Part shown: positions 1-51,584 of the stretch, piece after piece | Layout of the letters: each line of letters starts with the position of its first letter | Position numbering within the stretch: the stretch's first letter is position 1 | Assembly: GCA_025353485.1 (NCBI GenBank) | Contig: JANXQO010000163.1 | Coordinates: 1 to 51,584, forward strand | DNA length: 51,584 nt | From: Chitinophagales bacterium | GTDB lineage: Bacteria; Bacteroidota; Bacteroidia; Chitinophagales; Chitinophagaceae | Direction of reading: 5' to 3' | The notes under the pieces: model-generated | Told to the model about the DNA's origin: nothing | What the model saw: the letters and a program-made list of their open reading frames with translations, nothing else | Databases searched by the model: none | Made by a program: the position numbers and the translations under genes

Positions 1-333
1 AAAAATAGTGGCTTTAATAAAATTGCAGTACCTACAGCAGAAGGGTTTGAGCTAATACCTGCAGAACAGGTATTATATTGTGAAGCAAATGATAACTACA
101 CGCATTTCTTGCTTAAAAACAAAAATAAAATAATAGCCTGCCGAACCTTAAAAGATATTGAAGAGCAATTATCAGACTTCCCTTTTTTTGTACGTGTCCA
201 TAATTCCTACCTGGTTAATTTAAATGAAGTAACTAAGTATGTACGGGGCGAAGGTGGTAATCTTATCATGAGTGACGGTTCTTCTGTAAATGTTTCCCGA
301 AGCCGAAAGGAAGCGCTGCTAAAACATTTCTGA
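1..333 (+). CDS. LytTR-type response regulator, C-terminal part (5' end outside window)
   Basis: The reading frame is open from the first base and encodes about 110 residues that match a LytTR DNA-binding domain: a strand with VLYCEANDNYTHF, then RTLKDIEEQL, the highly typical FVRVHNSYLVNL segment and a C-terminal VNVSRSRKEALL. In this family the domain follows a receiver domain phosphorylated by a membrane histidine kinase; that part would lie upstream of the window, so it is inferred. The gene ends 132 bp before the lipoprotein pair on the same strand, which could be targets, but nothing in the sequence proves this. Confidence 0.85.
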   Translation, partial: KNSGFNKIAVPTAEGFELIPAEQVLYCEANDNYTHFLLKNKNKIIACRTLKDIEEQLSDFPFFVRVHNSYLVNLNEVTKYVRGEGGNLIMSDGSSVNVSRSRKEALLKHF

Positions 334-465
334 AATTCCCCTTTATTTTTCGCAAACTACTTTCTTATTCCGTCAATCACTCAATGGCACTGGTATTAGC
401 TGTAGTGGTAAAGTATTTTTAAATCGTCAATCAACAATTACCATTAACTATTAAAATTTTAATTT

Positions 466-1077
466 ATGAAAAAGAAAATTCAATTTACATTTTTGCTATT
501 TGCAGCAGCAACATTTTTCAATCTTGCCTGCCGGAAAGAGACTAATTCAAAAGTACTACAAGAGGAAAAAAAAATACAACAAAATGATCCAACTTCTGAG
601 TCTTTCAGGCTGAAACATCCGCAATCACCGGCGTTCGATTTAAATGTGATTCTTCACGGTATAGGAAAGCATTCTGAGAATGATGAAAATGACAATGACA
701 AGAATTCTGAAGAAGGCAGAGGCAATCCATCAGGGTATATTGAGTTTCGCCAGGATCCTGACCCTGCAAAAATTATTAACCTTGATGTTAGTGTCAAGCA
801 TCTTATTCCCAATCATCAATATTTATTGCAAAGGGCTGTAGATGCTATCAATGTGGTTGATGGCAATTGCACCAGTACTTCCTGGCTTACACTCGGAAAG
901 GGATTGGTTCCGCAATCCATATTGACAGACCGACACGGCAATGGAAGTGCAGCATTATGGAGAGATGTAACGGCCGTTCCATCGGGGTCAGCATTCGATA
1001 TTCATTTCCAGGTAATTGATGCTGTAAGTTTGGCTGTTGTGTTGACGAGTGATTGTTATCAGTATACAGTTAGATAA
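466..1077 (+). CDS. Lipoprotein, paralogue 1 of a tandem pair
   Basis: A 203-residue protein with a signal peptide ending in a lipobox (NLAC, Cys about residue 22), so probably a lipid-anchored envelope protein. After an acidic, low-complexity linker (DENDNDKNSEE, about residues 68-82) comes a domain of roughly 120 residues with the segments YIEFRQDPDP, DGNCTSTSWLTLGKG and SDCYQYTV. The same domain makes up nearly all of the next gene, so the two are tandem duplicates; the two Cys (NC, DC) are conserved and may form a disulfide. I do not recognise a named family. The acidic linker is absent from the second copy. Confidence 0.75.
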   Translation: MKKKIQFTFLLFAAATFFNLACRKETNSKVLQEEKKIQQNDPTSESFRLKHPQSPAFDLNVILHGIGKHSENDENDNDKNSEEGRGNPSGYIEFRQDPDPAKIINLDVSVKHLIPNHQYLLQRAVDAINVVDGNCTSTSWLTLGKGLVPQSILTDRHGNGSAALWRDVTAVPSGSAFDIHFQVIDAVSLAVVLTSDCYQYTVR

Positions 1078-1150
1078 AAGCTGTGTAATTTAATTCCTGC
1101 AAGGAAAATATTTTTAAATCATTGATCAAAATTATTTTAAAAAATCCATT

Positions 1151-1627
1151 ATGAGAAAGCAGAATTTAAATTCCATTTTGGTAGTGGCTGTTACAATAGT
1201 TTTCCTTTCCTGCAATAAGGAAAAGCAAACTCAACTTACTGATCCATATAACCTGGATGTTAATCTGAATGGCACTGGTAATGTGAAAGGAAGTATTATG
1301 TTCCGCCAGGATCCTGATACTCTAAAGATTGTTATACTGGAAACAAAGATTGAGCAGCTTCAACCCAATCATGAATATCTACTTCAGCGTGCTGTGGACA
1401 CACAAATTGATGGCAATTGCACAAGTACTGCATGGCTCACACTCGGTAAAGGACTTACACAACGATCAATTTTTACTGACCCTTACGGAAAAGGAAGTGA
1501 AGTATTATGGCGTGACCTCTCCGCTCTTGCGTCAGGATCAGTCTTTGATATTCATTTTCAGGTGGTGGATGCGATCAACATGAGTGTTGTATTAACAAGC
1601 GGCTGTTATCAGTATACAGTAAGATAG
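1151..1627 (+). CDS. Lipoprotein, paralogue 2 of a tandem pair
   Basis: A 158-residue protein with signal peptide and lipobox (FLSC). Its mature part aligns with the C-terminal two thirds of the preceding protein: IMFRQDPDT, HEYLLQRAVD, DGNCTSTAWLTLGKG, FDIHFQVVDA and SGCYQYTVR. It lacks the acidic linker. The 73-bp gap to the first copy and a shared AT-rich leader (ATTTTTAAATC about 40 bp before each start) suggest that leader and gene were duplicated together. Function unknown. A hairpin with a T run follows the stop. Confidence 0.75.
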   Translation: MRKQNLNSILVVAVTIVFLSCNKEKQTQLTDPYNLDVNLNGTGNVKGSIMFRQDPDTLKIVILETKIEQLQPNHEYLLQRAVDTQIDGNCTSTAWLTLGKGLTQRSIFTDPYGKGSEVLWRDLSALASGSVFDIHFQVVDAINMSVVLTSGCYQYTVR

Positions 1628-1662
1628 CAAAATTCATGATTTTACTTATCATCACATTTTTT

Positions 1663-1693
1663 AAAGGGCTGTTTTTCTGAAGCAGCCTTTTTT
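1663..1693 (+). terminator. Rho-independent terminator after the lipoprotein pair
   Basis: GGCTG and CAGCC arms separated by about 11 nt and followed by TTTTTT. It sits between the plus-strand lipoproteins and the converging minus-strand TPM gene; an A run before the stem means it could work on both strands. Confidence 0.65.
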
Positions 1694-1821
1694 CGTCATT
1701 ATAGATGATGAATATAAAACATGCAATCTTGATGTATGTCGTAAATTTAAGCGTATGAATAACAAAGCTAACAATACAAAAATATAATTTGCGCCAACAT
1801 CAAAGTTCTGTCACTATTAAT

Positions 1822-2604
1822 TTACCATCCGCCACCTGCACCACCGCCGCCACTTGAACCTCCGCCAAATCCTCCAAAGCCGCCACCTCCTCCGCCACCG
1901 AAACCACCTCCACCAAATCCGCCGCCTCTTCCGCCACCACCTAACATATTGCCAAGGAAGAACCATCCCAAACCGCCAAGCCCTGTTGATCCACGGCGGC
2001 TCATATAGTTGCCACCACCGCCACCACCAATTTTTGAAATAATAAATATAATAATTATGATCACAAAAAATATTCCTTTAAATGGAATGCCACTTCTGCC
2101 TGAACTATGTTTTATGTCTGACTTATATTCACCCCTGGCAGCAAGAATAATGGCATCTATGGTTTGATCAAATCCGCGGTAATAATCATTTGCTTTAAAG
2201 TTGGGGATCATCACTTCATCAATAATATGCTTCGCTGTAATGTCCGGTAATACGCCTTCCATCCCGTACCCTGTTGTAATCCAGGCTTTACGTTCAGCCT
2301 TAGAAACAAAAATAACTACACCGTTATTTTTTTCTTTTGTACCAACACCCCATTTTCTAAAATATTGAAAGGAAAGGTCAGAAATATCATATCCCTGCAG
2401 ATCAGGCACTGTTATTATTATAATTGCCGATGAAGTACTGTCATTATAAACTGTAACCTTTTTTTCTAATGCTTCTTTTTGAAAAGGTTCCAGGAAATTT
2501 CCAAAATCATTTACTGCAACAGGAGGATTAGGACGTGGCTGAATAGTTTGCGCATTAGCAAACTGAATTGAAAAAAAAATAACTATTAAGAAAAATTTTT
2601 TCAT
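1822..2604 (-). CDS. TPM-domain (YgcG-type) secreted membrane protein with glycine-rich tail
   Basis: A 260-residue protein with signal peptide (cleavage after FANAQ), then a TPM domain (about residues 30-160: VNDFGNFLEP, IIIITVPDLQGYDI, NNGVVIFVSKAERKAWITTGYGMEGVLPD is the typical core), one transmembrane helix of almost only Ile/Phe (about 172-192) and a 65-residue tail composed mostly of Gly with Phe, Ser and Arg. TPM domains are proposed phosphatase-like or photosystem-repair-related folds; in bacteria the role is unknown. It is last in a lemA-TPM-TPM run, a common phylum arrangement. The Gly-rich tail makes the opposite strand look like a His/Pro-rich ORF, which is not real. Confidence 0.85.
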   Translation of the reverse strand: MKKFFLIVIFFSIQFANAQTIQPRPNPPVAVNDFGNFLEPFQKEALEKKVTVYNDSTSSAIIIITVPDLQGYDISDLSFQYFRKWGVGTKEKNNGVVIFVSKAERKAWITTGYGMEGVLPDITAKHIIDEVMIPNFKANDYYRGFDQTIDAIILAARGEYKSDIKHSSGRSGIPFKGIFFVIIIIIFIISKIGGGGGGNYMSRRGSTGLGGLGWFFLGNMLGGGGRGGGFGGGGFGGGGGGGFGGFGGGSSGGGGAGGGW

Positions 2605-2634
2605 AAAATTATTTGGTCTTGAAAAACGTATACA

Positions 2635-2668
2635 AACTTTTGGAGGGTTTTAGAACCCTCCAAAAGTT
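2635..2668. repeat. Palindrome, family AACTTTTGGAGGGTT
   Basis: 15-bp perfect arms (AACTTTTGGAGGGTT and its complement) around a 4-nt loop, in the 68-bp gap between the two TPM genes. The same arms occur at 5190-5223 with a 2-nt loop. No T run follows, so it looks like a dispersed repeat rather than a plain terminator. Confidence 0.9.
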
Positions 2669-2672
2669 ATTA

Positions 2673-3128
2673 CTATTTTCCAAAGATTATTTCATCAGGA
2701 AGTTCATTTTTATCTGTGTCTTTATTGTAAGGAAAATTTTGCTGCAGTGCCTCGCCTATTTCTTTAATACATTGGCTTATGCCTTCGGCATAATTCTCTT
2801 TATTAAAATGAGAAAGAATTGTTCTCACTACATCCTGCCAAAATTGATCACCAACTTTTTCATGAATACCCTTGTCGGCATAAACAGCAAGCTGCCTGTC
2901 CTTCAATGCAACATACAGCAGCACTGCATTCCGGTCTTCAGTAGTTTCCATTTTTAATTCAGAGAAAATTTCAACTGCCCTGTCAAGCGGATCAATGAAT
3001 TTGCATTTGCTTTCTACAAAAATCCTTACCTCACCGCTGGTGCATTTTTCTGCATTGCGTATGGCAGAAACGATCTTTTCATTTTCTTCCTTTGAAAAAA
3101 ATTCTTTCTTTTTAAACAGGGAGAACAT
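2673..3128 (-). CDS. Small cytosolic or membrane-peripheral TPM-domain protein
   Basis: A 151-residue protein with no signal peptide, made of one TPM domain: AIRNAEKCTSGEVRIFVESKC, NAVLLYVALKDRQLAVYADKGIHEKVG and the C-terminal CIKEIGEALQQNFP. This short form (often annotated YgcG or DUF477-like) is normally found next to lemA and a longer Gly-rich TPM protein, exactly as here: the lemA stop lies 11 bp upstream. Function unknown; the association suggests an envelope process with LemA. Confidence 0.85.
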   Translation of the reverse strand: MFSLFKKKEFFSKEENEKIVSAIRNAEKCTSGEVRIFVESKCKFIDPLDRAVEIFSELKMETTEDRNAVLLYVALKDRQLAVYADKGIHEKVGDQFWQDVVRTILSHFNKENYAEGISQCIKEIGEALQQNFPYNKDTDKNELPDEIIFGK

Positions 3129-3139
3129 TATTTCCTGAT

Positions 3140-3730
3140 TTATTTAATATCAAAATTCACATCAGGAACCTTTTCACTTCCGGGATCTGATTTGTAAAAA
3201 GGTTTTTCGTGATAGCCAAAAACGCCGGCAAAAATATTATTAGGAAATGTTTTTACTTTTAAATTGTATCCCTGAACAGCAAGGTTATAATCTTTCCGTG
3301 CAACGTTTATCCTGTTCTCAGTACCCTCTATCTGTGCCTGAAAATCCTGGAAGGCCTTTGTTGTTTTAAGATCAGGATAATTTTCTACCACAGCCAGCAA
3401 TTTGCTAAATGAACTTTGCAGTCCTGCCTGTGCCTGCTGGTAAGCTTCCAAAGATTTTGGATCATTAATATTAACGTTAATAGAAGTTGCCTTTGCCCTG
3501 GCCGCAACCACGTCAGTTAAAACAGATTTTTCAAAATTAGCAGAAGCCGAAATGGTTTTAATAACGCTGTTATACAGATCGGTTCTTCTTTGATAATTGG
3601 TTTCCACATCACCCCATTTTGCTTTTACCTGTTGATCAACACCTATCAAACCATTGTAGGCACTGCATCCCCAGAAAAATAAAATAACTACAATGCCGAG
3701 AATAACATATAAACCTGTTCTTGATTTCAT
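3140..3730 (-). CDS. lemA: LemA family protein
   Basis: A 196-residue protein with one N-terminal hydrophobic helix (about 5-22, ending FFWGCSAYN, possibly lipidated) and the LemA helical domain: VDQQVKAKWGDVETNYQRR, DLYNSVIKTISASANFEKSVL, VENYPDLKTTKAFQDFQ, ENRINVARKDYN, YNLKVKTFPNNIFAG. All LemA hallmark segments are present and the length is standard. LemA proteins are small membrane proteins of unknown biochemical role. It is the first gene of a lemA-TPM-TPM run, downstream of pgk but separated from it by 132 bp with a hairpin repeat, so probably its own transcription unit. Confidence 0.92.
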   Translation of the reverse strand: MKSRTGLYVILGIVVILFFWGCSAYNGLIGVDQQVKAKWGDVETNYQRRTDLYNSVIKTISASANFEKSVLTDVVAARAKATSINVNINDPKSLEAYQQAQAGLQSSFSKLLAVVENYPDLKTTKAFQDFQAQIEGTENRINVARKDYNLAVQGYNLKVKTFPNNIFAGVFGYHEKPFYKSDPGSEKVPDVNFDIK

Positions 3731-3801
3731 TTTTATTTGTTTTGGTTAAAGATAATAGTTTTAAGCAAATGCCATGCTTAACATTTTTACTGTCATTTTT
3801 G

Positions 3802-3857
3802 CACCTCCCCCTACCTCCACCCTAAATCCCTCCCGCTATTCGGGAGGGACTTGTAAA
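3802..3857. repeat. Palindromic repeat of the CCCTAAATCYCCC family, 3' of pgk
   Basis: Contains CCCTCCCG and CGGGAGGG arms around CTATT (3828-3848), preceded by CACCCTAAATC. The layout (CCCT-CTAAATC-C-rich palindrome-GACTT) is shared with repeats at 10532, 21830, 42360 and, inside a gene, 45340. It may also serve as terminator for pgk, although the flanking T run is poor. Confidence 0.75.
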
Positions 3858-3862
3858 TTATT

Positions 3863-5062
3863 TTATGATTGTATCGCTGCTATTCCCGGTAATGTTTTTC
3901 CTTCAAAATATTCAAGCATTGCGCCACCGCCGGTACTAACAAAACTTACTTTATCCGCAAGATGAAATTTATTTACTGCAGCAACACTATCACCTCCGCC
4001 AACAAGAGAAAATGCACCATTTTTTGTTGCAGCTGCTACTGCCATAGCTATGGCTTTAGTTCCATGTTGAAATTTTTCCATTTCAAAAACTCCCATGGGG
4101 CCATTCCATAAAATGGTTTTTGAATTGCTGATAATTTTACAAAATGATTCTGTAGCCATCCGGCCAATATCAAGTCCCATCCATCCATCAGGAATAGTAT
4201 TGCTTAATGCTCCTGACACATCAGCGTTAGCATCAAATTTATCTGCGATTATAGAATCTGATGGAAGATGAATGCAAACATTTTTTTCTTTTGCCTTCTC
4301 CAATAATTCTCTTGCAGTATCCAGCCTGTCATCTTCGCAAAGTGAATTACCAATTTTACCGCCTTCAGCTTTATAAAAAGTATATGCCATTCCGCCGCCG
4401 ATTATAATATCAGTTGCTCTATCCAAAAGATTTTCTATGATCAGTATTTTATCTGAAACTTTTGCTCCGCCTATTATTGCAAGAAATGGTTTTTGATTGT
4501 TATGTAAAACTTTTTCTGCGCTTTCCACTTCCTTTTCCATCAGTAAGCCAAACATTTTTTTATCAGCAGGAAAGAATTTTGCAATTATTGCAGTAGATGC
4601 ATGAGCACGGTGAGCTGTACCAAATGCATCATTTACATATACATCACCAAGTTTGCTAAGTTTTTCTGCAAAGCCTTCATCTCCCTTTTCTTCTTCTTTA
4701 TAAAAACGAAGATTCTCCAACAATAAAACTTCGCCTGGTTTTAAATTTTTTGCTTTGCTTATCGCATCCTCTCCAATGCTGTCAGTTGCAAATAAAACTT
4801 TTGTCTCACTGCCTGCCAATTGCTGCAGATGATCAACCAAATGTTTTAATGAATATTTATCTGATGGGCCATCTTTTGGTCTTCCGAAGTGTGACATTAA
4901 AATAACACTTCCGCCATCTTTTACTATTTTTTGAATGGATGGTAATGATGCTTTCATGCGGTTATCATCAGTTATTTCAAATTTTTCATTAACAGGAACA
5001 TTAAAATCTACACGAATTAATGCTTTTTGATCTTTGAAATTGTATTCTGAAAATTTACTCAT
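3863..5062 (-). CDS. pgk: Phosphoglycerate kinase
   Basis: Catalyses transfer of phosphate from 1,3-bisphosphoglycerate to ADP in glycolysis, in the cytosol. The 399-residue length is standard. Visible motifs: RVDFNVP (about 17-23), SHFGRPK (about 57), [47 protein letters not shown] and the C-terminal nucleotide loop GGGDSVAA. The gene lies downstream of gap on the same strand, but gap has its own terminator, so pgk is probably transcribed from the 5063-5280 interval. A 44-bp copy of its own 5' end lies 210 bp upstream. Confidence 0.98.
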
Positions 5063-5189
5063 AATTAAAAATATTATTCTATATAAATTACTTCCGCATT
5101 TGTTTTTTTAAGAAGTTTTATTGCAGACTCAAAATTTCTTTTGTATTTATTCCAAGTTTAGTAGGAAGGTTACCGATATTTAATTTAAT

Positions 5190-5223
5190 AACTTTTGGAG
5201 GGTTTTTAAACCCTCCAAAAGTT
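5190..5223. repeat. Palindrome, family AACTTTTGGAGGGTT
   Basis: 16-bp perfect arms (AACTTTTGGAGGGTTT) with a 2-nt loop, in the 332-bp gene-free interval between pgk and gap. The rest of that interval holds a duplicated pgk start (5231-5274) and the gap terminator; the other bases are AT-rich with nothing further recognisable. Confidence 0.92.
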
Positions 5224-5230
5224 TTAGGAA

Positions 5231-5274
5231 CAATGCTTTTGACCTTTGAAATTATACTCTGAAAATTTGCTCAT
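5231..5274 (-). pseudogene. Duplicated fragment of the pgk 5' end
   Basis: Read on the minus strand it starts ATG and encodes [14 protein letters not shown], matching [15 protein letters not shown] of the intact pgk at 5062. The similarity stops a few bases before the palindrome at 5190-5223. It is therefore a remnant of a local duplication whose remainder was lost, with the palindrome close to the break. It cannot be an alternative pgk start because the frame does not continue into the gene. Confidence 0.8.
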
Positions 5275-5282
5275 ACATTCTA

Positions 5283-5315
5283 ATTAAAAAAGGCTCTCAA
5301 AAAATTGAAAGCCTT
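5283..5315 (-). terminator. Terminator of gap
   Basis: On the minus strand AAGGCTTTCAA and TTGAGAGCCTT arms are followed by TTTTTAATT, 80 bp after the gap stop codon. One mismatch in the stem. Confidence 0.75.
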
Positions 5316-5394
5316 ATGATGATTAAAGAACTAATAGTACAAGTGCAGTGACACAACGATGATGCCATGAAAGGCAAATGTTGGTAACCAAAAT

Positions 5395-6408
5395 TTATTT
5401 ATTAATCAAGCCTGCAAAAAAATGAACCGTACGCACCAACTGAGATACATAACTCATTTCATTATCGTACCAGCTAACTGTTTTTACTAATTGTTTTTCA
5501 CCTACTGAAATAACTTTTGTTTGAGTAGCATCGAACAAAGAGCCAAAATGAATTCCGATAATATCCGAACTTACAATCTCATCTTCAGTGTATCCGAAAC
5601 TCTCATTGGCAGCGGCCTTCATTGCTGCATTAATTTCTTCAACAGAAACTTTTTTATTTAAAACGGTTGTAAGTTCTGTTAACGAGCCGGTAATAGTGGG
5701 CACTCTCTGCGCACTTCCATCAAGCTTACCTTTTAACTCCGGCAAAACCACACCAATCGCTTTTGCTGCGCCTGTGCTGTTGGGTACAATATTTTGGGCT
5801 GCAGCTCTTGCTCTCCTTAAATCTCCTTTTGGATGTGGTGCATCCAATGTATTTTGGTCGTTGGTGTAAGCATGGATTGTTGTCATAAAACCAACTTCAA
5901 TTCCATAATTATCATTTAGCACTTTTGCCATTGGCGCAAGACAATTAGTAGTGCATGATGCACAGGAGATAATTGTTTCACTGCCATCTAAAATATTGTG
6001 GTTAACATTAAACACAACCGTTTTCATATCACCTGTTGCAGGTGCTGATATCACAACTCTTTTTGCTCCGGCAGTAATGTGTGCCTGTGCTTTATCTTTA
6101 TCGGTAAAAAAACCTGTGCTCTCAATTACAACGTCTACATCATGTTGTGCCCATGGAATTTGGGCGGGATCTTTTTGAGCATAAATTTTTACTTCATGCC
6201 CATCAACAACAATGGCATTTTCGGTAGATGTTACATCCTGATCAAACCTTCCCTGTGCGCTGTCGTACTTTAATAAATGTGCCAGTACCTTAGGGCTGGT
6301 AAGATCATTGATAGCGACTACATCAATACCTTCCATATTATATATCTGGCGAAATACCAACCGGCCAATTCTTCCAAAACCATTAATGGCAACTTTAACT
6401 GTGCTCAT
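5395..6408 (-). CDS. gap: Glyceraldehyde-3-phosphate dehydrogenase, type I
   Basis: Oxidises and phosphorylates glyceraldehyde 3-phosphate with NAD, cytosolic glycolysis. 337 residues, standard length. The NAD-binding Rossmann loop GFGRIGR is at residues 10-16, the catalytic Cys in [12 protein letters not shown] at about 150-160, followed by HAYTNDQ, and the C-terminal SWYDNEMSY is complete. Its neighbour downstream on the same strand is pgk, the next pathway step. A promoter-like TAATTTTG lies 33 bp before the start, after the end of the mlaF gene. Confidence 0.98.
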
Positions 6409-6440
6409 AGCTGAAATTATTTAATTAAATTTTTGAGTGG

Positions 6441-6448
6441 CAAAATTA
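6441..6448 (-). promoter_or_regulatory. Candidate promoter -7 element for gap
   Basis: TAATTTTG on the minus strand fits the Bacteroidota TAnnTTTG -7 consensus and stands 33 bp before the gap start. No convincing TTG -33 element is visible, so this rests on one box only. Confidence 0.45.
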
Positions 6449-6478
6449 CAGTATGGAGAGATAATTATGGAGAAATAT

Positions 6479-7360
6479 TTATTTTTCATCCTCCCTGTCT
6501 GGGTGAGATTCTCTTTTTTCATTGTCACCCATTAATAAGTGGGCTTCCGGATCTTTCATTACCTCCTCCATGTTTCTGTCATTATCAATGATACCTTTTT
6601 CCTCCAGCATCCGCATATCCTTTGCATCTCTTAAAAATTCGGATGCAAAAATAAATTCATTTAATTTTTTATTCTTGCTGAAAATAATTTCTTTGTTATT
6701 GCCTACCCATTCTTTTTCTCCCTGGTACATATATAAAATATTTTGGCCGATCTCCATCACGCTGTTCATGTCGTGGGTATTTATAACAGTTGTCATATTG
6801 TATTCTTTGGTGATCTCTTTTATCAGCAGATCAATTACCATTGAAGTTTGAGGATCGAGGCCGGAGTTGGGTTCATCACAAAATAAATATTTTGGATTTA
6901 ATACAATGGCCCGTGCTATACCTACTCTTTTTTTCATACCACCACTTACTTCTGCAGGATATTTTTTATTGGTATCCTTTAGATTAACTCTTTCCAAAAC
7001 TTCATTTACCCGGTCAATTTTTTTCTTATGATCCCATTTGGTAAACATATCCAGTGGGAACTTTACATTGCGTTCCACTGTCATACTATCAAATAAGGCA
7101 GACCCCTGGAATAGCATCCCGATCTGCTGGCGCAACTCTTTTCTCTCTTCCTCCTGCATGGAAGTAAAACTTTTTCCGTCGTACAAAATTTCACCCTCAT
7201 CCACTTCAAATAATCCTACCATGCATTTTTGCAAAACAGTTTTACCACTGCCGCTGGTGCCGATAATTAAATTGGTTTTACCGGTTTCCATTAAGGCGCT
7301 TACCCCCTTAAGAATTTCTTTATCACCGAATCCTTTGCTTACATTTTTTATCTCGATCAT
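6479..7360 (-). CDS. mlaF: ABC transporter ATP-binding protein, MlaF-type
   Basis: ATPase subunit of an Mla/Mce-type lipid transporter at the inner membrane. Start chosen at MIEIKNVSKGF (293 residues), because its ATG overlaps the mlaE stop as TAATG; a longer frame upstream lies inside mlaE. Walker A GTSGSGKT (about 34-41), signature SGGMKKR (about 140), Walker B YLFCDEPNSGLD with the Mla-specific Asn (about 157-168), and the switch His in NTHDM are intact. A charged C-terminal extension ends REDEK. No mlaD (Mce) gene follows; gap is next. Confidence 0.93.
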   Translation of the reverse strand: MIEIKNVSKGFGDKEILKGVSALMETGKTNLIIGTSGSGKTVLQKCMVGLFEVDEGEILYDGKSFTSMQEEERKELRQQIGMLFQGSALFDSMTVERNVKFPLDMFTKWDHKKKIDRVNEVLERVNLKDTNKKYPAEVSGGMKKRVGIARAIVLNPKYLFCDEPNSGLDPQTSMVIDLLIKEITKEYNMTTVINTHDMNSVMEIGQNILYMYQGEKEWVGNNKEIIFSKNKKLNEFIFASEFLRDAKDMRMLEEKGIIDNDRNMEEVMKDPEAHLLMGDNEKRESHPDREDEK

Positions 7361-8097
7361 TATAATAATATTGCTGCCAATACATAATCGGCAAATAAAA
7401 TTAAAATACAACTTGTTACTACGGCGGTTGTGCTTGCCCGTCCAATTTCCAATGCACCGCCCTTTACATTATATCCATAAAATGCAGGAACGCTGCTGAT
7501 TATAAATGCAAACGTGTATGCTTTTGCAAGTGCAAACGATATATAAAAAGGTTCGAAACCCATCAGCAACCCTTTATCAAATGTATCAGTAGAAATAATG
7601 TTTGACATTACGCTTGCAAATCTTCCGCCCCAAATACCCAGCGCCATAGCAATTATAACCAGTAAAGGAATTGTGATAAGTGCTGCCAGTATTTTTGGCG
7701 CTACCAAATATGATTTAGTGTTGATGCCCATAATTTCTAACGCATCAATTTGTTCACTAACCCTCATGTTACCCAATTCGCCTGCAATTTTACTGCCCAT
7801 AACGCCTGCCAATACAATACATACAAGAGTAGGTGCAAATTCAAGGATCACAGTATCTCTAACAACCTGGGAAATGGTAGTTTTAGCAATAAGCGGGCTG
7901 GTTAACTGGTAAGCAGTTTGCACTGCACTCACTGCACCCATAAATATAGAAATAATGGAAACAATTCCTAAAGCGCCAATACCAATTTCCACACATTGAT
8001 GCATCAATTCCTTCCAATACATTTTAAAATTTTCAGGCTTTGTAAACATGCCTTTCATCAATAAAATATACTCGCCAAATAATTTGAAAAATTTCAT
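7360..8097 (-). CDS. mlaE: ABC transporter permease, MlaE family
   Basis: 245-residue polytopic membrane protein of the MlaE (DUF140) family, the permease partner of MlaF in phospholipid transport between the membranes. Typical segments: FMGAVSAVQTAYQL, VVRDTVILEFAPTLVCIVLAGVMGSKIAGELGNMRVSEQIDALEIMGIN, the family's EQIDAL loop, and YGYNVKGGALEIGRASTTAVV near the C-terminus. It is 23 bp downstream of the malic enzyme gene and translationally coupled to mlaF, so the three probably share a transcript. The Mce-domain partner must be elsewhere. Confidence 0.94.
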   Translation of the reverse strand: MKFFKLFGEYILLMKGMFTKPENFKMYWKELMHQCVEIGIGALGIVSIISIFMGAVSAVQTAYQLTSPLIAKTTISQVVRDTVILEFAPTLVCIVLAGVMGSKIAGELGNMRVSEQIDALEIMGINTKSYLVAPKILAALITIPLLVIIAMALGIWGGRFASVMSNIISTDTFDKGLLMGFEPFYISFALAKAYTFAFIISSVPAFYGYNVKGGALEIGRASTTAVVTSCILILFADYVLAAILL

Positions 8098-8120
8098 TTT
8101 CTGTTTTTAAAATATTCTCT

Positions 8121-10466
8121 TTAAATTTCCCCACTCACCTTTTTAAATTTTTTCCACCAACGTGACCGCTGAACTATCTCTTCCGTTTTATAATTTCCTT
8201 TTATCTGTGCATCTATAACTGCTATTAATACCATATTAAAAATACTGCGTACCTGGCTGCCGAGCTGTAAAATATGAACAGGCTTTCGCAAACCTAATAA
8301 AATCGGGCCAATTGCATCAGCGCCACCAATTTCCTGCAATAAATTATAAGCAACATTGCCTGCTGCCAGGTTTGGGAATATCAGCGTATTTACATCCTGG
8401 TTTGCCAACTCACTAAAGGGATAATTATCTTTTATTATTTCTTTATTAAACGCAACATTAGCCTGTACTTCTCCATCAACAATCAGTGCAGGATCTTTTT
8501 GTTTTATAATATCTCTTGCCTTAGCTACCAGTTTTGCTTCAGGAGAATTACTGCTTCCAAAATTTGAATAACTCAACATTGCAATGCAGGGAGTGATACC
8601 AAAATGTTTTACTTCTTTCGCAACTAATAAAGTAATATCAGCTAATTCCTCTGCAGTAGGATTAAAATTTACTGTAGTATCTGCCAAAAATAAAGGGCCT
8701 CTTTTTGTCATAATAATATACATGCCTGCCACTCTCTTAGCGTCGTCTTCCATACCAATAATATGCAATGCAGGCCGTATGGTATCAGGATAGTTTTTAG
8801 ACAGGCCGGAGATCATTGCATCAGCATCACCAGTTTCAACCATCATACAACCATAATAGTTGCGGTCTCTCATTTTCTTTTTTGCTTCATAAAAATTAAA
8901 TCCCTTGCGTTGCATTTTTTTAAAGAATAGTTCACCATATTCAGCACGCTTGCTATCCATCTCATCGCTTTTAGGGTCTATTATAGGAATACCTTCTAAC
9001 TCTATTCCGTTTTCACGGGCAATCTTTTTAATTTTTATTTCATCCCCCAATAATATCGGGTAGGCTACTCCTTCTTCCTGAACAAGCTGGGCTGTTTTTA
9101 ATATCTTTTGATTTTCTGCTTCAGCAAACACTACTCTTTTCGGTTCTTTTCTTGCCTTATTACCAATTATCCGTAATAACTGATTATCTATTCCCAATCT
9201 TTTATTCAGATCATCTTTATACGTTTCCCAATCTGTTATCGGGTATTTTGCCACACCACTTTCAATTGCCGCTCTGGCAACTGCAGGAGCTACTGTAGAA
9301 AGAAGCCTGTTATCTATAGGCTTGGGAATAATATAATCCGGACCAAATACAAGTGATCTTTCATTGTATGCCATCGTAACACTATCCGGTACCGGCGTTT
9401 TTGTTAACTCTGCCAAAGCCTTTACTGCAGCAAGTTTCATGGCTTCATTTATTTGGGTAGCTCTAACATCAAGAGCGCCGCGAAATATATAAGGAAACCC
9501 AAGAACATTATTTACCTGGTTAGGATAATCACTGCGCCCTGTTGCCATAATAATATCTTTGCGGGCAGCAAAAGCCAACTCATAAGCAATCTCGGGATCA
9601 GGATTTGCCATAGCAAAAACGATTGGGTTTTTTGCCATGCTTTTAACCATATCTACTGTAACAACATTGCCAACGCTAAGGCCTATAAATACATCTGCAT
9701 CTTTCATTGCTTCAACCAATGTGAGCTCTTTTTTGCGTGTTGTAGCAAACTGAATTTTATTTTCATCAAGATCATGCCGGTCTGCATGAAGCACTCCTGT
9801 TTTATCAAACATTACAAAGTTATCGGGCTTTGCACCCAGCGCCTGGTATAAACGTACACAAGCCATAGCTGCAGCCCCTGCCCCGTTTACAACAAACTTT
9901 ACTTTTTCAATTTTTTTCTTTTGAATTTCCAAAGCATTTAAAAGTGCCGCAGAGCTAATGATGGCAGTGCCGTGCTGATCATCATGCATAACAGGTATGC
10001 TCAATTGCTCTCTTAATTTCTTCTCTATATAAAAACATTCAGGTGCTTTTATATCTTCCAAATTTATTCCTCCAAAAGTTGGTTCTAACGACTTAACTAT
10101 CTGAACAAATTTTTCAGGATCTGTTTCATTTATCTCAATATCGAACACATCAATATCCGCAAATATTTTAAACAAAACTCCTTTGCCTTCCATAACAGGT
10201 TTACCGGCTTCAGGCCCAATATTCCCCAGGCCTAAAACTGCAGTGCCATTACTTATAACGGCAACAAGATTGCCTTTAGCGGTGTATTTATAAACTGCTT
10301 CGGGGTTTGCATGAATTTCCATGCAAGGCACTGCCACTCCCGGCGAATATGCTAATGAAAGATCTCTTTGTGTTTTAGTTGGTTTGGAGGGAACTACTTC
10401 AATTTTGCCTGGTCTGCCTTTGGAGTGATAATCTAATGCCTCCTGTTTTCGAACTTCTTTTTTCAT
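8121..10466 (-). CDS. maeB: NADP-type malic enzyme fused to phosphotransacetylase-like domain
   Basis: Oxidative decarboxylation of malate to pyruvate with NAD(P). 781 residues, the usual size for the fused class. Residues about 1-425 form the malic domain: YSPGVAVPC (about 39), [25 protein letters not shown], the dinucleotide loop VNGAGAAA (about 192). Residues about 440-781 match a phosphotransacetylase fold ([46 protein letters not shown]). In this family the second domain is regulatory or structural and usually not an active transacetylase; whether it binds acetyl-CoA here cannot be seen. First gene of a run with mlaE-mlaF. Confidence 0.96.
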
Positions 10467-10531
10467 ACTTTTTATTCAGACCAAATTAATTTGCGATAGA
10501 TATAGTTTATAAAGATATTACTAATCTCCCC

Positions 10532-10560
10532 AAGCACCCTCTAAATCTCCGCCGGTGCGG
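10532..10560. repeat. Degenerate CCCTCTAAATCTCC repeat
   Basis: AAGCACCCTCTAAATCTCC followed by a weak CCGCCGGTGCGG palindrome. It corresponds to the sharper copy at 42360-42388 and lies between maeB and the M20 gene, just before a larger inverted repeat. Confidence 0.6.
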
Positions 10561-10572
10561 CAGACTAATGTT

Positions 10573-10669
10573 ATTAAGTTAACACAAACCAGGAAGGTTT
10601 TATAATTCTTTCTTAATTTAAAATCTTGAAAAAACCTTCCTGGTTTGTATTGTATATTCTTAACTTAAT
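10573..10669. repeat. Nested long inverted repeat (ACCAGGAAGG family)
   Basis: Inner arms of 17 bp (ACAAACCAGGAAGGTTT at 10584-10600, complement at 10632-10648) enclose 31 nt; outer arms of 10 bp (ATTAAGTTAA at 10573-10582, complement at 10660-10669) enclose these. The inner core is shared with compact palindromes at 18746 and 26157. It fills most of the 243-bp gap between maeB and the M20 gene. Confidence 0.85.
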
Positions 10670-10709
10670 TACATTGTGCTACAGCCTTATGTGTGCTTAT
10701 ATAAATGTT

Positions 10710-11894
10710 TTATTTATTATCAACTGAAACAGCCAGCCATGCCATTACACCCATACCAATTTTAATTGCGTTTTCATCAATATTAAATTTTGGTGTGTGC
10801 ACACCAGCCATAATTCCGTTTGAAATATTACCAACTCCTAACCGGTAAAAGCAGGCAGGTATCATGTGAGAATAATAGGCAAAGTCTTCTGCACCCATTC
10901 TTAATTCTGTCTGCTCAATATTTTCGTTGCCCATATATTCGCCTGCTTTTAATTTTGCAGTATTTGTTAATTGCTCATTATTTAAAACAAAGGGATAACC
11001 AATATCAATAGTAATATCAATTTCAGCGCCCATAGCATGTACCAGCTCTGTGCTTTGCTTTTTTATAAGATCATGCGCTTTAAAACGCCACGCTTCATTC
11101 ATTGCCCTAAAAGTGCCCAGCAGCTTAACTTCAGATGGAATTACATTGGTTGTATTGCCACCCTGGAAGGATGTGATAGAAAGAACAGAAGGGTTGAACG
11201 GATCATTATTTCTGCTTACCAATTGCTGTAACGAAATGATAAGATGCGATGCAATTAAAATTATATCAGTAGTAAGATGCGGCGCTGCAGCATGTCCTCC
11301 TTTGCCTTTTATCGTGATATAAATTTCATCAGCGCTTGCCATTACCATTCCGCTTCTAAAACTTAATTTTCCAACTTCTAAACCGGGGTGAACATGCAAT
11401 GCAAAAATTGCCCCGGGCTTCGGATCTTCCAACACACCTTCTTTTATCATAATACTTGCACCGCCGGGATTTTTTTCTTCACCCGGTTGAAAAATTAATT
11501 TTACAGTTCCTTCAAATTCATCTTTTAATTCATTGAGGATTTTTGCAGCGCCAAGCAAACAAGTGCTATGCACATCATGACCGCAGGCATGCATTACTCC
11601 TGCATTTTGTGATTTGTATTCAACATTATTTTCTTCAATGATAGGCAATGCATCCATATCTGCACGGAGAGCAATTATTCTTTTTTCAGGGTCTCTTCCT
11701 TTTATCAATCCAACCACACCTGTTGTTGCCAGCATTTTATATTCAATCCCAAATTCTAATAATTTTTTTTGGATGAATTTTGATGTTTCAAATTCTTTAT
11801 AACTTAATTCAGGATGTGCGTGCAAATGATGACGAACTTCTATAAATTGGCCTGCATAATCAGCAGCTAATTTTTTTATTTTTTCTTTGAGCAT
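10710..11894 (-). CDS. M20-family amidohydrolase (N-acyl amino acid / hippurate hydrolase type)
   Basis: Zinc-dependent hydrolase of N-acyl amino acids or related amides, probably cytosolic since no signal peptide is seen. The ATG giving MLKEKIKKLAADY (394 residues) is preferred over an upstream TTG seven codons earlier. Metal and catalytic segments: ALRADMDALPI, HACGHDVHST (about 100-109), IFQPGEEKNPGGA (Glu pair), FALHVHPGLEVG, and EDFAYY near the C-terminus. The dimerisation insert (about 185-300) is complete. Exact substrate cannot be assigned; relatives include hippuricase, IAA-amino acid hydrolases and diaminopimelate deacetylase. Confidence 0.93.
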   Translation of the reverse strand: MLKEKIKKLAADYAGQFIEVRHHLHAHPELSYKEFETSKFIQKKLLEFGIEYKMLATTGVVGLIKGRDPEKRIIALRADMDALPIIEENNVEYKSQNAGVMHACGHDVHSTCLLGAAKILNELKDEFEGTVKLIFQPGEEKNPGGASIMIKEGVLEDPKPGAIFALHVHPGLEVGKLSFRSGMVMASADEIYITIKGKGGHAAAPHLTTDIILIASHLIISLQQLVSRNNDPFNPSVLSITSFQGGNTTNVIPSEVKLLGTFRAMNEAWRFKAHDLIKKQSTELVHAMGAEIDITIDIGYPFVLNNEQLTNTAKLKAGEYMGNENIEQTELRMGAEDFAYYSHMIPACFYRLGVGNISNGIMAGVHTPKFNIDENAIKIGMGVMAWLAVSVDNK

Positions 11895-11921
11895 GTAATT
11901 GTTTAGAAGCACCAAAAATAA

Positions 11922-11949
11922 AAAAGAGTTTCGCTAATGAAACTCTTTT
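11922..11949 (-). terminator. Terminator of the SPOR-protein gene
   Basis: 11-bp perfect arms (GAAACTCTTTT and its complement) with a 6-nt loop; on the minus strand the stem runs into TTTTTTATTTTTG. It lies between the SPOR gene stop (11972) and the M20 gene start. Confidence 0.85.
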
Positions 11950-11971
11950 CTTTTGAAAAATTTTATAAAGA

Positions 11972-12421
11972 CTATTTGTTGTTATCGTCTTTTATTTCTT
12001 TTTCAGGTTTTATCTCAATTCGTTGTGATATTATATAAACTGATGCGCCTCCTAACATACGGCTGATCTGGCTTTTATAAAGCTCCGCTTCCTGTTTAGT
12101 TATAAAATTTCCAAAGGTTAATTTTACGTAAGGCGCCTGGAAAGACATATAGGGTTTTTGCTCAGGAAATTTTTGCAATAATTGTGTTCTTATTTTCATT
12201 GCCATGTCTCTGTCGTTAGTGCTTAACACCTGTAAGCGATAACCCATTCCTGATCTTGCAGCAGCTTTGGTTGCAGCAAGGTTTAATTCCGCTTCCTTTC
12301 TTGCTAAAATATCCAAACGAAAATCTTTATGAACAACAACCGCTATTGTATTTGCGCTGTCAGACTGTGCAAAGGTTTGTAAACTTGTAAAACACAAAAT
12401 TGAAAATATAAGTTTCTTCAT
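11972..12421 (-). CDS. Periplasmic SPOR-domain protein
   Basis: 149 residues from the ATG that opens a signal peptide (MKKLIFSILCFTSLQTFAQ); an upstream non-ATG extension is rejected because it would bury the signal. The mature C-terminal region, GYRLQVLSTNDRDMAMKIR to ASVYIISQRIEI, has the repeat of strand-helix elements and the Y-KL-GNF pattern of SPOR domains, which bind denuded peptidoglycan glycan strands at division sites. It probably acts in the periplasm. The C-terminus is a charged tail (EKEIKDDNNK). No division gene lies beside it. Confidence 0.8.
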   Translation of the reverse strand: MKKLIFSILCFTSLQTFAQSDSANTIAVVVHKDFRLDILARKEAELNLAATKAAARSGMGYRLQVLSTNDRDMAMKIRTQLLQKFPEQKPYMSFQAPYVKLTFGNFITKQEAELYKSQISRMLGGASVYIISQRIEIKPEKEIKDDNNK

Positions 12422-12553
12422 ATCTAATACCTGAACTGGCAAAAATAATACCATTAGCTTTAAAGAGATGAAAAACAGTTTAGAAAGGTTGTAAATGGGA
12501 TGAAATTTTAAGAGGTTGATTATATTTATGAATCACACATTAATAAAAATTGT

Positions 12554-13090
12554 ATGCCCGAATTAAATTTTGATCCCTTTCCTGTTCTTGAAACAAAGAG
12601 ATTAATACTTCGTAAAATTTCTATGAATGATGCAGAAGATATGTTTCATTTGAGAACCAATGAAGATGCAATGAAGTATATTAATAAGCCAAAATTGACA
12701 TCAATTGATGACGCTAAAGAAATAATTAAAAAGATGAATGATCCTGATCGCATTCAATGGGGCATTACCTTAAAAAATAAAAATAAAATTATTGGAACTA
12801 TAGGATATCACAGAATTGAAAAGGAACATTACCGGGCAGAGATAGGATATATGTTACATCCGCAATATTGGAACACAGGATTAATGAGTGAAGCAATTGC
12901 AAAGGTTATTAATTATGGTTTTAATGAAATGAAACTACATAGCATGGAAGCCATAATTAATCCAGGCAATACTATTTCAAGGAAAATATTACAGAAGTTC
13001 TATTTTATTAAAGAAGCTTATTTTAAAGAAAACTTTTTCTTTGAAGGAGAGTTTTATGATAGCGAAGTTTATTCGTTGGTGAAGAAATAA
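12554..13090 (+). CDS. GNAT acetyltransferase (RimJ/RimL type)
   Basis: 178-residue acetyl-CoA-dependent N-acetyltransferase. Starts with the typical LETKRLILRKISMNDAEDMF, then IIGTIGYHRI, AEIGYMLHPQYWNTGLMSEAI (acetyl-CoA-binding strand and loop, Q/N-x-G variant) and INPGNTISRKILQKFYF. Substrate unknown; relatives acetylate ribosomal protein N-termini or antibiotics. Its final 28 codons plus about 16 bp of trailer recur at 18649-18748 with ten base differences, the trace of a duplicated paralogue. The accessory region begins 14 bp after the stop. Confidence 0.9.
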   Translation: MPELNFDPFPVLETKRLILRKISMNDAEDMFHLRTNEDAMKYINKPKLTSIDDAKEIIKKMNDPDRIQWGITLKNKNKIIGTIGYHRIEKEHYRAEIGYMLHPQYWNTGLMSEAIAKVINYGFNEMKLHSMEAIINPGNTISRKILQKFYFIKEAYFKENFFFEGEFYDSEVYSLVKK

Positions 13091-13110
13091 AATGAAGTGA
13101 AAGACGATGC

Positions 13111-13127
13111 CGTTGTTGGTCGCCTGA
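13111..13127. repeat. Half of the RAYT-type palindrome, interrupted by a transposon end
   Basis: CGTTGTTGGTCGCCTGA, the left arm and loop of the palindrome seen whole at 13398-13421 and 18615-18638. It is cut at the point where the transposon repeat GGTAACTATATAC starts. Its last 8 bases (TCGCCTGA, 13120-13127) recur at the right end of the element (18046-18053) as target duplication. Confidence 0.85.
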
Positions 13128-13157
13128 GGTAACTATATACGTGTTAGACCACGAAGA
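13128..13157 (+). repeat. Left terminal inverted repeat (outer)
   Basis: 30 bases identical to the reverse complement of 18016-18045; begins GGTAACTATATACGTG and continues TTAGACCACGAAGA. Preceded directly by TCGCCTGA. Confidence 0.9.
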
Positions 13158-13173
13158 GTAAAAAAATGGCAAC

Positions 13174-13386
13174 TCAATAGCCTCCTTTCTTTTTTTTAAT
13201 GAATTTCATGATTTCTGAAATTACAAAAACCATAACCGATAATGCGGTTAATAATGCAACAGGAAAAGCAAATCTTCCAAGAGCTTTATCAAAAAAAACT
13301 AAGAGAATAAAGAATAAACCATTTAGAATTGTAGAATAGTTTGATACCTTTTTCCAAAATTCATATTGTTTCCAAATTTTACTCAT
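13174..13386 (-). CDS. Small two-helix membrane protein, unknown
   Basis: 70 residues with two predicted transmembrane helices (about 20-34 and 38-58) and a basic C-terminus (KFIKKKKGG). No family recognised. It is encoded in the first 260 bp of the element, and its upstream region contains the intact RAYT palindrome 13398-13421. It may be a leftover of a separate insertion. Real expression is uncertain, but the hydrophobic pattern and clean start favour a gene. Confidence 0.5.
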   Translation of the reverse strand: MSKIWKQYEFWKKVSNYSTILNGLFFILLVFFDKALGRFAFPVALLTALSVMVFVISEIMKFIKKKKGGY

Positions 13387-13397
13387 TCGCCGATGCC

Positions 13398-13421
13398 GTT
13401 GTTGGTCGCCTGACCAATAAC
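13398..13421. repeat. Intact RAYT-type palindrome upstream of a decayed RAYT copy
   Basis: GTTGTTGGTC, loop GCCT, GACCAATAAC: one mismatch between arms. Bases 13391-13413 repeat 13105-13127 exactly (23 bp), so the stretch between them is bracketed by a direct repeat. The sequence after it (CTTTTATATTTA) matches the leader of the intact RAYT gene at 18077. Confidence 0.88.
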
Positions 13422-13436
13422 TTTTATATTTACCAG

Positions 13437-13546
13437 ATGATTAGTTTTCGGCATAATTACGCAATTTTTTACCGCTACAAATCTTATTTGGCTTTCCTGT
13501 CTTCAAAATGATTTTCATAAACAAATAGTTATTGAAGCACTAAGAC
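13437..13546 (+). pseudogene. Decayed 5' fragment of the RAYT transposase gene
   Basis: From its ATG to TAAGAC it matches the first about 108 bases of the intact RAYT gene at 18077, including long identical stretches (TTTTTTACCGCTACAAATCT, GGCTTTCCTGTCTTCAAAAT). An extra base within the first dozen codons shifts the frame and a TGA soon follows; similarity stops at 13546. It is a truncated relic of a second palindrome-RAYT unit. Confidence 0.85.
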
Positions 13547-13587
13547 TTTTTATATTTTTTTTTATATTTTAAAGCCTCCGTTGTTGG

Positions 13588-13621
13588 TCGCCTGAGGTAA
13601 CTATATACCTGTTAGACCACG
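13588..13621 (+). repeat. Second left transposon end with its own target copy (inner)
   Basis: TCGCCTGA (13588-13595) followed by 26 bases equal to the outer repeat except one (GGTAACTATATACCTGTTAG). It is again preceded by the arm CGTTGTTGG. The sequence beyond base 26 differs from the outer end. Together with 18016-18053 it could delimit a 4450-bp transposon. Confidence 0.85.
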
Positions 13622-13678
13622 CTCTTATCAATATATGAGGAAAGCATTATATTACACTAATTTTATTCCTCACACCAA

Positions 13679-14119
13679 ATGTATAAGCAACAGAGAATTT
13701 ATTCTATTGTAATAACTTTATTGCATCTGATTTTAGGAACTCTTTTCCTTGCAGGGGGAATAAAAAAAATAAGTCAATATAACACACACGTAGAACCTTT
13801 TTCGTATGCACTTATAATATTTTTCTTTGTATGGGTAGTTTCCTCGGTAGAAAAATTAATAAAATTATTTAATAAGTTAATTACTTCAGATGCACTAAAG
13901 AAAATTTCTATTGCAATACGCCTCCAATCATTTTTAGTTTTTATTTTCATATTTGGTGGAGGTATTGCGGAGTTATCTACTCCTGAACGTAATAGTGTCT
14001 TCGGAAATAACGGAAAAATTATGGGTGTAATTTTTCTGATTTTAGCACTCGTTGAATTGACTTATATTATTTATATCTCACTCTTTATTAAAAAGGTGTC
14101 CAAATTACCGCAGAGTTAA
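13679..14119 (+). CDS. Four-helix membrane protein, cargo of the transposon
   Basis: 146 residues with four predicted transmembrane segments (about 8-27, 41-58, 82-103, 116-137), a short polar loop with IAELSTPERNSVFG between helices 3 and 4, and basic ends. I recognise no family. It starts 58 bp inside the inner transposon end and is transcribed toward the nuclease genes, which face it. Small membrane proteins next to nuclease-type defence genes are sometimes effectors, but here that is only position-based. Confidence 0.65.
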   Translation: MYKQQRIYSIVITLLHLILGTLFLAGGIKKISQYNTHVEPFSYALIIFFFVWVVSSVEKLIKLFNKLITSDALKKISIAIRLQSFLVFIFIFGGGIAELSTPERNSVFGNNGKIMGVIFLILALVELTYIIYISLFIKKVSKLPQS

Positions 14120-14128
14120 AATAAATCT

Positions 14129-14266
14129 TCACGGCTTTTTTTCAACTTTCTTCTTAGCTGGTAATGTTTTAGCGTTTATCGGTTTAGGATTACCCTTTAC
14201 AGATGCAGCCATAATGTTGTGAAAGATGTTTGATGATTCTTTAGCTGATTTTTTAGCTTTTGCCAT
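14129..14266 (-). CDS. Small Lys-rich protein downstream of the DUF262 gene
   Basis: 45 residues, MAKAKKSAKESSNIFHNIM onward, about one quarter Lys, ending KKKVEKKP. It begins 14 bp after the nuclease gene stop on the same strand. The bases before its ATG (TTTACAGTATG) equal those before the ATG of the RHH gene at 16161, hinting at the same translation signals. Too short for a family call; it might be an unrelated basic protein or a partner of the nuclease. The consistent codon pattern and position support a gene. Confidence 0.5.
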   Translation of the reverse strand: MAKAKKSAKESSNIFHNIMAASVKGNPKPINAKTLPAKKKVEKKP

Positions 14267-14279
14267 ACTGTAAAGATAT

Positions 14280-15965
14280 TTAAAGAGTCCACGTTTTCAG
14301 TGCCAATTCAGCTAACTTCTTTTGCCGTTCTTCTATGTTCTTAATACCCCAATTACCTTTAACTTCGCCTAATTGATTGGTTAACTGAAACGATGAATCT
14401 TTATAAAATTTCTGTTTTTCTTCAAAACTTTTATTTCCAGCCTTATCGTTCATTCCTGCTTTCATTAGAACAAGATTTCCTAATCTGTTCAAGTAACCTT
14501 GTGCAGCATCTGGATTAATATGCGACCAATTTTCTGCCAACGATTTTGGCATTATATGTTCGAGATTTATAACCGTATTGCTATTTGGTATCAACTCAGG
14601 ATTAGGTTCATTCCTTGCAGTATTTTCTAATGCTCTTAGATAGTATCGTGCAATTTTTTCTACTCCTACAGAGGCTACCTCAAAATTGGTTTGAAACTCA
14701 GAATCGCTTATAACAATACTCTCAGCACCTTTTTTTAGTTCACTTGTATTCCTTATTTCCTTTTTATAAATCTTATTAGCAAGTTTTGAATATCCCTCAT
14801 CAAGTCTGCCACCCCTAATACCAAGTACCATAAATCTAACTGACCATGATATAAGTTTTTTAAAAGCGGAGCCAGTTTCCTTTTCATTAAAATACATACC
14901 AATACAAAGCATAAGAGGACGAATTTGTGTAACTCCTAACAGATTCATTATTGATATGGATTCTCTAACATCATTTGGATAGTCATTCCACCTTTGGTGT
15001 TCGGGATTTAAAATTGCGGAATAAACTTTACTAAGTTCTTCCAAAATAGAAAGTACATGTAATGCTTGGGATTTGTTCTTTGATAGGTCTTGAATTTTTT
15101 GAAAAACTTCTTTTTTTGTCGTTATGCCTTCCATAATAACACAGCCAGCTCTTAGGAAATCCATTGTTATATCGTCATCAGTATCTGAAATTGTTTCAAT
15201 GGAACTTTTTAGCGACGACCAAAGATTTTGAGCCTCATCTAATCTATTTGCCGCCATTCTAAAAAGATGATTTTTAACTAAATCAGCTTGTGAAGTTTTT
15301 AGTCCTCTATCATTCAATGTTTCAAATAAAGTAAATGCTGTTTCTTCATTTTTTACTACAAGTTTCACAACCCTAACTTTAACCTTCAAAAATTCAATCA
15401 ATTCAATCAAATATTGTTTTGTATAAGTTTCACCGTTTTGTTTTTCAATAGCTTCTATATATTCTTTAATTGAGCCAAATGCAGCAGCGATCAAATGGTG
15501 CGACCTCCTAACAGGATTAACTTTTTTTCGGTTATGTTTTTTTAGAACGACATTATGTATAAAAAAATCGTTGTCATCTAAATTTAGTGTAAGACGGCTA
15601 ATATCGTCGTCCTTAGCCATATCGTATGAACTTAGAAAATGATTTTCTATAGCCTGAACATTTTTTGCCAATCCCTTTGTTACAAACCAATCCCTAATTG
15701 CCGCTATAACCATAGTTGTTGTTGCAAGCCTTTGTTGACCATCTGCAATTTCAAGAATATTCTTTTGGTTCCTGGTTAAAACAATAGTACCAAGAAAATA
15801 AGATTGCTTCTCATTAAGTATTGCTTTATTTATGTCTTGTAAATAGTTCTTGACTTGCAAATCTTTTGTCCATGAGTACTCCCTTTGGTTAGAAGGGACA
15901 GTTAGAATATCCCTTTTAATCATTTCTGCTATGCCTAAAACATCAAATTCTATATCATCTTGCAT
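14280..15965 (-). CDS. DUF262-DUF1524 protein, GmrSD-like modification-dependent restriction enzyme
   Basis: 561 residues. N-terminal DUF262 domain: QREYSW (27-32) and DGQQR (75-79), the ParB/sulfiredoxin-like nucleotide-binding motifs, with FETLNDRGL at about 214-222. C-terminal DUF1524 HNH-type nuclease: LEHIMPKS (about 468-475), then LNRLGNLVL (about 492-500) and GNKSFEEK. In known members (GmrSD, SspE and relatives) this combination cuts modified phage DNA with nucleotide dependence. Here both domains are in one chain. The start overlaps the RHH gene by 11 bp, so they are co-translated. Cargo of the IS1595-type element. Target modification unknown. Confidence 0.85.
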   Translation of the reverse strand: MQDDIEFDVLGIAEMIKRDILTVPSNQREYSWTKDLQVKNYLQDINKAILNEKQSYFLGTIVLTRNQKNILEIADGQQRLATTTMVIAAIRDWFVTKGLAKNVQAIENHFLSSYDMAKDDDISRLTLNLDDNDFFIHNVVLKKHNRKKVNPVRRSHHLIAAAFGSIKEYIEAIEKQNGETYTKQYLIELIEFLKVKVRVVKLVVKNEETAFTLFETLNDRGLKTSQADLVKNHLFRMAANRLDEAQNLWSSLKSSIETISDTDDDITMDFLRAGCVIMEGITTKKEVFQKIQDLSKNKSQALHVLSILEELSKVYSAILNPEHQRWNDYPNDVRESISIMNLLGVTQIRPLMLCIGMYFNEKETGSAFKKLISWSVRFMVLGIRGGRLDEGYSKLANKIYKKEIRNTSELKKGAESIVISDSEFQTNFEVASVGVEKIARYYLRALENTARNEPNPELIPNSNTVINLEHIMPKSLAENWSHINPDAAQGYLNRLGNLVLMKAGMNDKAGNKSFEEKQKFYKDSSFQLTNQLGEVKGNWGIKNIEERQKKLAELALKTWTL

Positions 15966-16161
15966 CGATTTCTGGTTTTAATGAAACTGGTTTTAAAAAT
16001 AGAATTTTTTCTCCTGCATCTTGTAGTTCTTTTATTGCAGCACTTCTTAATCGTTCCCGAGCCCATGCTGAAAAACCAATACCACTTAATTCAGCAGCTC
16101 TCTTAAAGGAGCTTTTTTCATCTTCAGAAAGTTTTATTAGTACTTGTGTGTCTTTTTTCAT
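15955..16161 (-). CDS. Ribbon-helix-helix-type DNA-binding protein, upstream partner of the nuclease
   Basis: 68 residues from the ATG at 16161; a longer frame to 16272 would run through the tandem operator repeats and is rejected. The sequence TQVLIKLSEDEKSSFKRAAELSGIGFSAWARERLRSAA has the strand-helix-helix spacing of MobC/CopG-like RHH proteins. It overlaps the DUF262 gene by 11 bp. Four GTATATA repeats directly upstream are its probable binding sites, so I infer that it represses its own operon, keeping the nuclease low, as antitoxin-type RHH proteins do. Confidence 0.75.
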   Translation of the reverse strand: MKKDTQVLIKLSEDEKSSFKRAAELSGIGFSAWARERLRSAAIKELQDAGEKILFLKPVSLKPEIDAR

Positions 16162-16166
16162 ACTGT

Positions 16167-16231
16167 AAAAGTATATATAAAGTATATATAAAACAAAATT
16201 TAATTTGGAAAGTATATATAAAGTATATACC
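16167..16231. promoter_or_regulatory. Four-site operator with 11-bp spacing between RHH gene and transposase
   Basis: GTATATA occurs at 16171, 16182, 16212 and 16223: two pairs, each with 11-bp (one helical turn) spacing, embedded in AAAGTATATATAAAGTATAT. The repeats lie between the divergent RHH-nuclease operon and the transposase gene, so one regulator could control both. Direct tandem short repeats of this spacing are typical RHH operators. Confidence 0.65.
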
Positions 16232-16252
16232 TTTATTGAATAATTAAAAATC

Positions 16253-17179
16253 ATGAAAACATTCAAAAGCATTTTAGAATTTCAAAAGCATTTTAACAGC
16301 GAAGGAAAATGCAGGGAATATTTAGAGCAACAACGTTGGAGCGGTACACCTGCTTGTCCTTTTTGTGGTTCTTTAAATGTTTGCCGTTTCACCAATGGTA
16401 AAATATTTAAGTGCAGGGAAAAACAATGTAGAAGTAAATTCAGCGCAACAGTTGGAACTATTTATGAGAACACAAAAATTCCTTTAACCAAATGGTTTCT
16501 TGCAACATATATTTTAGCTGTACACAGCAAAGGGATTTCTTCTTTACAACTTGCTACATGGTTAGGCGTTACTCAAAAAACTGCATGGCATTTAAACCAT
16601 CGTATTAGGCAAATGCTGACTAATAACGCTCCCGAATTATTGGAGGGAATAGTAGAAGTAGATGAAAGCTACATCGGCGGAAAAGAATCTAATAAACATG
16701 CTCACAAAAGAACTGTAAAAGGTGGTACAGGAAATAAAACTATGGTCATAGGTGCTGTTGAAAGAGGCGGCAAAGTGAAAACTAAAGTTATTCCTAAAAC
16801 TGATATTGCTAACATCAATCAAACGCTTGAAGAATTTGTAAAGGTTGATAGCATTATGGTAACAGATGAACACCATGCTTATAACAAGGTGCATCTTACA
16901 TATACTCACAGAACTATTAACCACAGGGAGAAAGAGTATGTAAGAAAGGAAGAAGATTTTTTAATACACACTAATAACATCGAAGGTTTTTGGAACATAC
17001 TAAAAAAACAGATCAACGGCATACATCATTCAGTTAGTGCAAAGCATTTACAACGCTATTGTAATGAATCTGCTTTCAGATATAATAGAAGAAAGATATT
17101 TCAAGATGAAAGATTTGCAAATGCTTTATCTAATTGCCATGGTACATTAAAATATAAAGTCTTAACAGCAGAAAAATGA
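16253..17179 (+). CDS. IS1595-family (ISXO2-like) transposase
   Basis: 308 residues. N-terminal zinc ribbon CPFC (35-38) and CREKQC (54-59), then a helix-turn-helix region (SSLQLATWLGVTQKTAWHLNHRIR, about 96-119) and the DDE-type catalytic core: VDESYIGGK (Asp about 137), VTDEHHAY (Asp about 205), HTNNIEGFWNILKKQ (about 239-252). Length and motif order are those of intact IS1595 transposases, which give 8-bp target duplications and often carry passenger genes. The stop overlaps the next ATG (ATGA) so an XRE gene is coupled to it. Confidence 0.93.
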   Translation: MKTFKSILEFQKHFNSEGKCREYLEQQRWSGTPACPFCGSLNVCRFTNGKIFKCREKQCRSKFSATVGTIYENTKIPLTKWFLATYILAVHSKGISSLQLATWLGVTQKTAWHLNHRIRQMLTNNAPELLEGIVEVDESYIGGKESNKHAHKRTVKGGTGNKTMVIGAVERGGKVKTKVIPKTDIANINQTLEEFVKVDSIMVTDEHHAYNKVHLTYTHRTINHREKEYVRKEEDFLIHTNNIEGFWNILKKQINGIHHSVSAKHLQRYCNESAFRYNRRKIFQDERFANALSNCHGTLKYKVLTAEK

Positions 17180-17385
17180 GAAACGATACTTTTTTAAAAG
17201 AGATGGGCAAAAAGATAAGGGCTGCACGTAATGAAAAAAAACTTACGCTACGTGAATTAGGTGTACTGTGTAATTTGGGACATGATGCAATTTCACGAAT
17301 TGAACTTGGTCAAAAAGATAGCCATATACTTACATTAAAAAATATTGCTGATAAATTGAATGTTGATGTAAAAGATTTTCTTTAA
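17176..17385 (+). CDS. XRE-family helix-turn-helix regulator
   Basis: 69 residues that are just one HTH_3 domain: MGKKIRAARNEKKLTLRELG, then LGHDAISRIELGQ and NIADKLNVDVKDFL. Its ATG overlaps the transposase stop, suggesting coupled translation, so a role in controlling transposition is likely. Its stop overlaps by 4 bp, tail to tail, the stop of the HicA-like gene on the other strand. Confidence 0.88.
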   Translation: MRNDTFLKEMGKKIRAARNEKKLTLRELGVLCNLGHDAISRIELGQKDSHILTLKNIADKLNVDVKDFL

Positions 17386-17651
17386 TAATCTGGGTAATGC
17401 CTTTTCTTAATTTCTTCGGTAAATTCTTCCATGTGTTTACATTCATTCGGAATAGGAACTCCTAATTGGCAACACATTTTACAAACGGAGTAATCCTTTA
17501 CTGGCTTATCATTTATCGGAGTTGTGTAATAAATAAAGCGTTTTGTTTTTGGATTGGTAATTTTTACTGAATTACCACGTAAATCATCACTGAGCGGCTC
17601 GACATCGCACTTGTTAACAACAAACCAGTCGTAAACGTCTTCCCTTGTCAT
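17382..17651 (-). CDS. Divergent HicA-position protein with Cys cluster
   Basis: 89 residues, overlapping the upstream hicB-like gene by 4 bp (ATGA). It has the size and strand pattern expected of a HicA toxin (short helix, then GNSVKITNPKTKRFIYY) but lacks the GSHHxF catalytic His motif. Unusually it has DYSVCKMCCQLGVPIPNEC, four Cys within 15 residues, suggesting a metal site, and ends KKRHYPDY. It may be a modified toxin, an inactive partner or an unrelated small protein. Identification rests mainly on its HicB neighbour. Confidence 0.6.
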   Translation of the reverse strand: MTREDVYDWFVVNKCDVEPLSDDLRGNSVKITNPKTKRFIYYTTPINDKPVKDYSVCKMCCQLGVPIPNECKHMEEFTEEIKKRHYPDY

Positions 17652-17899
17652 GCCATCGCAAATTCAAAACTTTTTGTAATAACCTTTCCGTAATTGGAAG
17701 CGTGATTATTCTGTAATTCAGAATTTTTCTGATGCTCAAATGACACTCGTAATAATCTTAGGAGATTTTGAGACGCATCTTCCTGAGTATCTCCTTCAGC
17801 AATAATATTGGGAAACTGGGCAAAAAATGCAGTATATCCTTTTGATTTGGGATCTTCAACAAATATTCCCGTAAGATTGAATTTATTGGTTGTTTCCAT
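17648..17899 (-). CDS. HicB-family antitoxin
   Basis: 83 residues with the HicB partial RNase H-like fold: GYTAFFAQFPNIIAEGDTQEDASQNLLRLL is the hallmark strand-helix unit. HicB proteins neutralise the HicA mRNA interferase and often repress their own promoter. There is no extra DNA-binding domain at the C-terminus; it ends KSFEFAMA. It is the first gene of a two-gene unit inside the transposon; the AT-rich 120 bp before it (17900-18015) would contain the promoter. Confidence 0.82.
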   Translation of the reverse strand: METTNKFNLTGIFVEDPKSKGYTAFFAQFPNIIAEGDTQEDASQNLLRLLRVSFEHQKNSELQNNHASNYGKVITKSFEFAMA

Positions 17900-18015
17900 T
17901 GTGAGAAGTTTTTATTTACAACGCTAATATAATAGTAAATATTTTAGTAATCTTTAGCAATAATGATAAATTTTATATAATACTCAAATTGAGTAGTTGC
18001 AAATATCAATCCATT

Positions 18016-18053
18016 TCTTCGTGGTCTAACACGTATATAGTTACCTCGCCTGA
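18016..18053 (-). repeat. Right terminal inverted repeat and target duplication
   Basis: Bases 18016-18045 are the exact reverse complement of 13128-13157; 18046-18053 are TCGCCTGA, equal to 13120-13127 and 13588-13595. After the target copy the palindrome arm continues CCAACAT and leads into the RAYT leader. Confidence 0.9.
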
Positions 18054-18076
18054 CCAACATATTTTATATTTATCAC

Positions 18077-18598
18077 ATGATTCGCTTCCAACATCATACA
18101 CAATTTTTTACCGCTACAAATCTTAATTGGCTTTCCTGTCTTCAAAATGATTTTCATAAACAAATAGTTATTGAAGCGCTAAGACATCGTGTAAAAAATA
18201 ATGAGCTAACTGTGAACGCCTTTGTAATAATGCCTAATCATATTCACTGTATATGGCAAATACATGATTCCGTTAGGAGGGAAGAATTTCAAAGAGATTT
18301 TTTGAAATTTACCGCAAGAAGCATTTTAAAATTTATGCTTATGAATGATGATCCTTTACTCCTAAAGTTAAAAGTGTCTGCCAAGGATAGGAAACAACAG
18401 GTATGGGAAAGAAATTCATTAAGTATAGATTTATTTACAGAGGAAGTCTTTTTTCAAAAACTTAATTATATTCATAACAATCCGCTGCAGCCAAAGTGGC
18501 AATTAGCAGTTACACCAGAAGATTACTTTTATAGCAGTGCCGCATTTTATGAAAAAGGAATAAATGATTTTGACCTATTAACTCATTATAAAGATTAA
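18077..18598 (+). CDS. REP-associated tyrosine transposase (RAYT)
   Basis: 173 residues of the Y1/HUH transposase family: MPNHIHCIW carries the HUH metal-binding pair (His 55 and 57), and FFQKLNYIHNNPLQPKW carries the probable catalytic Tyr (about 131), followed by the RAYT-type YFYSSAAFY. RAYT enzymes nick and move small REP palindromes without being mobile themselves. Here palindromes of the GTTGTTGGTC type lie on both sides in opposite loop orientation (upstream one split by the transposon; downstream 18615-18638), the classical RAYT layout. The transposon insertion 31 bp before its start may have changed its promoter. Confidence 0.9.
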   Translation: MIRFQHHTQFFTATNLNWLSCLQNDFHKQIVIEALRHRVKNNELTVNAFVIMPNHIHCIWQIHDSVRREEFQRDFLKFTARSILKFMLMNDDPLLLKLKVSAKDRKQQVWERNSLSIDLFTEEVFFQKLNYIHNNPLQPKWQLAVTPEDYFYSSAAFYEKGINDFDLLTHYKD

Positions 18599-18614
18599 AG
18601 TTGCTTAAGAAGAA

Positions 18615-18638
18615 GTTGTTGGTCAGGCGACCAACAAC
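18615..18638. repeat. RAYT-type palindrome, downstream copy
   Basis: GTTGTTGGTC, loop AGGC, GACCAACAAC: 10-bp perfect arms. The loop is the complement of the GCCT loop upstream of the gene, so the two flanking palindromes are inverted relative to one another. Confidence 0.92.
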
Positions 18639-18648
18639 GGCGAAAAGA

Positions 18649-18732
18649 ATTAAAGAGGGATACTTTAAAGAAAACTTTTTCTTTGAAGGAAAGTTTTTTG
18701 ATAGTGAGGCATATTCGTTGGTGAAGAAATAA
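18649..18732 (+). pseudogene. 3' remnant of a second GNAT acetyltransferase gene
   Basis: Encodes IKEGYFKENFFFEGKFFDSE and on to SLVKK-stop, matching the last 27 residues and stop codon of the intact GNAT gene (13007-13090). Ten of 84 bases differ; four codon changes are silent and the frame is preserved, so the copy evolved under selection as a paralogue before its front was lost. The match continues 16 bp beyond the stop. A further 15-bp piece (GGTGAAGAAATAAAA) recurs at about 18786, after the next palindrome. Confidence 0.85.
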
Positions 18733-18745
18733 AATGAAGTGAAAG

Positions 18746-18774
18746 ACCAGGAAGGTTTTTAAAACCTTCCTGGT
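18746..18774. repeat. Palindrome, family ACCAGGAAGG
   Basis: ACCAGGAAGGTTTT and its complement around one base. It begins exactly where the GNAT trailer copy (GTGAAAGAC) ends; in the intact GNAT gene the same trailer is followed at that point by the RAYT-type palindrome. Confidence 0.92.
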
Positions 18775-18802
18775 TCCTAATACGCTGGTGAAGAAATAAA
18801 AA

Positions 18803-19762
18803 TCAATATCCCGCTTTAGCTCCGCCAATATTTTCTATCGGATGCCATGTGGTTTTTATTTCCTGTGTATCCATAATAAAATAAGGTGACTGGCCATTTT
18901 CTGTTTGCCAGTTTATTTTATTGTAAAGAACAACACGCTTTATGTTCATCGCAGCTTTCTCCTGAATCATTTTTTGTGTAACCGCATCATCTTCGCAAAA
19001 CACGATGGCATTAACATCCATATGGTCAGCAAAGTAAGAAATAATCTCAGAAATTTTGCCGGTTAAAATATTTATAACACCTCCCGGAACATCGCTTGAA
19101 TTAAGAACTTCAGCAAATGTTACTGCGCAAAGCGGCTTTGAAAAAGACGCCAAAACCACGCAGGTGTTTCCACCTGCAATCACAGGAGCGATCACTGAAA
19201 CCATCCCCAGCAAAGAGTTTGACTGTGGTGCAATTACAGAAACAACACCAGTTGGCTCGGGGACAGAAAAATTAAAATGTGATGAAGCAACAGGGTTTAC
19301 AGAGCTGTATAACTGCTGAAATTTATCGCACCAGCCTGCATAATAAATCAGGCGGTCAATGGAAAGCACCACTTCATTTTCTGCATCTTCTTTTGTAGCA
19401 TCCTGTTTCATCAATTCTTCTATGAATTGCGCTTTTCTTCCTTCCAGCATTTCTGCAATGCGGTATAAAATTTGTCCGCGGTTGAAGGCTGCTCTTGATC
19501 CCCAATCCCCTTGTGCATTTCTTGCAGCAACTACGGCTTCTCTAAAATCTTTTCTTGAACTAAGACAAACATTAGCTAGTTTTTCTTTTGCAGCATTTTC
19601 AGGAGAATAATATCTGCCTGATTCTGTTCTTGGAAATTTTCCACCGATATAAATTTTATATGTTTTTAAAATTTCAAGTCTGGTTTTTGGTTTACCATTG
19701 CTCTGTACACTTTCAAGTTTTGGAGCCTTTGCAGTTTCTTTATTTATAGTTGTAGTTGACAT
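18803..19762 (-). CDS. Short aldehyde dehydrogenase homologue lacking the catalytic domain
   Basis: 319 residues from the ATG at MSTTTINK (an upstream in-frame ATG would overlap the preceding gene). Residues about 30-250 match the NAD-binding part of aldehyde dehydrogenases (KIYIGGKFPRTESGRYY, PTGVVSVIAPQSNSLLG, SDVPGGVINILTG), but the protein then ends with unrelated sequence, with no NQGHVC-type catalytic Cys and no ELGGK Glu motif. It is probably a non-catalytic partner of the full-length enzyme encoded upstream; paired long and short dehydrogenases next to deoC are known in other phyla. Two genes upstream is the real enzyme, then deoC. Confidence 0.85.
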   Translation of the reverse strand: MSTTTINKETAKAPKLESVQSNGKPKTRLEILKTYKIYIGGKFPRTESGRYYSPENAAKEKLANVCLSSRKDFREAVVAARNAQGDWGSRAAFNRGQILYRIAEMLEGRKAQFIEELMKQDATKEDAENEVVLSIDRLIYYAGWCDKFQQLYSSVNPVASSHFNFSVPEPTGVVSVIAPQSNSLLGMVSVIAPVIAGGNTCVVLASFSKPLCAVTFAEVLNSSDVPGGVINILTGKISEIISYFADHMDVNAIVFCEDDAVTQKMIQEKAAMNIKRVVLYNKINWQTENGQSPYFIMDTQEIKTTWHPIENIGGAKAGY

Positions 19763-19772
19763 TATTTTGAAT

Positions 19773-20012
19773 TTATTTTTTATCACCCTTTATTTTTAAC
19801 ATATCACGAATTTCTTTATGCACTTCTTCTAATGGAATTCCTTTCACTTTACCCGACTCAAGTTCTTTAGTACGACGTTTTAGTTCTTTCATAAAGTCTT
19901 TATCTTTCCACCATTTACGTCTAACGACAGTTATACCGTGGCTTCGTAATTCTTCATCAAACACATTATCGGTATAGTGATAATACTTTTTATTTTGTTT
20001 TTTATCTTTCAT
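19773..20012 (-). CDS. Small charged protein between the two aldehyde dehydrogenase genes
   Basis: 79 residues, very rich in Lys and Glu: NVFDEELRSHGITVVRRKWWKDKDF, then KRRTKELESGKVKGIPLEEVHKEIRDML. The end resembles RelB/StbD-type addiction-module antitoxins (short helical proteins with a PLEEV-x-EIR element), but no toxin gene adjoins. It ends 10 bp before the next gene's ATG and starts 28 bp after the previous stop, so it is likely in the same transcript. Function uncertain. Confidence 0.6.
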   Translation of the reverse strand: MKDKKQNKKYYHYTDNVFDEELRSHGITVVRRKWWKDKDFMKELKRRTKELESGKVKGIPLEEVHKEIRDMLKIKGDKK

Positions 20013-20039
20013 GGTAATTAAGATAAACGTTAAACGTTA

Positions 20040-21518
20040 TTAAACGACATTACTTAGCGTAACATAAGCCCCCAACCCATGCAATCCGCCTTCTCTTCCA
20101 TAACCACTTTCCTTATATCCGCCGAATGGTGATGTTGGATCAAACTGGTTGAATGTATTTGCCCAAACAACACCTGCCCGTAATTTTATTGTCATATTAA
20201 ATATCTTGGAACCCTTGTCAGTCCACACTCCTGCGCTAAGGCCGTAAGGTGTGTTGTTTGCCTTTTCAATCACTTCATCATCAGTTCTAAAAGTTTGTAT
20301 GGTAAGTACCGGGCCAAAAATTTCTTCCTGGGAAATCCTGTTTGATTGTGCAACGTTGGTAAAAATTGTTGGTCTGCAAAAAAATCCTTTTTTCGGAAGA
20401 TCAACAGAACTCTGGTACATTTCTGCGCCTTCCTTTACCCCGATCTTTAAATATTTATTTATCTGATCAAGTTGTTGTTTTGAATTGATGGCGCCAATGT
20501 CAGTGTTCTTATCCATTGGGTCACCAACTATCAACGTTTCCAAACGGTCTTTTAATTTTCTCACCACTTCTTTGTAAACACTTTCCTGAACATACAAACG
20601 TGAACCTGCACAACAAACATGTCCCTGGTTAAAAAATATTCCATTAATAACACCTTCCACTGCCTGGTCAATTGGTGCATCATCAAAAATTATGTTGGCA
20701 GCTTTGCCACCCAATTCAAGCGTTGCTTTTTTGCCTGTCCCAGCAATAGCACGCTGAATAATTTTCCCCACATCTGTTGAACCGGTGAAAGCAATTTTAT
20801 TTATGTCAGGATGATTAACGATGGCAGCACCTGTTGCGCCAGCACCGGTAATAATATTTACAACTCCCGGTGGTAAGTCTGCTTCCTGAATTATTTCTGC
20901 TAACAGCAAAGCCGTTAGTGGCGTGGTTTCTGCAGGCTTCAACACAACGGTATTTCCTGTTGCCAAAGCCGGTGCAATCTTCCATGCAGCCATCAGCAAA
21001 GGAAAATTCCAGGGGATAATTTGCCCTGCAACTCCAAGCGGTTGTACGTTCCTGTTAGGAAACGCATACTCTAATTTATCAGCCCATCCTGCATAATAAA
21101 AAAAGTGATTGCCCACAACAGGAATATCAAAATCACGGCTCTCACGAATTGGCTTTCCACCGTCAAGTGTTTCCACTATTGCCAGTTCTCTTGCACGTTC
21201 CTGCACCATACGTGCAATGCGGAAAATATATTTACCTCTTTCTTTCGGCACCATTTTGCTCCACACACCAAAAGCGCTTCTTGCCGCTTTCACTGCTTTG
21301 TCAACATCGGCTTCGTTGGCTTCTGCAATCCTCGAAAGTTTTTCTTCTGTTGCGGGATTGATCGTATCAAAATATTTTTTGCCCAGCGGCTTTTCAAATT
21401 TGCCATTGATGAATAATTCGTACTGATCTTTTATTTTAGCAGCGCTCCTGCTTTCCGGTGCCGGCGCATATTTGCGGGCACTATCGAATTTTAATTTTAA
21501 TGTATTATTTCTTGCCAT
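20040..21518 (-). CDS. Aldehyde dehydrogenase (full length, deoxyribose operon)
   Basis: 492 residues, oxidises an aldehyde with NAD(P). Visible: IIPWNFPLLMAAWKIAPALATGN, FTGSTDVGKIIQ (cofactor), LELGGKAANIIF (general-base Glu) and FFNQGHVCCAGSRLY (catalytic Cys), EEIFGPVL, and SPFGGYKESGYGREGG at the end. It lies downstream of deoC, whose products are glyceraldehyde 3-phosphate and acetaldehyde, so acetaldehyde oxidation to acetate is the likely job. The 345-bp gap to deoC is filled with palindromic repeats, so co-transcription is uncertain. Confidence 0.94.
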   Translation of the reverse strand: MARNNTLKLKFDSARKYAPAPESRSAAKIKDQYELFINGKFEKPLGKKYFDTINPATEEKLSRIAEANEADVDKAVKAARSAFGVWSKMVPKERGKYIFRIARMVQERARELAIVETLDGGKPIRESRDFDIPVVGNHFFYYAGWADKLEYAFPNRNVQPLGVAGQIIPWNFPLLMAAWKIAPALATGNTVVLKPAETTPLTALLLAEIIQEADLPPGVVNIITGAGATGAAIVNHPDINKIAFTGSTDVGKIIQRAIAGTGKKATLELGGKAANIIFDDAPIDQAVEGVINGIFFNQGHVCCAGSRLYVQESVYKEVVRKLKDRLETLIVGDPMDKNTDIGAINSKQQLDQINKYLKIGVKEGAEMYQSSVDLPKKGFFCRPTIFTNVAQSNRISQEEIFGPVLTIQTFRTDDEVIEKANNTPYGLSAGVWTDKGSKIFNMTIKLRAGVVWANTFNQFDPTSPFGGYKESGYGREGGLHGLGAYVTLSNVV

Positions 21519-21527
21519 GGTTTATAA

Positions 21528-21862
21528 CCTCACCCTCGATCCCTCTCCACCTGGAGAGAGAGGCCGGGCATTTATTTTTTATTAGACATTTGTTTTTTAC
21601 ACTTCAGCATTGTTTCTTTATTCAGCAACCTCCATCCTCCTTCTCCTTTGTGAGAAGGAGCGGCACTTCCGAATAAAGCCAAACATTTTATCTTCCACTT
21701 AAACAGTAATTCGTTGTTCATCTAAATATTTATTGTTGATATGTTAGTACATAGATGATAAAGAACTTCTGCTTGACCTCCCTCTCCAAATGGAGAGGGA
21801 ACGAGGGTGAGGCCGGCACTGTGTATTAGCAAGTCTCACTTCGGGGAGGTTTAGTGGGGGTT
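21528..21862. repeat. Cluster of palindromic repeats between deoC and the dehydrogenase
   Basis: A gene-free stretch. 21528-21567 and 21777-21816 are inverted copies of each other (shared CGAGGGTGAGG preceded by GGAGAGGGA), each containing its own CTCTCC/GGAGAG palindrome. 21638-21663 is a different palindrome (CTCCTTCTC / GAGAAGGAG). 21830-21862 is a copy of the C-rich CTAAACCTCCCC family. The intervening bases are AT-rich without an ORF worth noting. Confidence 0.8.
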
Positions 21863-21863
21863 T

Positions 21864-22778
21864 TTAGTCCAACGAAAAATAATCCCTCCCCTGATAAACT
21901 CCCGTTTTCTCTTTCATCAATTGCATCAAAACATCATTTGCCAAACTGCTTGCACCAAACCTGAACCATTTATTATTCATCCACTCCTCACCCAAAATTT
22001 CATTGAGCATAACTAAATAATGCAACGCCAGTTTTGATTTAGAAATTCCTCCGGCAGGTTTCATTCCTATCATCTTTCCTGTCTTATAATAAAAATCTCT
22101 TATGGCTTCCAGCATTACTAATGTTACGGGCATAGTCGCAGCCGGTGTAACTTTTCCGGTGGAAGTTTTTATAAAATCAGCACCGGCATACATGGCAATA
22201 TCACTTGCTTTGCGAACCTTATCAAATGTTACCAGTTCTCCTGTTTCTAAAATCACTTTCAATCTTGTGTCACCACATGCTTCTTTAATAGAAGCAATTT
22301 CATCAAACACAAAATTATATTCTCCTTCTAAAAATTTACCGCGACTAATAACCATATCAACTTCGTCCGCACCTTGTGCCACTGCAAATTTTGTATCAGC
22401 AATCTTTACTTTATGCGGTGCCTGTCCGCTGGGGAACCCGGTTGCAACTGAGGCAACTTTTACTCCTGAACCCTCCACAGCTTTCTTAGCAGTTTTAACC
22501 ATTGACGGATAAACACAAACTGCTGCAACCGTTGGCAGACCTGGATAAATATCAAGTAAGTGCTTAGCCTTGTAACACATCTGCTTTACCTTTCCTTCAG
22601 AATCTTTTCCTTCCAAAGTAGTAAGATCAATCATATTTAATGTGAGCAACAAGCCATTTATTTTGGTTTCTTTTTTTATGCTTCTTTTGGTAAACCTTGC
22701 TGCCCTTTCTTCAATACCAACTTGGTCAACCCGTGGAGATAAACTAAAATCAGGAACTGCAATCGTTGCTGCTGCCAT
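21864..22778 (-). CDS. deoC: Deoxyribose-phosphate aldolase
   Basis: Cleaves 2-deoxyribose 5-phosphate to glyceraldehyde 3-phosphate and acetaldehyde. The ATG at MAAATIAVPDF gives 304 residues; an upstream TTG is less likely. This is the longer form of the family (E. coli type is about 260). Schiff-base Lys in ADFIKTSTGK and the relay Lys in GMKPAGGIS are present, with VAAVCVYPSMV and EVDMVISRG as further family blocks. Two dehydrogenase genes downstream would remove acetaldehyde, together a route for deoxynucleoside carbon. Confidence 0.95.
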   Translation of the reverse strand: MAAATIAVPDFSLSPRVDQVGIEERAARFTKRSIKKETKINGLLLTLNMIDLTTLEGKDSEGKVKQMCYKAKHLLDIYPGLPTVAAVCVYPSMVKTAKKAVEGSGVKVASVATGFPSGQAPHKVKIADTKFAVAQGADEVDMVISRGKFLEGEYNFVFDEIASIKEACGDTRLKVILETGELVTFDKVRKASDIAMYAGADFIKTSTGKVTPAATMPVTLVMLEAIRDFYYKTGKMIGMKPAGGISKSKLALHYLVMLNEILGEEWMNNKWFRFGASSLANDVLMQLMKEKTGVYQGRDYFSLD

Positions 22779-22796
22779 AGAATTTTTTGTAGAAAG

Positions 22797-22804
22797 CAAA
22801 ACTA
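22797..22804 (-). promoter_or_regulatory. Candidate promoter -7 element for deoC
   Basis: TAGTTTTG on the minus strand fits TAnnTTTG; 16 bp further upstream lies TTTG, a possible -33 box with somewhat short spacing. The distance to the deoC ATG is 18 bp. Confidence 0.5.
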
Positions 22805-22924
22805 CTCAATTGTAATTTATCAAACATTTATTACAGCATACAGGTTATTTCTGCCGTTCTTAAAAAAAAATAAACGTGCATGTAACTAATCTATATCTTC
22901 AACTCTATTTTTAAACCCACATTC

Positions 22925-25900
22925 ATGAGAAAAATAAAATTTATTTTATGTGCCAGGCTGGTGTTAGTGATAACCACTTTCATTTTCATTACTATAGCTT
23001 CAGCACAAACTACTTTTCCTGTTAATGGTGTTGCAGAGCCTTCACAAAAATCGTATGCCTTTATTAATGCAACGATTGTAAAAGATGCTAACACCGTTTT
23101 ATCAAACGCAACTATGATAATTCGTGACAGGAAAATAGTTTCTGTTGGTAATAATATTACAGTTCCGCAGGATGCTATAACTATAGATTGTAAAGGGAAA
23201 TATATCTATCCATCTTTTATAGATATTTATAGTGATTATGGTATTCCTGTTTTGCAGCGCTCTCAAACAACTTTTAATTTTAATGCGCCGGGGCAGATCA
23301 CTTCCAACACAAAAGGAGCTTATGGATGGAACCAGACAATTAAACCACAGGTAAATGCCGCTGCATTGTTTGATGTTGATGATGCTAAAGCAGCGCCTTT
23401 TCGTGAAGCAGGTTTTGGTACAGTTTTATCACACCAAAAAGATGGTATAGCAAGAGGGACGGGTGTATTAGTTACGCTTGCTAACCTTGCTGATAATTTG
23501 GTAGTAATAAAAGAAAAGGCTTCAGCAAATTATTCCTTCAGCAGAGGGGTTTCACTGCAAAGCTATCCGCAATCAATAATGGGTGTTATTGCTCTGTTGC
23601 GTCAAACTTATCTTGATGCAGAATGGTATAAAAATAAACCTGCCGGAGAAGGCACAAATCTTAGTCTGCAGGCTTGGAATGAAAATAAAAATCTTCCACA
23701 AATATTTGAAGCTAATGATAAATGGAATGATCTGAGAGCAGACAGAATAGGAGATGAATTTGGCGTTCAGTATATTATTAAAGGAGGCGGTAATGAATAC
23801 CAGCGGATAAAAGAAATTGCCGATACAAAAGCAAGCTATATCTTATCTCTCAACTTTCCGCAACCCATGGATGTTGATGATCCTAACGATGCCAGGTACA
23901 TTACGCTTACCGATATGAAACATTGGGAAATGGCACCTTCTAATCCGGCTGCTTTAGAAAAAGCCAATATTCCTTTTTGCCTTACAGCAGCGGAATTGCG
24001 TGATCCTAAAATGTTCATGGCAAATCTCCGTAAAGCAATTGATGCAGGTTTATCAGAAAATAAAGCCCTTGATGCGGTAACTAAAATGCCGGCAACATTA
24101 TTAAATGTGTATGATAAAGTGGGGAGCATTGATGCAGGTAAACTGGCAAATTTTCTTATCACCTCCGGACCGATCTTCAATGAAAAAACAACCATAATTC
24201 AAAATTGGGTACAGGGAGAAAAATATACCATTAAAGATGATGCTGTAAATAATATTGCAGGCACTTATAAATTAGAGATCACTTCATCCACAGGAAAAAT
24301 GAATTATACGCTGGATGTAAAGAGCAGTAACGAAGCTAAAATTTATAACAAAGATACACTGACAACAAAATTTAGTTTTGATGGCAAGCTTATCAAAATT
24401 AATTTTTCGCCTGTAGCAGGAGGAATGAGAAGAAGGGCTGCAGTGGATTCTGCCGTACGTGTAGATTCAGGAAAAACAAAAGCTCCTGTAATGATTGATC
24501 CTAAAAAAATGCGGGATTCATCTAATATAGCGGATGAGAATAAACCCGGTGATGATAAAAAACCTGTTGATGAAACACGATCGAAACTACCGGGTGGCAA
24601 ACCCTTGCCACAGGTAAATATTGGCCCATCTATTAAACTTAGCGGTGTGAGTAATGCAACTGTGTGGCAGGGAAATGGAGTTGATACTTCGGGCAACATG
24701 CTTTGGTGGACAGCCACATTAATTAAAGCAACTGTTCCTAAAATTGATTCTGTAAAAAAGAAAGATATTCCTAAGACCGGCAAAGTAACTTATCCTTTTA
24801 ATGGATATGGATGGGAAGAATTGCCAAAGCAGGAAAATATTCTTATAAAAAATGCTACTGTTTGGACAAATGAAAAAGAAAGTAAATTAGAGAATACAGA
24901 TGTGCTGGTAGTGAACGGAAAAATTTCACAGATCGGAAAAAATCTTTCTTCTCTCCCGATAGCTATCGGAACAAGAGTGATTGATGGAACCGGTAAGCAT
25001 CTTACACCCGGAATAATTGATGAGCATTCTCACATTGCTGCTTCATCAATTAACGAAGGCGGGCAATCAGTTACTTCAGAGGTTCGCATTGGTGATAATT
25101 TAAATCCTGAAGACATAAATATTTATCGCCAGTTAAGCGGAGGCGTTACTACCTCACACATTTTGCATGGCTCAGCAAATACCATCGGCGGACAAACACA
25201 ACTTATCAAATTACGATGGGGTGCAAATGATAACGATTTGAAATTTGCAGGTGCCGATCCTTTTATAAAATTTGCGCTGGGAGAAAATGTAAAGCGTACC
25301 ACATCACAAAATAACAATCGCTTTCCTGATACAAGAATGGGGGTAGAAGAAGTCTTGATGGATGCATTTACCCGTGCAAAAGATTATCAAAATTTAAAAA
25401 GAGATGCTTCTTTCAGAAGAGATCTTGAGCTGGATGCATTGGTAGAGATAATGAATAAAAAGCGTTTCATTACCTGTCACTCTTATGTACAAACTGAAAT
25501 AACTTATATGATGAGAGTGGCTGAAAAGTTTGGATTCACCTTAAATACTTTCACGCATATTTTAGAAGGATATAAAGTGGCTGATAAAATGAAAGCGCAT
25601 GGAGCAAATGCTTCAACCTTTAGCGACTGGTGGAATTATAAAACAGAAGTAATTGATGCAATACCACAAAATGCAGCCATTATGCAAAGAGTAGGTATTA
25701 ATGTTGCCATCAATTCTGATGATGCAGAAATGGCAAGACGCTTAAACCAGGAAGCCGCAAAAAGTATAAAGTATGCCGGCATGAGTGAAGAGGATGCATT
25801 GAAAATGGTTACGCTTAATCCTGCAAAAATGTTGCATGTAGATAACAAAGTAGGAAGTATAAAAGTTGGTAAAGATGCTGACCTTGTTTTGTGGACTGAT

Positions 25901-26143
25901 AATCCTTTAAGCGTTTATGCAAGAGCATCCACAACAATTGTGGATGGCATTGTTGAATTTGACATGGAAAGAGATATGCAATTAAGAAAAAAAATAAAAG
26001 AAGAACGCAACCGGCTAATACAAAAAATAAGTGGTGAGAAAAAAGCAGGCGTACCAATGATGCCCGGAGTTTCTAATAAAGAAGTGCTGTTGCATTGTGA
26101 AGAGGATGAAACTGTTTCCGGGATTACTGAATCTAATAAATAA
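22925..26143 (+). CDS. Secreted double-domain amidohydrolase
   Basis: 1072 residues with signal peptide (ending IASAQ). Two amidohydrolase-type units in tandem. Unit 1 (about 35-430) has the outer beta-sandwich (VSVGNNITVPQDAITIDCKGKYIYPSFID) but IYSDYG where the metal-binding HxH should be, so it looks inactive. A linker rich in Asp/Lys/Pro (about 500-570) follows. Unit 2 (about 635-1050) keeps metal ligands: GIIDEHSHIAA, FITCHSYV, FTHILEG and INSDDAEMAR. Relatives include imidazolonepropionase-like and peptide or cyclic-imide hydrolases; substrate unknown. A palindrome-derived SLPIAIG lies in unit 2. Confidence 0.88.
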   Translation: MRKIKFILCARLVLVITTFIFITIASAQTTFPVNGVAEPSQKSYAFINATIVKDANTVLSNATMIIRDRKIVSVGNNITVPQDAITIDCKGKYIYPSFIDIYSDYGIPVLQRSQTTFNFNAPGQITSNTKGAYGWNQTIKPQVNAAALFDVDDAKAAPFREAGFGTVLSHQKDGIARGTGVLVTLANLADNLVVIKEKASANYSFSRGVSLQSYPQSIMGVIALLRQTYLDAEWYKNKPAGEGTNLSLQAWNENKNLPQIFEANDKWNDLRADRIGDEFGVQYIIKGGGNEYQRIKEIADTKASYILSLNFPQPMDVDDPNDARYITLTDMKHWEMAPSNPAALEKANIPFCLTAAELRDPKMFMANLRKAIDAGLSENKALDAVTKMPATLLNVYDKVGSIDAGKLANFLITSGPIFNEKTTIIQNWVQGEKYTIKDDAVNNIAGTYKLEITSSTGKMNYTLDVKSSNEAKIYNKDTLTTKFSFDGKLIKINFSPVAGGMRRRAAVDSAVRVDSGKTKAPVMIDPKKMRDSSNIADENKPGDDKKPVDETRSKLPGGKPLPQVNIGPSIKLSGVSNATVWQGNGVDTSGNMLWWTATLIKATVPKIDSVKKKDIPKTGKVTYPFNGYGWEELPKQENILIKNATVWTNEKESKLENTDVLVVNGKISQIGKNLSSLPIAIGTRVIDGTGKHLTPGIIDEHSHIAASSINEGGQSVTSEVRIGDNLNPEDINIYRQLSGGVTTSHILHGSANTIGGQTQLIKLRWGANDNDLKFAGADPFIKFALGENVKRTTSQNNNRFPDTRMGVEEVLMDAFTRAKDYQNLKRDASFRRDLELDALVEIMNKKRFITCHSYVQTEITYMMRVAEKFGFTLNTFTHILEGYKVADKMKAHGANASTFSDWWNYKTEVIDAIPQNAAIMQRVGINVAINSDDAEMARRLNQEAAKSIKYAGMSEEDALKMVTLNPAKMLHVDNKVGSIKVGKDADLVLWTDNPLSVYARASTTIVDGIVEFDMERDMQLRKKIKEERNRLIQKISGEKKAGVPMMPGVSNKEVLLHCEEDETVSGITESNK
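24955..24970. repeat. In-frame palindrome CCGATAGCTATCGG in the amidohydrolase gene
   Basis: 14-bp perfect palindrome CCGATAGCTATCGG (24956-24969), read as PIAIG. The corresponding place in the first unit of the same protein has no such residues, so it looks like an insertion. The same palindrome is at the homologous place in the next gene (26445). Confidence 0.75.
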
Positions 26144-26156
26144 AACCAGGCAGCCA

Positions 26157-26190
26157 AGACCAGGAAGGTTTTCAAAAACCTTCCTGGTCT
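26157..26190. repeat. Palindrome, family ACCAGGAAGG
   Basis: AGACCAGGAAGGTTTT and its complement (16-bp perfect arms) around CA, in the 83-bp gap between the two amidohydrolase genes. No T run follows. Confidence 0.92.
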
Positions 26191-26226
26191 AAATTGAAAA
26201 TAAATTATAAAAATTAAATCTGCATA

Positions 26227-27567
26227 ATGAAAAAAAATATTCAATACTTTATTGCCCTTACACTTTTTACACAGGTATGCAAAGCCCAGGAAACAATTTA
26301 TCCTGCTCCTGATCAAAAAGGCACATTTTATATAACACATGCAACAATACATGTAGGCAACGGACAGGTAATAAATGATGGCACAATAAAAGTAACTAAC
26401 GGTAAAATTGAAAATGTTGGAAGTAATATTTCAGCTCCAACGATCCCGATAGCTATCGGGGCAAAAGTTTTTGATGCAAGAGGCAAACAGGTTTATCCGG
26501 GGCTTATCAGCAGCATAACTAACCTTGGTCTGAAAGAAGTTTCATCCGGTGTAAGAGGCTCCAATGATTATGATGAATTGGGAGATATAAATCCTTCCAT
26601 CCGTGCGATAGTCGCTTACAACACGGATTCCAAGGTCATTAATACATTACGGTCAAATGGAATTTTATTGGCTAATGTGATTCCTCAGAACGAATCAGGA
26701 TCTAACTCATTACTTACAGGTTCGTCATCAGTTGTTCAACTGGATGCATGGAATTGGGAAGATGCCGCTTATAAAATGGATGGGCAACTACATTTCAATA
26801 TGCCCTCTTTAATAACACGCCCTAATTTTTTTGCAATATTTTTTGGAATCCAAACACCGCAGGTAGATCCCGTAAAAATTGCTCTTGAGAAAATAGAAAG
26901 AGTTAAGTCATTTTTCCGGCAGGCAAAGGCGTATGTAAATGAACCGGCACATAAGGAAACAAACTTAAAGTTTGCTGCGGTAAAAGACCTTTTCACTAAA
27001 AAACAAAAATTGTTTATTCATTGTGATGCGGTAAAAGAGATGTTGCTGGCAATTGATTTTGTAACAGAATTTGGATTTGATGTTGTGATAGTAGGGGGCA
27101 GCGAAAGCTGGCAGATCGCAGATCTTCTTAAACAAAATAATATACCGGTAATTCTTCAGCAAATGCATAGTTTACCTGAATCAATTGATGATGATGTAGA
27201 CCAGCCTTTTAAAACACCCTACGCTTTACAACGTGCCGGAGTGCTTTTTGCAATTACTGATCTTAATGGAGAAACAAGAGGAAGAAATTTAATGTTTAAT
27301 GCCGGAACAGCCGTTGCCAGTGGCTTAACTAAAGAAGAAGCCTTATCAGCAATTACTTTAAATGCTGCAAAAATTTTAGGCATATCAAATATCACCGGCT
27401 CTATTGAAGCAGGAAAAGATGCTAATATTGTAATAAGTGAAGGCGATATTTTGGATATGAAAAGCAGTGTGATTAATTATGCATTCATCCAGGGAAGAAT
27501 GATCAATCTTAATAATAAGCATACTCAATTGTATGAGCGTTATAAATATAAATATGGATTGAAATAA
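26227..27567 (+). CDS. Secreted amidohydrolase-fold protein, probably without metal site
   Basis: 446 residues with signal peptide (ending CKAQ). Fold elements match the preceding protein: ATIHVGNGQVINDGTIKVTNGKIENVG, AITLNAAKILGI and GSIEAGKDANIVI. The HxH motif after the first barrel strand is replaced by VYPGLISSITNLG, and no Asp-containing NSDD motif is visible (ITDLNGETRGR instead). It therefore resembles the inactive first unit of its neighbour and is probably a non-catalytic partner. Contains the in-frame palindrome at 26445-26460. A terminator follows. Confidence 0.85.
   Translation: MKKNIQYFIALTLFTQVCKAQETIYPAPDQKGTFYITHATIHVGNGQVINDGTIKVTNGKIENVGSNISAPTIPIAIGAKVFDARGKQVYPGLISSITNLGLKEVSSGVRGSNDYDELGDINPSIRAIVAYNTDSKVINTLRSNGILLANVIPQNESGSNSLLTGSSSVVQLDAWNWEDAAYKMDGQLHFNMPSLITRPNFFAIFFGIQTPQVDPVKIALEKIERVKSFFRQAKAYVNEPAHKETNLKFAAVKDLFTKKQKLFIHCDAVKEMLLAIDFVTEFGFDVVIVGGSESWQIADLLKQNNIPVILQQMHSLPESIDDDVDQPFKTPYALQRAGVLFAITDLNGETRGRNLMFNAGTAVASGLTKEEALSAITLNAAKILGISNITGSIEAGKDANIVISEGDILDMKSSVINYAFIQGRMINLNNKHTQLYERYKYKYGLK
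26445..26460. repeat. In-frame palindrome CCCGATAGCTATCGGG in the second amidohydrolase gene
   Basis: Perfect 16-bp palindrome, read as IPIAIGA, at the position homologous to 24955-24970 of the preceding gene. Confidence 0.8.
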
Positions 27568-27595
27568 TTTTATTGAAAAATAATAACAATAAAAA

Positions 27596-27621
27596 GCCCC
27601 ACATCATTGTGGGATTTTTTT
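27596..27621 (+). terminator. Terminator after the amidohydrolase pair
   Basis: CCCACA, loop TCAT, TGTGGG, then ATTTTTTTA, 29 bp after the stop codon. Confidence 0.82.
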
Positions 27622-27681
27622 ATTCAGAGAGACCTATCAACGAAAGAACAAATATGTACAATAGTTCTTTGCTCATCAAGG

Positions 27682-27753
27682 CCTCGACAAGCTCAGCCTG
27701 ACAAACATTGGTACAATAAAGAACTGAAGTTGTCATCCTGAGCTTGGCGAAGG
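27682..27753. repeat. Inverted pair of the TGTCA-CTGAGCTTG repeat
   Basis: CCTCGACAAGCTCAGCCTGA (27682 onward) and TGTCATCCTGAGCTTGGCGA (27731 onward) are imperfect complements, about 22 bp each with a few mismatches, separated by 27 nt. It lies between the terminator and a minus-strand unknown gene; the remaining bases of the interval show nothing else. Confidence 0.8.
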
Positions 27754-27799
27754 ATTGTTGAGTAGAATTGGAAAGCTAAGTTGTAAGTTGAAGCGAATA

Positions 27800-28351
27800 T
27801 TATTCGTGTCTATGTTCCCAATATTTTTTTGAATACTCACTTTCTTTGAAAACATTATACAAAATCTCACAATCGCAGTAACCTCCTTCATCCATTAAGA
27901 CATGAAAAATATCGAACTGGTCTTGGTTAGAAAATTCTAAATCATTTAATATTTTCTTTGAATGTCTAAAATCACCAAAACACTTTACATTTTGAGAGGA
28001 AAATTCTTTGTCGAGGAGAGAAACAAAATTGACTTTGTCTTTAAGTATTCTAACTATATCATCTTTTATATTATCAATAACTTCTTGATCAAGATATTCA
28101 AGATCCTCTGGATTTTCATTTGGTGCTAATTCAAACCATATTGTGTTTCGTAGGTTTTGCTCATAAAAATCTGGGGGGATTAAATAAACTAAATAATGAT
28201 ATCGCTGTTCTGGATATAGAAGTTCAAATTTTTCGTCAGTGAAATATAAATTCCGAACATTCTCATTAGTATCAACAATCTCAATTTTTATTTTTGGATA
28301 TGAAGGCTTAACAAATTCATAGAGTTTTTTCTGAATTTCAGACGATATCAT
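27800..28351 (-). CDS. Uncharacterised protein with DUF2695-like C-terminus
   Basis: 183 residues, no signal peptide. The C-terminal segment FDIFHVLMDEGGYCDCEILYNVF has a CDCE motif that I associate with DUF2695, giving a possible metal site. The N-terminal two thirds are mixed alpha/beta with many acidic residues (ELAPNENPEDLEYLDQEVID). It starts 21 bp after the secA stop on the same strand, so it may be co-transcribed with secA, although this is not a conserved neighbour I know of. Function unknown. Confidence 0.65.
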   Translation of the reverse strand: MISSEIQKKLYEFVKPSYPKIKIEIVDTNENVRNLYFTDEKFELLYPEQRYHYLVYLIPPDFYEQNLRNTIWFELAPNENPEDLEYLDQEVIDNIKDDIVRILKDKVNFVSLLDKEFSSQNVKCFGDFRHSKKILNDLEFSNQDQFDIFHVLMDEGGYCDCEILYNVFKESEYSKKYWEHRHE

Positions 28352-28372
28352 TCTATAGATTTTTGAAATTCC

Positions 28373-31300
28373 CTACGCTTCCTTCCCATGGCAGTTCTTA
28401 AACTTCTTTCCGCTACCACAAGGGCATGGATCGTTTCTTCCTGTTTTAGGGCCAACTTTTATTGGCTCACGTTTTACGGGTTCTGAAGGATCATTATAAT
28501 CATTTTCATTTGAAATATATTCAGGGCCGCCTCCTGCAGATGCACCCGCAAATTCTTCTTTACGCTGGCGCATTTTGCTCATGTCAGTTTTTTGCTCACG
28601 GCCTTCTTTAATTCTTCCGGGTTGTTGTTGCTCAACAGGTATTCCGCAATGGCAAAGGAAGCTTACAATATCTTTATTTACCTGGTCATCCATTTGCTTA
28701 AAAGCATTAAAGGCTTCTATCTTATAAATTACCAACGGATCTTTTTGTTCGTAGCCCGCAGTTTGTACACTGTGGCGCAGATCATCCATTGCCCGCAAAT
28801 GTTCCTTCCATGAATCATCTATCAAAGCCAGTGTGAGGCTTCGTTCCAAAGCGTTGGTAAGCTCTTCGCCGTTTGAGGAAATTGCTTTATCAAGATTAGC
28901 CAATGCCTGTATTGCCTTCTTCCCATCAGTGAAAGGCACTGCAACATTTTCTATATGCGAGCCTTGTTCCTTACGGATATTTTTAATAACCGGCAAGGTC
29001 TGCTGGTTCATCGCATTATTTTTTTGATTGTAATGAGCTTTTGCTTCTTCGTACAATCTTTCAGCTAAAACATGTGTCTCTTCTTTATCTAACTCTTCTG
29101 CTGTGATGGAAGTATCAATTCCAAAATTGAGGATAGCTGCCAATTTAAAATCTTCGTGATCAGCAGATTCTTTAAATGAAATTATCAATCCTTCAGCAAC
29201 AGAATAAAATGCATTATCAAGATCGAGTGCCAGCCTTTCTCCAAACAAAGCATGATTACGCTTGCCATAAATTACCGTACGCTGCTTGTTCATTACATCA
29301 TCATACTCCAGCAATCTTTTTCTTATGCCGAAATTATTTTCTTCTACTTTTTTCTGCGCTCTTTCAATACTTTTGGAGATCATGCTGTGCTGGATAACCT
29401 CGCCTTCTTTGTAACCCATCCTGTCCATTAAAGATGCGATCCTCTCACTGCCGAACATACGCATAAGATCATCTTCCAGCGAAACAAAAAATTGTGAGGT
29501 ACCCGGATCTCCCTGCCTGCCTGCACGTCCACGAAGCTGCCTGTCCACACGGCGGCTCTCATGTCTCTCGGTTCCTAAAATGGCAAGCCCGCCGGATTGC
29601 ACAACACCGGCCCCTAATTTAATATCAGTACCACGGCCGGCCATATTTGTAGCGATAGTAACGCCTTGCGCATAACCTGCTTCTGCTACAACCTGTGCTT
29701 CTCTCTGATGTTGTTTTGCATTTAATACATTATGCGGAATTGCTTTTTGTTTAAGCATCCTGCTCAGCAATTCACTCACCTCTACCGAAGTTGTACCAAC
29801 CAAAATTGGTCTGCCTGCTTCCCGCATTTTTTCAACTTCTTCAATAACGGCTTTGTATTTTTCTCTCTTTGTTTTGTAAACAAGATCCTGTGTATCTTTT
29901 CTTGTAACAGGTAAATTTGTAGGGATGGTTACCACATCTAATTTGTAAATGTCCCAAAGCTCTGCTGCTTCTGTTTCTGCAGTACCCGTCATACCTGCGA
30001 GCTTGTGATACATTCTAAAATAATTCTGTAATGTAATGGTGGCATAGGTTTGCGTAGCAGCTTCTATCTTTACATTTTCTTTTGCTTCAATTGCCTGGTG
30101 CAGCCCATCACTGTATCTTCTGCCATCAAGAATACGGCCTGTTTGTTCATCAACAATTTTTACCTGGCCATCCATTACCACATACTCCACATCAATATCA
30201 AATAATGTATAGGCTTTTAATAATTGCTGAACAGTGTGTATCCTGTCCGCTTTTATTGAATAATCATTTAGTAATAATTCTTTTTGATGGAGTTTATCTT
30301 CTGCTGTTAGATCACTTTTTTCAATCTCGGCAAGCTTAACACCAATATCAGGCAAGATGAAAAATTCAGGGTCTTCTCCTGATTTGGTAATTAAATTAAT
30401 TCCTTTGTCTGTTAATTCAACCTGGTTATTTTTTTCATCAATATGAAAAAATAATTCATTATCAACCTCAGGCATTTTGCGTTGCTGATCGGCGAGGTAA
30501 AAGTTTTCTGTTTTTTGCAATTTTACTTTTATACCCGGCTCACTTAAAAATTTTATCAGAGCGCTGTTTTTCGGTAATCCTCTCCAGGCACGCATTAGCG
30601 CAAGTCCACCATCTTTGGGATCATCATTGCCTTCAGCAATTTTCTTTTTAGCTTCTATTAAAAAATTATTGGTAACTTTTTTTTGTGCTGCAACAATGGT
30701 TTCAATTCTTGGCTTAAGAGAAAGAAATTCCTGCTGGTCACCCTTTGGTACCGGGCCGGAAATTATCAACGGTGTTCTTGCATCATCAATTAAAACACTA
30801 TCCACTTCATCCACCATTGCAAAGTGATGCTTGCGCTGCACCATCTCATCCGGAGAGTGAACCATGTTGTCTCTTAAATAATCAAAACCAAATTCATTAT
30901 TGGTGCCATAAACAATATCGGAATTGTATGCAGCTCTGCGCTCATCACTGTTGGGATCGTGTTTGTCAATACAATCAACTGTAATACCCAGCCATTCAAA
31001 AATAGTTCCGTTCCATTCGCTGTCACGCCGTGCGAGGTAATCATTCACGGTAACTATATGAACGCCTTCACCGGCTAAAGCATTTAAGTAAGCGGGCAAA
31101 GTAGACACTAACGTTTTACCCTCACCAGTGGCCATCTCCGCAATTTTACCTGAATGTAAAACCATACCGCCGATAAGCTGAACATCATAGTGCACCATGT
31201 TCCAGGTAACATCTCCACCACCTGCTGTCCATGTATTTTTAAAAATTGATTTACCTTCTTCTATGCGGATGTAATTTTTCTTTACACTTAGGTTTCGGTC

Positions 31301-31708
31301 TAATTCGGTTGCTGCTGAAACCAGTTCTGTATTATTCTTAAAGCGGTTTGCCGTTTCTTTTACCACCGCAAATGCTTCGGGCAATAACTCTTTTAAAACT
31401 TCTTCAATTTTTTCATCCCTGTCCTTACGCATCTTATCAACTTCCTGGTATATCAGGTCTCTGCCAGATATATCAAGTGCGGTAAGGCTTTCCGCTTCCT
31501 TCTTTTTTGCTTCGATAGCTGCATCAGTTTCTGTAAGATGTTTTTTTATCCTTGCTTTAAATTCCTCCGTTTTATTACGGAGTTCATCATTGGTTAAAGA
31601 TTGATATTGGTTAAAAAACCCGTTGATATCATCAACCAAAGGGCTTATTTTTTTTACATCCTTCTCACTTTTATTTCCACCAAACAATTTAGAAAGTAAA
31701 CCTGCCAT
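28373..31708 (-). CDS. secA: Preprotein translocase ATPase SecA
   Basis: Motor ATPase that drives secretory proteins through SecYEG. 1111 residues, about 200 longer than the E. coli enzyme, as is usual in this phylum, with inserts around the first nucleotide-binding domain (for example 330-470). Visible: MATGEGKTLVS (Walker A, about 187), TVNDYLARRDSEW, MVDEVDSVLIDDART (Walker B), GTTSVEVSELLS, TNMAGRGTDIKLG, RQLRGRAGRQGDPG (motif VI) and the C-terminal zinc tail PCPCGSGKKFKNCHG for SecB or lipid contact. Upstream 160 bp hold no obvious signal. Confidence 0.98.
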   Translation of the reverse strand: MAGLLSKLFGGNKSEKDVKKISPLVDDINGFFNQYQSLTNDELRNKTEEFKARIKKHLTETDAAIEAKKKEAESLTALDISGRDLIYQEVDKMRKDRDEKIEEVLKELLPEAFAVVKETANRFKNNTELVSAATELDRNLSVKKNYIRIEEGKSIFKNTWTAGGGDVTWNMVHYDVQLIGGMVLHSGKIAEMATGEGKTLVSTLPAYLNALAGEGVHIVTVNDYLARRDSEWNGTIFEWLGITVDCIDKHDPNSDERRAAYNSDIVYGTNNEFGFDYLRDNMVHSPDEMVQRKHHFAMVDEVDSVLIDDARTPLIISGPVPKGDQQEFLSLKPRIETIVAAQKKVTNNFLIEAKKKIAEGNDDPKDGGLALMRAWRGLPKNSALIKFLSEPGIKVKLQKTENFYLADQQRKMPEVDNELFFHIDEKNNQVELTDKGINLITKSGEDPEFFILPDIGVKLAEIEKSDLTAEDKLHQKELLLNDYSIKADRIHTVQQLLKAYTLFDIDVEYVVMDGQVKIVDEQTGRILDGRRYSDGLHQAIEAKENVKIEAATQTYATITLQNYFRMYHKLAGMTGTAETEAAELWDIYKLDVVTIPTNLPVTRKDTQDLVYKTKREKYKAVIEEVEKMREAGRPILVGTTSVEVSELLSRMLKQKAIPHNVLNAKQHQREAQVVAEAGYAQGVTIATNMAGRGTDIKLGAGVVQSGGLAILGTERHESRRVDRQLRGRAGRQGDPGTSQFFVSLEDDLMRMFGSERIASLMDRMGYKEGEVIQHSMISKSIERAQKKVEENNFGIRKRLLEYDDVMNKQRTVIYGKRNHALFGERLALDLDNAFYSVAEGLIISFKESADHEDFKLAAILNFGIDTSITAEELDKEETHVLAERLYEEAKAHYNQKNNAMNQQTLPVIKNIRKEQGSHIENVAVPFTDGKKAIQALANLDKAISSNGEELTNALERSLTLALIDDSWKEHLRAMDDLRHSVQTAGYEQKDPLVIYKIEAFNAFKQMDDQVNKDIVSFLCHCGIPVEQQQPGRIKEGREQKTDMSKMRQRKEEFAGASAGGGPEYISNENDYNDPSEPVKREPIKVGPKTGRNDPCPCGSGKKFKNCHGKEA

Positions 31709-31869
31709 ATATCCGTATTATATTATTAAATATTTCTTATAAGAATTTTTACTAAGTCAAATATGGTGCAGAAAAAATTCGTAGCCAAAATGACAGAACT
31801 CCCGAAAAATATAGGGACAAGTGCAAAGGTAAACAGTTAACGTGGAATTACTAAGTGGAGTACAAGTGA

Positions 31870-32934
31870 TTATAACGGTAATAACGATTCTTTTCGTTTA
31901 CGAATAAGTGAAATTGCAAACCAAATAGAAATCATGGCAATAAAAACAAGCACCCATATTATATCTGAAGAAAGCCCTTTATTAAAATTAATTTTATCAC
32001 TGCCCAAATACAAAGGAAGACCTGCCAATGCAACCGAAGTACCGAGACTTAATGCTGTAGCAGTTGCAGGAAACAAAGGCAAACTGCGTGACATTAATAA
32101 TAAAGTAAGCGGCACTGAACTTTGCAGGCAGGCAATGCCAAAAGCCAGGGCATAAATATTTTCTTTACCAAAATTGAGGAATATAAACGCAAGCGGTAAT
32201 GTTATGTAAACAAATTTCTTCCAGCCAATTTTGTCGGCCAAAAAGCCGCCAAGAATTTTTCCACAAAAAGCACTTATGCCAAGCACTAAAATGCCATGTT
32301 CAAAATGTAATGTTGCATTATTTACAATGTCGAAAATAAAAGAGCGAAAACACATAATGAGTAAGATGCCCAGCATTATCCAATCGTGTGTATCTAATTG
32401 TGATCCTTTTTTCTTTTGTGCCTGGTAAGCAGGAATGCCTTGTTTAAAAATTAATGCCGTAAGGATAATTATTGCAATCAATGCGATAAATAAATACGAA
32501 GAAGACATGCTTCCTAAAATTCCACCCAGGGTTAAACCTAAAACTCCCGGTGCAGTAAATAAACCAAGTGGGCCAGACTTATCTTCACTAACCTGTAAAC
32601 AAATTGTACCTCCGGTTACATGAATACCTGCGCCTGCAAAGCCTGTTAGAATAATCGCAACAGAGGGATCAATAAAATAAAATGCTGTTGAAAATAATAA
32701 TAGTAAAATTGAAACGATTGCAAAAGGCTTTACCTGCTTTTGTTTATCCAGCAAAAAAGCAACAGGTAATTGTCCGCCAAAACCAAGTATGGCATATACA
32801 ACAAGCATTGTAAAACTATCGCTGTAATTGTGATTGAAGGCAAAATTTGCCAGCATGTATCCGGCTACAAAATCATTTACGCCATGCAGTAAGCCCCAAA
32901 GCAATGGCTGATTAATGCTTGATGATTGTTTCAT
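31870..32934 (-). CDS. MFS transporter
   Basis: 354 residues with about 11 hydrophobic helices; the internal loop ADKIGWKKF (about residues 238-246) is the second-half version of the MFS motif between helices, and LLDKQKQVKP corresponds to the first-half motif. Short for a 12-helix carrier. GFGGQLPVAFLLD and FAGAGIHVTGGTICLQ are reminiscent of the fosmidomycin-resistance-like branch, but no substrate can be given. Last of four minus-strand genes encoding small membrane proteins; the spacing to the gene upstream is 10 bp. Confidence 0.82.
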   Translation of the reverse strand: MKQSSSINQPLLWGLLHGVNDFVAGYMLANFAFNHNYSDSFTMLVVYAILGFGGQLPVAFLLDKQKQVKPFAIVSILLLLFSTAFYFIDPSVAIILTGFAGAGIHVTGGTICLQVSEDKSGPLGLFTAPGVLGLTLGGILGSMSSSYLFIALIAIIILTALIFKQGIPAYQAQKKKGSQLDTHDWIMLGILLIMCFRSFIFDIVNNATLHFEHGILVLGISAFCGKILGGFLADKIGWKKFVYITLPLAFIFLNFGKENIYALAFGIACLQSSVPLTLLLMSRSLPLFPATATALSLGTSVALAGLPLYLGSDKINFNKGLSSDIIWVLVFIAMISIWFAISLIRKRKESLLPL

Positions 32935-32944
32935 TTATTATTAA

Positions 32945-33253
32945 TTAATAATTATTTATTAATATTCCAATGCTATAGCTTAAACCATTTACCACAAAGG
33001 AAAGCAAGATCCCTTTCCACCATTTACATCTCATTAATAAAAAATATCCCAGGCCTTCTGCAATTGCAATTATTATTTCAAGCAGGCTAATATTAACGCT
33101 TGTTTCAAAAAGAAAAACATGCAACAATGGCCATGTAAATAAATTCAATAAAAAACCAACTAATAAAGCCTGCTTCCATTGCTTTCTGAAATACAGAACA
33201 ACAATTGGCAATTCAATAATAAGGGTTAATAAAAAATAAAAATATAACTGCAT
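32945..33253 (-). CDS. Four-helix membrane protein, unknown
   Basis: 102 residues almost entirely hydrophobic with four predicted helices; charged loops FRKQWKQAL and RCKWWKG. It has the same length and layout as the next gene upstream (loop YSKQGWTPL), so they are probably distant paralogues, duplicated in tandem (7 bp apart). No family recognised. It sits in one run with the MFS gene, so a transport or envelope role is possible. Confidence 0.68.
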   Translation of the reverse strand: MQLYFYFLLTLIIELPIVVLYFRKQWKQALLVGFLLNLFTWPLLHVFLFETSVNISLLEIIIAIAEGLGYFLLMRCKWWKGILLSFVVNGLSYSIGILINNY

Positions 33254-33260
33254 GCGGAAG

Positions 33261-33566
33261 TTATCCGTTTACAAAAAGGAAAAATATTATTGCGATAAGG
33301 TTTAAGCAAAAACTAATAATGATTGATTTAGCAATGTTCTTTTTTATTAAAAGATTATAAACAAAAACATCAAACACCATTATCAGTAACAGCACCATCC
33401 AAAAATCAATATTGGTTTCATGATATAAAATCGTCATTAATGAATAACAGGCAATGCTGCTTACAATGCCCACCAGCAATGGTGTCCAACCCTGCTTTGA
33501 GTAAAATATCCAAAGCAAAATTCCTTTAATTATAAAGACACCAATAAGTAATATTGAAAAAGGCAT
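33261..33566 (-). CDS. Four-helix membrane protein, unknown, paralogue of its neighbour
   Basis: 101 residues, four predicted helices (about 3-17, 28-46, 55-70, 80-99). Shares arrangement with the 102-residue protein downstream: aromatic-basic first loop (FYSKQGWTPLLVGI versus YFRKQWKQALLVGF), a HET/FET motif after helix 2. Its start lies one base after the stop of the preceding gene (33568), so coupled translation is likely. Function unknown. Confidence 0.68.
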   Translation of the reverse strand: MPFSILLIGVFIIKGILLWIFYSKQGWTPLLVGIVSSIACYSLMTILYHETNIDFWMVLLLIMVFDVFVYNLLIKKNIAKSIIISFCLNLIAIIFFLFVNG

Positions 33567-33567
33567 A

Positions 33568-34119
33568 CTATATATTTTCGGGAGGTTGTGAAGGGGATGT
33601 GTTTCTTTTTTTATAAAACATAAAAGCCAGCGTTAAAAAACCAATTACTGATAAAGCAATTAAGATATACCTGTTTCGTTTTGACAGGGAGATATTGTCT
33701 GCATCCTCTCCCATAAAAAGCTCGTACGGATAGTCAGCTTTAGTTTTATCAATAGAAAATTTTACTTTATTATTTTCAACATCGGTAAAATTAATAGTAA
33801 CATTATATCCCTCTGCCGCTACTATAAATGAATCAATATTATGTTGCGTTTTTTTATCGCGGATAACTATTCTTACTGGCCCATGCCAGCGATTTTCTCC
33901 TTCAGCATAATATATACGCCGCCTTTCATTATTATTTATTACAAAATAATTATTTAATTGATAACCTTCGTATTCTAAAAAAACATAATTAGATAATTTA
34001 TCGATCCCTGTAAACACAGCGTAACACGGGGCTTTGGGCCTGCCGATATTAAAGCCGGCATCAGCAAAACGAAAAGTAGGTAGCAATGCAATAAGATTCA
34101 GATAAACAAATAATTTCAT
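33568..34119 (-). CDS. Exported protein with C-terminal membrane anchor, unknown
   Basis: 183 residues: signal peptide (about 1-20), an extracytoplasmic mostly beta region (GIDKLSNYVFLEYEGYQL, RRRIYYAEGENRWHGPVRIVIRD) and a single C-terminal helix (about 151-168, YILIALSVIGFLTLAFMFY) followed by a short basic tail. I do not recognise it. It is the first of a four-gene minus-strand run ending with the MFS transporter and may be its periplasmic partner by position only. Confidence 0.7.
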   Translation of the reverse strand: MKLFVYLNLIALLPTFRFADAGFNIGRPKAPCYAVFTGIDKLSNYVFLEYEGYQLNNYFVINNNERRRIYYAEGENRWHGPVRIVIRDKKTQHNIDSFIVAAEGYNVTINFTDVENNKVKFSIDKTKADYPYELFMGEDADNISLSKRNRYILIALSVIGFLTLAFMFYKKRNTSPSQPPENI

Positions 34120-34384
34120 CAGTAGTTTTTAAAAGCAAATATATATTTATACAATGCACAAACAACCCCTTGTAATACTATAAAACCGTCCTTATAATGT
34201 TATAACAAAAACATCCATCCTTGAAATAACATCGGTTTAAATATAATACTTTTTTCATAACAAGTCATTCAACCATAAATTGGAAACAAAGTCATTCGTG
34301 TTAGTGAATAAAAATAAAACCCAAACCGAAAGCTTTTCTTTCCACTAAACTTCTTCATACCTTTTTTTATTAACGTCATTAACA

Positions 34385-34392
34385 TAACTTTG
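34385..34392 (+). promoter_or_regulatory. Candidate promoter -7 element for atpG
   Basis: TAACTTTG fits TAnnTTTG, 20 bp before the atpG ATG, in a 293-bp AT-rich intergenic stretch that is otherwise featureless. No clear TTG -33 box. It would explain how atpG is expressed apart from other ATP synthase genes. Confidence 0.5.
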
Positions 34393-34412
34393 CCCCCCGT
34401 AAATACGTATAA

Positions 34413-35294
34413 ATGAGTGGTGCATTAAAAGAAGTAAGAAACCGGATTAAAAGTGTTCAAAGTACCCAGCAAATTACCAAAGCAATGAAAATGGTAAGTG
34501 CTGCAAAATTGAGAAAAGCACAGGATGCCATTACACAAATGCGTCCGTATGCTAAAAAACTGCAGGAAATGCTGAGCAATATTGTCAGCAATGCGGATGG
34601 TGGTATAAGCATGAACCTGGCAACAGTAAGGCCGATAGAAAAAGTGCTGGTAATTGTTGTTACCAGCGACAGAGGTTTGTGCGGAGGGTACAACAGCAAT
34701 CTTATAAAACTTGCCAAACAAACTATAAAAGAAAAATACAGTGCACAAAACACAAAAGGAAATGCAGAAGTCCTTCCCATAGGTAAAAAAGGTTACGAGC
34801 ATTTCTCAAAAAATAATTTTAAAGTAGTTGATCATTACTGGAATATTTTTTCTGATATAAGTTTTGAAAATGTACAAAGAGCCGCAAAATTTGCCATAGA
34901 TGCATTTGCCTCCGGACAGGTTGATGCGGTTGAATTAGTGTACAGCGAATTTAAAAATGCAGCTACACAAAGATTTGTTTCAGAACAATTTTTGCCAATA
35001 CCTAAAACACAAAAGATACAGGGGCAGAAGCAGCAGGATTTTATTTTTGAACCTGATAAAGATGTGTTGATAGAAGAATTAATGCCTAAGATTTTAAACA
35101 CTCAATTATTTAAAGCAGTATTGGATGCAAATGCAAGTGAGCATGGTGCACGGATGACCGCGATGGATAAGGCAACTGAAAATGCAAATGAATTATTGAA
35201 GGCTTTAAAAATAAGTTACAACCGTGCAAGGCAGGCTGCTATTACAACTGAACTTACTGAAATTGTTAGTGGCGCTGCAGCATTGCAGGGATAA
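34413..35294 (+). CDS. atpG: ATP synthase F1 subunit gamma
   Basis: Central rotor stalk of F1. 293 residues, standard. N-terminal coiled coil ALKEVRNRIKSVQSTQQITKAMKMVSAAKLRKA and C-terminal coiled coil EHGARMTAMDKATENANELLKALKISYNRARQAAITTELTEIVSGA are complete, with the Rossmann-like middle (VIVVTSDRGLCGGYN). In most bacteria it follows atpA directly; here the upstream gene is divergent and unrelated, so the operon is split. Downstream is scpB. Confidence 0.97.
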   Translation: MSGALKEVRNRIKSVQSTQQITKAMKMVSAAKLRKAQDAITQMRPYAKKLQEMLSNIVSNADGGISMNLATVRPIEKVLVIVVTSDRGLCGGYNSNLIKLAKQTIKEKYSAQNTKGNAEVLPIGKKGYEHFSKNNFKVVDHYWNIFSDISFENVQRAAKFAIDAFASGQVDAVELVYSEFKNAATQRFVSEQFLPIPKTQKIQGQKQQDFIFEPDKDVLIEELMPKILNTQLFKAVLDANASEHGARMTAMDKATENANELLKALKISYNRARQAAITTELTEIVSGAAALQG

Positions 35295-35296
35295 AA

Positions 35297-35373
35297 CCCC
35301 ATCCCCTAAAGGGGTGCAAAGAAGAAAAAGAGTTTTAAATTTATAAATTAAATTTCCCTTTAGGGGACAGGGG
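35297..35373. repeat. Inverted repeat pair between atpG and scpB
   Basis: CCCCATCCCCTAAAGGGG (35297-35314) and CCCTTTAGGGGACAGGGG (35356-35373) are near-complements separated by 41 nt. The right arm ends one base before the scpB ATG, so it includes whatever ribosome binding sequence that gene has. Confidence 0.85.
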
Positions 35374-35374
35374 C

Positions 35375-36025
35375 ATGGAACTTTCTCAGATCATACCGCA
35401 TATTGAAGCCTTAATTTTTGCCAGTGACAAACCACTGAGTACCCTGGAATTAGTGGACCTTATAAATAATGCTTTGGGATTTATAGAAGATAAAGCAACG
35501 CTTGACCAGGTTGAATATGCAATGGAAGCTATCCGTGAAAAATATGATTCAGAATTTTATGCTTTTGAAATGAAGGAAAGCGGAGGGGGATGGCAATTTC
35601 TTACTAAAAAAGAATTTCATAAAACTATTGCCCAACTTAATGCTGATAAATACTTAAAAAAATTATCAACAGCTTCGCTGGAAACCTTATCCATCATTGC
35701 TTATAAACAACCAATAACAAAGAGTGAGATTGAAAATATCCGTGGTGTGAATTGTGATTATGCCGTACAAAAATTATTAGAAAAAGAACTGGTTATAATT
35801 GCCGGCAGAAATGAAAATGCAGTTGGCAAGCCACTCATCTATACAACTTCAAAATCTTTTATGGATTATTTTGGTATCAACAGCGCTGATGATCTTCCTA
35901 AAATAAAAGAAGTGCTGATGGAAGAATTGGTAGAGGCTACTAAAGTTCATAATCAAGAATCTTCTGAAGAAAAACAAGAAGAGCCAAATACTGAAATTGA
36001 AGAACCAATAGACAATCTGCAATAA
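35375..36025 (+). CDS. scpB: Segregation and condensation protein B
   Basis: Subunit of the SMC-ScpAB chromosome condensation complex. 216 residues: two winged-helix domains, the first with IEALIFASDKPLSTLELVDLI, the second with LSTASLETLSIIAYKQPITKSEIENIRGVNCDYAVQKLLEKELV and GKPLIYTTSKSFMDYFGI, both hallmark blocks. The C-terminus is a Glu-rich tail (about 30 residues). The ATG directly follows a palindromic repeat arm. It is followed 80 bp later by lysA. Confidence 0.95.
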   Translation: MELSQIIPHIEALIFASDKPLSTLELVDLINNALGFIEDKATLDQVEYAMEAIREKYDSEFYAFEMKESGGGWQFLTKKEFHKTIAQLNADKYLKKLSTASLETLSIIAYKQPITKSEIENIRGVNCDYAVQKLLEKELVIIAGRNENAVGKPLIYTTSKSFMDYFGINSADDLPKIKEVLMEELVEATKVHNQESSEEKQEEPNTEIEEPIDNLQ

Positions 36026-36105
36026 GCAATTTTTCAGTGCACCTTAATCCTGCATCGTACATCTCACTTCGTAAATCGTACATTGAATTATCGTAAATTC
36101 GCTTC

Positions 36106-37314
36106 ATGTCAAAAGTTTTATCAAATACAGAACTGGTAAAGATTGCTGATGAATTTGGCACACCGCTTTATGTTTATGATGCGGATAAAATAAAAGAGCA
36201 ATACAATAAGCTTACCACTGCATTTAAAAATACTGATACTGTTTTTTTTTACGCATGTAAGGCACTAACCAATGTAACTATTCTCAGGTACATTAAATCC
36301 CTTGGAGCAAATGTTGATTGCAGTTCTATAAACGAAGTTAAGCTGGCATTACATGCAGGTTTCCCTCCTGAAAGAATATTATATACATCAAACGGAATAG
36401 CATTTAGTGAAATTGAAGAAGCACAAAGTCTTGGTGTTATTATAAATATCGACAGCCTTTCTAACCTTGAAAAATTTGGAGAAAAATTTGGTCATAGCTA
36501 CCCGGTTGGCATTCGTTTGAGGCCAAATATCATGGCAGGAGGGAATCTCAAAATATCCACCGGGCATAAAAAAAGCAAATTCGGAATCCCGGTTGAACAA
36601 ATTGACAAAATAATTTCTCTTGTTAATAAATATAATATTTACATCAACGATCTGCACATTCATACCGGCAGCGAAATAAAAGATGTTGATATTTTTGTAA
36701 AAGGAATTGAAGTGCTGTTTGATATTATTCCCCGGTTTAAAGAATTGCAGGTTATTGATCTTGGTGGAGGATTTAAAGTTCCTTATAAAAAAGGGGATAC
36801 CGAAACTGATATTAATTTGCTTGCACAAAAAGTTGATGAGCTATTTGCTTCGCACCCTAATCCCGGTGGCAAACATTTACAGGTTTGGTTTGAGCCCGGA
36901 AAGTTTTTAGTAAGTGCCTGCGGTTATTTTATTACCAAAGTAAACGTGATAAAAGAAAGTGGTGACACAACTTTTGTTGGTGTTGATAGTGGATTCAATC
37001 ACCTTATCCGGCCTATGTTTTATGATGCCTGGCACCGCATAGAAAATATAAGTAACCCCAATGGCGACCCAAAAATATATTCTGTTGTAGGCAACATTTG
37101 TGAAACAGATACTTTTGCCTGGGACAGGAAATTAAATGAAGTTAGAGAAGGTGATTATTTGGTTTTTTATAATGCAGGCGCTTATGGATTTCAGATGTCA
37201 TCAAATTATAATTCAAGATTAAAGCCTGCCGAAGTGTTGGCAGAAAATGGCACAACAAAACTCATCAGGCAAAGAGATGTTTTTGAAGATCTTTTAAAGA
37301 ACCAGGTTATCTAA
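36106..37314 (+). CDS. lysA: Diaminopimelate decarboxylase
   Basis: PLP enzyme making L-lysine from meso-diaminopimelate. 402 residues. N-terminal barrel with the PLP Lys in FFYACKALTN (about 51), NGIAFSEIEEA, RLRPNIMAGGNLKISTGHKKSKFGI, LHIHTGSEI, DLGGGFKVPY, then the beta domain with FEPGKFLVS and GNICETDTFAWDRKL (catalytic Cys from the partner subunit) and AGAYGFQMSSNYN. All family blocks are present. It is last in the atpG-scpB-lysA stretch; a strong hairpin follows. Confidence 0.97.
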   Translation: MSKVLSNTELVKIADEFGTPLYVYDADKIKEQYNKLTTAFKNTDTVFFYACKALTNVTILRYIKSLGANVDCSSINEVKLALHAGFPPERILYTSNGIAFSEIEEAQSLGVIINIDSLSNLEKFGEKFGHSYPVGIRLRPNIMAGGNLKISTGHKKSKFGIPVEQIDKIISLVNKYNIYINDLHIHTGSEIKDVDIFVKGIEVLFDIIPRFKELQVIDLGGGFKVPYKKGDTETDINLLAQKVDELFASHPNPGGKHLQVWFEPGKFLVSACGYFITKVNVIKESGDTTFVGVDSGFNHLIRPMFYDAWHRIENISNPNGDPKIYSVVGNICETDTFAWDRKLNEVREGDYLVFYNAGAYGFQMSSNYNSRLKPAEVLAENGTTKLIRQRDVFEDLLKNQVI

Positions 37315-37328
37315 ACTCCGAATTTGTC

Positions 37329-37417
37329 ATGGGCTAAAGCCGGTTTCTATTCTGTATATTTTAACCCCAGCCTTAAGCTGGGGTTAAAAAAATCCTTACT
37401 ATTGGGCTTTAGCCCAA
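37329..37417. repeat. Three palindromes downstream of lysA, including GGGCTTTAGCCC type
   Basis: GGGCTAAAGCC (37331-37341), TTAACCCCAGC/GCTGGGGTTAA around CTTAA (37361-37387, also followed by A-rich DNA), and TTGGGCT/AGCCCAA around TT (37402-37417). The GGCTTTAGCC core recurs around the transposase at 39494. The middle hairpin may terminate lysA. Confidence 0.88.
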
Positions 37418-37454
37418 AGTCAAATACTTTTGTTGCAACACTTATATAATTAAA

Positions 37455-37943
37455 ATGAATTCCTCAACAGAAAAATTTATAAAAATGATAAAGCATCCTG
37501 TAAAATTCAGGATGTTTTTGTTTTGGGAATTACCGGCAGCATTTTTTTCAGGAGTTAGGATAATAGAAATTGATGAAGGAAGGTCAGTAGTAAGTGTTCC
37601 GTACAAATGGTTAACACAAAATCCATTCCGGTCAACTTATTTTGCATCACTTGCTATGGCTGCAGAAATGAGCACAGGAGTATTGGGAATGATGCATGTG
37701 TATAAAAGAACGCCCCCAATCTCAATGCTGATAACAAATATGGAAGCATCTTATTTAAAAAAGGCAACAGGAAAAACTTTTTTTATTTGTGATTCAGGTA
37801 AACAAATTCATGATGCAATTGAACAAACAATAATTTCAGGAGAACCCAAAAGCATTACAGTAAAATCAACAGGTACAAATAAAAATGGTGAAGTTGTTGC
37901 AGTGTTTTTATTTACATGGTCCTTCAAAGTAAAAACGATTTAA
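37455..37943 (+). CDS. DUF4442 (hotdog-fold, thioesterase-like) protein
   Basis: 162 residues. The pattern LPAAFFSGVRIIEIDEGRSVVSVPYKWLTQNPFRSTYFASLAMAAEMSTG is the conserved core of DUF4442, a hotdog fold related to acyl-CoA thioesterases; the Asn-Pro-x-x-S and AAE segments occupy the active-site helix. Substrate unknown; presumably an acyl thioester. It precedes a beta-CASP nuclease gene by 33 bp. Confidence 0.82.
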   Translation: MNSSTEKFIKMIKHPVKFRMFLFWELPAAFFSGVRIIEIDEGRSVVSVPYKWLTQNPFRSTYFASLAMAAEMSTGVLGMMHVYKRTPPISMLITNMEASYLKKATGKTFFICDSGKQIHDAIEQTIISGEPKSITVKSTGTNKNGEVVAVFLFTWSFKVKTI

Positions 37944-37976
37944 TTTTATAATTATTCATTTTATAATTCTCAATTT

Positions 37977-39380
37977 ATGAAAATTGCTTTTCACGGCGCA
38001 GCCAGAACTGTAACAGGTTCCAAACATTTACTAACATTATCTAACGGAAAAAAATATTTACTCGATTGCGGAATGTTCCAGGGAATGGGTAAAGAAACCG
38101 AGGGCTTAAACCGGGAATTTGGATTTGATGCTGCGGCCGTTGATTATCTTATTTTATCGCATGCACATATTGATCATTGCGGATTAATTCCAAAGCTTGT
38201 AAAAGATGGTTTTAAAGGAAAAATTTTTGCCACTCCTGCCACAAAAGATCTTGCAGCAATATTAATGGAAGATAGTGCAGGCATACAGGAGAACGATCTG
38301 AAATTTGTGAACAAACGCAGAGCTGCAGAAGGAAAATCTTACTTGCTGCCACTGTACACAACTGAAGATGCATTAAAAGCAGTTGAGCATTTTGTTTCGC
38401 AGGAATACGATCAATGGTTTGCTGTTGATGAAAATGTACAGGTGATGTATAAAGATGCAGGGCATATTATCGGCAGTGCAACTGTTCATTTAAAAATTAA
38501 TGAAAATAGTAAAGAAACAAGGCTCACATTTTCCGGTGATGTTGGGCGCTACAGGGATGTAATTTTAAAATCACCTGATGTTTTTCCACAGGCAGATTAT
38601 ATTATTATGGAATCTACTTATGGTAATAGTTTGCACGAACAGGTAACCGGCACAAATGATCTTTTACTTCAATGGATAACTAAAACATGTTTGCAAAAAA
38701 AAGGTAAACTGATAATCCCTGCTTTTAGCGTTGGACGAACACAGGAAATTTTGTTTGCATTAAATCAATTAGAAACAGAGAATCGTTTACCTGACCTCAC
38801 CTACATTGTAGATAGCCCATTAAGCCAGGAAGCAACGCAGGTAATAAAAAGTTATCCGCAATATTTTAATAAGGCCATTCAAAAATTAATTGAGACTGAT
38901 AAAGACCCTTTCAATTTTAAAGGATTAAAATTTACAAAATCAGTTGAAGAAAGTAAACTGCTTAATTACAGTAAAGACCCCCTTGTAATTATTTCTGCAA
39001 GCGGCATGGCAGAAGCAGGAAGAGTAAAGCACCATATAAGTAACAATATAGAAAATAGCCGCAACACAATTTTATTTACCGGTTATTGTGAACCAAATTC
39101 TTTAGGTGGTAGATTAAAATTACATCCTAAAGAAGTAAATATTTTTGGCGCTCCTCATGAAGTTAATGCAGAGATAGCGGAGATACGCAGCATGAGTGCC
39201 CATGGCGATTACAATGATCTTTGCCAATGGCTGGCCTGCCAGGATCCTAAACAGGTTAAGAAATTATTTTTAGTACATGGAGAATATAAGGTACAGCAGG
39301 ATTTTAAGCAAAGGCTTAACAGCAAAGGTTTTGCAGATGTAGAGATTCCTGAAAGACATTATGAAATTGAGTTGACATAA
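37977..39380 (+). CDS. Beta-CASP metallo-beta-lactamase-fold RNA hydrolase
   Basis: 467 residues, probable endoribonuclease in the cytosol. Metal-binding motifs: SHAHIDHCG (61-69), DAGHIIGSA (His, about 161), TFSGDVGR (Asp, about 184), and the C-terminal MSAHGDY. The beta-CASP insert (about 210-400) contains PAFSVGRTQE (motif A region), VDSPLSQEAT and SASGMAEAGRVKHH. It resembles KH-less bacterial homologues of CPSF73 rather than RNase J. No signal peptide. Followed by a weak AACCTTGAAGG hairpin and the RAYT-2 palindromes. Confidence 0.92.
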   Translation: MKIAFHGAARTVTGSKHLLTLSNGKKYLLDCGMFQGMGKETEGLNREFGFDAAAVDYLILSHAHIDHCGLIPKLVKDGFKGKIFATPATKDLAAILMEDSAGIQENDLKFVNKRRAAEGKSYLLPLYTTEDALKAVEHFVSQEYDQWFAVDENVQVMYKDAGHIIGSATVHLKINENSKETRLTFSGDVGRYRDVILKSPDVFPQADYIIMESTYGNSLHEQVTGTNDLLLQWITKTCLQKKGKLIIPAFSVGRTQEILFALNQLETENRLPDLTYIVDSPLSQEATQVIKSYPQYFNKAIQKLIETDKDPFNFKGLKFTKSVEESKLLNYSKDPLVIISASGMAEAGRVKHHISNNIENSRNTILFTGYCEPNSLGGRLKLHPKEVNIFGAPHEVNAEIAEIRSMSAHGDYNDLCQWLACQDPKQVKKLFLVHGEYKVQQDFKQRLNSKGFADVEIPERHYEIELT

Positions 39381-39430
39381 ACCTTTACAAACCTTGAAGG
39401 TTTTAAAAACCTCAATGTCTAAGACAGTTT

Positions 39431-39452
39431 CCTCCGCCTTTTAAGACGGAGG
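39431..39452. repeat. Palindrome CCTCCGCC-type upstream of RAYT-2
   Basis: CCTCCGCCTTTTAAGACGGAGG, arms with one mismatch, 41 bp before the transposase start; TTAAGCTTTAGCTC between them is a weak copy of the GGCTTTAGCC type. Confidence 0.9.
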
Positions 39453-39493
39453 AAAAATGATAAACAAATTAAGCTTTAGCTCTGATAATAATT

Positions 39494-39883
39494 ATGTCGT
39501 TCGTAAAAGTAATGATACATGCAGTATGGGGTACAAAAAAGCGTGAACCACTCTTAACAGATGGTGCCAGGCAAAAAATTATTCAGCACATAAAAGAGAG
39601 TGCCAAGGCAAAACAAATTTATATAGATACTATCAACGGCCACTATGATCATCTCCATTGCCTCTTCGGATTAAATGCAGATATGAGCATTTCAAAAGTT
39701 ATGCAACTCATAAAAGGAGAATCTGCTTTTTGGGTTAATAAAGAAAAAATAATAAAGACAAAATTTGAATGGGCAGATGAATATTTTGCAGTGTCAGTAA
39801 GCGAATCAATGATTGATAAAGTGAGAGAATACATAAATAACCAGGAAGAACATCATAAAAATAACTTTTGCTCAGGAATATGA
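39494..39883 (+). CDS. IS200-like / RAYT transposase (RAYT-2)
   Basis: 129 residues of the Y1 HUH family: FVKVMIHAVWGTKKREPLL start, YDHLHCLFGL (HUH variant HLH), KGESAFWVNK and the C-terminal VRE-YINNQEEHHK, where the Tyr of EYINNQE is the likely nucleophile. It has no terminal repeats of an IS; instead CCTCCGCC-type and GGCTTTAGCC-type palindromes lie on both sides, as for REP-associated enzymes. It differs clearly from the protein at 18077, so the window holds two separate RAYT lineages. About 13 residues shorter than usual IS200 TnpA. Confidence 0.87.
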   Translation: MSFVKVMIHAVWGTKKREPLLTDGARQKIIQHIKESAKAKQIYIDTINGHYDHLHCLFGLNADMSISKVMQLIKGESAFWVNKEKIIKTKFEWADEYFAVSVSESMIDKVREYINNQEEHHKNNFCSGI

Positions 39884-39915
39884 AAATTTTAATAAGCAAT
39901 ATAATTTTAATAATC

Positions 39916-40084
39916 ATGGCTAAAGCCATTCCTCACATTGGATTTCTCTCCGCCTTAAAAGGCGGAGTCAATAAAAAATAATAGATAGTCAGAAAAAATT
40001 CATTGTGGCTTTAGCATAATACCAATATAACTCCGCCTTTTAAGGCGGAGGATAAATAAAAATAAGAACCTGGCTTTAGCCATG
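39916..40084. repeat. Palindrome array downstream of RAYT-2
   Basis: ATGGCT-AA-AGCCAT (39916-39929), CTCCGCCTTAAAAGGCGGAG (39948-39967), a degenerate GTGGCTTTAGCA (about 40005), CTCCGCCTTTTAAGGCGGAG (40031-40050) and TGGCTTTAGCCATG (about 40071-40084). The outer two are inverted relative to one another, as are the loops of the inner two, giving a symmetric array about 170 bp long. This fills the 275-bp interval before the acylase gene. Confidence 0.92.
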
Positions 40085-40158
40085 AATAAAATAATTTAGC
40101 AGCGATGAATAAATAATTTTAGTCCTTAATGTATAACCAGAAATCTAATAATTTTTCT

Positions 40159-42372
40159 ATGAAATATATTTTTCTCTTTTTGTTTCTTCCTGCATTTTCT
40201 TTCTCCCAACAATTTTCCAAACAAGAAGTTGCAATATTTGAATCACAGGCAAAACAGGTAACGATCATCCGTGATACATGGGGCATTCCACATATTTATG
40301 GAAAGACAGATGCAGATGCAGTGTTTGGATTATTGTATGCACAATGTGAAGATGATTTTAAAAGAGTTGAGATGAATGCGCTGGAAAATTTAGGGCGAAC
40401 ATCCGAAGTAACAGGTGAAAATAATTTATATGATGATTTGCAAATGCGATTGATCTATGATTCGGTTGCTGCAATAAACGATTATAAAAAAAGCCCTGCA
40501 TGGTTTAAAAAATTGTTGGATGCTTCTGCCGATGGTGTAAATTATTTTCTGTATAAGCATCCGGAAGTAAAGTCTGCTGCGTTACATCGCTTTCAGCCAT
40601 GGTATGCGCTTATGCGTACCAATGGAAGCATTTCTGCAACCAATACCGGTGGAGTAAGTGTGCAGGAAACAAAAAACTTTTACACAAATAATAATTCAAT
40701 ATCGGGTAATATTAAACTCATGGAGGGTTCAAAACCCTCCATGAGTTACCATGTAGAAGATCATCAAAATGTAACAGGCTCCAATGGTTTTGCAGTTGCG
40801 CCATCAAAAACAAAAAAGAAAAATGCAATTCTTTATATTAATCCACATGTAACTTTTTATTTCAGAAGCGAAGTGCATATGGTGAGTGATGAAGGATTAA
40901 ATGCATATGGTGCAGTTACGTGGGGACAGTTTTTTGTTTTCCAGGGATTTAATGAGCATTGCGGATGGATGCATACTTCAGGTGTTGCAGACCTTGCTGA
41001 TCTTTACAAAGAAAAAACTGTAACAAAAGGAAATCTGTTATTTTATAAATATGACAATACCTTAATGCCTGTAAGCAGCAAACAAATTACGATCAGCTAT
41101 AAAAAAGATGAGCTTCAGGTTCCGAAAACTTTTACTGCCTACTTTACACATCACGGACCGGTTATGGCAAGTCGCGATGGATGGTTAAGCTTAAAAGAAA
41201 ACAATCGCTCATTAAAAGGACTGATGCAATCATGGCTGCGGACCAAAGCAAAAGGCTTTACAGAATTTGAAAAAATAATGGAAATGCGTTCTAACACATC
41301 TGACAATACAGTGTATGCAGATGATAAAGGAAACATTGCTTACTGGCATGGAAATTTTATCCCGGTAAGAGACACAAAATATGATTGGTCGCAACCGATA
41401 GATGGAACAACAGCAGCAACTGAATGGAAAGGCATCCATGAATTAAATGAGATTGTTCATGTACATAATCCATCAACAGGATATATACAAAATTGCAACT
41501 CCACACCATTTACAGTTTCCGGTTCTGCAAGTCCTGATAAAAATAAATATCCAGGGTACATGGCACCAGATGGACAAAATCCAAGGGCTATAAATGCCAT
41601 TCGTCTTTTAAGCAATGAAAATAATTTCACATTAGATAAGATGATTGAAACAGGGTACGACACTTATCTTTCCGCCTTTGATATTTTATTGCCTTCGTTA
41701 TTCTCTGCATATGATGAACATAAAAATGATACTTCTTTTGTTCTGCCTCCTAAAGAAGCAATAGATATATTAAAGGCATGGAATAAAAGATCTTCTGCAA
41801 AATCTATTGCTACCACGTTAGCTACTGAATGGGCTGCAAGACTAATGCTATATCCACCGCAAACTGAGGAAGAAAAAATTGATGCCATTAAAAGATTTGA
41901 AATGCTGGTAAATTATATTAGCCCCAAACAAAAATTAAATTATTTGAGAGATGTAATAAACGGACTGAATGCTTTTCATGGAACCTGGAGAGTGCCGTGG
42001 GGAGAGCTAAATCGCTACCAGAGACTTTCCTCTAACCTTTATCAAAAGTTTGATGATAATAAACAAAGCTATCCTGTGGGATTAGCATCTTCAGAATGGG
42101 GATGTATCCCTTCGTTTAGCAGTATAAAACCTGCAGACAGCAAACTTCGTTATGGTGTAAATGGTAACAGTTTTGTTGCAGCAGTTGAATTTGGAAAAAG
42201 AGTAAAAGCAAAAACTATTGTAACCGGTGGCGAAGGAATGGATCCCTCATCAAAACATTTTCTTGACCAGGCTCAAATGTATATTGATGGAAAATTTAAA
42301 GATGTTTTATTTTATAAAGAAGATGTTTTAAAACATGCAGAAAGAAAATATCATCCGGGAAGCCCCCTCTAA
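40159..42372 (+). CDS. Penicillin acylase family protein (Ntn hydrolase)
   Basis: 737 residues from the ATG that opens a clear signal peptide (MKYIFLFLFLPAFSFSQ); an ATG ten codons earlier is possible but would bury it. Secreted amidase matured by self-cleavage: alpha chain with IIRDTWGIPHIYGKTDADAVFGLLYAQCEDDF, and the expected beta-chain start TGSNGFAVAPSKT where Ser is the N-terminal nucleophile; INPHVTF, MHTSGVADLADLY and YADDKGNIAYWHGNF follow. Substrates of relatives are acyl-homoserine lactones, acylases and lactam amides; not decidable here. Two repeats intrude: one encodes MEGSKPSM, another supplies the stop codon. Confidence 0.92.
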   Translation: MKYIFLFLFLPAFSFSQQFSKQEVAIFESQAKQVTIIRDTWGIPHIYGKTDADAVFGLLYAQCEDDFKRVEMNALENLGRTSEVTGENNLYDDLQMRLIYDSVAAINDYKKSPAWFKKLLDASADGVNYFLYKHPEVKSAALHRFQPWYALMRTNGSISATNTGGVSVQETKNFYTNNNSISGNIKLMEGSKPSMSYHVEDHQNVTGSNGFAVAPSKTKKKNAILYINPHVTFYFRSEVHMVSDEGLNAYGAVTWGQFFVFQGFNEHCGWMHTSGVADLADLYKEKTVTKGNLLFYKYDNTLMPVSSKQITISYKKDELQVPKTFTAYFTHHGPVMASRDGWLSLKENNRSLKGLMQSWLRTKAKGFTEFEKIMEMRSNTSDNTVYADDKGNIAYWHGNFIPVRDTKYDWSQPIDGTTAATEWKGIHELNEIVHVHNPSTGYIQNCNSTPFTVSGSASPDKNKYPGYMAPDGQNPRAINAIRLLSNENNFTLDKMIETGYDTYLSAFDILLPSLFSAYDEHKNDTSFVLPPKEAIDILKAWNKRSSAKSIATTLATEWAARLMLYPPQTEEEKIDAIKRFEMLVNYISPKQKLNYLRDVINGLNAFHGTWRVPWGELNRYQRLSSNLYQKFDDNKQSYPVGLASSEWGCIPSFSSIKPADSKLRYGVNGNSFVAAVEFGKRVKAKTIVTGGEGMDPSSKHFLDQAQMYIDGKFKDVLFYKEDVLKHAERKYHPGSPL
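40715..40747. repeat. In-frame palindrome AACTCATGGAGGGTT inside the acylase gene
   Basis: 15-bp perfect arms around CAA. It is read as KLMEGSKPSMSY, a few residues before the self-cleavage Ser, in the spacer peptide region. The arms share GGAGGGTT with intergenic copies at 2635, 5190 and 42392. Confidence 0.9.
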
Positions 42373-42388
42373 ATCTCCCCCGGGGGAG
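42360..42388. repeat. C-rich CCCTCTAAATCTCCCCC repeat overlapping the acylase stop
   Basis: AAGCCCCCTCTAAATCTCCC followed by the palindrome CTCCCCCGGGGGAG (42375-42388). The TAA at 42370-42372 that ends the acylase gene lies in the repeat, so the last residues (GSPL) are repeat-encoded. Same family as 3802, 10532, 21830 and 45340. Confidence 0.85.
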
Positions 42389-42391
42389 AAT

Positions 42392-42425
42392 AACTCCTGG
42401 AGGGTTTTAAAACCCTCCAGGAGTT
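42392..42425. repeat. Palindrome AACTCCTGGAGGGTTTT between convergent genes
   Basis: 17-bp perfect arms without loop (AACTCCTGGAGGGTTTT plus complement), between the convergent acylase and proC genes. It shares GGAGGGTTTT with 5190. Confidence 0.93.
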
Positions 42426-42434
42426 TAACATCGG

Positions 42435-43229
42435 TCAATCTTTAGCTATCTTTTTATAGCTCATCACCACACCACGTATCAGTGAAGAGCTAAACCCCCG
42501 GTGTTCCATTTCGTTTAAACCTGCTATAGTGCAGCCTTTGGGAGTAGTTACTTTATCAATCTCCTGCTCAGGATGATTGCCTGTTTGAATAAGTAATTCT
42601 GCAGATCCTTTAATAGTTTGTGCAGCAATAATGCTTGCAGTTTTTGCATCAAACCCAATTTCAATTCCACCTTGTATATTAGCCCTTATAAAACGTAAAG
42701 CATAGGCAATACCGCAAGCACCTAATACTGTTGCTGCTTCCATTAGTTTTTCATCAATAGTAATTACCTCTCCAAGATTTTTGAAAAGTTCATTTACATA
42801 TTTTATATTTTCTGGTGATGCGTTGCTGCTGCAAATACAAGTCATGCTTTGTTGTATGGCAATTGCTGTGTTAGGCATAGCACGAAAGAGTGGAAGTTTT
42901 TGTTGAATGATCTCCTGCATATCACTTATCAATCCTCCTGTTACAACAGATATAAATATTTTATCACCGGCAAGATCATTTTTAATTCCGTTAAGCACTT
43001 CTGCAACCTGAAAAGGTTTTACAGCAAGTAGTACTACATCACTTTTTCTTACAGCCTCATTGTTATTATTGGTTATTTCAATTCCTTTTTCTTTTAAAGA
43101 TTGTAACGTAGCTGTGTTACGTTTGGTAACAATAATTTCGGATGCTTTATTGAATTTGCTTTTCAATAATCCTTCGGCAATAGCAGAGCCAAGATTTCCA
43201 CCGCCGATAATAGCTATTCGCTTACTCAT
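42435..43229 (-). CDS. proC: Pyrroline-5-carboxylate reductase
   Basis: Reduces 1-pyrroline-5-carboxylate to proline with NAD(P)H. 264 residues: Rossmann motif GGGNLGSAIAEGLL (8-21), VLLAVKPFQVAEVL, FISVVTGGLI, FRAMPNTAIAIQQSMT, and the C-terminal dimerisation domain GSAELLIQTG, KVTTPKGCTIAGLNEMEHRGF. All hallmark segments are present. It is the last gene of the hydroxyproline-type operon (53 bp after the FAD oxidase gene), where it might alternatively act on related cyclic imines. Confidence 0.95.
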   Translation of the reverse strand: MSKRIAIIGGGNLGSAIAEGLLKSKFNKASEIIVTKRNTATLQSLKEKGIEITNNNNEAVRKSDVVLLAVKPFQVAEVLNGIKNDLAGDKIFISVVTGGLISDMQEIIQQKLPLFRAMPNTAIAIQQSMTCICSSNASPENIKYVNELFKNLGEVITIDEKLMEAATVLGACGIAYALRFIRANIQGGIEIGFDAKTASIIAAQTIKGSAELLIQTGNHPEQEIDKVTTPKGCTIAGLNEMEHRGFSSSLIRGVVMSYKKIAKD

Positions 43230-43281
43230 TTGGTTATGATTTATCCAAAGGTACGCAGATGATTTCTACTCTTGTTCCAGA

Positions 43282-44619
43282 TTAAAATCTTTCAACTCTA
43301 AATGCACTCATATCAATTGCAGTATTTTTTCTTTTAATAATTTCGCTAACAAGCTTACCTGTGCCGGGTGCAAGCGACACACCTACCATTGCATGACCGC
43401 CTGCAATTACAACATTCTCCAAATTTTTTGTTCTGCCAATGTATGGCAATCCATCGGGTGTTACCGGCCGTAAGCCATGCCATATTTTATCAGTTGGGGG
43501 AAGATCAATTTGTAAGTCAGGGTAAAAACTTTTTACAGAATCATAAATGCCTTTCATTCTTTTGGGCAAAATCTTTTCGTTTATACCGCTTATCTCCATT
43601 GTTCCACCAATGCGTAACTGATGGCCCCATGGTGTCATAGCGCATCTACCTTCAATTAATATGGCGGGGTAGCGAATATTTTTTTCAACATGATCATATG
43701 TATAACTATAACCTTTACCTGGCTGCAACAATAATTTTACTCCCATCATTTTTGCAACAGCGGGCAGCCAGCTTCCTGTAGCCAGCACTAATTCATCGCA
43801 TACAAATTTTCCCTGCCCGACTTTGTCGTTCAGGCGGGCTTTGTCGGTAATAACAGCAACAATTTTATTATTCTTTTTTTCGAAGCCGGTAACTGTTGTA
43901 TTCAATTGAAACATCACGCCTTTTTTCTCCAAATAATTTTTTAATGCAAGCATAAACATCCCCGGATTTATGTGACAGTCGTCTTTAAATAAAACGGCAC
44001 CTGTCACATTCAATTCAACATCAGGTTCTAATACCTGTACCTGTTGCTTATTTAGACGTTCTGTTTTCAAACCAAATTTTTCTGCATCATCAGCCAAATT
44101 AAATTCATGATCTAAAGCTTTTTGTTCGCGGCACATCATTAAACAACCTTTTTCTTCCATTAAAAAAGAATCGCCGATCTCATCCCTTATATCATTTATT
44201 AAATGCCGGCTTAGCTGTAAAATATTATTAAGATGCGGAGCATGTTTTGTAACCGTAGGTGCATTGCTGTTTTGAAAGAAATGATATGCCCATTGCAGGA
44301 GAGATATACTTAGCCTTGGCTTAATGTAAAATGGGCTGCTGCTTTTGAGCATGTATCTAAACCCTTCTGCAATTATTCCCGGTGATGCTAACGGTATAAA
44401 ATGGCTTGGAGAAAAATAACCCATGTTTCCAAAAGAACACCCGGTTGTAATATCTCCTTTATCAATTACGGTAACTTCATATCCTTCCTTCTGCAAATAA
44501 TACGCACAGTTCAATCCAATAATACCACCCCCGATTATTGTAACGGCTCCTTTCCGGCTTTCACCCGTGGGGGAAGAGATTGTTACCAACTCTTCTTCCA
44601 TTTTATATTCTTTTTCCAT
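43282..44619 (-). CDS. FAD-dependent D-amino acid oxidoreductase (cis-4-hydroxy-D-proline oxidase candidate)
   Basis: 445 residues of the DAO/DadA family. FAD-binding VTIIGGGIIGLNCAYYLQKEGYEVTVIDKGDITTGCSFGNMGYFS near the start, substrate domain, and the C-terminal GLRPVTPDGLPYIGRTKNLENVVIAGGHAMVGVSLAPGTGKLVSEII. In hydroxyproline catabolism such enzymes oxidise cis-4-hydroxy-D-proline to pyrroline-4-hydroxy-2-carboxylate, and the gene lies beside the epimerase and deaminase. Two repeat-derived segments occur: SSPTGES in the N-terminal extension and KARLNDKVGQG at about residue 262. The start was taken at MEKEYKMEEE; later ATGs would cut the flavin motif. Confidence 0.92.
   Translation of the reverse strand: MEKEYKMEEELVTISSPTGESRKGAVTIIGGGIIGLNCAYYLQKEGYEVTVIDKGDITTGCSFGNMGYFSPSHFIPLASPGIIAEGFRYMLKSSSPFYIKPRLSISLLQWAYHFFQNSNAPTVTKHAPHLNNILQLSRHLINDIRDEIGDSFLMEEKGCLMMCREQKALDHEFNLADDAEKFGLKTERLNKQQVQVLEPDVELNVTGAVLFKDDCHINPGMFMLALKNYLEKKGVMFQLNTTVTGFEKKNNKIVAVITDKARLNDKVGQGKFVCDELVLATGSWLPAVAKMMGVKLLLQPGKGYSYTYDHVEKNIRYPAILIEGRCAMTPWGHQLRIGGTMEISGINEKILPKRMKGIYDSVKSFYPDLQIDLPPTDKIWHGLRPVTPDGLPYIGRTKNLENVVIAGGHAMVGVSLAPGTGKLVSEIIKRKNTAIDMSAFRVERF
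43812..43844. repeat. In-frame repeat KAR-type in the FAD oxidase gene
   Basis: Begins CCTGCCCGACTTTGTCGTTC and ends GGCGGGCTTTGT; CCTG-CGAC and GTCG-CAGG arms form a 23-bp imperfect palindrome. Read on the gene strand as KARLNDKVGQG. A related 33-bp copy (24 of 33 identical) in the BNR gene at 47289 is read in the same frame. Confidence 0.8.
44559..44580. repeat. C-rich repeat piece in the N-terminal extension of the FAD oxidase gene
   Basis: On the gene strand ATCTCTTCCCCCACGGGTGA resembles the C-rich family (ATCTCCCCC-ACGGGGGA) seen in the epimerase gene at 45340; it encodes SSPTGES before the flavin-binding motif. Confidence 0.6.
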
Positions 44620-44691
44620 TTGTTATGATAAGCACTTTCAATAATCAAGACCGCATATCCCAGTAATCTCATTAATCCAATAAATCGTGGT

Positions 44692-45756
44692 TCAGATAAC
44701 CTGGAACCCGTACGCATAAGGATCATCTTCATCATCAATTGTAATTGTATTGTATCCGTAGATCCTTGCCCAGCCTTCAATGCTTGGAATTATGGCTGGC
44801 TTATCTCCAACGGTTGTAACTTCTTCTACCCTGCCAATGAATTTACTGCCAATAATACTTTCATGAATAAATTCATCTCCCTTTTTTATTTTCCCTTTTG
44901 CAAACCATTGCGCCATTCGTGCAGAAGTTCCGGTGCCGCATGGTGAGCGGTCAATTGCTTTATCTCCATAAAACACAGCATTTCTTGCAGTAGAAGTTTT
45001 ATCAATTACTGCACCCGTCCATAAAATATGAGAGCATGAATTAATGGTTGGATCTTCGGGATGAGCAAACATCTGTTGTTCATTAATTCTTTTTCTCATC
45101 ACCCTGCTCCAGCTTATTAATTGATCAGCAGAATAATTTTCGAGTCCTTTAAAATTTTCCTGAATATCAACGATGGCATAAAAATTTCCGCCATAACTAA
45201 CATCAACTTTTAATCTTCCAAGATCAGGACATTCAACTTTAATATTTTCTGCTGCAAGAAAAGAAGGAACATTCGTAAATTTCACAGAATCAACTTTTAT
45301 TTTCTTCGCTTTAATCTCCCCACCAATCTTCTCTATTTCCTCCCCCGTTGGGGGAGATAGAGGGGGCTTTGTTTTATACGCTACCATAACCAAACCTGCA
45401 GGCGTTTCCATTCTTACAATACCGGCAGTTTTTGGGGTGATCAATCCTTCTTCAATGGCAATAGTGATAGTGCCGATAGTGCCATGACCACACATTGGCA
45501 AACAACCACTTGTCTCAATAAATAAAACGGCTATATCATTTTGAGGATCATTTGGAGGATATAAAATACTTCCGCTCATCATATCATGGCCACGTGGCTC
45601 AAACATAAGCCCCTTGCGTATCCAGTCATACTCATTTAAAAAATGCTGACGCTTTTCACTCATGCTGTTTCCACGCAAAACAGGGCCCCCTTCTTTTACT
45701 AACCTAACAGGATTACCACATGTATGTGCATCAATGCAATTAAAAATTTGTTTCAC
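44692..45756 (-). CDS. Proline racemase family, 4-hydroxyproline 2-epimerase candidate
   Basis: 354 residues. First catalytic Cys in LPMCGHGTIGT, second in RSPCGTGTSARMA, both in family motifs, so the enzyme should be a racemase or epimerase rather than a dehydratase (which has Thr). DAHTCGNPVRLV start, FTNVPSFL and YGGNFYAIVD are further conserved blocks. With oxidase, deaminase and dehydrogenase genes beside it, conversion of trans-4-hydroxy-L-proline to the cis-D form is most likely. About 20 extra residues (KPPLSPPTGEEIEK and on) come from a palindromic repeat (45340-45371). Spacing to the upstream gene is 6 bp. Confidence 0.93.
   Translation of the reverse strand: MKQIFNCIDAHTCGNPVRLVKEGGPVLRGNSMSEKRQHFLNEYDWIRKGLMFEPRGHDMMSGSILYPPNDPQNDIAVLFIETSGCLPMCGHGTIGTITIAIEEGLITPKTAGIVRMETPAGLVMVAYKTKPPLSPPTGEEIEKIGGEIKAKKIKVDSVKFTNVPSFLAAENIKVECPDLGRLKVDVSYGGNFYAIVDIQENFKGLENYSADQLISWSRVMRKRINEQQMFAHPEDPTINSCSHILWTGAVIDKTSTARNAVFYGDKAIDRSPCGTGTSARMAQWFAKGKIKKGDEFIHESIIGSKFIGRVEEVTTVGDKPAIIPSIEGWARIYGYNTITIDDEDDPYAYGFQVI
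45340..45371. repeat. In-frame C-rich repeat in the epimerase gene
   Basis: CTCCCCC, loop GTT, GGGGGAG (45340-45356), followed by ATAGAGGGGGCTTT. It is the reverse complement arrangement of the repeat at 42360 (AAGCCCCCTCTA-ATCTCCCCC). Read as PPLSPPTGEE in a surface loop between GLVMVAYK and KKIKVDSVKFTN, where relatives have only a short turn. Confidence 0.85.
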
Positions 45757-45762
45757 TTAAAA

Positions 45763-48090
45763 TTATTTTAAAATTTTCATGTCATCCAAAACAAACACTC
45801 CTCTGCCATATGTTGCTATTACCAATTTTCTATCCCGTGGATGAATGAACATATCCTGAACAGAAACAGAGGCTGGCATGTTTGCATTTAATGCAATCCA
45901 TTTTTTACCGGCATCTTTACTCATATAAATTCCAAGATCGGTTCCACAAAAAAGGTTACCGGTTTTATCATCTTCTATAATAACATTCACCGGAGAGAAA
46001 GGTAAATTTCCTGTTACAGATTTCCAGGTTGCACCGGAATTTTCTGAAACAAAAATGTAGGGAGTTGTATTGTCAGCTCTTCTATCATTTAATACAACAT
46101 ATAATTTTCCATCTTTTAAATTTGATGTTTCAATTTTTGCAACATGTTTATTGTAGGGTAAACCTTTTGTTATTTCTTTCCATGATTGTCCATTGTTTTG
46201 CGTGTTCCAAATTCTTCCATCATCAGTACCGACATATAATACACCCGGTTTGCTTCCTTCAGCAATTGCTGTTATCGTTTGGTGATAAATTAAATAAGGA
46301 TATACACCCATTCTTGATTTATCATTATAAGAAAGATCGGGGCTTATAATTTTCCATGTATCGCCACCATCTTCAGATGTATATAAATGCTGTAGCCCAT
46401 GATAAATTACTTTGTTATCAAACTTTGATATAAGTGTTGCTGCCAGCCATTCTCCACGAAGTGAATCTATAGCACCAACATCAAATGTGTGAATGTGTCT
46501 GCCGCGGATACTGTCCGGTCTGCTCATATCACTTTTCATCAACCTGCCATAATATGTACTGGAAAAAATTATATTGTGATTTGTTGGATCAACCTGTATT
46601 CTTGTTCCCTCACCTCCCGGCGAATAATCCCATGAGCGAACTGTTGAATCCTGCGGCTTTCCAAAAGTATTGTTCACGTTACCACTAAATGTTCCTTCAT
46701 CCTGTATTGATCCATACAAATTAAATGGCTGCTCCATATCATAGGTAACATTATAAAATTGTGTTGTTGGAATTTTGCTGAAAGTATTTTTCCATAACTT
46801 ACCGCCATCTTTTGTAAAGCTTACCCCGCCATCATTTCCGAGCATCATCCTTTCAGGATTTTCTTTATCAAACCACATTGCATGATTATCGCCGTACATA
46901 TCGTCACTCTTTTTATCTGATGGTTCAAATTTCTTCCATGTCTTTCCCCCGTCTTCTGATTTACCAATATTAACGCCCATTGGATACACTTCATTTTCAT
47001 TTTTTGGATTAACACGTATTTGACTGAACACCCATCCATACGTTCCTGAAAAGGGTTTAAAGAAATCATGTATCTCTGCCATTTTTTGCCAGCTTTCACT
47101 TTTATCATTACTGCGATAAATGGCGCCACCAATCACAACTTTTTGTACCTGTCTTTCATAAGAATCCATTTCGCCTGGATTTGGATCTCTTTTTTTATTA
47201 TGATCATCTACAAATGCATACAACACATTTGGATTTGAATTGGAAATTGCCAATCCAATTCGTCCTGTATTTTTTGTATCCGGCAAACCCCGTCCAGCCT
47301 GGTCATCCGGGCGGGCTTTGTTTATTATCTTCCATGTTTTGCCACCATCCGTAGTTTTATAAATATGGTCTCCATCTTCGGGAACAGGATCGCTCCATCT
47401 GCGGCGAATACGATTCCACATACTTGCATATAAAGTATTGGGGTCAGCAGGGTCCATCACTAGATCAATACAACCGCTTTTATCACTTTCAAATAAAATG
47501 TTCTTCCATGTTTTGCCGCCATCTTCAGTTACATACACACCACGGTCTTTATTGTAACTCCATTCATTTCCGCTAACAGCTACATAAACTTTATCTGCAT
47601 TTTTGGGATGAACAACTACTCTTGCGATGGTGCCGGAATTTTGCAATCCAATATTGGTAAAAGATTTTCCTCCATTTATTGATTTATATATTCCTGTACC
47701 TGGCAATGAAGCACGAAAAATATTTGCTTCTCCTGTACCAACATATAGCACATCAGGGTTGGATGGTGCAACTGCAATATTTCCGATTGATTGCGTAGCT
47801 TCTTTATCAAACAATGGCTTCCATGTTTCACCTGCATCTTCTGTTTTCCATAATCCACCGGTAGCATAGGCGGCATACATAATATTTGGATTGCCTGTAA
47901 TGCCAGCCACATCAGTACTTCGACCGCTTCGGTTTCCAGGCCCTGTTAAACGCCATTGAATATTTTTATAAGGAGACTGTTGCAGCAACAATTGATGTTG
48001 TTTAAAGGCAGCCATTTTTTGAGCTCCTGTAGTTGAAGTTTGTGCAAAAACAATTGCAGGTAAAAAAAGTAAAATGACAAGTTGTTTCAT
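45763..48090 (-). CDS. Secreted BNR/sortilin-type beta-propeller protein
   Basis: 775 residues with signal peptide (ending VFAQ). Many Asp-box repeats of the S/T-x-D-x-G-x-T-W kind (TEDAGETWKPL, TEDGGKTWKN, TTDGGKTWKI, SEDGGKTWKKF, SEDGGDTWKI, NNGQSWKEI, SENSGATWKSV, SKDAGKKWIA) indicate two multi-bladed propellers like VPS10/sortilin or glycosidase-like proteins, exported to the envelope. Catalytic residues cannot be told. Its place inside a hydroxyproline operon (6 bp from both neighbours) suggests a link to uptake or degradation of proline-rich or collagen-like material. Includes the repeat-derived KARPDDQAGRG. Confidence 0.88.
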   Translation of the reverse strand: MKQLVILLFLPAIVFAQTSTTGAQKMAAFKQHQLLLQQSPYKNIQWRLTGPGNRSGRSTDVAGITGNPNIMYAAYATGGLWKTEDAGETWKPLFDKEATQSIGNIAVAPSNPDVLYVGTGEANIFRASLPGTGIYKSINGGKSFTNIGLQNSGTIARVVVHPKNADKVYVAVSGNEWSYNKDRGVYVTEDGGKTWKNILFESDKSGCIDLVMDPADPNTLYASMWNRIRRRWSDPVPEDGDHIYKTTDGGKTWKIINKARPDDQAGRGLPDTKNTGRIGLAISNSNPNVLYAFVDDHNKKRDPNPGEMDSYERQVQKVVIGGAIYRSNDKSESWQKMAEIHDFFKPFSGTYGWVFSQIRVNPKNENEVYPMGVNIGKSEDGGKTWKKFEPSDKKSDDMYGDNHAMWFDKENPERMMLGNDGGVSFTKDGGKLWKNTFSKIPTTQFYNVTYDMEQPFNLYGSIQDEGTFSGNVNNTFGKPQDSTVRSWDYSPGGEGTRIQVDPTNHNIIFSSTYYGRLMKSDMSRPDSIRGRHIHTFDVGAIDSLRGEWLAATLISKFDNKVIYHGLQHLYTSEDGGDTWKIISPDLSYNDKSRMGVYPYLIYHQTITAIAEGSKPGVLYVGTDDGRIWNTQNNGQSWKEITKGLPYNKHVAKIETSNLKDGKLYVVLNDRRADNTTPYIFVSENSGATWKSVTGNLPFSPVNVIIEDDKTGNLFCGTDLGIYMSKDAGKKWIALNANMPASVSVQDMFIHPRDRKLVIATYGRGVFVLDDMKILK
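47289..47321. repeat. In-frame repeat KAR-type in the BNR gene
   Basis: Ends in GGGCGGGCTTTGT like the copy at 43812; read as KARPDDQAGRG, the counterpart of KARLNDKVGQG. Differences are mostly transitions and keep the reading frame. Confidence 0.75.
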
Positions 48091-48096
48091 ATATTT

Positions 48097-49581
48097 TTAT
48101 AAGGATGATCTTGTTAACTCATTATTTATTGTTCGCCAGATGCCTGATGGATTTTGATTTTTCAATTCAACAGGCAGCAGATCATTGCTCCAGTTTTGAA
48201 AACAAATAGGTCTTGCAAAACGTTTAATACCATCAGCGCCAACAGAAGTAAAGCGACTGTCAGTGGATGCAGGAAATGGTCCGCCATGATGCATGCTTAA
48301 ACAAACTTCAACGCCTGTTGGTACACTATTTAAAATAAATCTTCCGCAAATATTTTTTACAGCTTCCATAAATTCATCATTGTTGCTTATATCATTTTCT
48401 GTTGCCATTAATGTAGCCGTTAATTGACCTTCAAGATTTTTAGCCACTTCAATCATTTCATCTTTGTCTTTGCAACGTATCACAATAGAATATGGGCCAA
48501 AGACTTCCTGGTGCAATACCGGGTTATTTAAAAATGCCTGTCCTGTTGAAGATGCAATTGTTGGCAAGCCCTGGTTTTCTTTTGCATCAGTTTCACTAAC
48601 AGCAACGGTAGTTACATCCTGTTGTAATAATGCTTTTGCTTTATTTTCAGAAAATAATTTTGAGATGCCGGGATGCAGCATTGCTGCCGGAACAATATGT
48701 TTTATTTCTTCGCCGAGTGTTGCAATAAAATTTTGCAGCGCTCCACTTTCAATACCAATTATCAAACCCGGATTGGTACAAAATTGTCCCACACCAAGTG
48801 TGATTGACGCTGCATACATTTTTGCAATATCGGCAGAAGATTGTTGCAATTTTTCAGGCAATAAAAAAACAGGATTGATACTTCCCATTTCCGAAAAAAC
48901 AGGAATTGGTTCTTTGCGTTGATTGCCCCAATCGAATAATTGTTTGCCGCCTAAAAAAGAACCTGTAAAGCCAACTGCTTTTGTATAAGGATGTGTAACC
49001 AATGCTTTGCCTACTTCTACAGAACCACCATGAACATGAGCAAAAATTCCGTCAGGCATGTTGCATTTCCCTGCTGCTTTTAAAATTGCATTTGCTACAG
49101 TCTCTGATGTTTCGGCATGTGCAGGATGTGCTTTAATAATTACCGGGCAACCGGCAGCAAATGCACAGGCTGTATCTCCACCTGCAGTTGAATATGCAAA
49201 AGGAAAATTGCTTGCACCAAAAACTATAACAGGTCCTAACGGTACTAACATTTTTCTTATGTCAGGCTTTGGTGGTGTTTTACCACCATTGGCTGTATCA
49301 ATTCTTATATCAAGCCAGGTACCTTCTTCACAAGCTGCGGCATAACTGTTTAGCTGAAAAATTGTTCTTGCTCTTTCACCCCGTAATCTTGCTTCGGGCA
49401 AATTGGTTTCTTTCATCGCTGTATTGATTAATTCATCTCCACATGCTTCCATTTCTACAGCAATCGCTCTCATAAAATCTGCCCGTTGCTTCAATGATAA
49501 TTTTCTGTATTGATGAAAAGCTGTCCATGCTTTATTCATCACTTCATTTATTTCTTCGTTAGTAAAATCGATATATTTCAT
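48097..49581 (-). CDS. Alpha-ketoglutarate semialdehyde (2,5-dioxovalerate) dehydrogenase
   Basis: 494 residues of the aldehyde dehydrogenase superfamily, in the branch with FGASNFPFAYSTAGGDTACAFAAGCPVIIKAHPAH, typical of ketoglutarate-semialdehyde enzymes. VGFTGSFLGGKQLFDWG is the cofactor part, PVFSEMGSINPVF the Glu motif, GVGQFCTNPGLIIG holds the catalytic Cys, and QEVFGPYSIVIRC follows. In the pathway it oxidises the deaminase product to 2-oxoglutarate. It starts 41 bp after the DapA-type gene and ends 6 bp before the BNR gene. Confidence 0.93.
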   Translation of the reverse strand: MKYIDFTNEEINEVMNKAWTAFHQYRKLSLKQRADFMRAIAVEMEACGDELINTAMKETNLPEARLRGERARTIFQLNSYAAACEEGTWLDIRIDTANGGKTPPKPDIRKMLVPLGPVIVFGASNFPFAYSTAGGDTACAFAAGCPVIIKAHPAHAETSETVANAILKAAGKCNMPDGIFAHVHGGSVEVGKALVTHPYTKAVGFTGSFLGGKQLFDWGNQRKEPIPVFSEMGSINPVFLLPEKLQQSSADIAKMYAASITLGVGQFCTNPGLIIGIESGALQNFIATLGEEIKHIVPAAMLHPGISKLFSENKAKALLQQDVTTVAVSETDAKENQGLPTIASSTGQAFLNNPVLHQEVFGPYSIVIRCKDKDEMIEVAKNLEGQLTATLMATENDISNNDEFMEAVKNICGRFILNSVPTGVEVCLSMHHGGPFPASTDSRFTSVGADGIKRFARPICFQNWSNDLLPVELKNQNPSGIWRTINNELTRSSL

Positions 49582-49622
49582 TCTAAAAATTTAGAGTTTC
49601 GTAAGTGCCGAATGATCGGGAT

Positions 49623-50537
49623 TTAGAGTGTATTAAGATAATCAGGCAATACAGGCCTTGATGCAATACCGTCATCAATAATTTTTAAAATATTTTTTCT
49701 TTCTTCATTGGCGAGGATAAGTCTTGGTGGTCTTACTGTTTCAGTTCCAAGCCCCGCCTGTGCTTCTGCAAGTTTTATGTATTGAACAAGTTTGGGATGA
49801 ATATCAAGTTCCAGTAAAGGCATAAACCACCTGTAAATCTTTGTAGCCTCATCCAATTTTCCGGCTTTCACCAAACGATATATTGCAACCGTTTCTTTCG
49901 GGAAAGCACAGACCAACCCTGCAACCCAACCATCTGCGCCAAGACATAATTCTTCCATTGCAAGAGGATCTACACCACATAAAATTTTAAACCTCTTTCC
50001 AAAACGGTTGATCATTCTTGTAACATTTATTACATCTCTTGTTGATTCTTTTACAGCCTGAATATTTTTACACTCCTGCAATTCATCAAACATATCAAGC
50101 GTAATTTCTATTTTGTAATCAACGGGATTATTGTATAGCATTATTGGCAGATCAGTAGAAGCAGCAAGCGTTTTAAAATAAGTTATTGTTTCCCTGTGAT
50201 CACTTTTATAACGCATTGGCGGCAGTAACATTAAACCTTTGGCGCCCCATTCTTTTGCATATTTTATTTGTTTTAATGCTTCTTTTGTTGATCCTTCTGC
50301 AATGTTTAAAACAACAGGAACTCCATCACATTTTTCAACAGCAAATTTTACAAGAATTTCTTTTTCTTCTGTGGTTAATACACTTGCTTCGCCCAAACTT
50401 CCACCTAATACAATACCATCAACACCTGCGTCAAGTTGTGCCCGGAGATTTTTTTCAAACATTGAAAGATCCAATTGATCATCTATAGTGAATTTAGTTG
50501 TAAGTGCCGGAAAAACACCCTTCCATTCAAACGTCAT
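49623..50537 (-). CDS. DHDPS-family protein, 1-pyrroline-4-hydroxy-2-carboxylate deaminase candidate
   Basis: 304 residues, class I aldolase barrel of the dihydrodipicolinate synthase family. GVFPALTTKFT start, GGSLGEASVLTTEEK in place of the canonical GTTGE loop, IMLYNNPVDYKIEI (Tyr) and IQAVKESTRDV (Schiff-base Lys, about 163). First gene of the operon; its products fit the step that releases ammonia and gives alpha-ketoglutarate semialdehyde for the dehydrogenase 41 bp downstream. True DapA for lysine is unlikely because of this context. Promoter not evident: TAGTTTG at about 30 bp upstream is one base short of consensus. Confidence 0.9.
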   Translation of the reverse strand: MTFEWKGVFPALTTKFTIDDQLDLSMFEKNLRAQLDAGVDGIVLGGSLGEASVLTTEEKEILVKFAVEKCDGVPVVLNIAEGSTKEALKQIKYAKEWGAKGLMLLPPMRYKSDHRETITYFKTLAASTDLPIMLYNNPVDYKIEITLDMFDELQECKNIQAVKESTRDVINVTRMINRFGKRFKILCGVDPLAMEELCLGADGWVAGLVCAFPKETVAIYRLVKAGKLDEATKIYRWFMPLLELDIHPKLVQYIKLAEAQAGLGTETVRPPRLILANEERKNILKIIDDGIASRPVLPDYLNTL

Positions 50538-50617
50538 AGCTGTTAAAATTTTTCACAAACTACGAATAGAAATTGAATCTGAATTCCCGGAAAAAGAGGA
50601 AAGTTTTAATTAAGGGC

Positions 50618-50716
50618 ATCTCTAATTACTGAACTTTCCAAAAGTTGGTAATTATAAACTAACGCCAATGCTTAATTTAAACTTTTGGAAAGTTTAAACT
50701 TGTTGTTATTAGAGAT
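50618..50716. repeat. Nested long inverted repeat (AACTTTCCAAAAGTT)
   Basis: Inner 15-bp arms AACTTTCCAAAAGTT (50632-50646) and complement (50680-50694) enclose 33 nt; outer 9-bp arms ATCTCTAAT (50618-50626) and complement (50708-50716). Same plan as 10573-10669. It occupies the middle of the 294-bp gap between the hydroxyproline operon and the DUF4136 gene; the rest shows no other feature apart from the ribosome binding site below. Confidence 0.85.
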
Positions 50717-50820
50717 TTCCTTACTAAAAACAAACCTTAAAAAAGAATAGCCTTTCACTAAACTTTCACAGTTCTCTTTTCTCTATAGCATACTATTTGA
50801 CGTATATAAAGTATAAAAAA

Positions 50821-50826
50821 AAGGAG
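50821..50826 (+). promoter_or_regulatory. Strong Shine-Dalgarno of the DUF4136 gene
   Basis: AAGGAG five bases before the ATG at 50832. Such a strong site is rare among the genes of this window. Confidence 0.75.
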
Positions 50827-50831
50827 TAGCT

Positions 50832-51410
50832 ATGAAACGATTAAAAAGTTTTTATGTACTGGTTTTTTCTGTTGGTGCGATACTGTTAAGCAGTTGCGGA
50901 ACTTCTGCCCATATTGAAAAAGACAAGTCAGCAAATCTTAAAAATTACAAAACTTATACCTGGATGGATAAGGAAAACAAGGATAAGTTTACTAATGAGA
51001 TCGCTGCACAAAATCTCAAATCAATTGTAGATGGTGAATTGCAAAAGAATGGTTTCAGGGAAGTGAAAAATAACCCTGATCTGTTACTAAGCTATGATCT
51101 GTTGGTAGAAAAAAGTGTAAAGGAACAAAATGATCCTGTGTATAGCAGACCTTATTCAAGAGTGTATTATAATCCTTACACCCGCAGGTATGGAACGCTT
51201 TACTATCCTTCTCAATTTTTGGGATACGATAGGTATACCACCCCCGTTAAGGAAGGAACTGTTTCTATAAGCATGATTGATGCAAAAACAGATAAAACTG
51301 TTTGGCAGGGCTGGACAACTGATGAATTGAATAATAACAATTTCAGCAGTAAAGAAATTCAGAAGAATGTTAGATCAATCTTTAAAAAGTTTGACATTGC
51401 TGATAAATAA
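50832..51410 (+). CDS. DUF4136 lipoprotein
   Basis: 192 residues. Signal peptide with lipobox (LLSSCGTSAH, Cys about 22), so membrane-anchored in the envelope. The mature domain has the DUF4136 pattern: KDKSANLKNYKTYTWMD, IVDGELQKNGFREVKNNPDLLLSYDL, a Tyr/Arg-rich loop (SRPYSRVYYNPYTRRYG), then GTVSISMIDAKTDKTVWQGW and a C-terminal IQKNVRSIFKKF. Function of the domain is unknown; it is common in Bacteroidota and Proteobacteria envelope proteins. Single gene with its own SD and terminator. Confidence 0.9.
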   Translation: MKRLKSFYVLVFSVGAILLSSCGTSAHIEKDKSANLKNYKTYTWMDKENKDKFTNEIAAQNLKSIVDGELQKNGFREVKNNPDLLLSYDLLVEKSVKEQNDPVYSRPYSRVYYNPYTRRYGTLYYPSQFLGYDRYTTPVKEGTVSISMIDAKTDKTVWQGWTTDELNNNNFSSKEIQKNVRSIFKKFDIADK

Positions 51411-51430
51411 CAGGAAAATCACCACATGTA

Positions 51431-51457
51431 AATCCCGCTTAACAGCGGGATTTTTTT
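51431..51457 (+). terminator. Terminator after the DUF4136 gene
   Basis: AATCCCGCT, loop TAAC, AGCGGGATT, then TTTTTT; 21 bp after the stop. Confidence 0.92.
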
Positions 51458-51490
51458 ATGATTTCAGCGGTAACATTTTAAAAAAAAAAA

Positions 51491-51584
51491 TTAACTTTTT
51501 ATAAGATTGGCTTTGTTTTCATCCTCTATGGCTTTGGCAGAATTTATTTTTAGAAGTTGTATTCTTTTGGCTTTTATTTTTTTC
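51491..51584 (-). CDS. C-terminal end of a gene running out of the window
   Basis: On the minus strand the frame is open from the window edge for 30 codons and ends IEDENKANLIKS-stop. The peptide is Lys-rich (KIKAKRIQLLKINSAKAIE). Too short for a family; convergent orientation and the terminator between it and the DUF4136 gene are consistent with a real gene end. Confidence 0.45.
   Translation of the reverse strand, partial: KKIKAKRIQLLKINSAKAIEDENKANLIKS

Follow-up and report, generated by a model that had tools for sequence, protein, structure and literature searches.

Extent of the transposon

Is the nuclease-bearing segment between matching repeats in this Chitinophagales genome one mobile element, and what led it to a site beside a RAYT (REP-associated tyrosine transposase) gene? 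We analysed the whole stretch of 51,584 nucleotides (hereafter the window). Our reading, to which we assign a probability of about 0.75, is that it holds an IS1595-family passenger transposon, most likely at 13596-18045, that encodes the DDE transposase moving it and uses the loops of REP-type stem-loops as insertion sites.

The initial annotation had delimited a single element at 13128-18045. The 30-bp inverted repeat that it reported (13128-13157 and 18016-18045) is indeed perfect, and the right end at 18045 holds, but a second left end (IRL2), with TCGCCTGA directly before it, was missed; the outer left end (IRL1) is thus doubtful and 13596 the better candidate. A 20-mer from the ends occurs three times in the genome, always at the window locus (control, 0). 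TCGCCTGA also adjoins both ends of the 30-bp repeat as claimed, but is weak evidence of a duplication, being the loop of a repeated REP hairpin that flanks the RAYT gene; any two insertions into repeats of this kind would therefore have matching flanks. For the same reason, we did not accept direct repeats alone as marking where the element begins and ends.

The intact mobile unit is most likely 13596-18045. A larger unit of 13128-18045 that captured a REP, a RAYT fragment and the inner end would explain why IRL1 and the right end agree over 30 bp, whereas IRL2 matches at 25 of 26 positions and then diverges. We regard it as unlikely: its extra 468 bp are host-type flanking DNA, including an intact target REP and the truncated RAYT copy, the same-genus locus L182 has solo ends with REP halves, and end mismatches are seen elsewhere (1 of 24 positions in both L046 and L063, and 3 in L045). 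The segment 13128-13390 looks like a solo-end relic, IRL1 being probably the end of an older, deleted insertion; no Pfam family matched its 70-aa ORF. Using blastn, 13158-13390 and 13622-14128 had no match in any other fetched locus, so homology gives no choice between the two left ends.

The insertion site is a REP between a GNAT gene and the RAYT gene. A natural empty site is present in L182, in line with the annotation's proposal to look for an uninterrupted palindrome, although the palindrome as a rule of target choice had been overlooked. The RAYT protein scores below cut-off with NCBIfam REP_Tyr_transpos (70.2 bits, cut-off 80) and Pfam Y1_Tnp (20.4 bits, cut-off 23); its motifs and flanking inverted hairpins are present. 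Across nine loci, the sole Rfam matches at the gathering threshold were to a DUF805 RNA and a tRNA in L063, neither of them at the target repeats.

Table 1. Features of the transposon and its target locus (window coordinates)
Feature	Position	Strand	Basis or remark
Half REP hairpin ending in TCGCCTGA, adjoins IRL1	13105..13127	+	repeat family D2
Outer left end IRL1	13128..13157	+	perfect 30-bp match to right end; like solo ends in L182
70-aa ORF, hydrophobic stretches (by eye)	13174..13386	-	within probable relic 13128-13390
Intact REP with palindrome TTGGTCGCCTGACCAA	13391..13417	+	palindrome at 13402-13417
Truncated RAYT copy	13453..13545	+	90% over residues 6-36; DNA 97% identical to 18097-18185
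Half REP hairpin adjoining IRL2	13573..13595	+	target duplication 13588-13595
Most probable extent of the intact element (4,450 bp)	13596..18045	.	inverted repeats agree at 23/24 positions; flanked left and right by TCGCCTGA; encloses the core genes
Left terminal inverted repeat IRL2	13596..13621	+	repeat family D4, inverted repeat I2
146-aa ORF, hydrophobic (by eye), cargo	13679..14119	+	ORF list
45-aa SNIFHNIM basic peptide, core	14129..14266	-	matches in clade elements
Single-chain GmrSD-type (DUF262-DUF1524) nuclease, cargo	14280..15965	-	Pfam, PADLOC
74-aa RHH/RelB-like regulator (weak)	15955..16179	-	overlaps start of nuclease gene
IS1595 transposase, Zn ribbon and DDE	16253..17179	+	Pfam/NCBIfam profiles, catalytic residues
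69-aa XRE protein, core	17176..17385	+	overlaps transposase stop; HTH_3 37 bits
89-aa partner of HicB-like protein	17382..17651	-	48% identical protein in L147
83-aa HicB-like protein (weak)	17648..17899	-	63% identical protein in L147
Right terminal inverted repeat	18016..18045	-	inverted-repeat detection
Second half of split REP hairpin	18046..18059	+	TCGCCTGA (duplication) and CCAACA
RAYT	18077..18598	+	NHIH, WQ, YIHNNP motifs; flanking hairpins
Intact REP hairpin, downstream	18613..18641	-	hairpin detection

Transposase and core genes

The transposase is intact, as first described, with zinc-ribbon cysteines at 35, 38, 54 and 59 and catalytic residues D137, D205 and E244. Its DDE domain matches the IS1595 profiles of Pfam (138 bits, cut-off 27) and NCBIfam (192 bits, cut-off 75), and its N-terminal zinc ribbon scores 39 bits (Pfam, cut-off 25.4). 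The XRE protein and the 45-residue basic peptide, both earlier counted as cargo, have matches in 14/14 bacterial-genome elements of the clade. The XRE protein is present as annotated, but both are core genes: the core is the transposase, the overlapping XRE gene and the SNIFHNIM peptide, while the true cargo varies. We discarded the idea that an extra zinc-ribbon protein determines the target, since the elements of the window, L039 and L040 have no ORF for one.

Placement of related elements in hairpin loops

The same ends are found at other sites in other Bacteroidota, joined to different flanks, with duplications of 7-8 bp (8 bp in 13 of the 14 clade elements with two flanks, 7 bp in L045). 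Together with the different cargo that copies carry and the empty site in L182, this supports the initial proposal of a self-contained IS1595-type element with a nuclease as cargo. Among plasmids, 129 records matched, but identity stayed under 60% throughout and no close relative is among them.

The duplicated 7-8 bp constitute the loop of a stem-loop in 13 of the 14 copies from bacterial genomes for which both flanks are known (contigs of bacterial assemblies, plasmid or not; windows A and B count as one element). Stems are perfect over 5-11 bp at 12 of these sites and imperfect at one, L038, which has a perfect stem of 4 and was scored as a hairpin by imperfect pairing only (9/12 paired; the best outgroup element, L157, reaches 7/12). 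The stem is offset by 1-2 nt in L062. Stems of at least 5 bp arise at 1.5% of random positions in these loci. Distant IS1595 elements lie outside hairpins in 22 of 23 cases, the sole one inside being L153 (stem 9, offset by 1). The comparison of 13/14 with 1/23 gives a Fisher p of 5e-8; if only perfect stems of 5 bp or longer are counted, the figures are 12/14 against 1/23 (p 6e-7). The hairpin clade has a tree support of 100/100, in a tree built without L173, whose transposase is 77% identical to that of the window. Two copies speak against the hairpin rule. The fourteenth bacterial-genome copy, L173, lies outside hairpin loops, inside an abundant AAGAGTGCGACGCAA repeat, and it alone among fully testable copies came to light once the rule had been drawn up; the phage-borne copy, L161, lies at an ordinary site without a hairpin.

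These counts leave out L043, L047, L160, L162 and L174, which have a single end (doubtful in L174, with 5 mismatches), and L163, which has none. The one flank of L043 fits a hairpin site; the T...A pattern is absent from L160 and L162. The outgroup scan covered 28 loci, of which L141, L142, L145, L159 and L050 are without ends and fall outside the 23; these include L064, whose ends are uncertain.

The position within the palindrome is fixed in 13/14 elements, and the palindrome's status as a repeat was checked in the window, G173, G241 and G1066. One hairpin flanking a RAYT gene in G173 agrees with the L044 site at 23 of 24 bases, and beside the G241 element are empty repeats sharing its left flank. 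Only in some hosts does the TCAAG-type repeat clearly exceed the control. Not all sites are independent, several of the host repeats being related across genomes.

Sequence or shape in target choice

The site may be chosen by sequence, either G-T-N6-A-C or particular REP families, with the hairpin incidental because REPs are palindromic; we consider this a serious contender, if short of even odds. Consistent with it, the duplication opens with T and closes with A at 12 of the 13 hairpin sites and is flanked by G and C at 13/13, RAYT REPs and TCAAG repeats recur, and L173, like the distant elements L144, L146 and L149, is found in another abundant repeat. However, one or two base pairs are all that the stems have in common, and L051/L140 keeps the hairpin without T...A.

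The element may instead choose its landing site by hairpin shape. We offer, tentatively, a scenario in which the DDE transposase would insert in the centre of extruded or single-stranded hairpins whatever the stem sequence, allowing a family of defence-carrying transposons to settle in the RAYT/REP loops of many kinds of Bacteroidota and to travel between hosts on phages. The stems used are unrelated in sequence, from which we infer that the target of the transposase, perhaps aided by the XRE protein or the peptide, is a stem-loop with G-T...A-C closure on an extruded or single-stranded hairpin. Movement would be cut-and-paste by the element's own DDE transposase, and REP loops could serve as harmless docking sites. 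The locus offers a compact and testable case of a transposase landing site seemingly set by hairpin geometry. That the hairpin placement reflects survival, with only insertions into spare intergenic repeats persisting, is very improbable: REPs are intergenic, insertion there should cost little and the phage copy lies elsewhere, but survival would not put the duplication exactly on the loop, and of the distant elements, mostly from the same bacterial family, only 1/23 is placed in this way.

Cargo genes

The annotated DUF262-DUF1524 nuclease matches Pfam GmrSD_N (102 bits) and GmrSD_C (95 bits), so that GmrS-like and GmrD-like domains are both present, and PADLOC HEC-06 (527 bits); the motifs that we take to be typical of such enzymes are intact. 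Judged from these profiles, the nuclease is probably anti-phage and, as a type IV restriction enzyme, would cut phage DNA that carries modifications. A passenger gene with a stabilising or regulatory role in place of defence would fit the 8 of 10 scanned cargo proteins of relatives that have no PADLOC match, yet this seems rather improbable given the HEC-06 score, the motifs and a PDC-M29A/B-like pair in L037.

The RHH assignment of the 74-aa regulator stands on a NikA-like match that is weak (22.9 bits, cut-off 27; RelB 19.1 bits, also below cut-off), and a 60% identical protein occurs in L047. The supposed HicB toxin-antitoxin pair did not hold: the HicB-like protein reaches 12.3 bits with UPF0150 (cut-off 27.3), and nothing in the window matched a HicA model. 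This protein and its 89-aa partner recur in L147, another IS1595 element. The "defence island" of the initial annotation amounts to profile matches, and its "toxin-antitoxin pair" to one sub-threshold match. Cargo is swapped between copies, which shows how elements of only ~3-6 kb can move nuclease modules among hosts.

Comparison with known systems

IS1595 elements with passenger genes were reportedly described by Siguier and colleagues in 2009, and 8-bp target duplications are typical of the family. The window element shares with them the zinc ribbon and DDE transposase, GG-ended inverted repeats, 8-bp duplications and passenger genes. Unlike known IS1595 elements, its clade sits in REP-type hairpin loops and has a constant XRE protein and SNIFHNIM peptide. 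The literature listings searched returned no report of hairpin-loop targeting by IS1595.

REP-targeting insertion sequences and passenger-carrying IS1595 elements are both known already; the locus links two repeat-associated systems, RAYT/REP and IS1595. IS1016 is placed in the IS1595 family. In the sections available of Tobes and Pareja 2006 (PMC1525189), IS3, IS110, IS4, IS256 and IS5 are named as REP-targeting, IS1016 is REP-associated in 2/17 copies and IS1016C2 in 1/3; like the window element, the insertion sequences treated there insert into repetitive palindromes. In its NHIH...WQ...YIHNNP pattern and in the hairpins on its flanks, the RAYT next to the element agrees with subclass 2.6 of Bacteroidetes (PMC6006769). 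It belongs with the target repeat, and the mobile element's enzyme is another. As in GmrSD type IV enzymes and PADLOC HEC-06, the window nuclease is a single chain with both domains; unlike these, it is part of an IS1595 transposon and has a partner of weak RHH similarity, and its dependence on modification is predicted.

Insertion into hairpin loops

Relatives of the window's IS1595-type element were present at 18 loci (L-numbers) from named genomes (G-numbers), with a transposase identity of 57-80% in 15, 52% in one and 37-38% in two, and more were found in other genomes. Both ends lie on one contig in 11 elements of 2.8 to 5.9 kb (the window, L037, L038, L039, L040, L041, L044, L045, L046, L062 and L063), and two further elements were joined across contigs (L051/L140 and L071/L042). 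Consistent with the mobile element proposed in the initial annotation, the ends are paired in 12 elements besides the window's, with duplicated 7-8 bp amid differing stems. The duplicated bases form the loop of a stem-loop in all 13 of these elements. Stems are perfect over 5-11 bp in 12 of them (offset by 1-2 nt in L062) and imperfect in L038 (perfect over 4 bp, 9/12 paired). Their sequences differ (TGTTGG, CGTTGTTG, TGGTTCG, GTTCG, TTACTTTTTG, GTCCTTTTTG and TTCTTTTG), and stems of at least 5 bp occur at 1.5% of random positions scored in the same loci at the same offsets.

A search made once the hairpin rule was set detected two new copies, one in G1136 (L173) and a second one of G1087 (L174, a single, doubtful end). 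The duplication of L173, ACAAGAGT, lies outside any hairpin loop, and its insertion site AAGAGTGCGACGCAA is a variant of the 15-mer TTGCGTCGCACNCTT, present 104 times in G1136 (control 0). As the single complete test made afterwards, L173 opposes a strict hairpin rule and favours a wider rule of insertion into abundant repeats. The phage-contig copy L161, adjoined by ORFs that by eye resemble phage head genes, has a duplication (AGCAATTC) that is not in a hairpin either. The final tally is a hairpin loop at 13 of 14 bacterial-genome copies; because L173 and L161 are counter-examples, the hairpin is a strong preference and not a strict need.

Ends were obtained for 23 of 28 distant IS1595 loci, and only one (L153) showed hairpin placement, against 13/14 of the window's close relatives, itself included (Fisher p = 5e-8; 12/14 and p = 6e-7 if, strictly, only perfect stems of 5 bp or longer count). 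In the tree, 14 rows, namely 11 hairpin copies with both flanks plus the partial rows L042, L043 and L051, group together as a single clade (support 100/100). L047 falls just outside it, followed by a group of L048, L049, L064 and L066, in which the sites of L048 and L066 are clearly non-hairpin, the ends of L064 are uncertain and the end scan found none in L049.

Element ends and an empty site

The 30-bp inverted repeat of the initial annotation is real, and TCGCCTGA adjoins both copies. A third copy of the end, directly preceded by TCGCCTGA, had been overlooked, and the exact left end is doubtful. Two mobile units are possible in the window. The DNA separating the two left ends contains a 70-aa ORF together with an intact palindrome and a truncated gene copy for RAYT, the tyrosine transposase associated with repeated hairpins (REPs).

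Locus L182 of G1114, from the same genus, has the conserved order malic enzyme, amidohydrolase, GNAT (79% identity to the window), intact CATTGTTGGTCGCCTGACCAATAAC, RAYT (87%) and ALDH. It provides the empty site that the initial annotation had proposed to seek: GNAT and RAYT are not separated by an element. The ALDH gene was identified in 5 of 20 genomes of the genus, the window's own included, and among the four others a match to RAYT occurs at this locus in L182 alone. There, 3' of RAYT, are two solo ends, each beside a REP half and fragments of the gene for the 45-aa basic SNIFHNIM peptide. By comparison with L182, the outer left segment of the window is likely a similar solo-end relic, and the shorter unit the intact element. 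The L182 ends themselves appear to be relics of repeated insertion at the RAYT locus.

Coordinates of features in the window and related loci
Feature	Locus	Position	Remark
Outer left end	window	13128-13157
Likely solo-end relic	window	13128-13390
Intact palindrome	window	13402-13417
Third end copy	window	13596-13621
Right end	window	18016-18045
Possible mobile unit	window	13128-18045
Possible mobile unit	window	13596-18045	likely the intact element
RAYT	window	18077-18598	NCBIfam REP_Tyr_transpos, 70 bits, under cut-off 80
GmrSD-like protein	L145	7958-9586
HicB-like + 89-aa pair	L147	6049-6541
Phage-contig copy	L161	276-4241
Non-hairpin copy	L173	5356-9561
Apparent relics	L182	8435-9107	solo ends 8716, 9107

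Core genes and cargo

The 69-aa XRE protein and the SNIFHNIM peptide, previously regarded as cargo, match in all 14 bacterial-genome clade elements and in L161 (translated-DNA matches, not necessarily intact frames) and hence belong to the core. The peptide directly follows XRE in L041, as in the sister loci L048 and L066. A P63C protein matches 7/14 clade elements and L161. A short Zn-ribbon protein that resembles the N-terminus of the transposase and lacks the DDE part adjoins a P63C-type protein in L037, L038, L044, L063, L160, L161 and L173 (by profiles in L037 and L063, by similarity or eye in the others).

The remaining cargo varies between clade elements, as the comparison suggested by the initial annotation showed. 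The GmrSD-type (DUF262-DUF1524) nuclease is found only in the window among these; it matches HEC-06 with 527 bits and contains the motifs NQREYSW, DGQQR, LEHIMP and RLGNL. L037 encodes an ATPase and a partner similar to PDC-M29A/B (137 and 45 bits). A two-gene module is common to L039 and L045; one of its proteins is PIN-like by eye, and a profile search with the L039 pair gave no match. Other cargo includes a SecB-like protein (L040), an Endonuc_Holl protein (L044) and an aspartyl protease with SEC-C (L039).

Close relatives of the window element were also detected on IMG/VR phage contigs (L160, L161 and L162), L160 with a two-gene module that is HEPN-like by eye. A GmrSD-like protein (26% identity) adjoins a distant IS1595 transposase in L145 (G127), where a search for element ends found none. 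The window's HicB-like and 89-aa pair recurs inside the distant IS1595 element of L147 (63% and 48% identity).

Target repeats

RAYT adjoins the element in 4/14 cases (window, L044, L045 and L071/L042; checked in all but L173). RAYT-flanking hairpins are present in several genomes, and one of G173, TTGGTTCGTGTCCCCACGAACCAA, is identical to the L044 site at 23 of 24 bases. The TTTTTGTnTCAAGACAAAAA class, counted at up to 3 mismatches in 15 genomes and compared with its control, is clearly in excess in G1066 (22 vs 8), G241 (12 vs 2) and G197 (6 vs 1) and differs little or not at all from the control in the other 12 (for example G1065, 10 vs 7; G945, 7 vs 5; G404, 5 vs 5; G1039, 3 vs 5). In L063, the left flanks of two empty repeat copies are identical to that of the resident element across the 60 bases compared.

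Chitinophagaceae and Mucilaginibacter genomes have in common a longer repeated unit (L127-L139 and L063) that terminates in a TTTTTGTnTCAAGACAAAAA hairpin. It had no Rfam match in the tested loci, and in the fetched stretches RAYT was found near it only in L139, about 4 kb away. Besides G1136, the 15-mer TTGCGTCGCACNCTT is extremely abundant in G063 (1212 copies, often as inverted pairs spaced about 50-140 bp by eye), G058 (884), G068 (256), G004 (153) and G249 (152), with 0 in the control, and it is the insertion site of the distant IS1595 elements L144, L146 and L149.

Mechanism and known systems

Comparison of the sequences establishes the insertion position, duplication, hairpins, core genes, cargo swapping and empty site. 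The element would move by DDE cut-and-paste, its target may be chosen by hairpin shape, and the GmrSD-type cargo would act in type IV restriction. Insertion of IS1595 elements into hairpin loops is undescribed in the titles and abstract openings of the IS1595 papers listed. Five REP-targeting IS families are named in PMC1525189: IS3, IS110, IS4, IS256 and IS5. The neighbouring RAYT, followed downstream by another intact palindrome, which is inverted, contains the motifs NHIH, WQ and YIHNNP, which agree with the Bacteroidetes subclass 2.6 entry in a table of PMC6006769.
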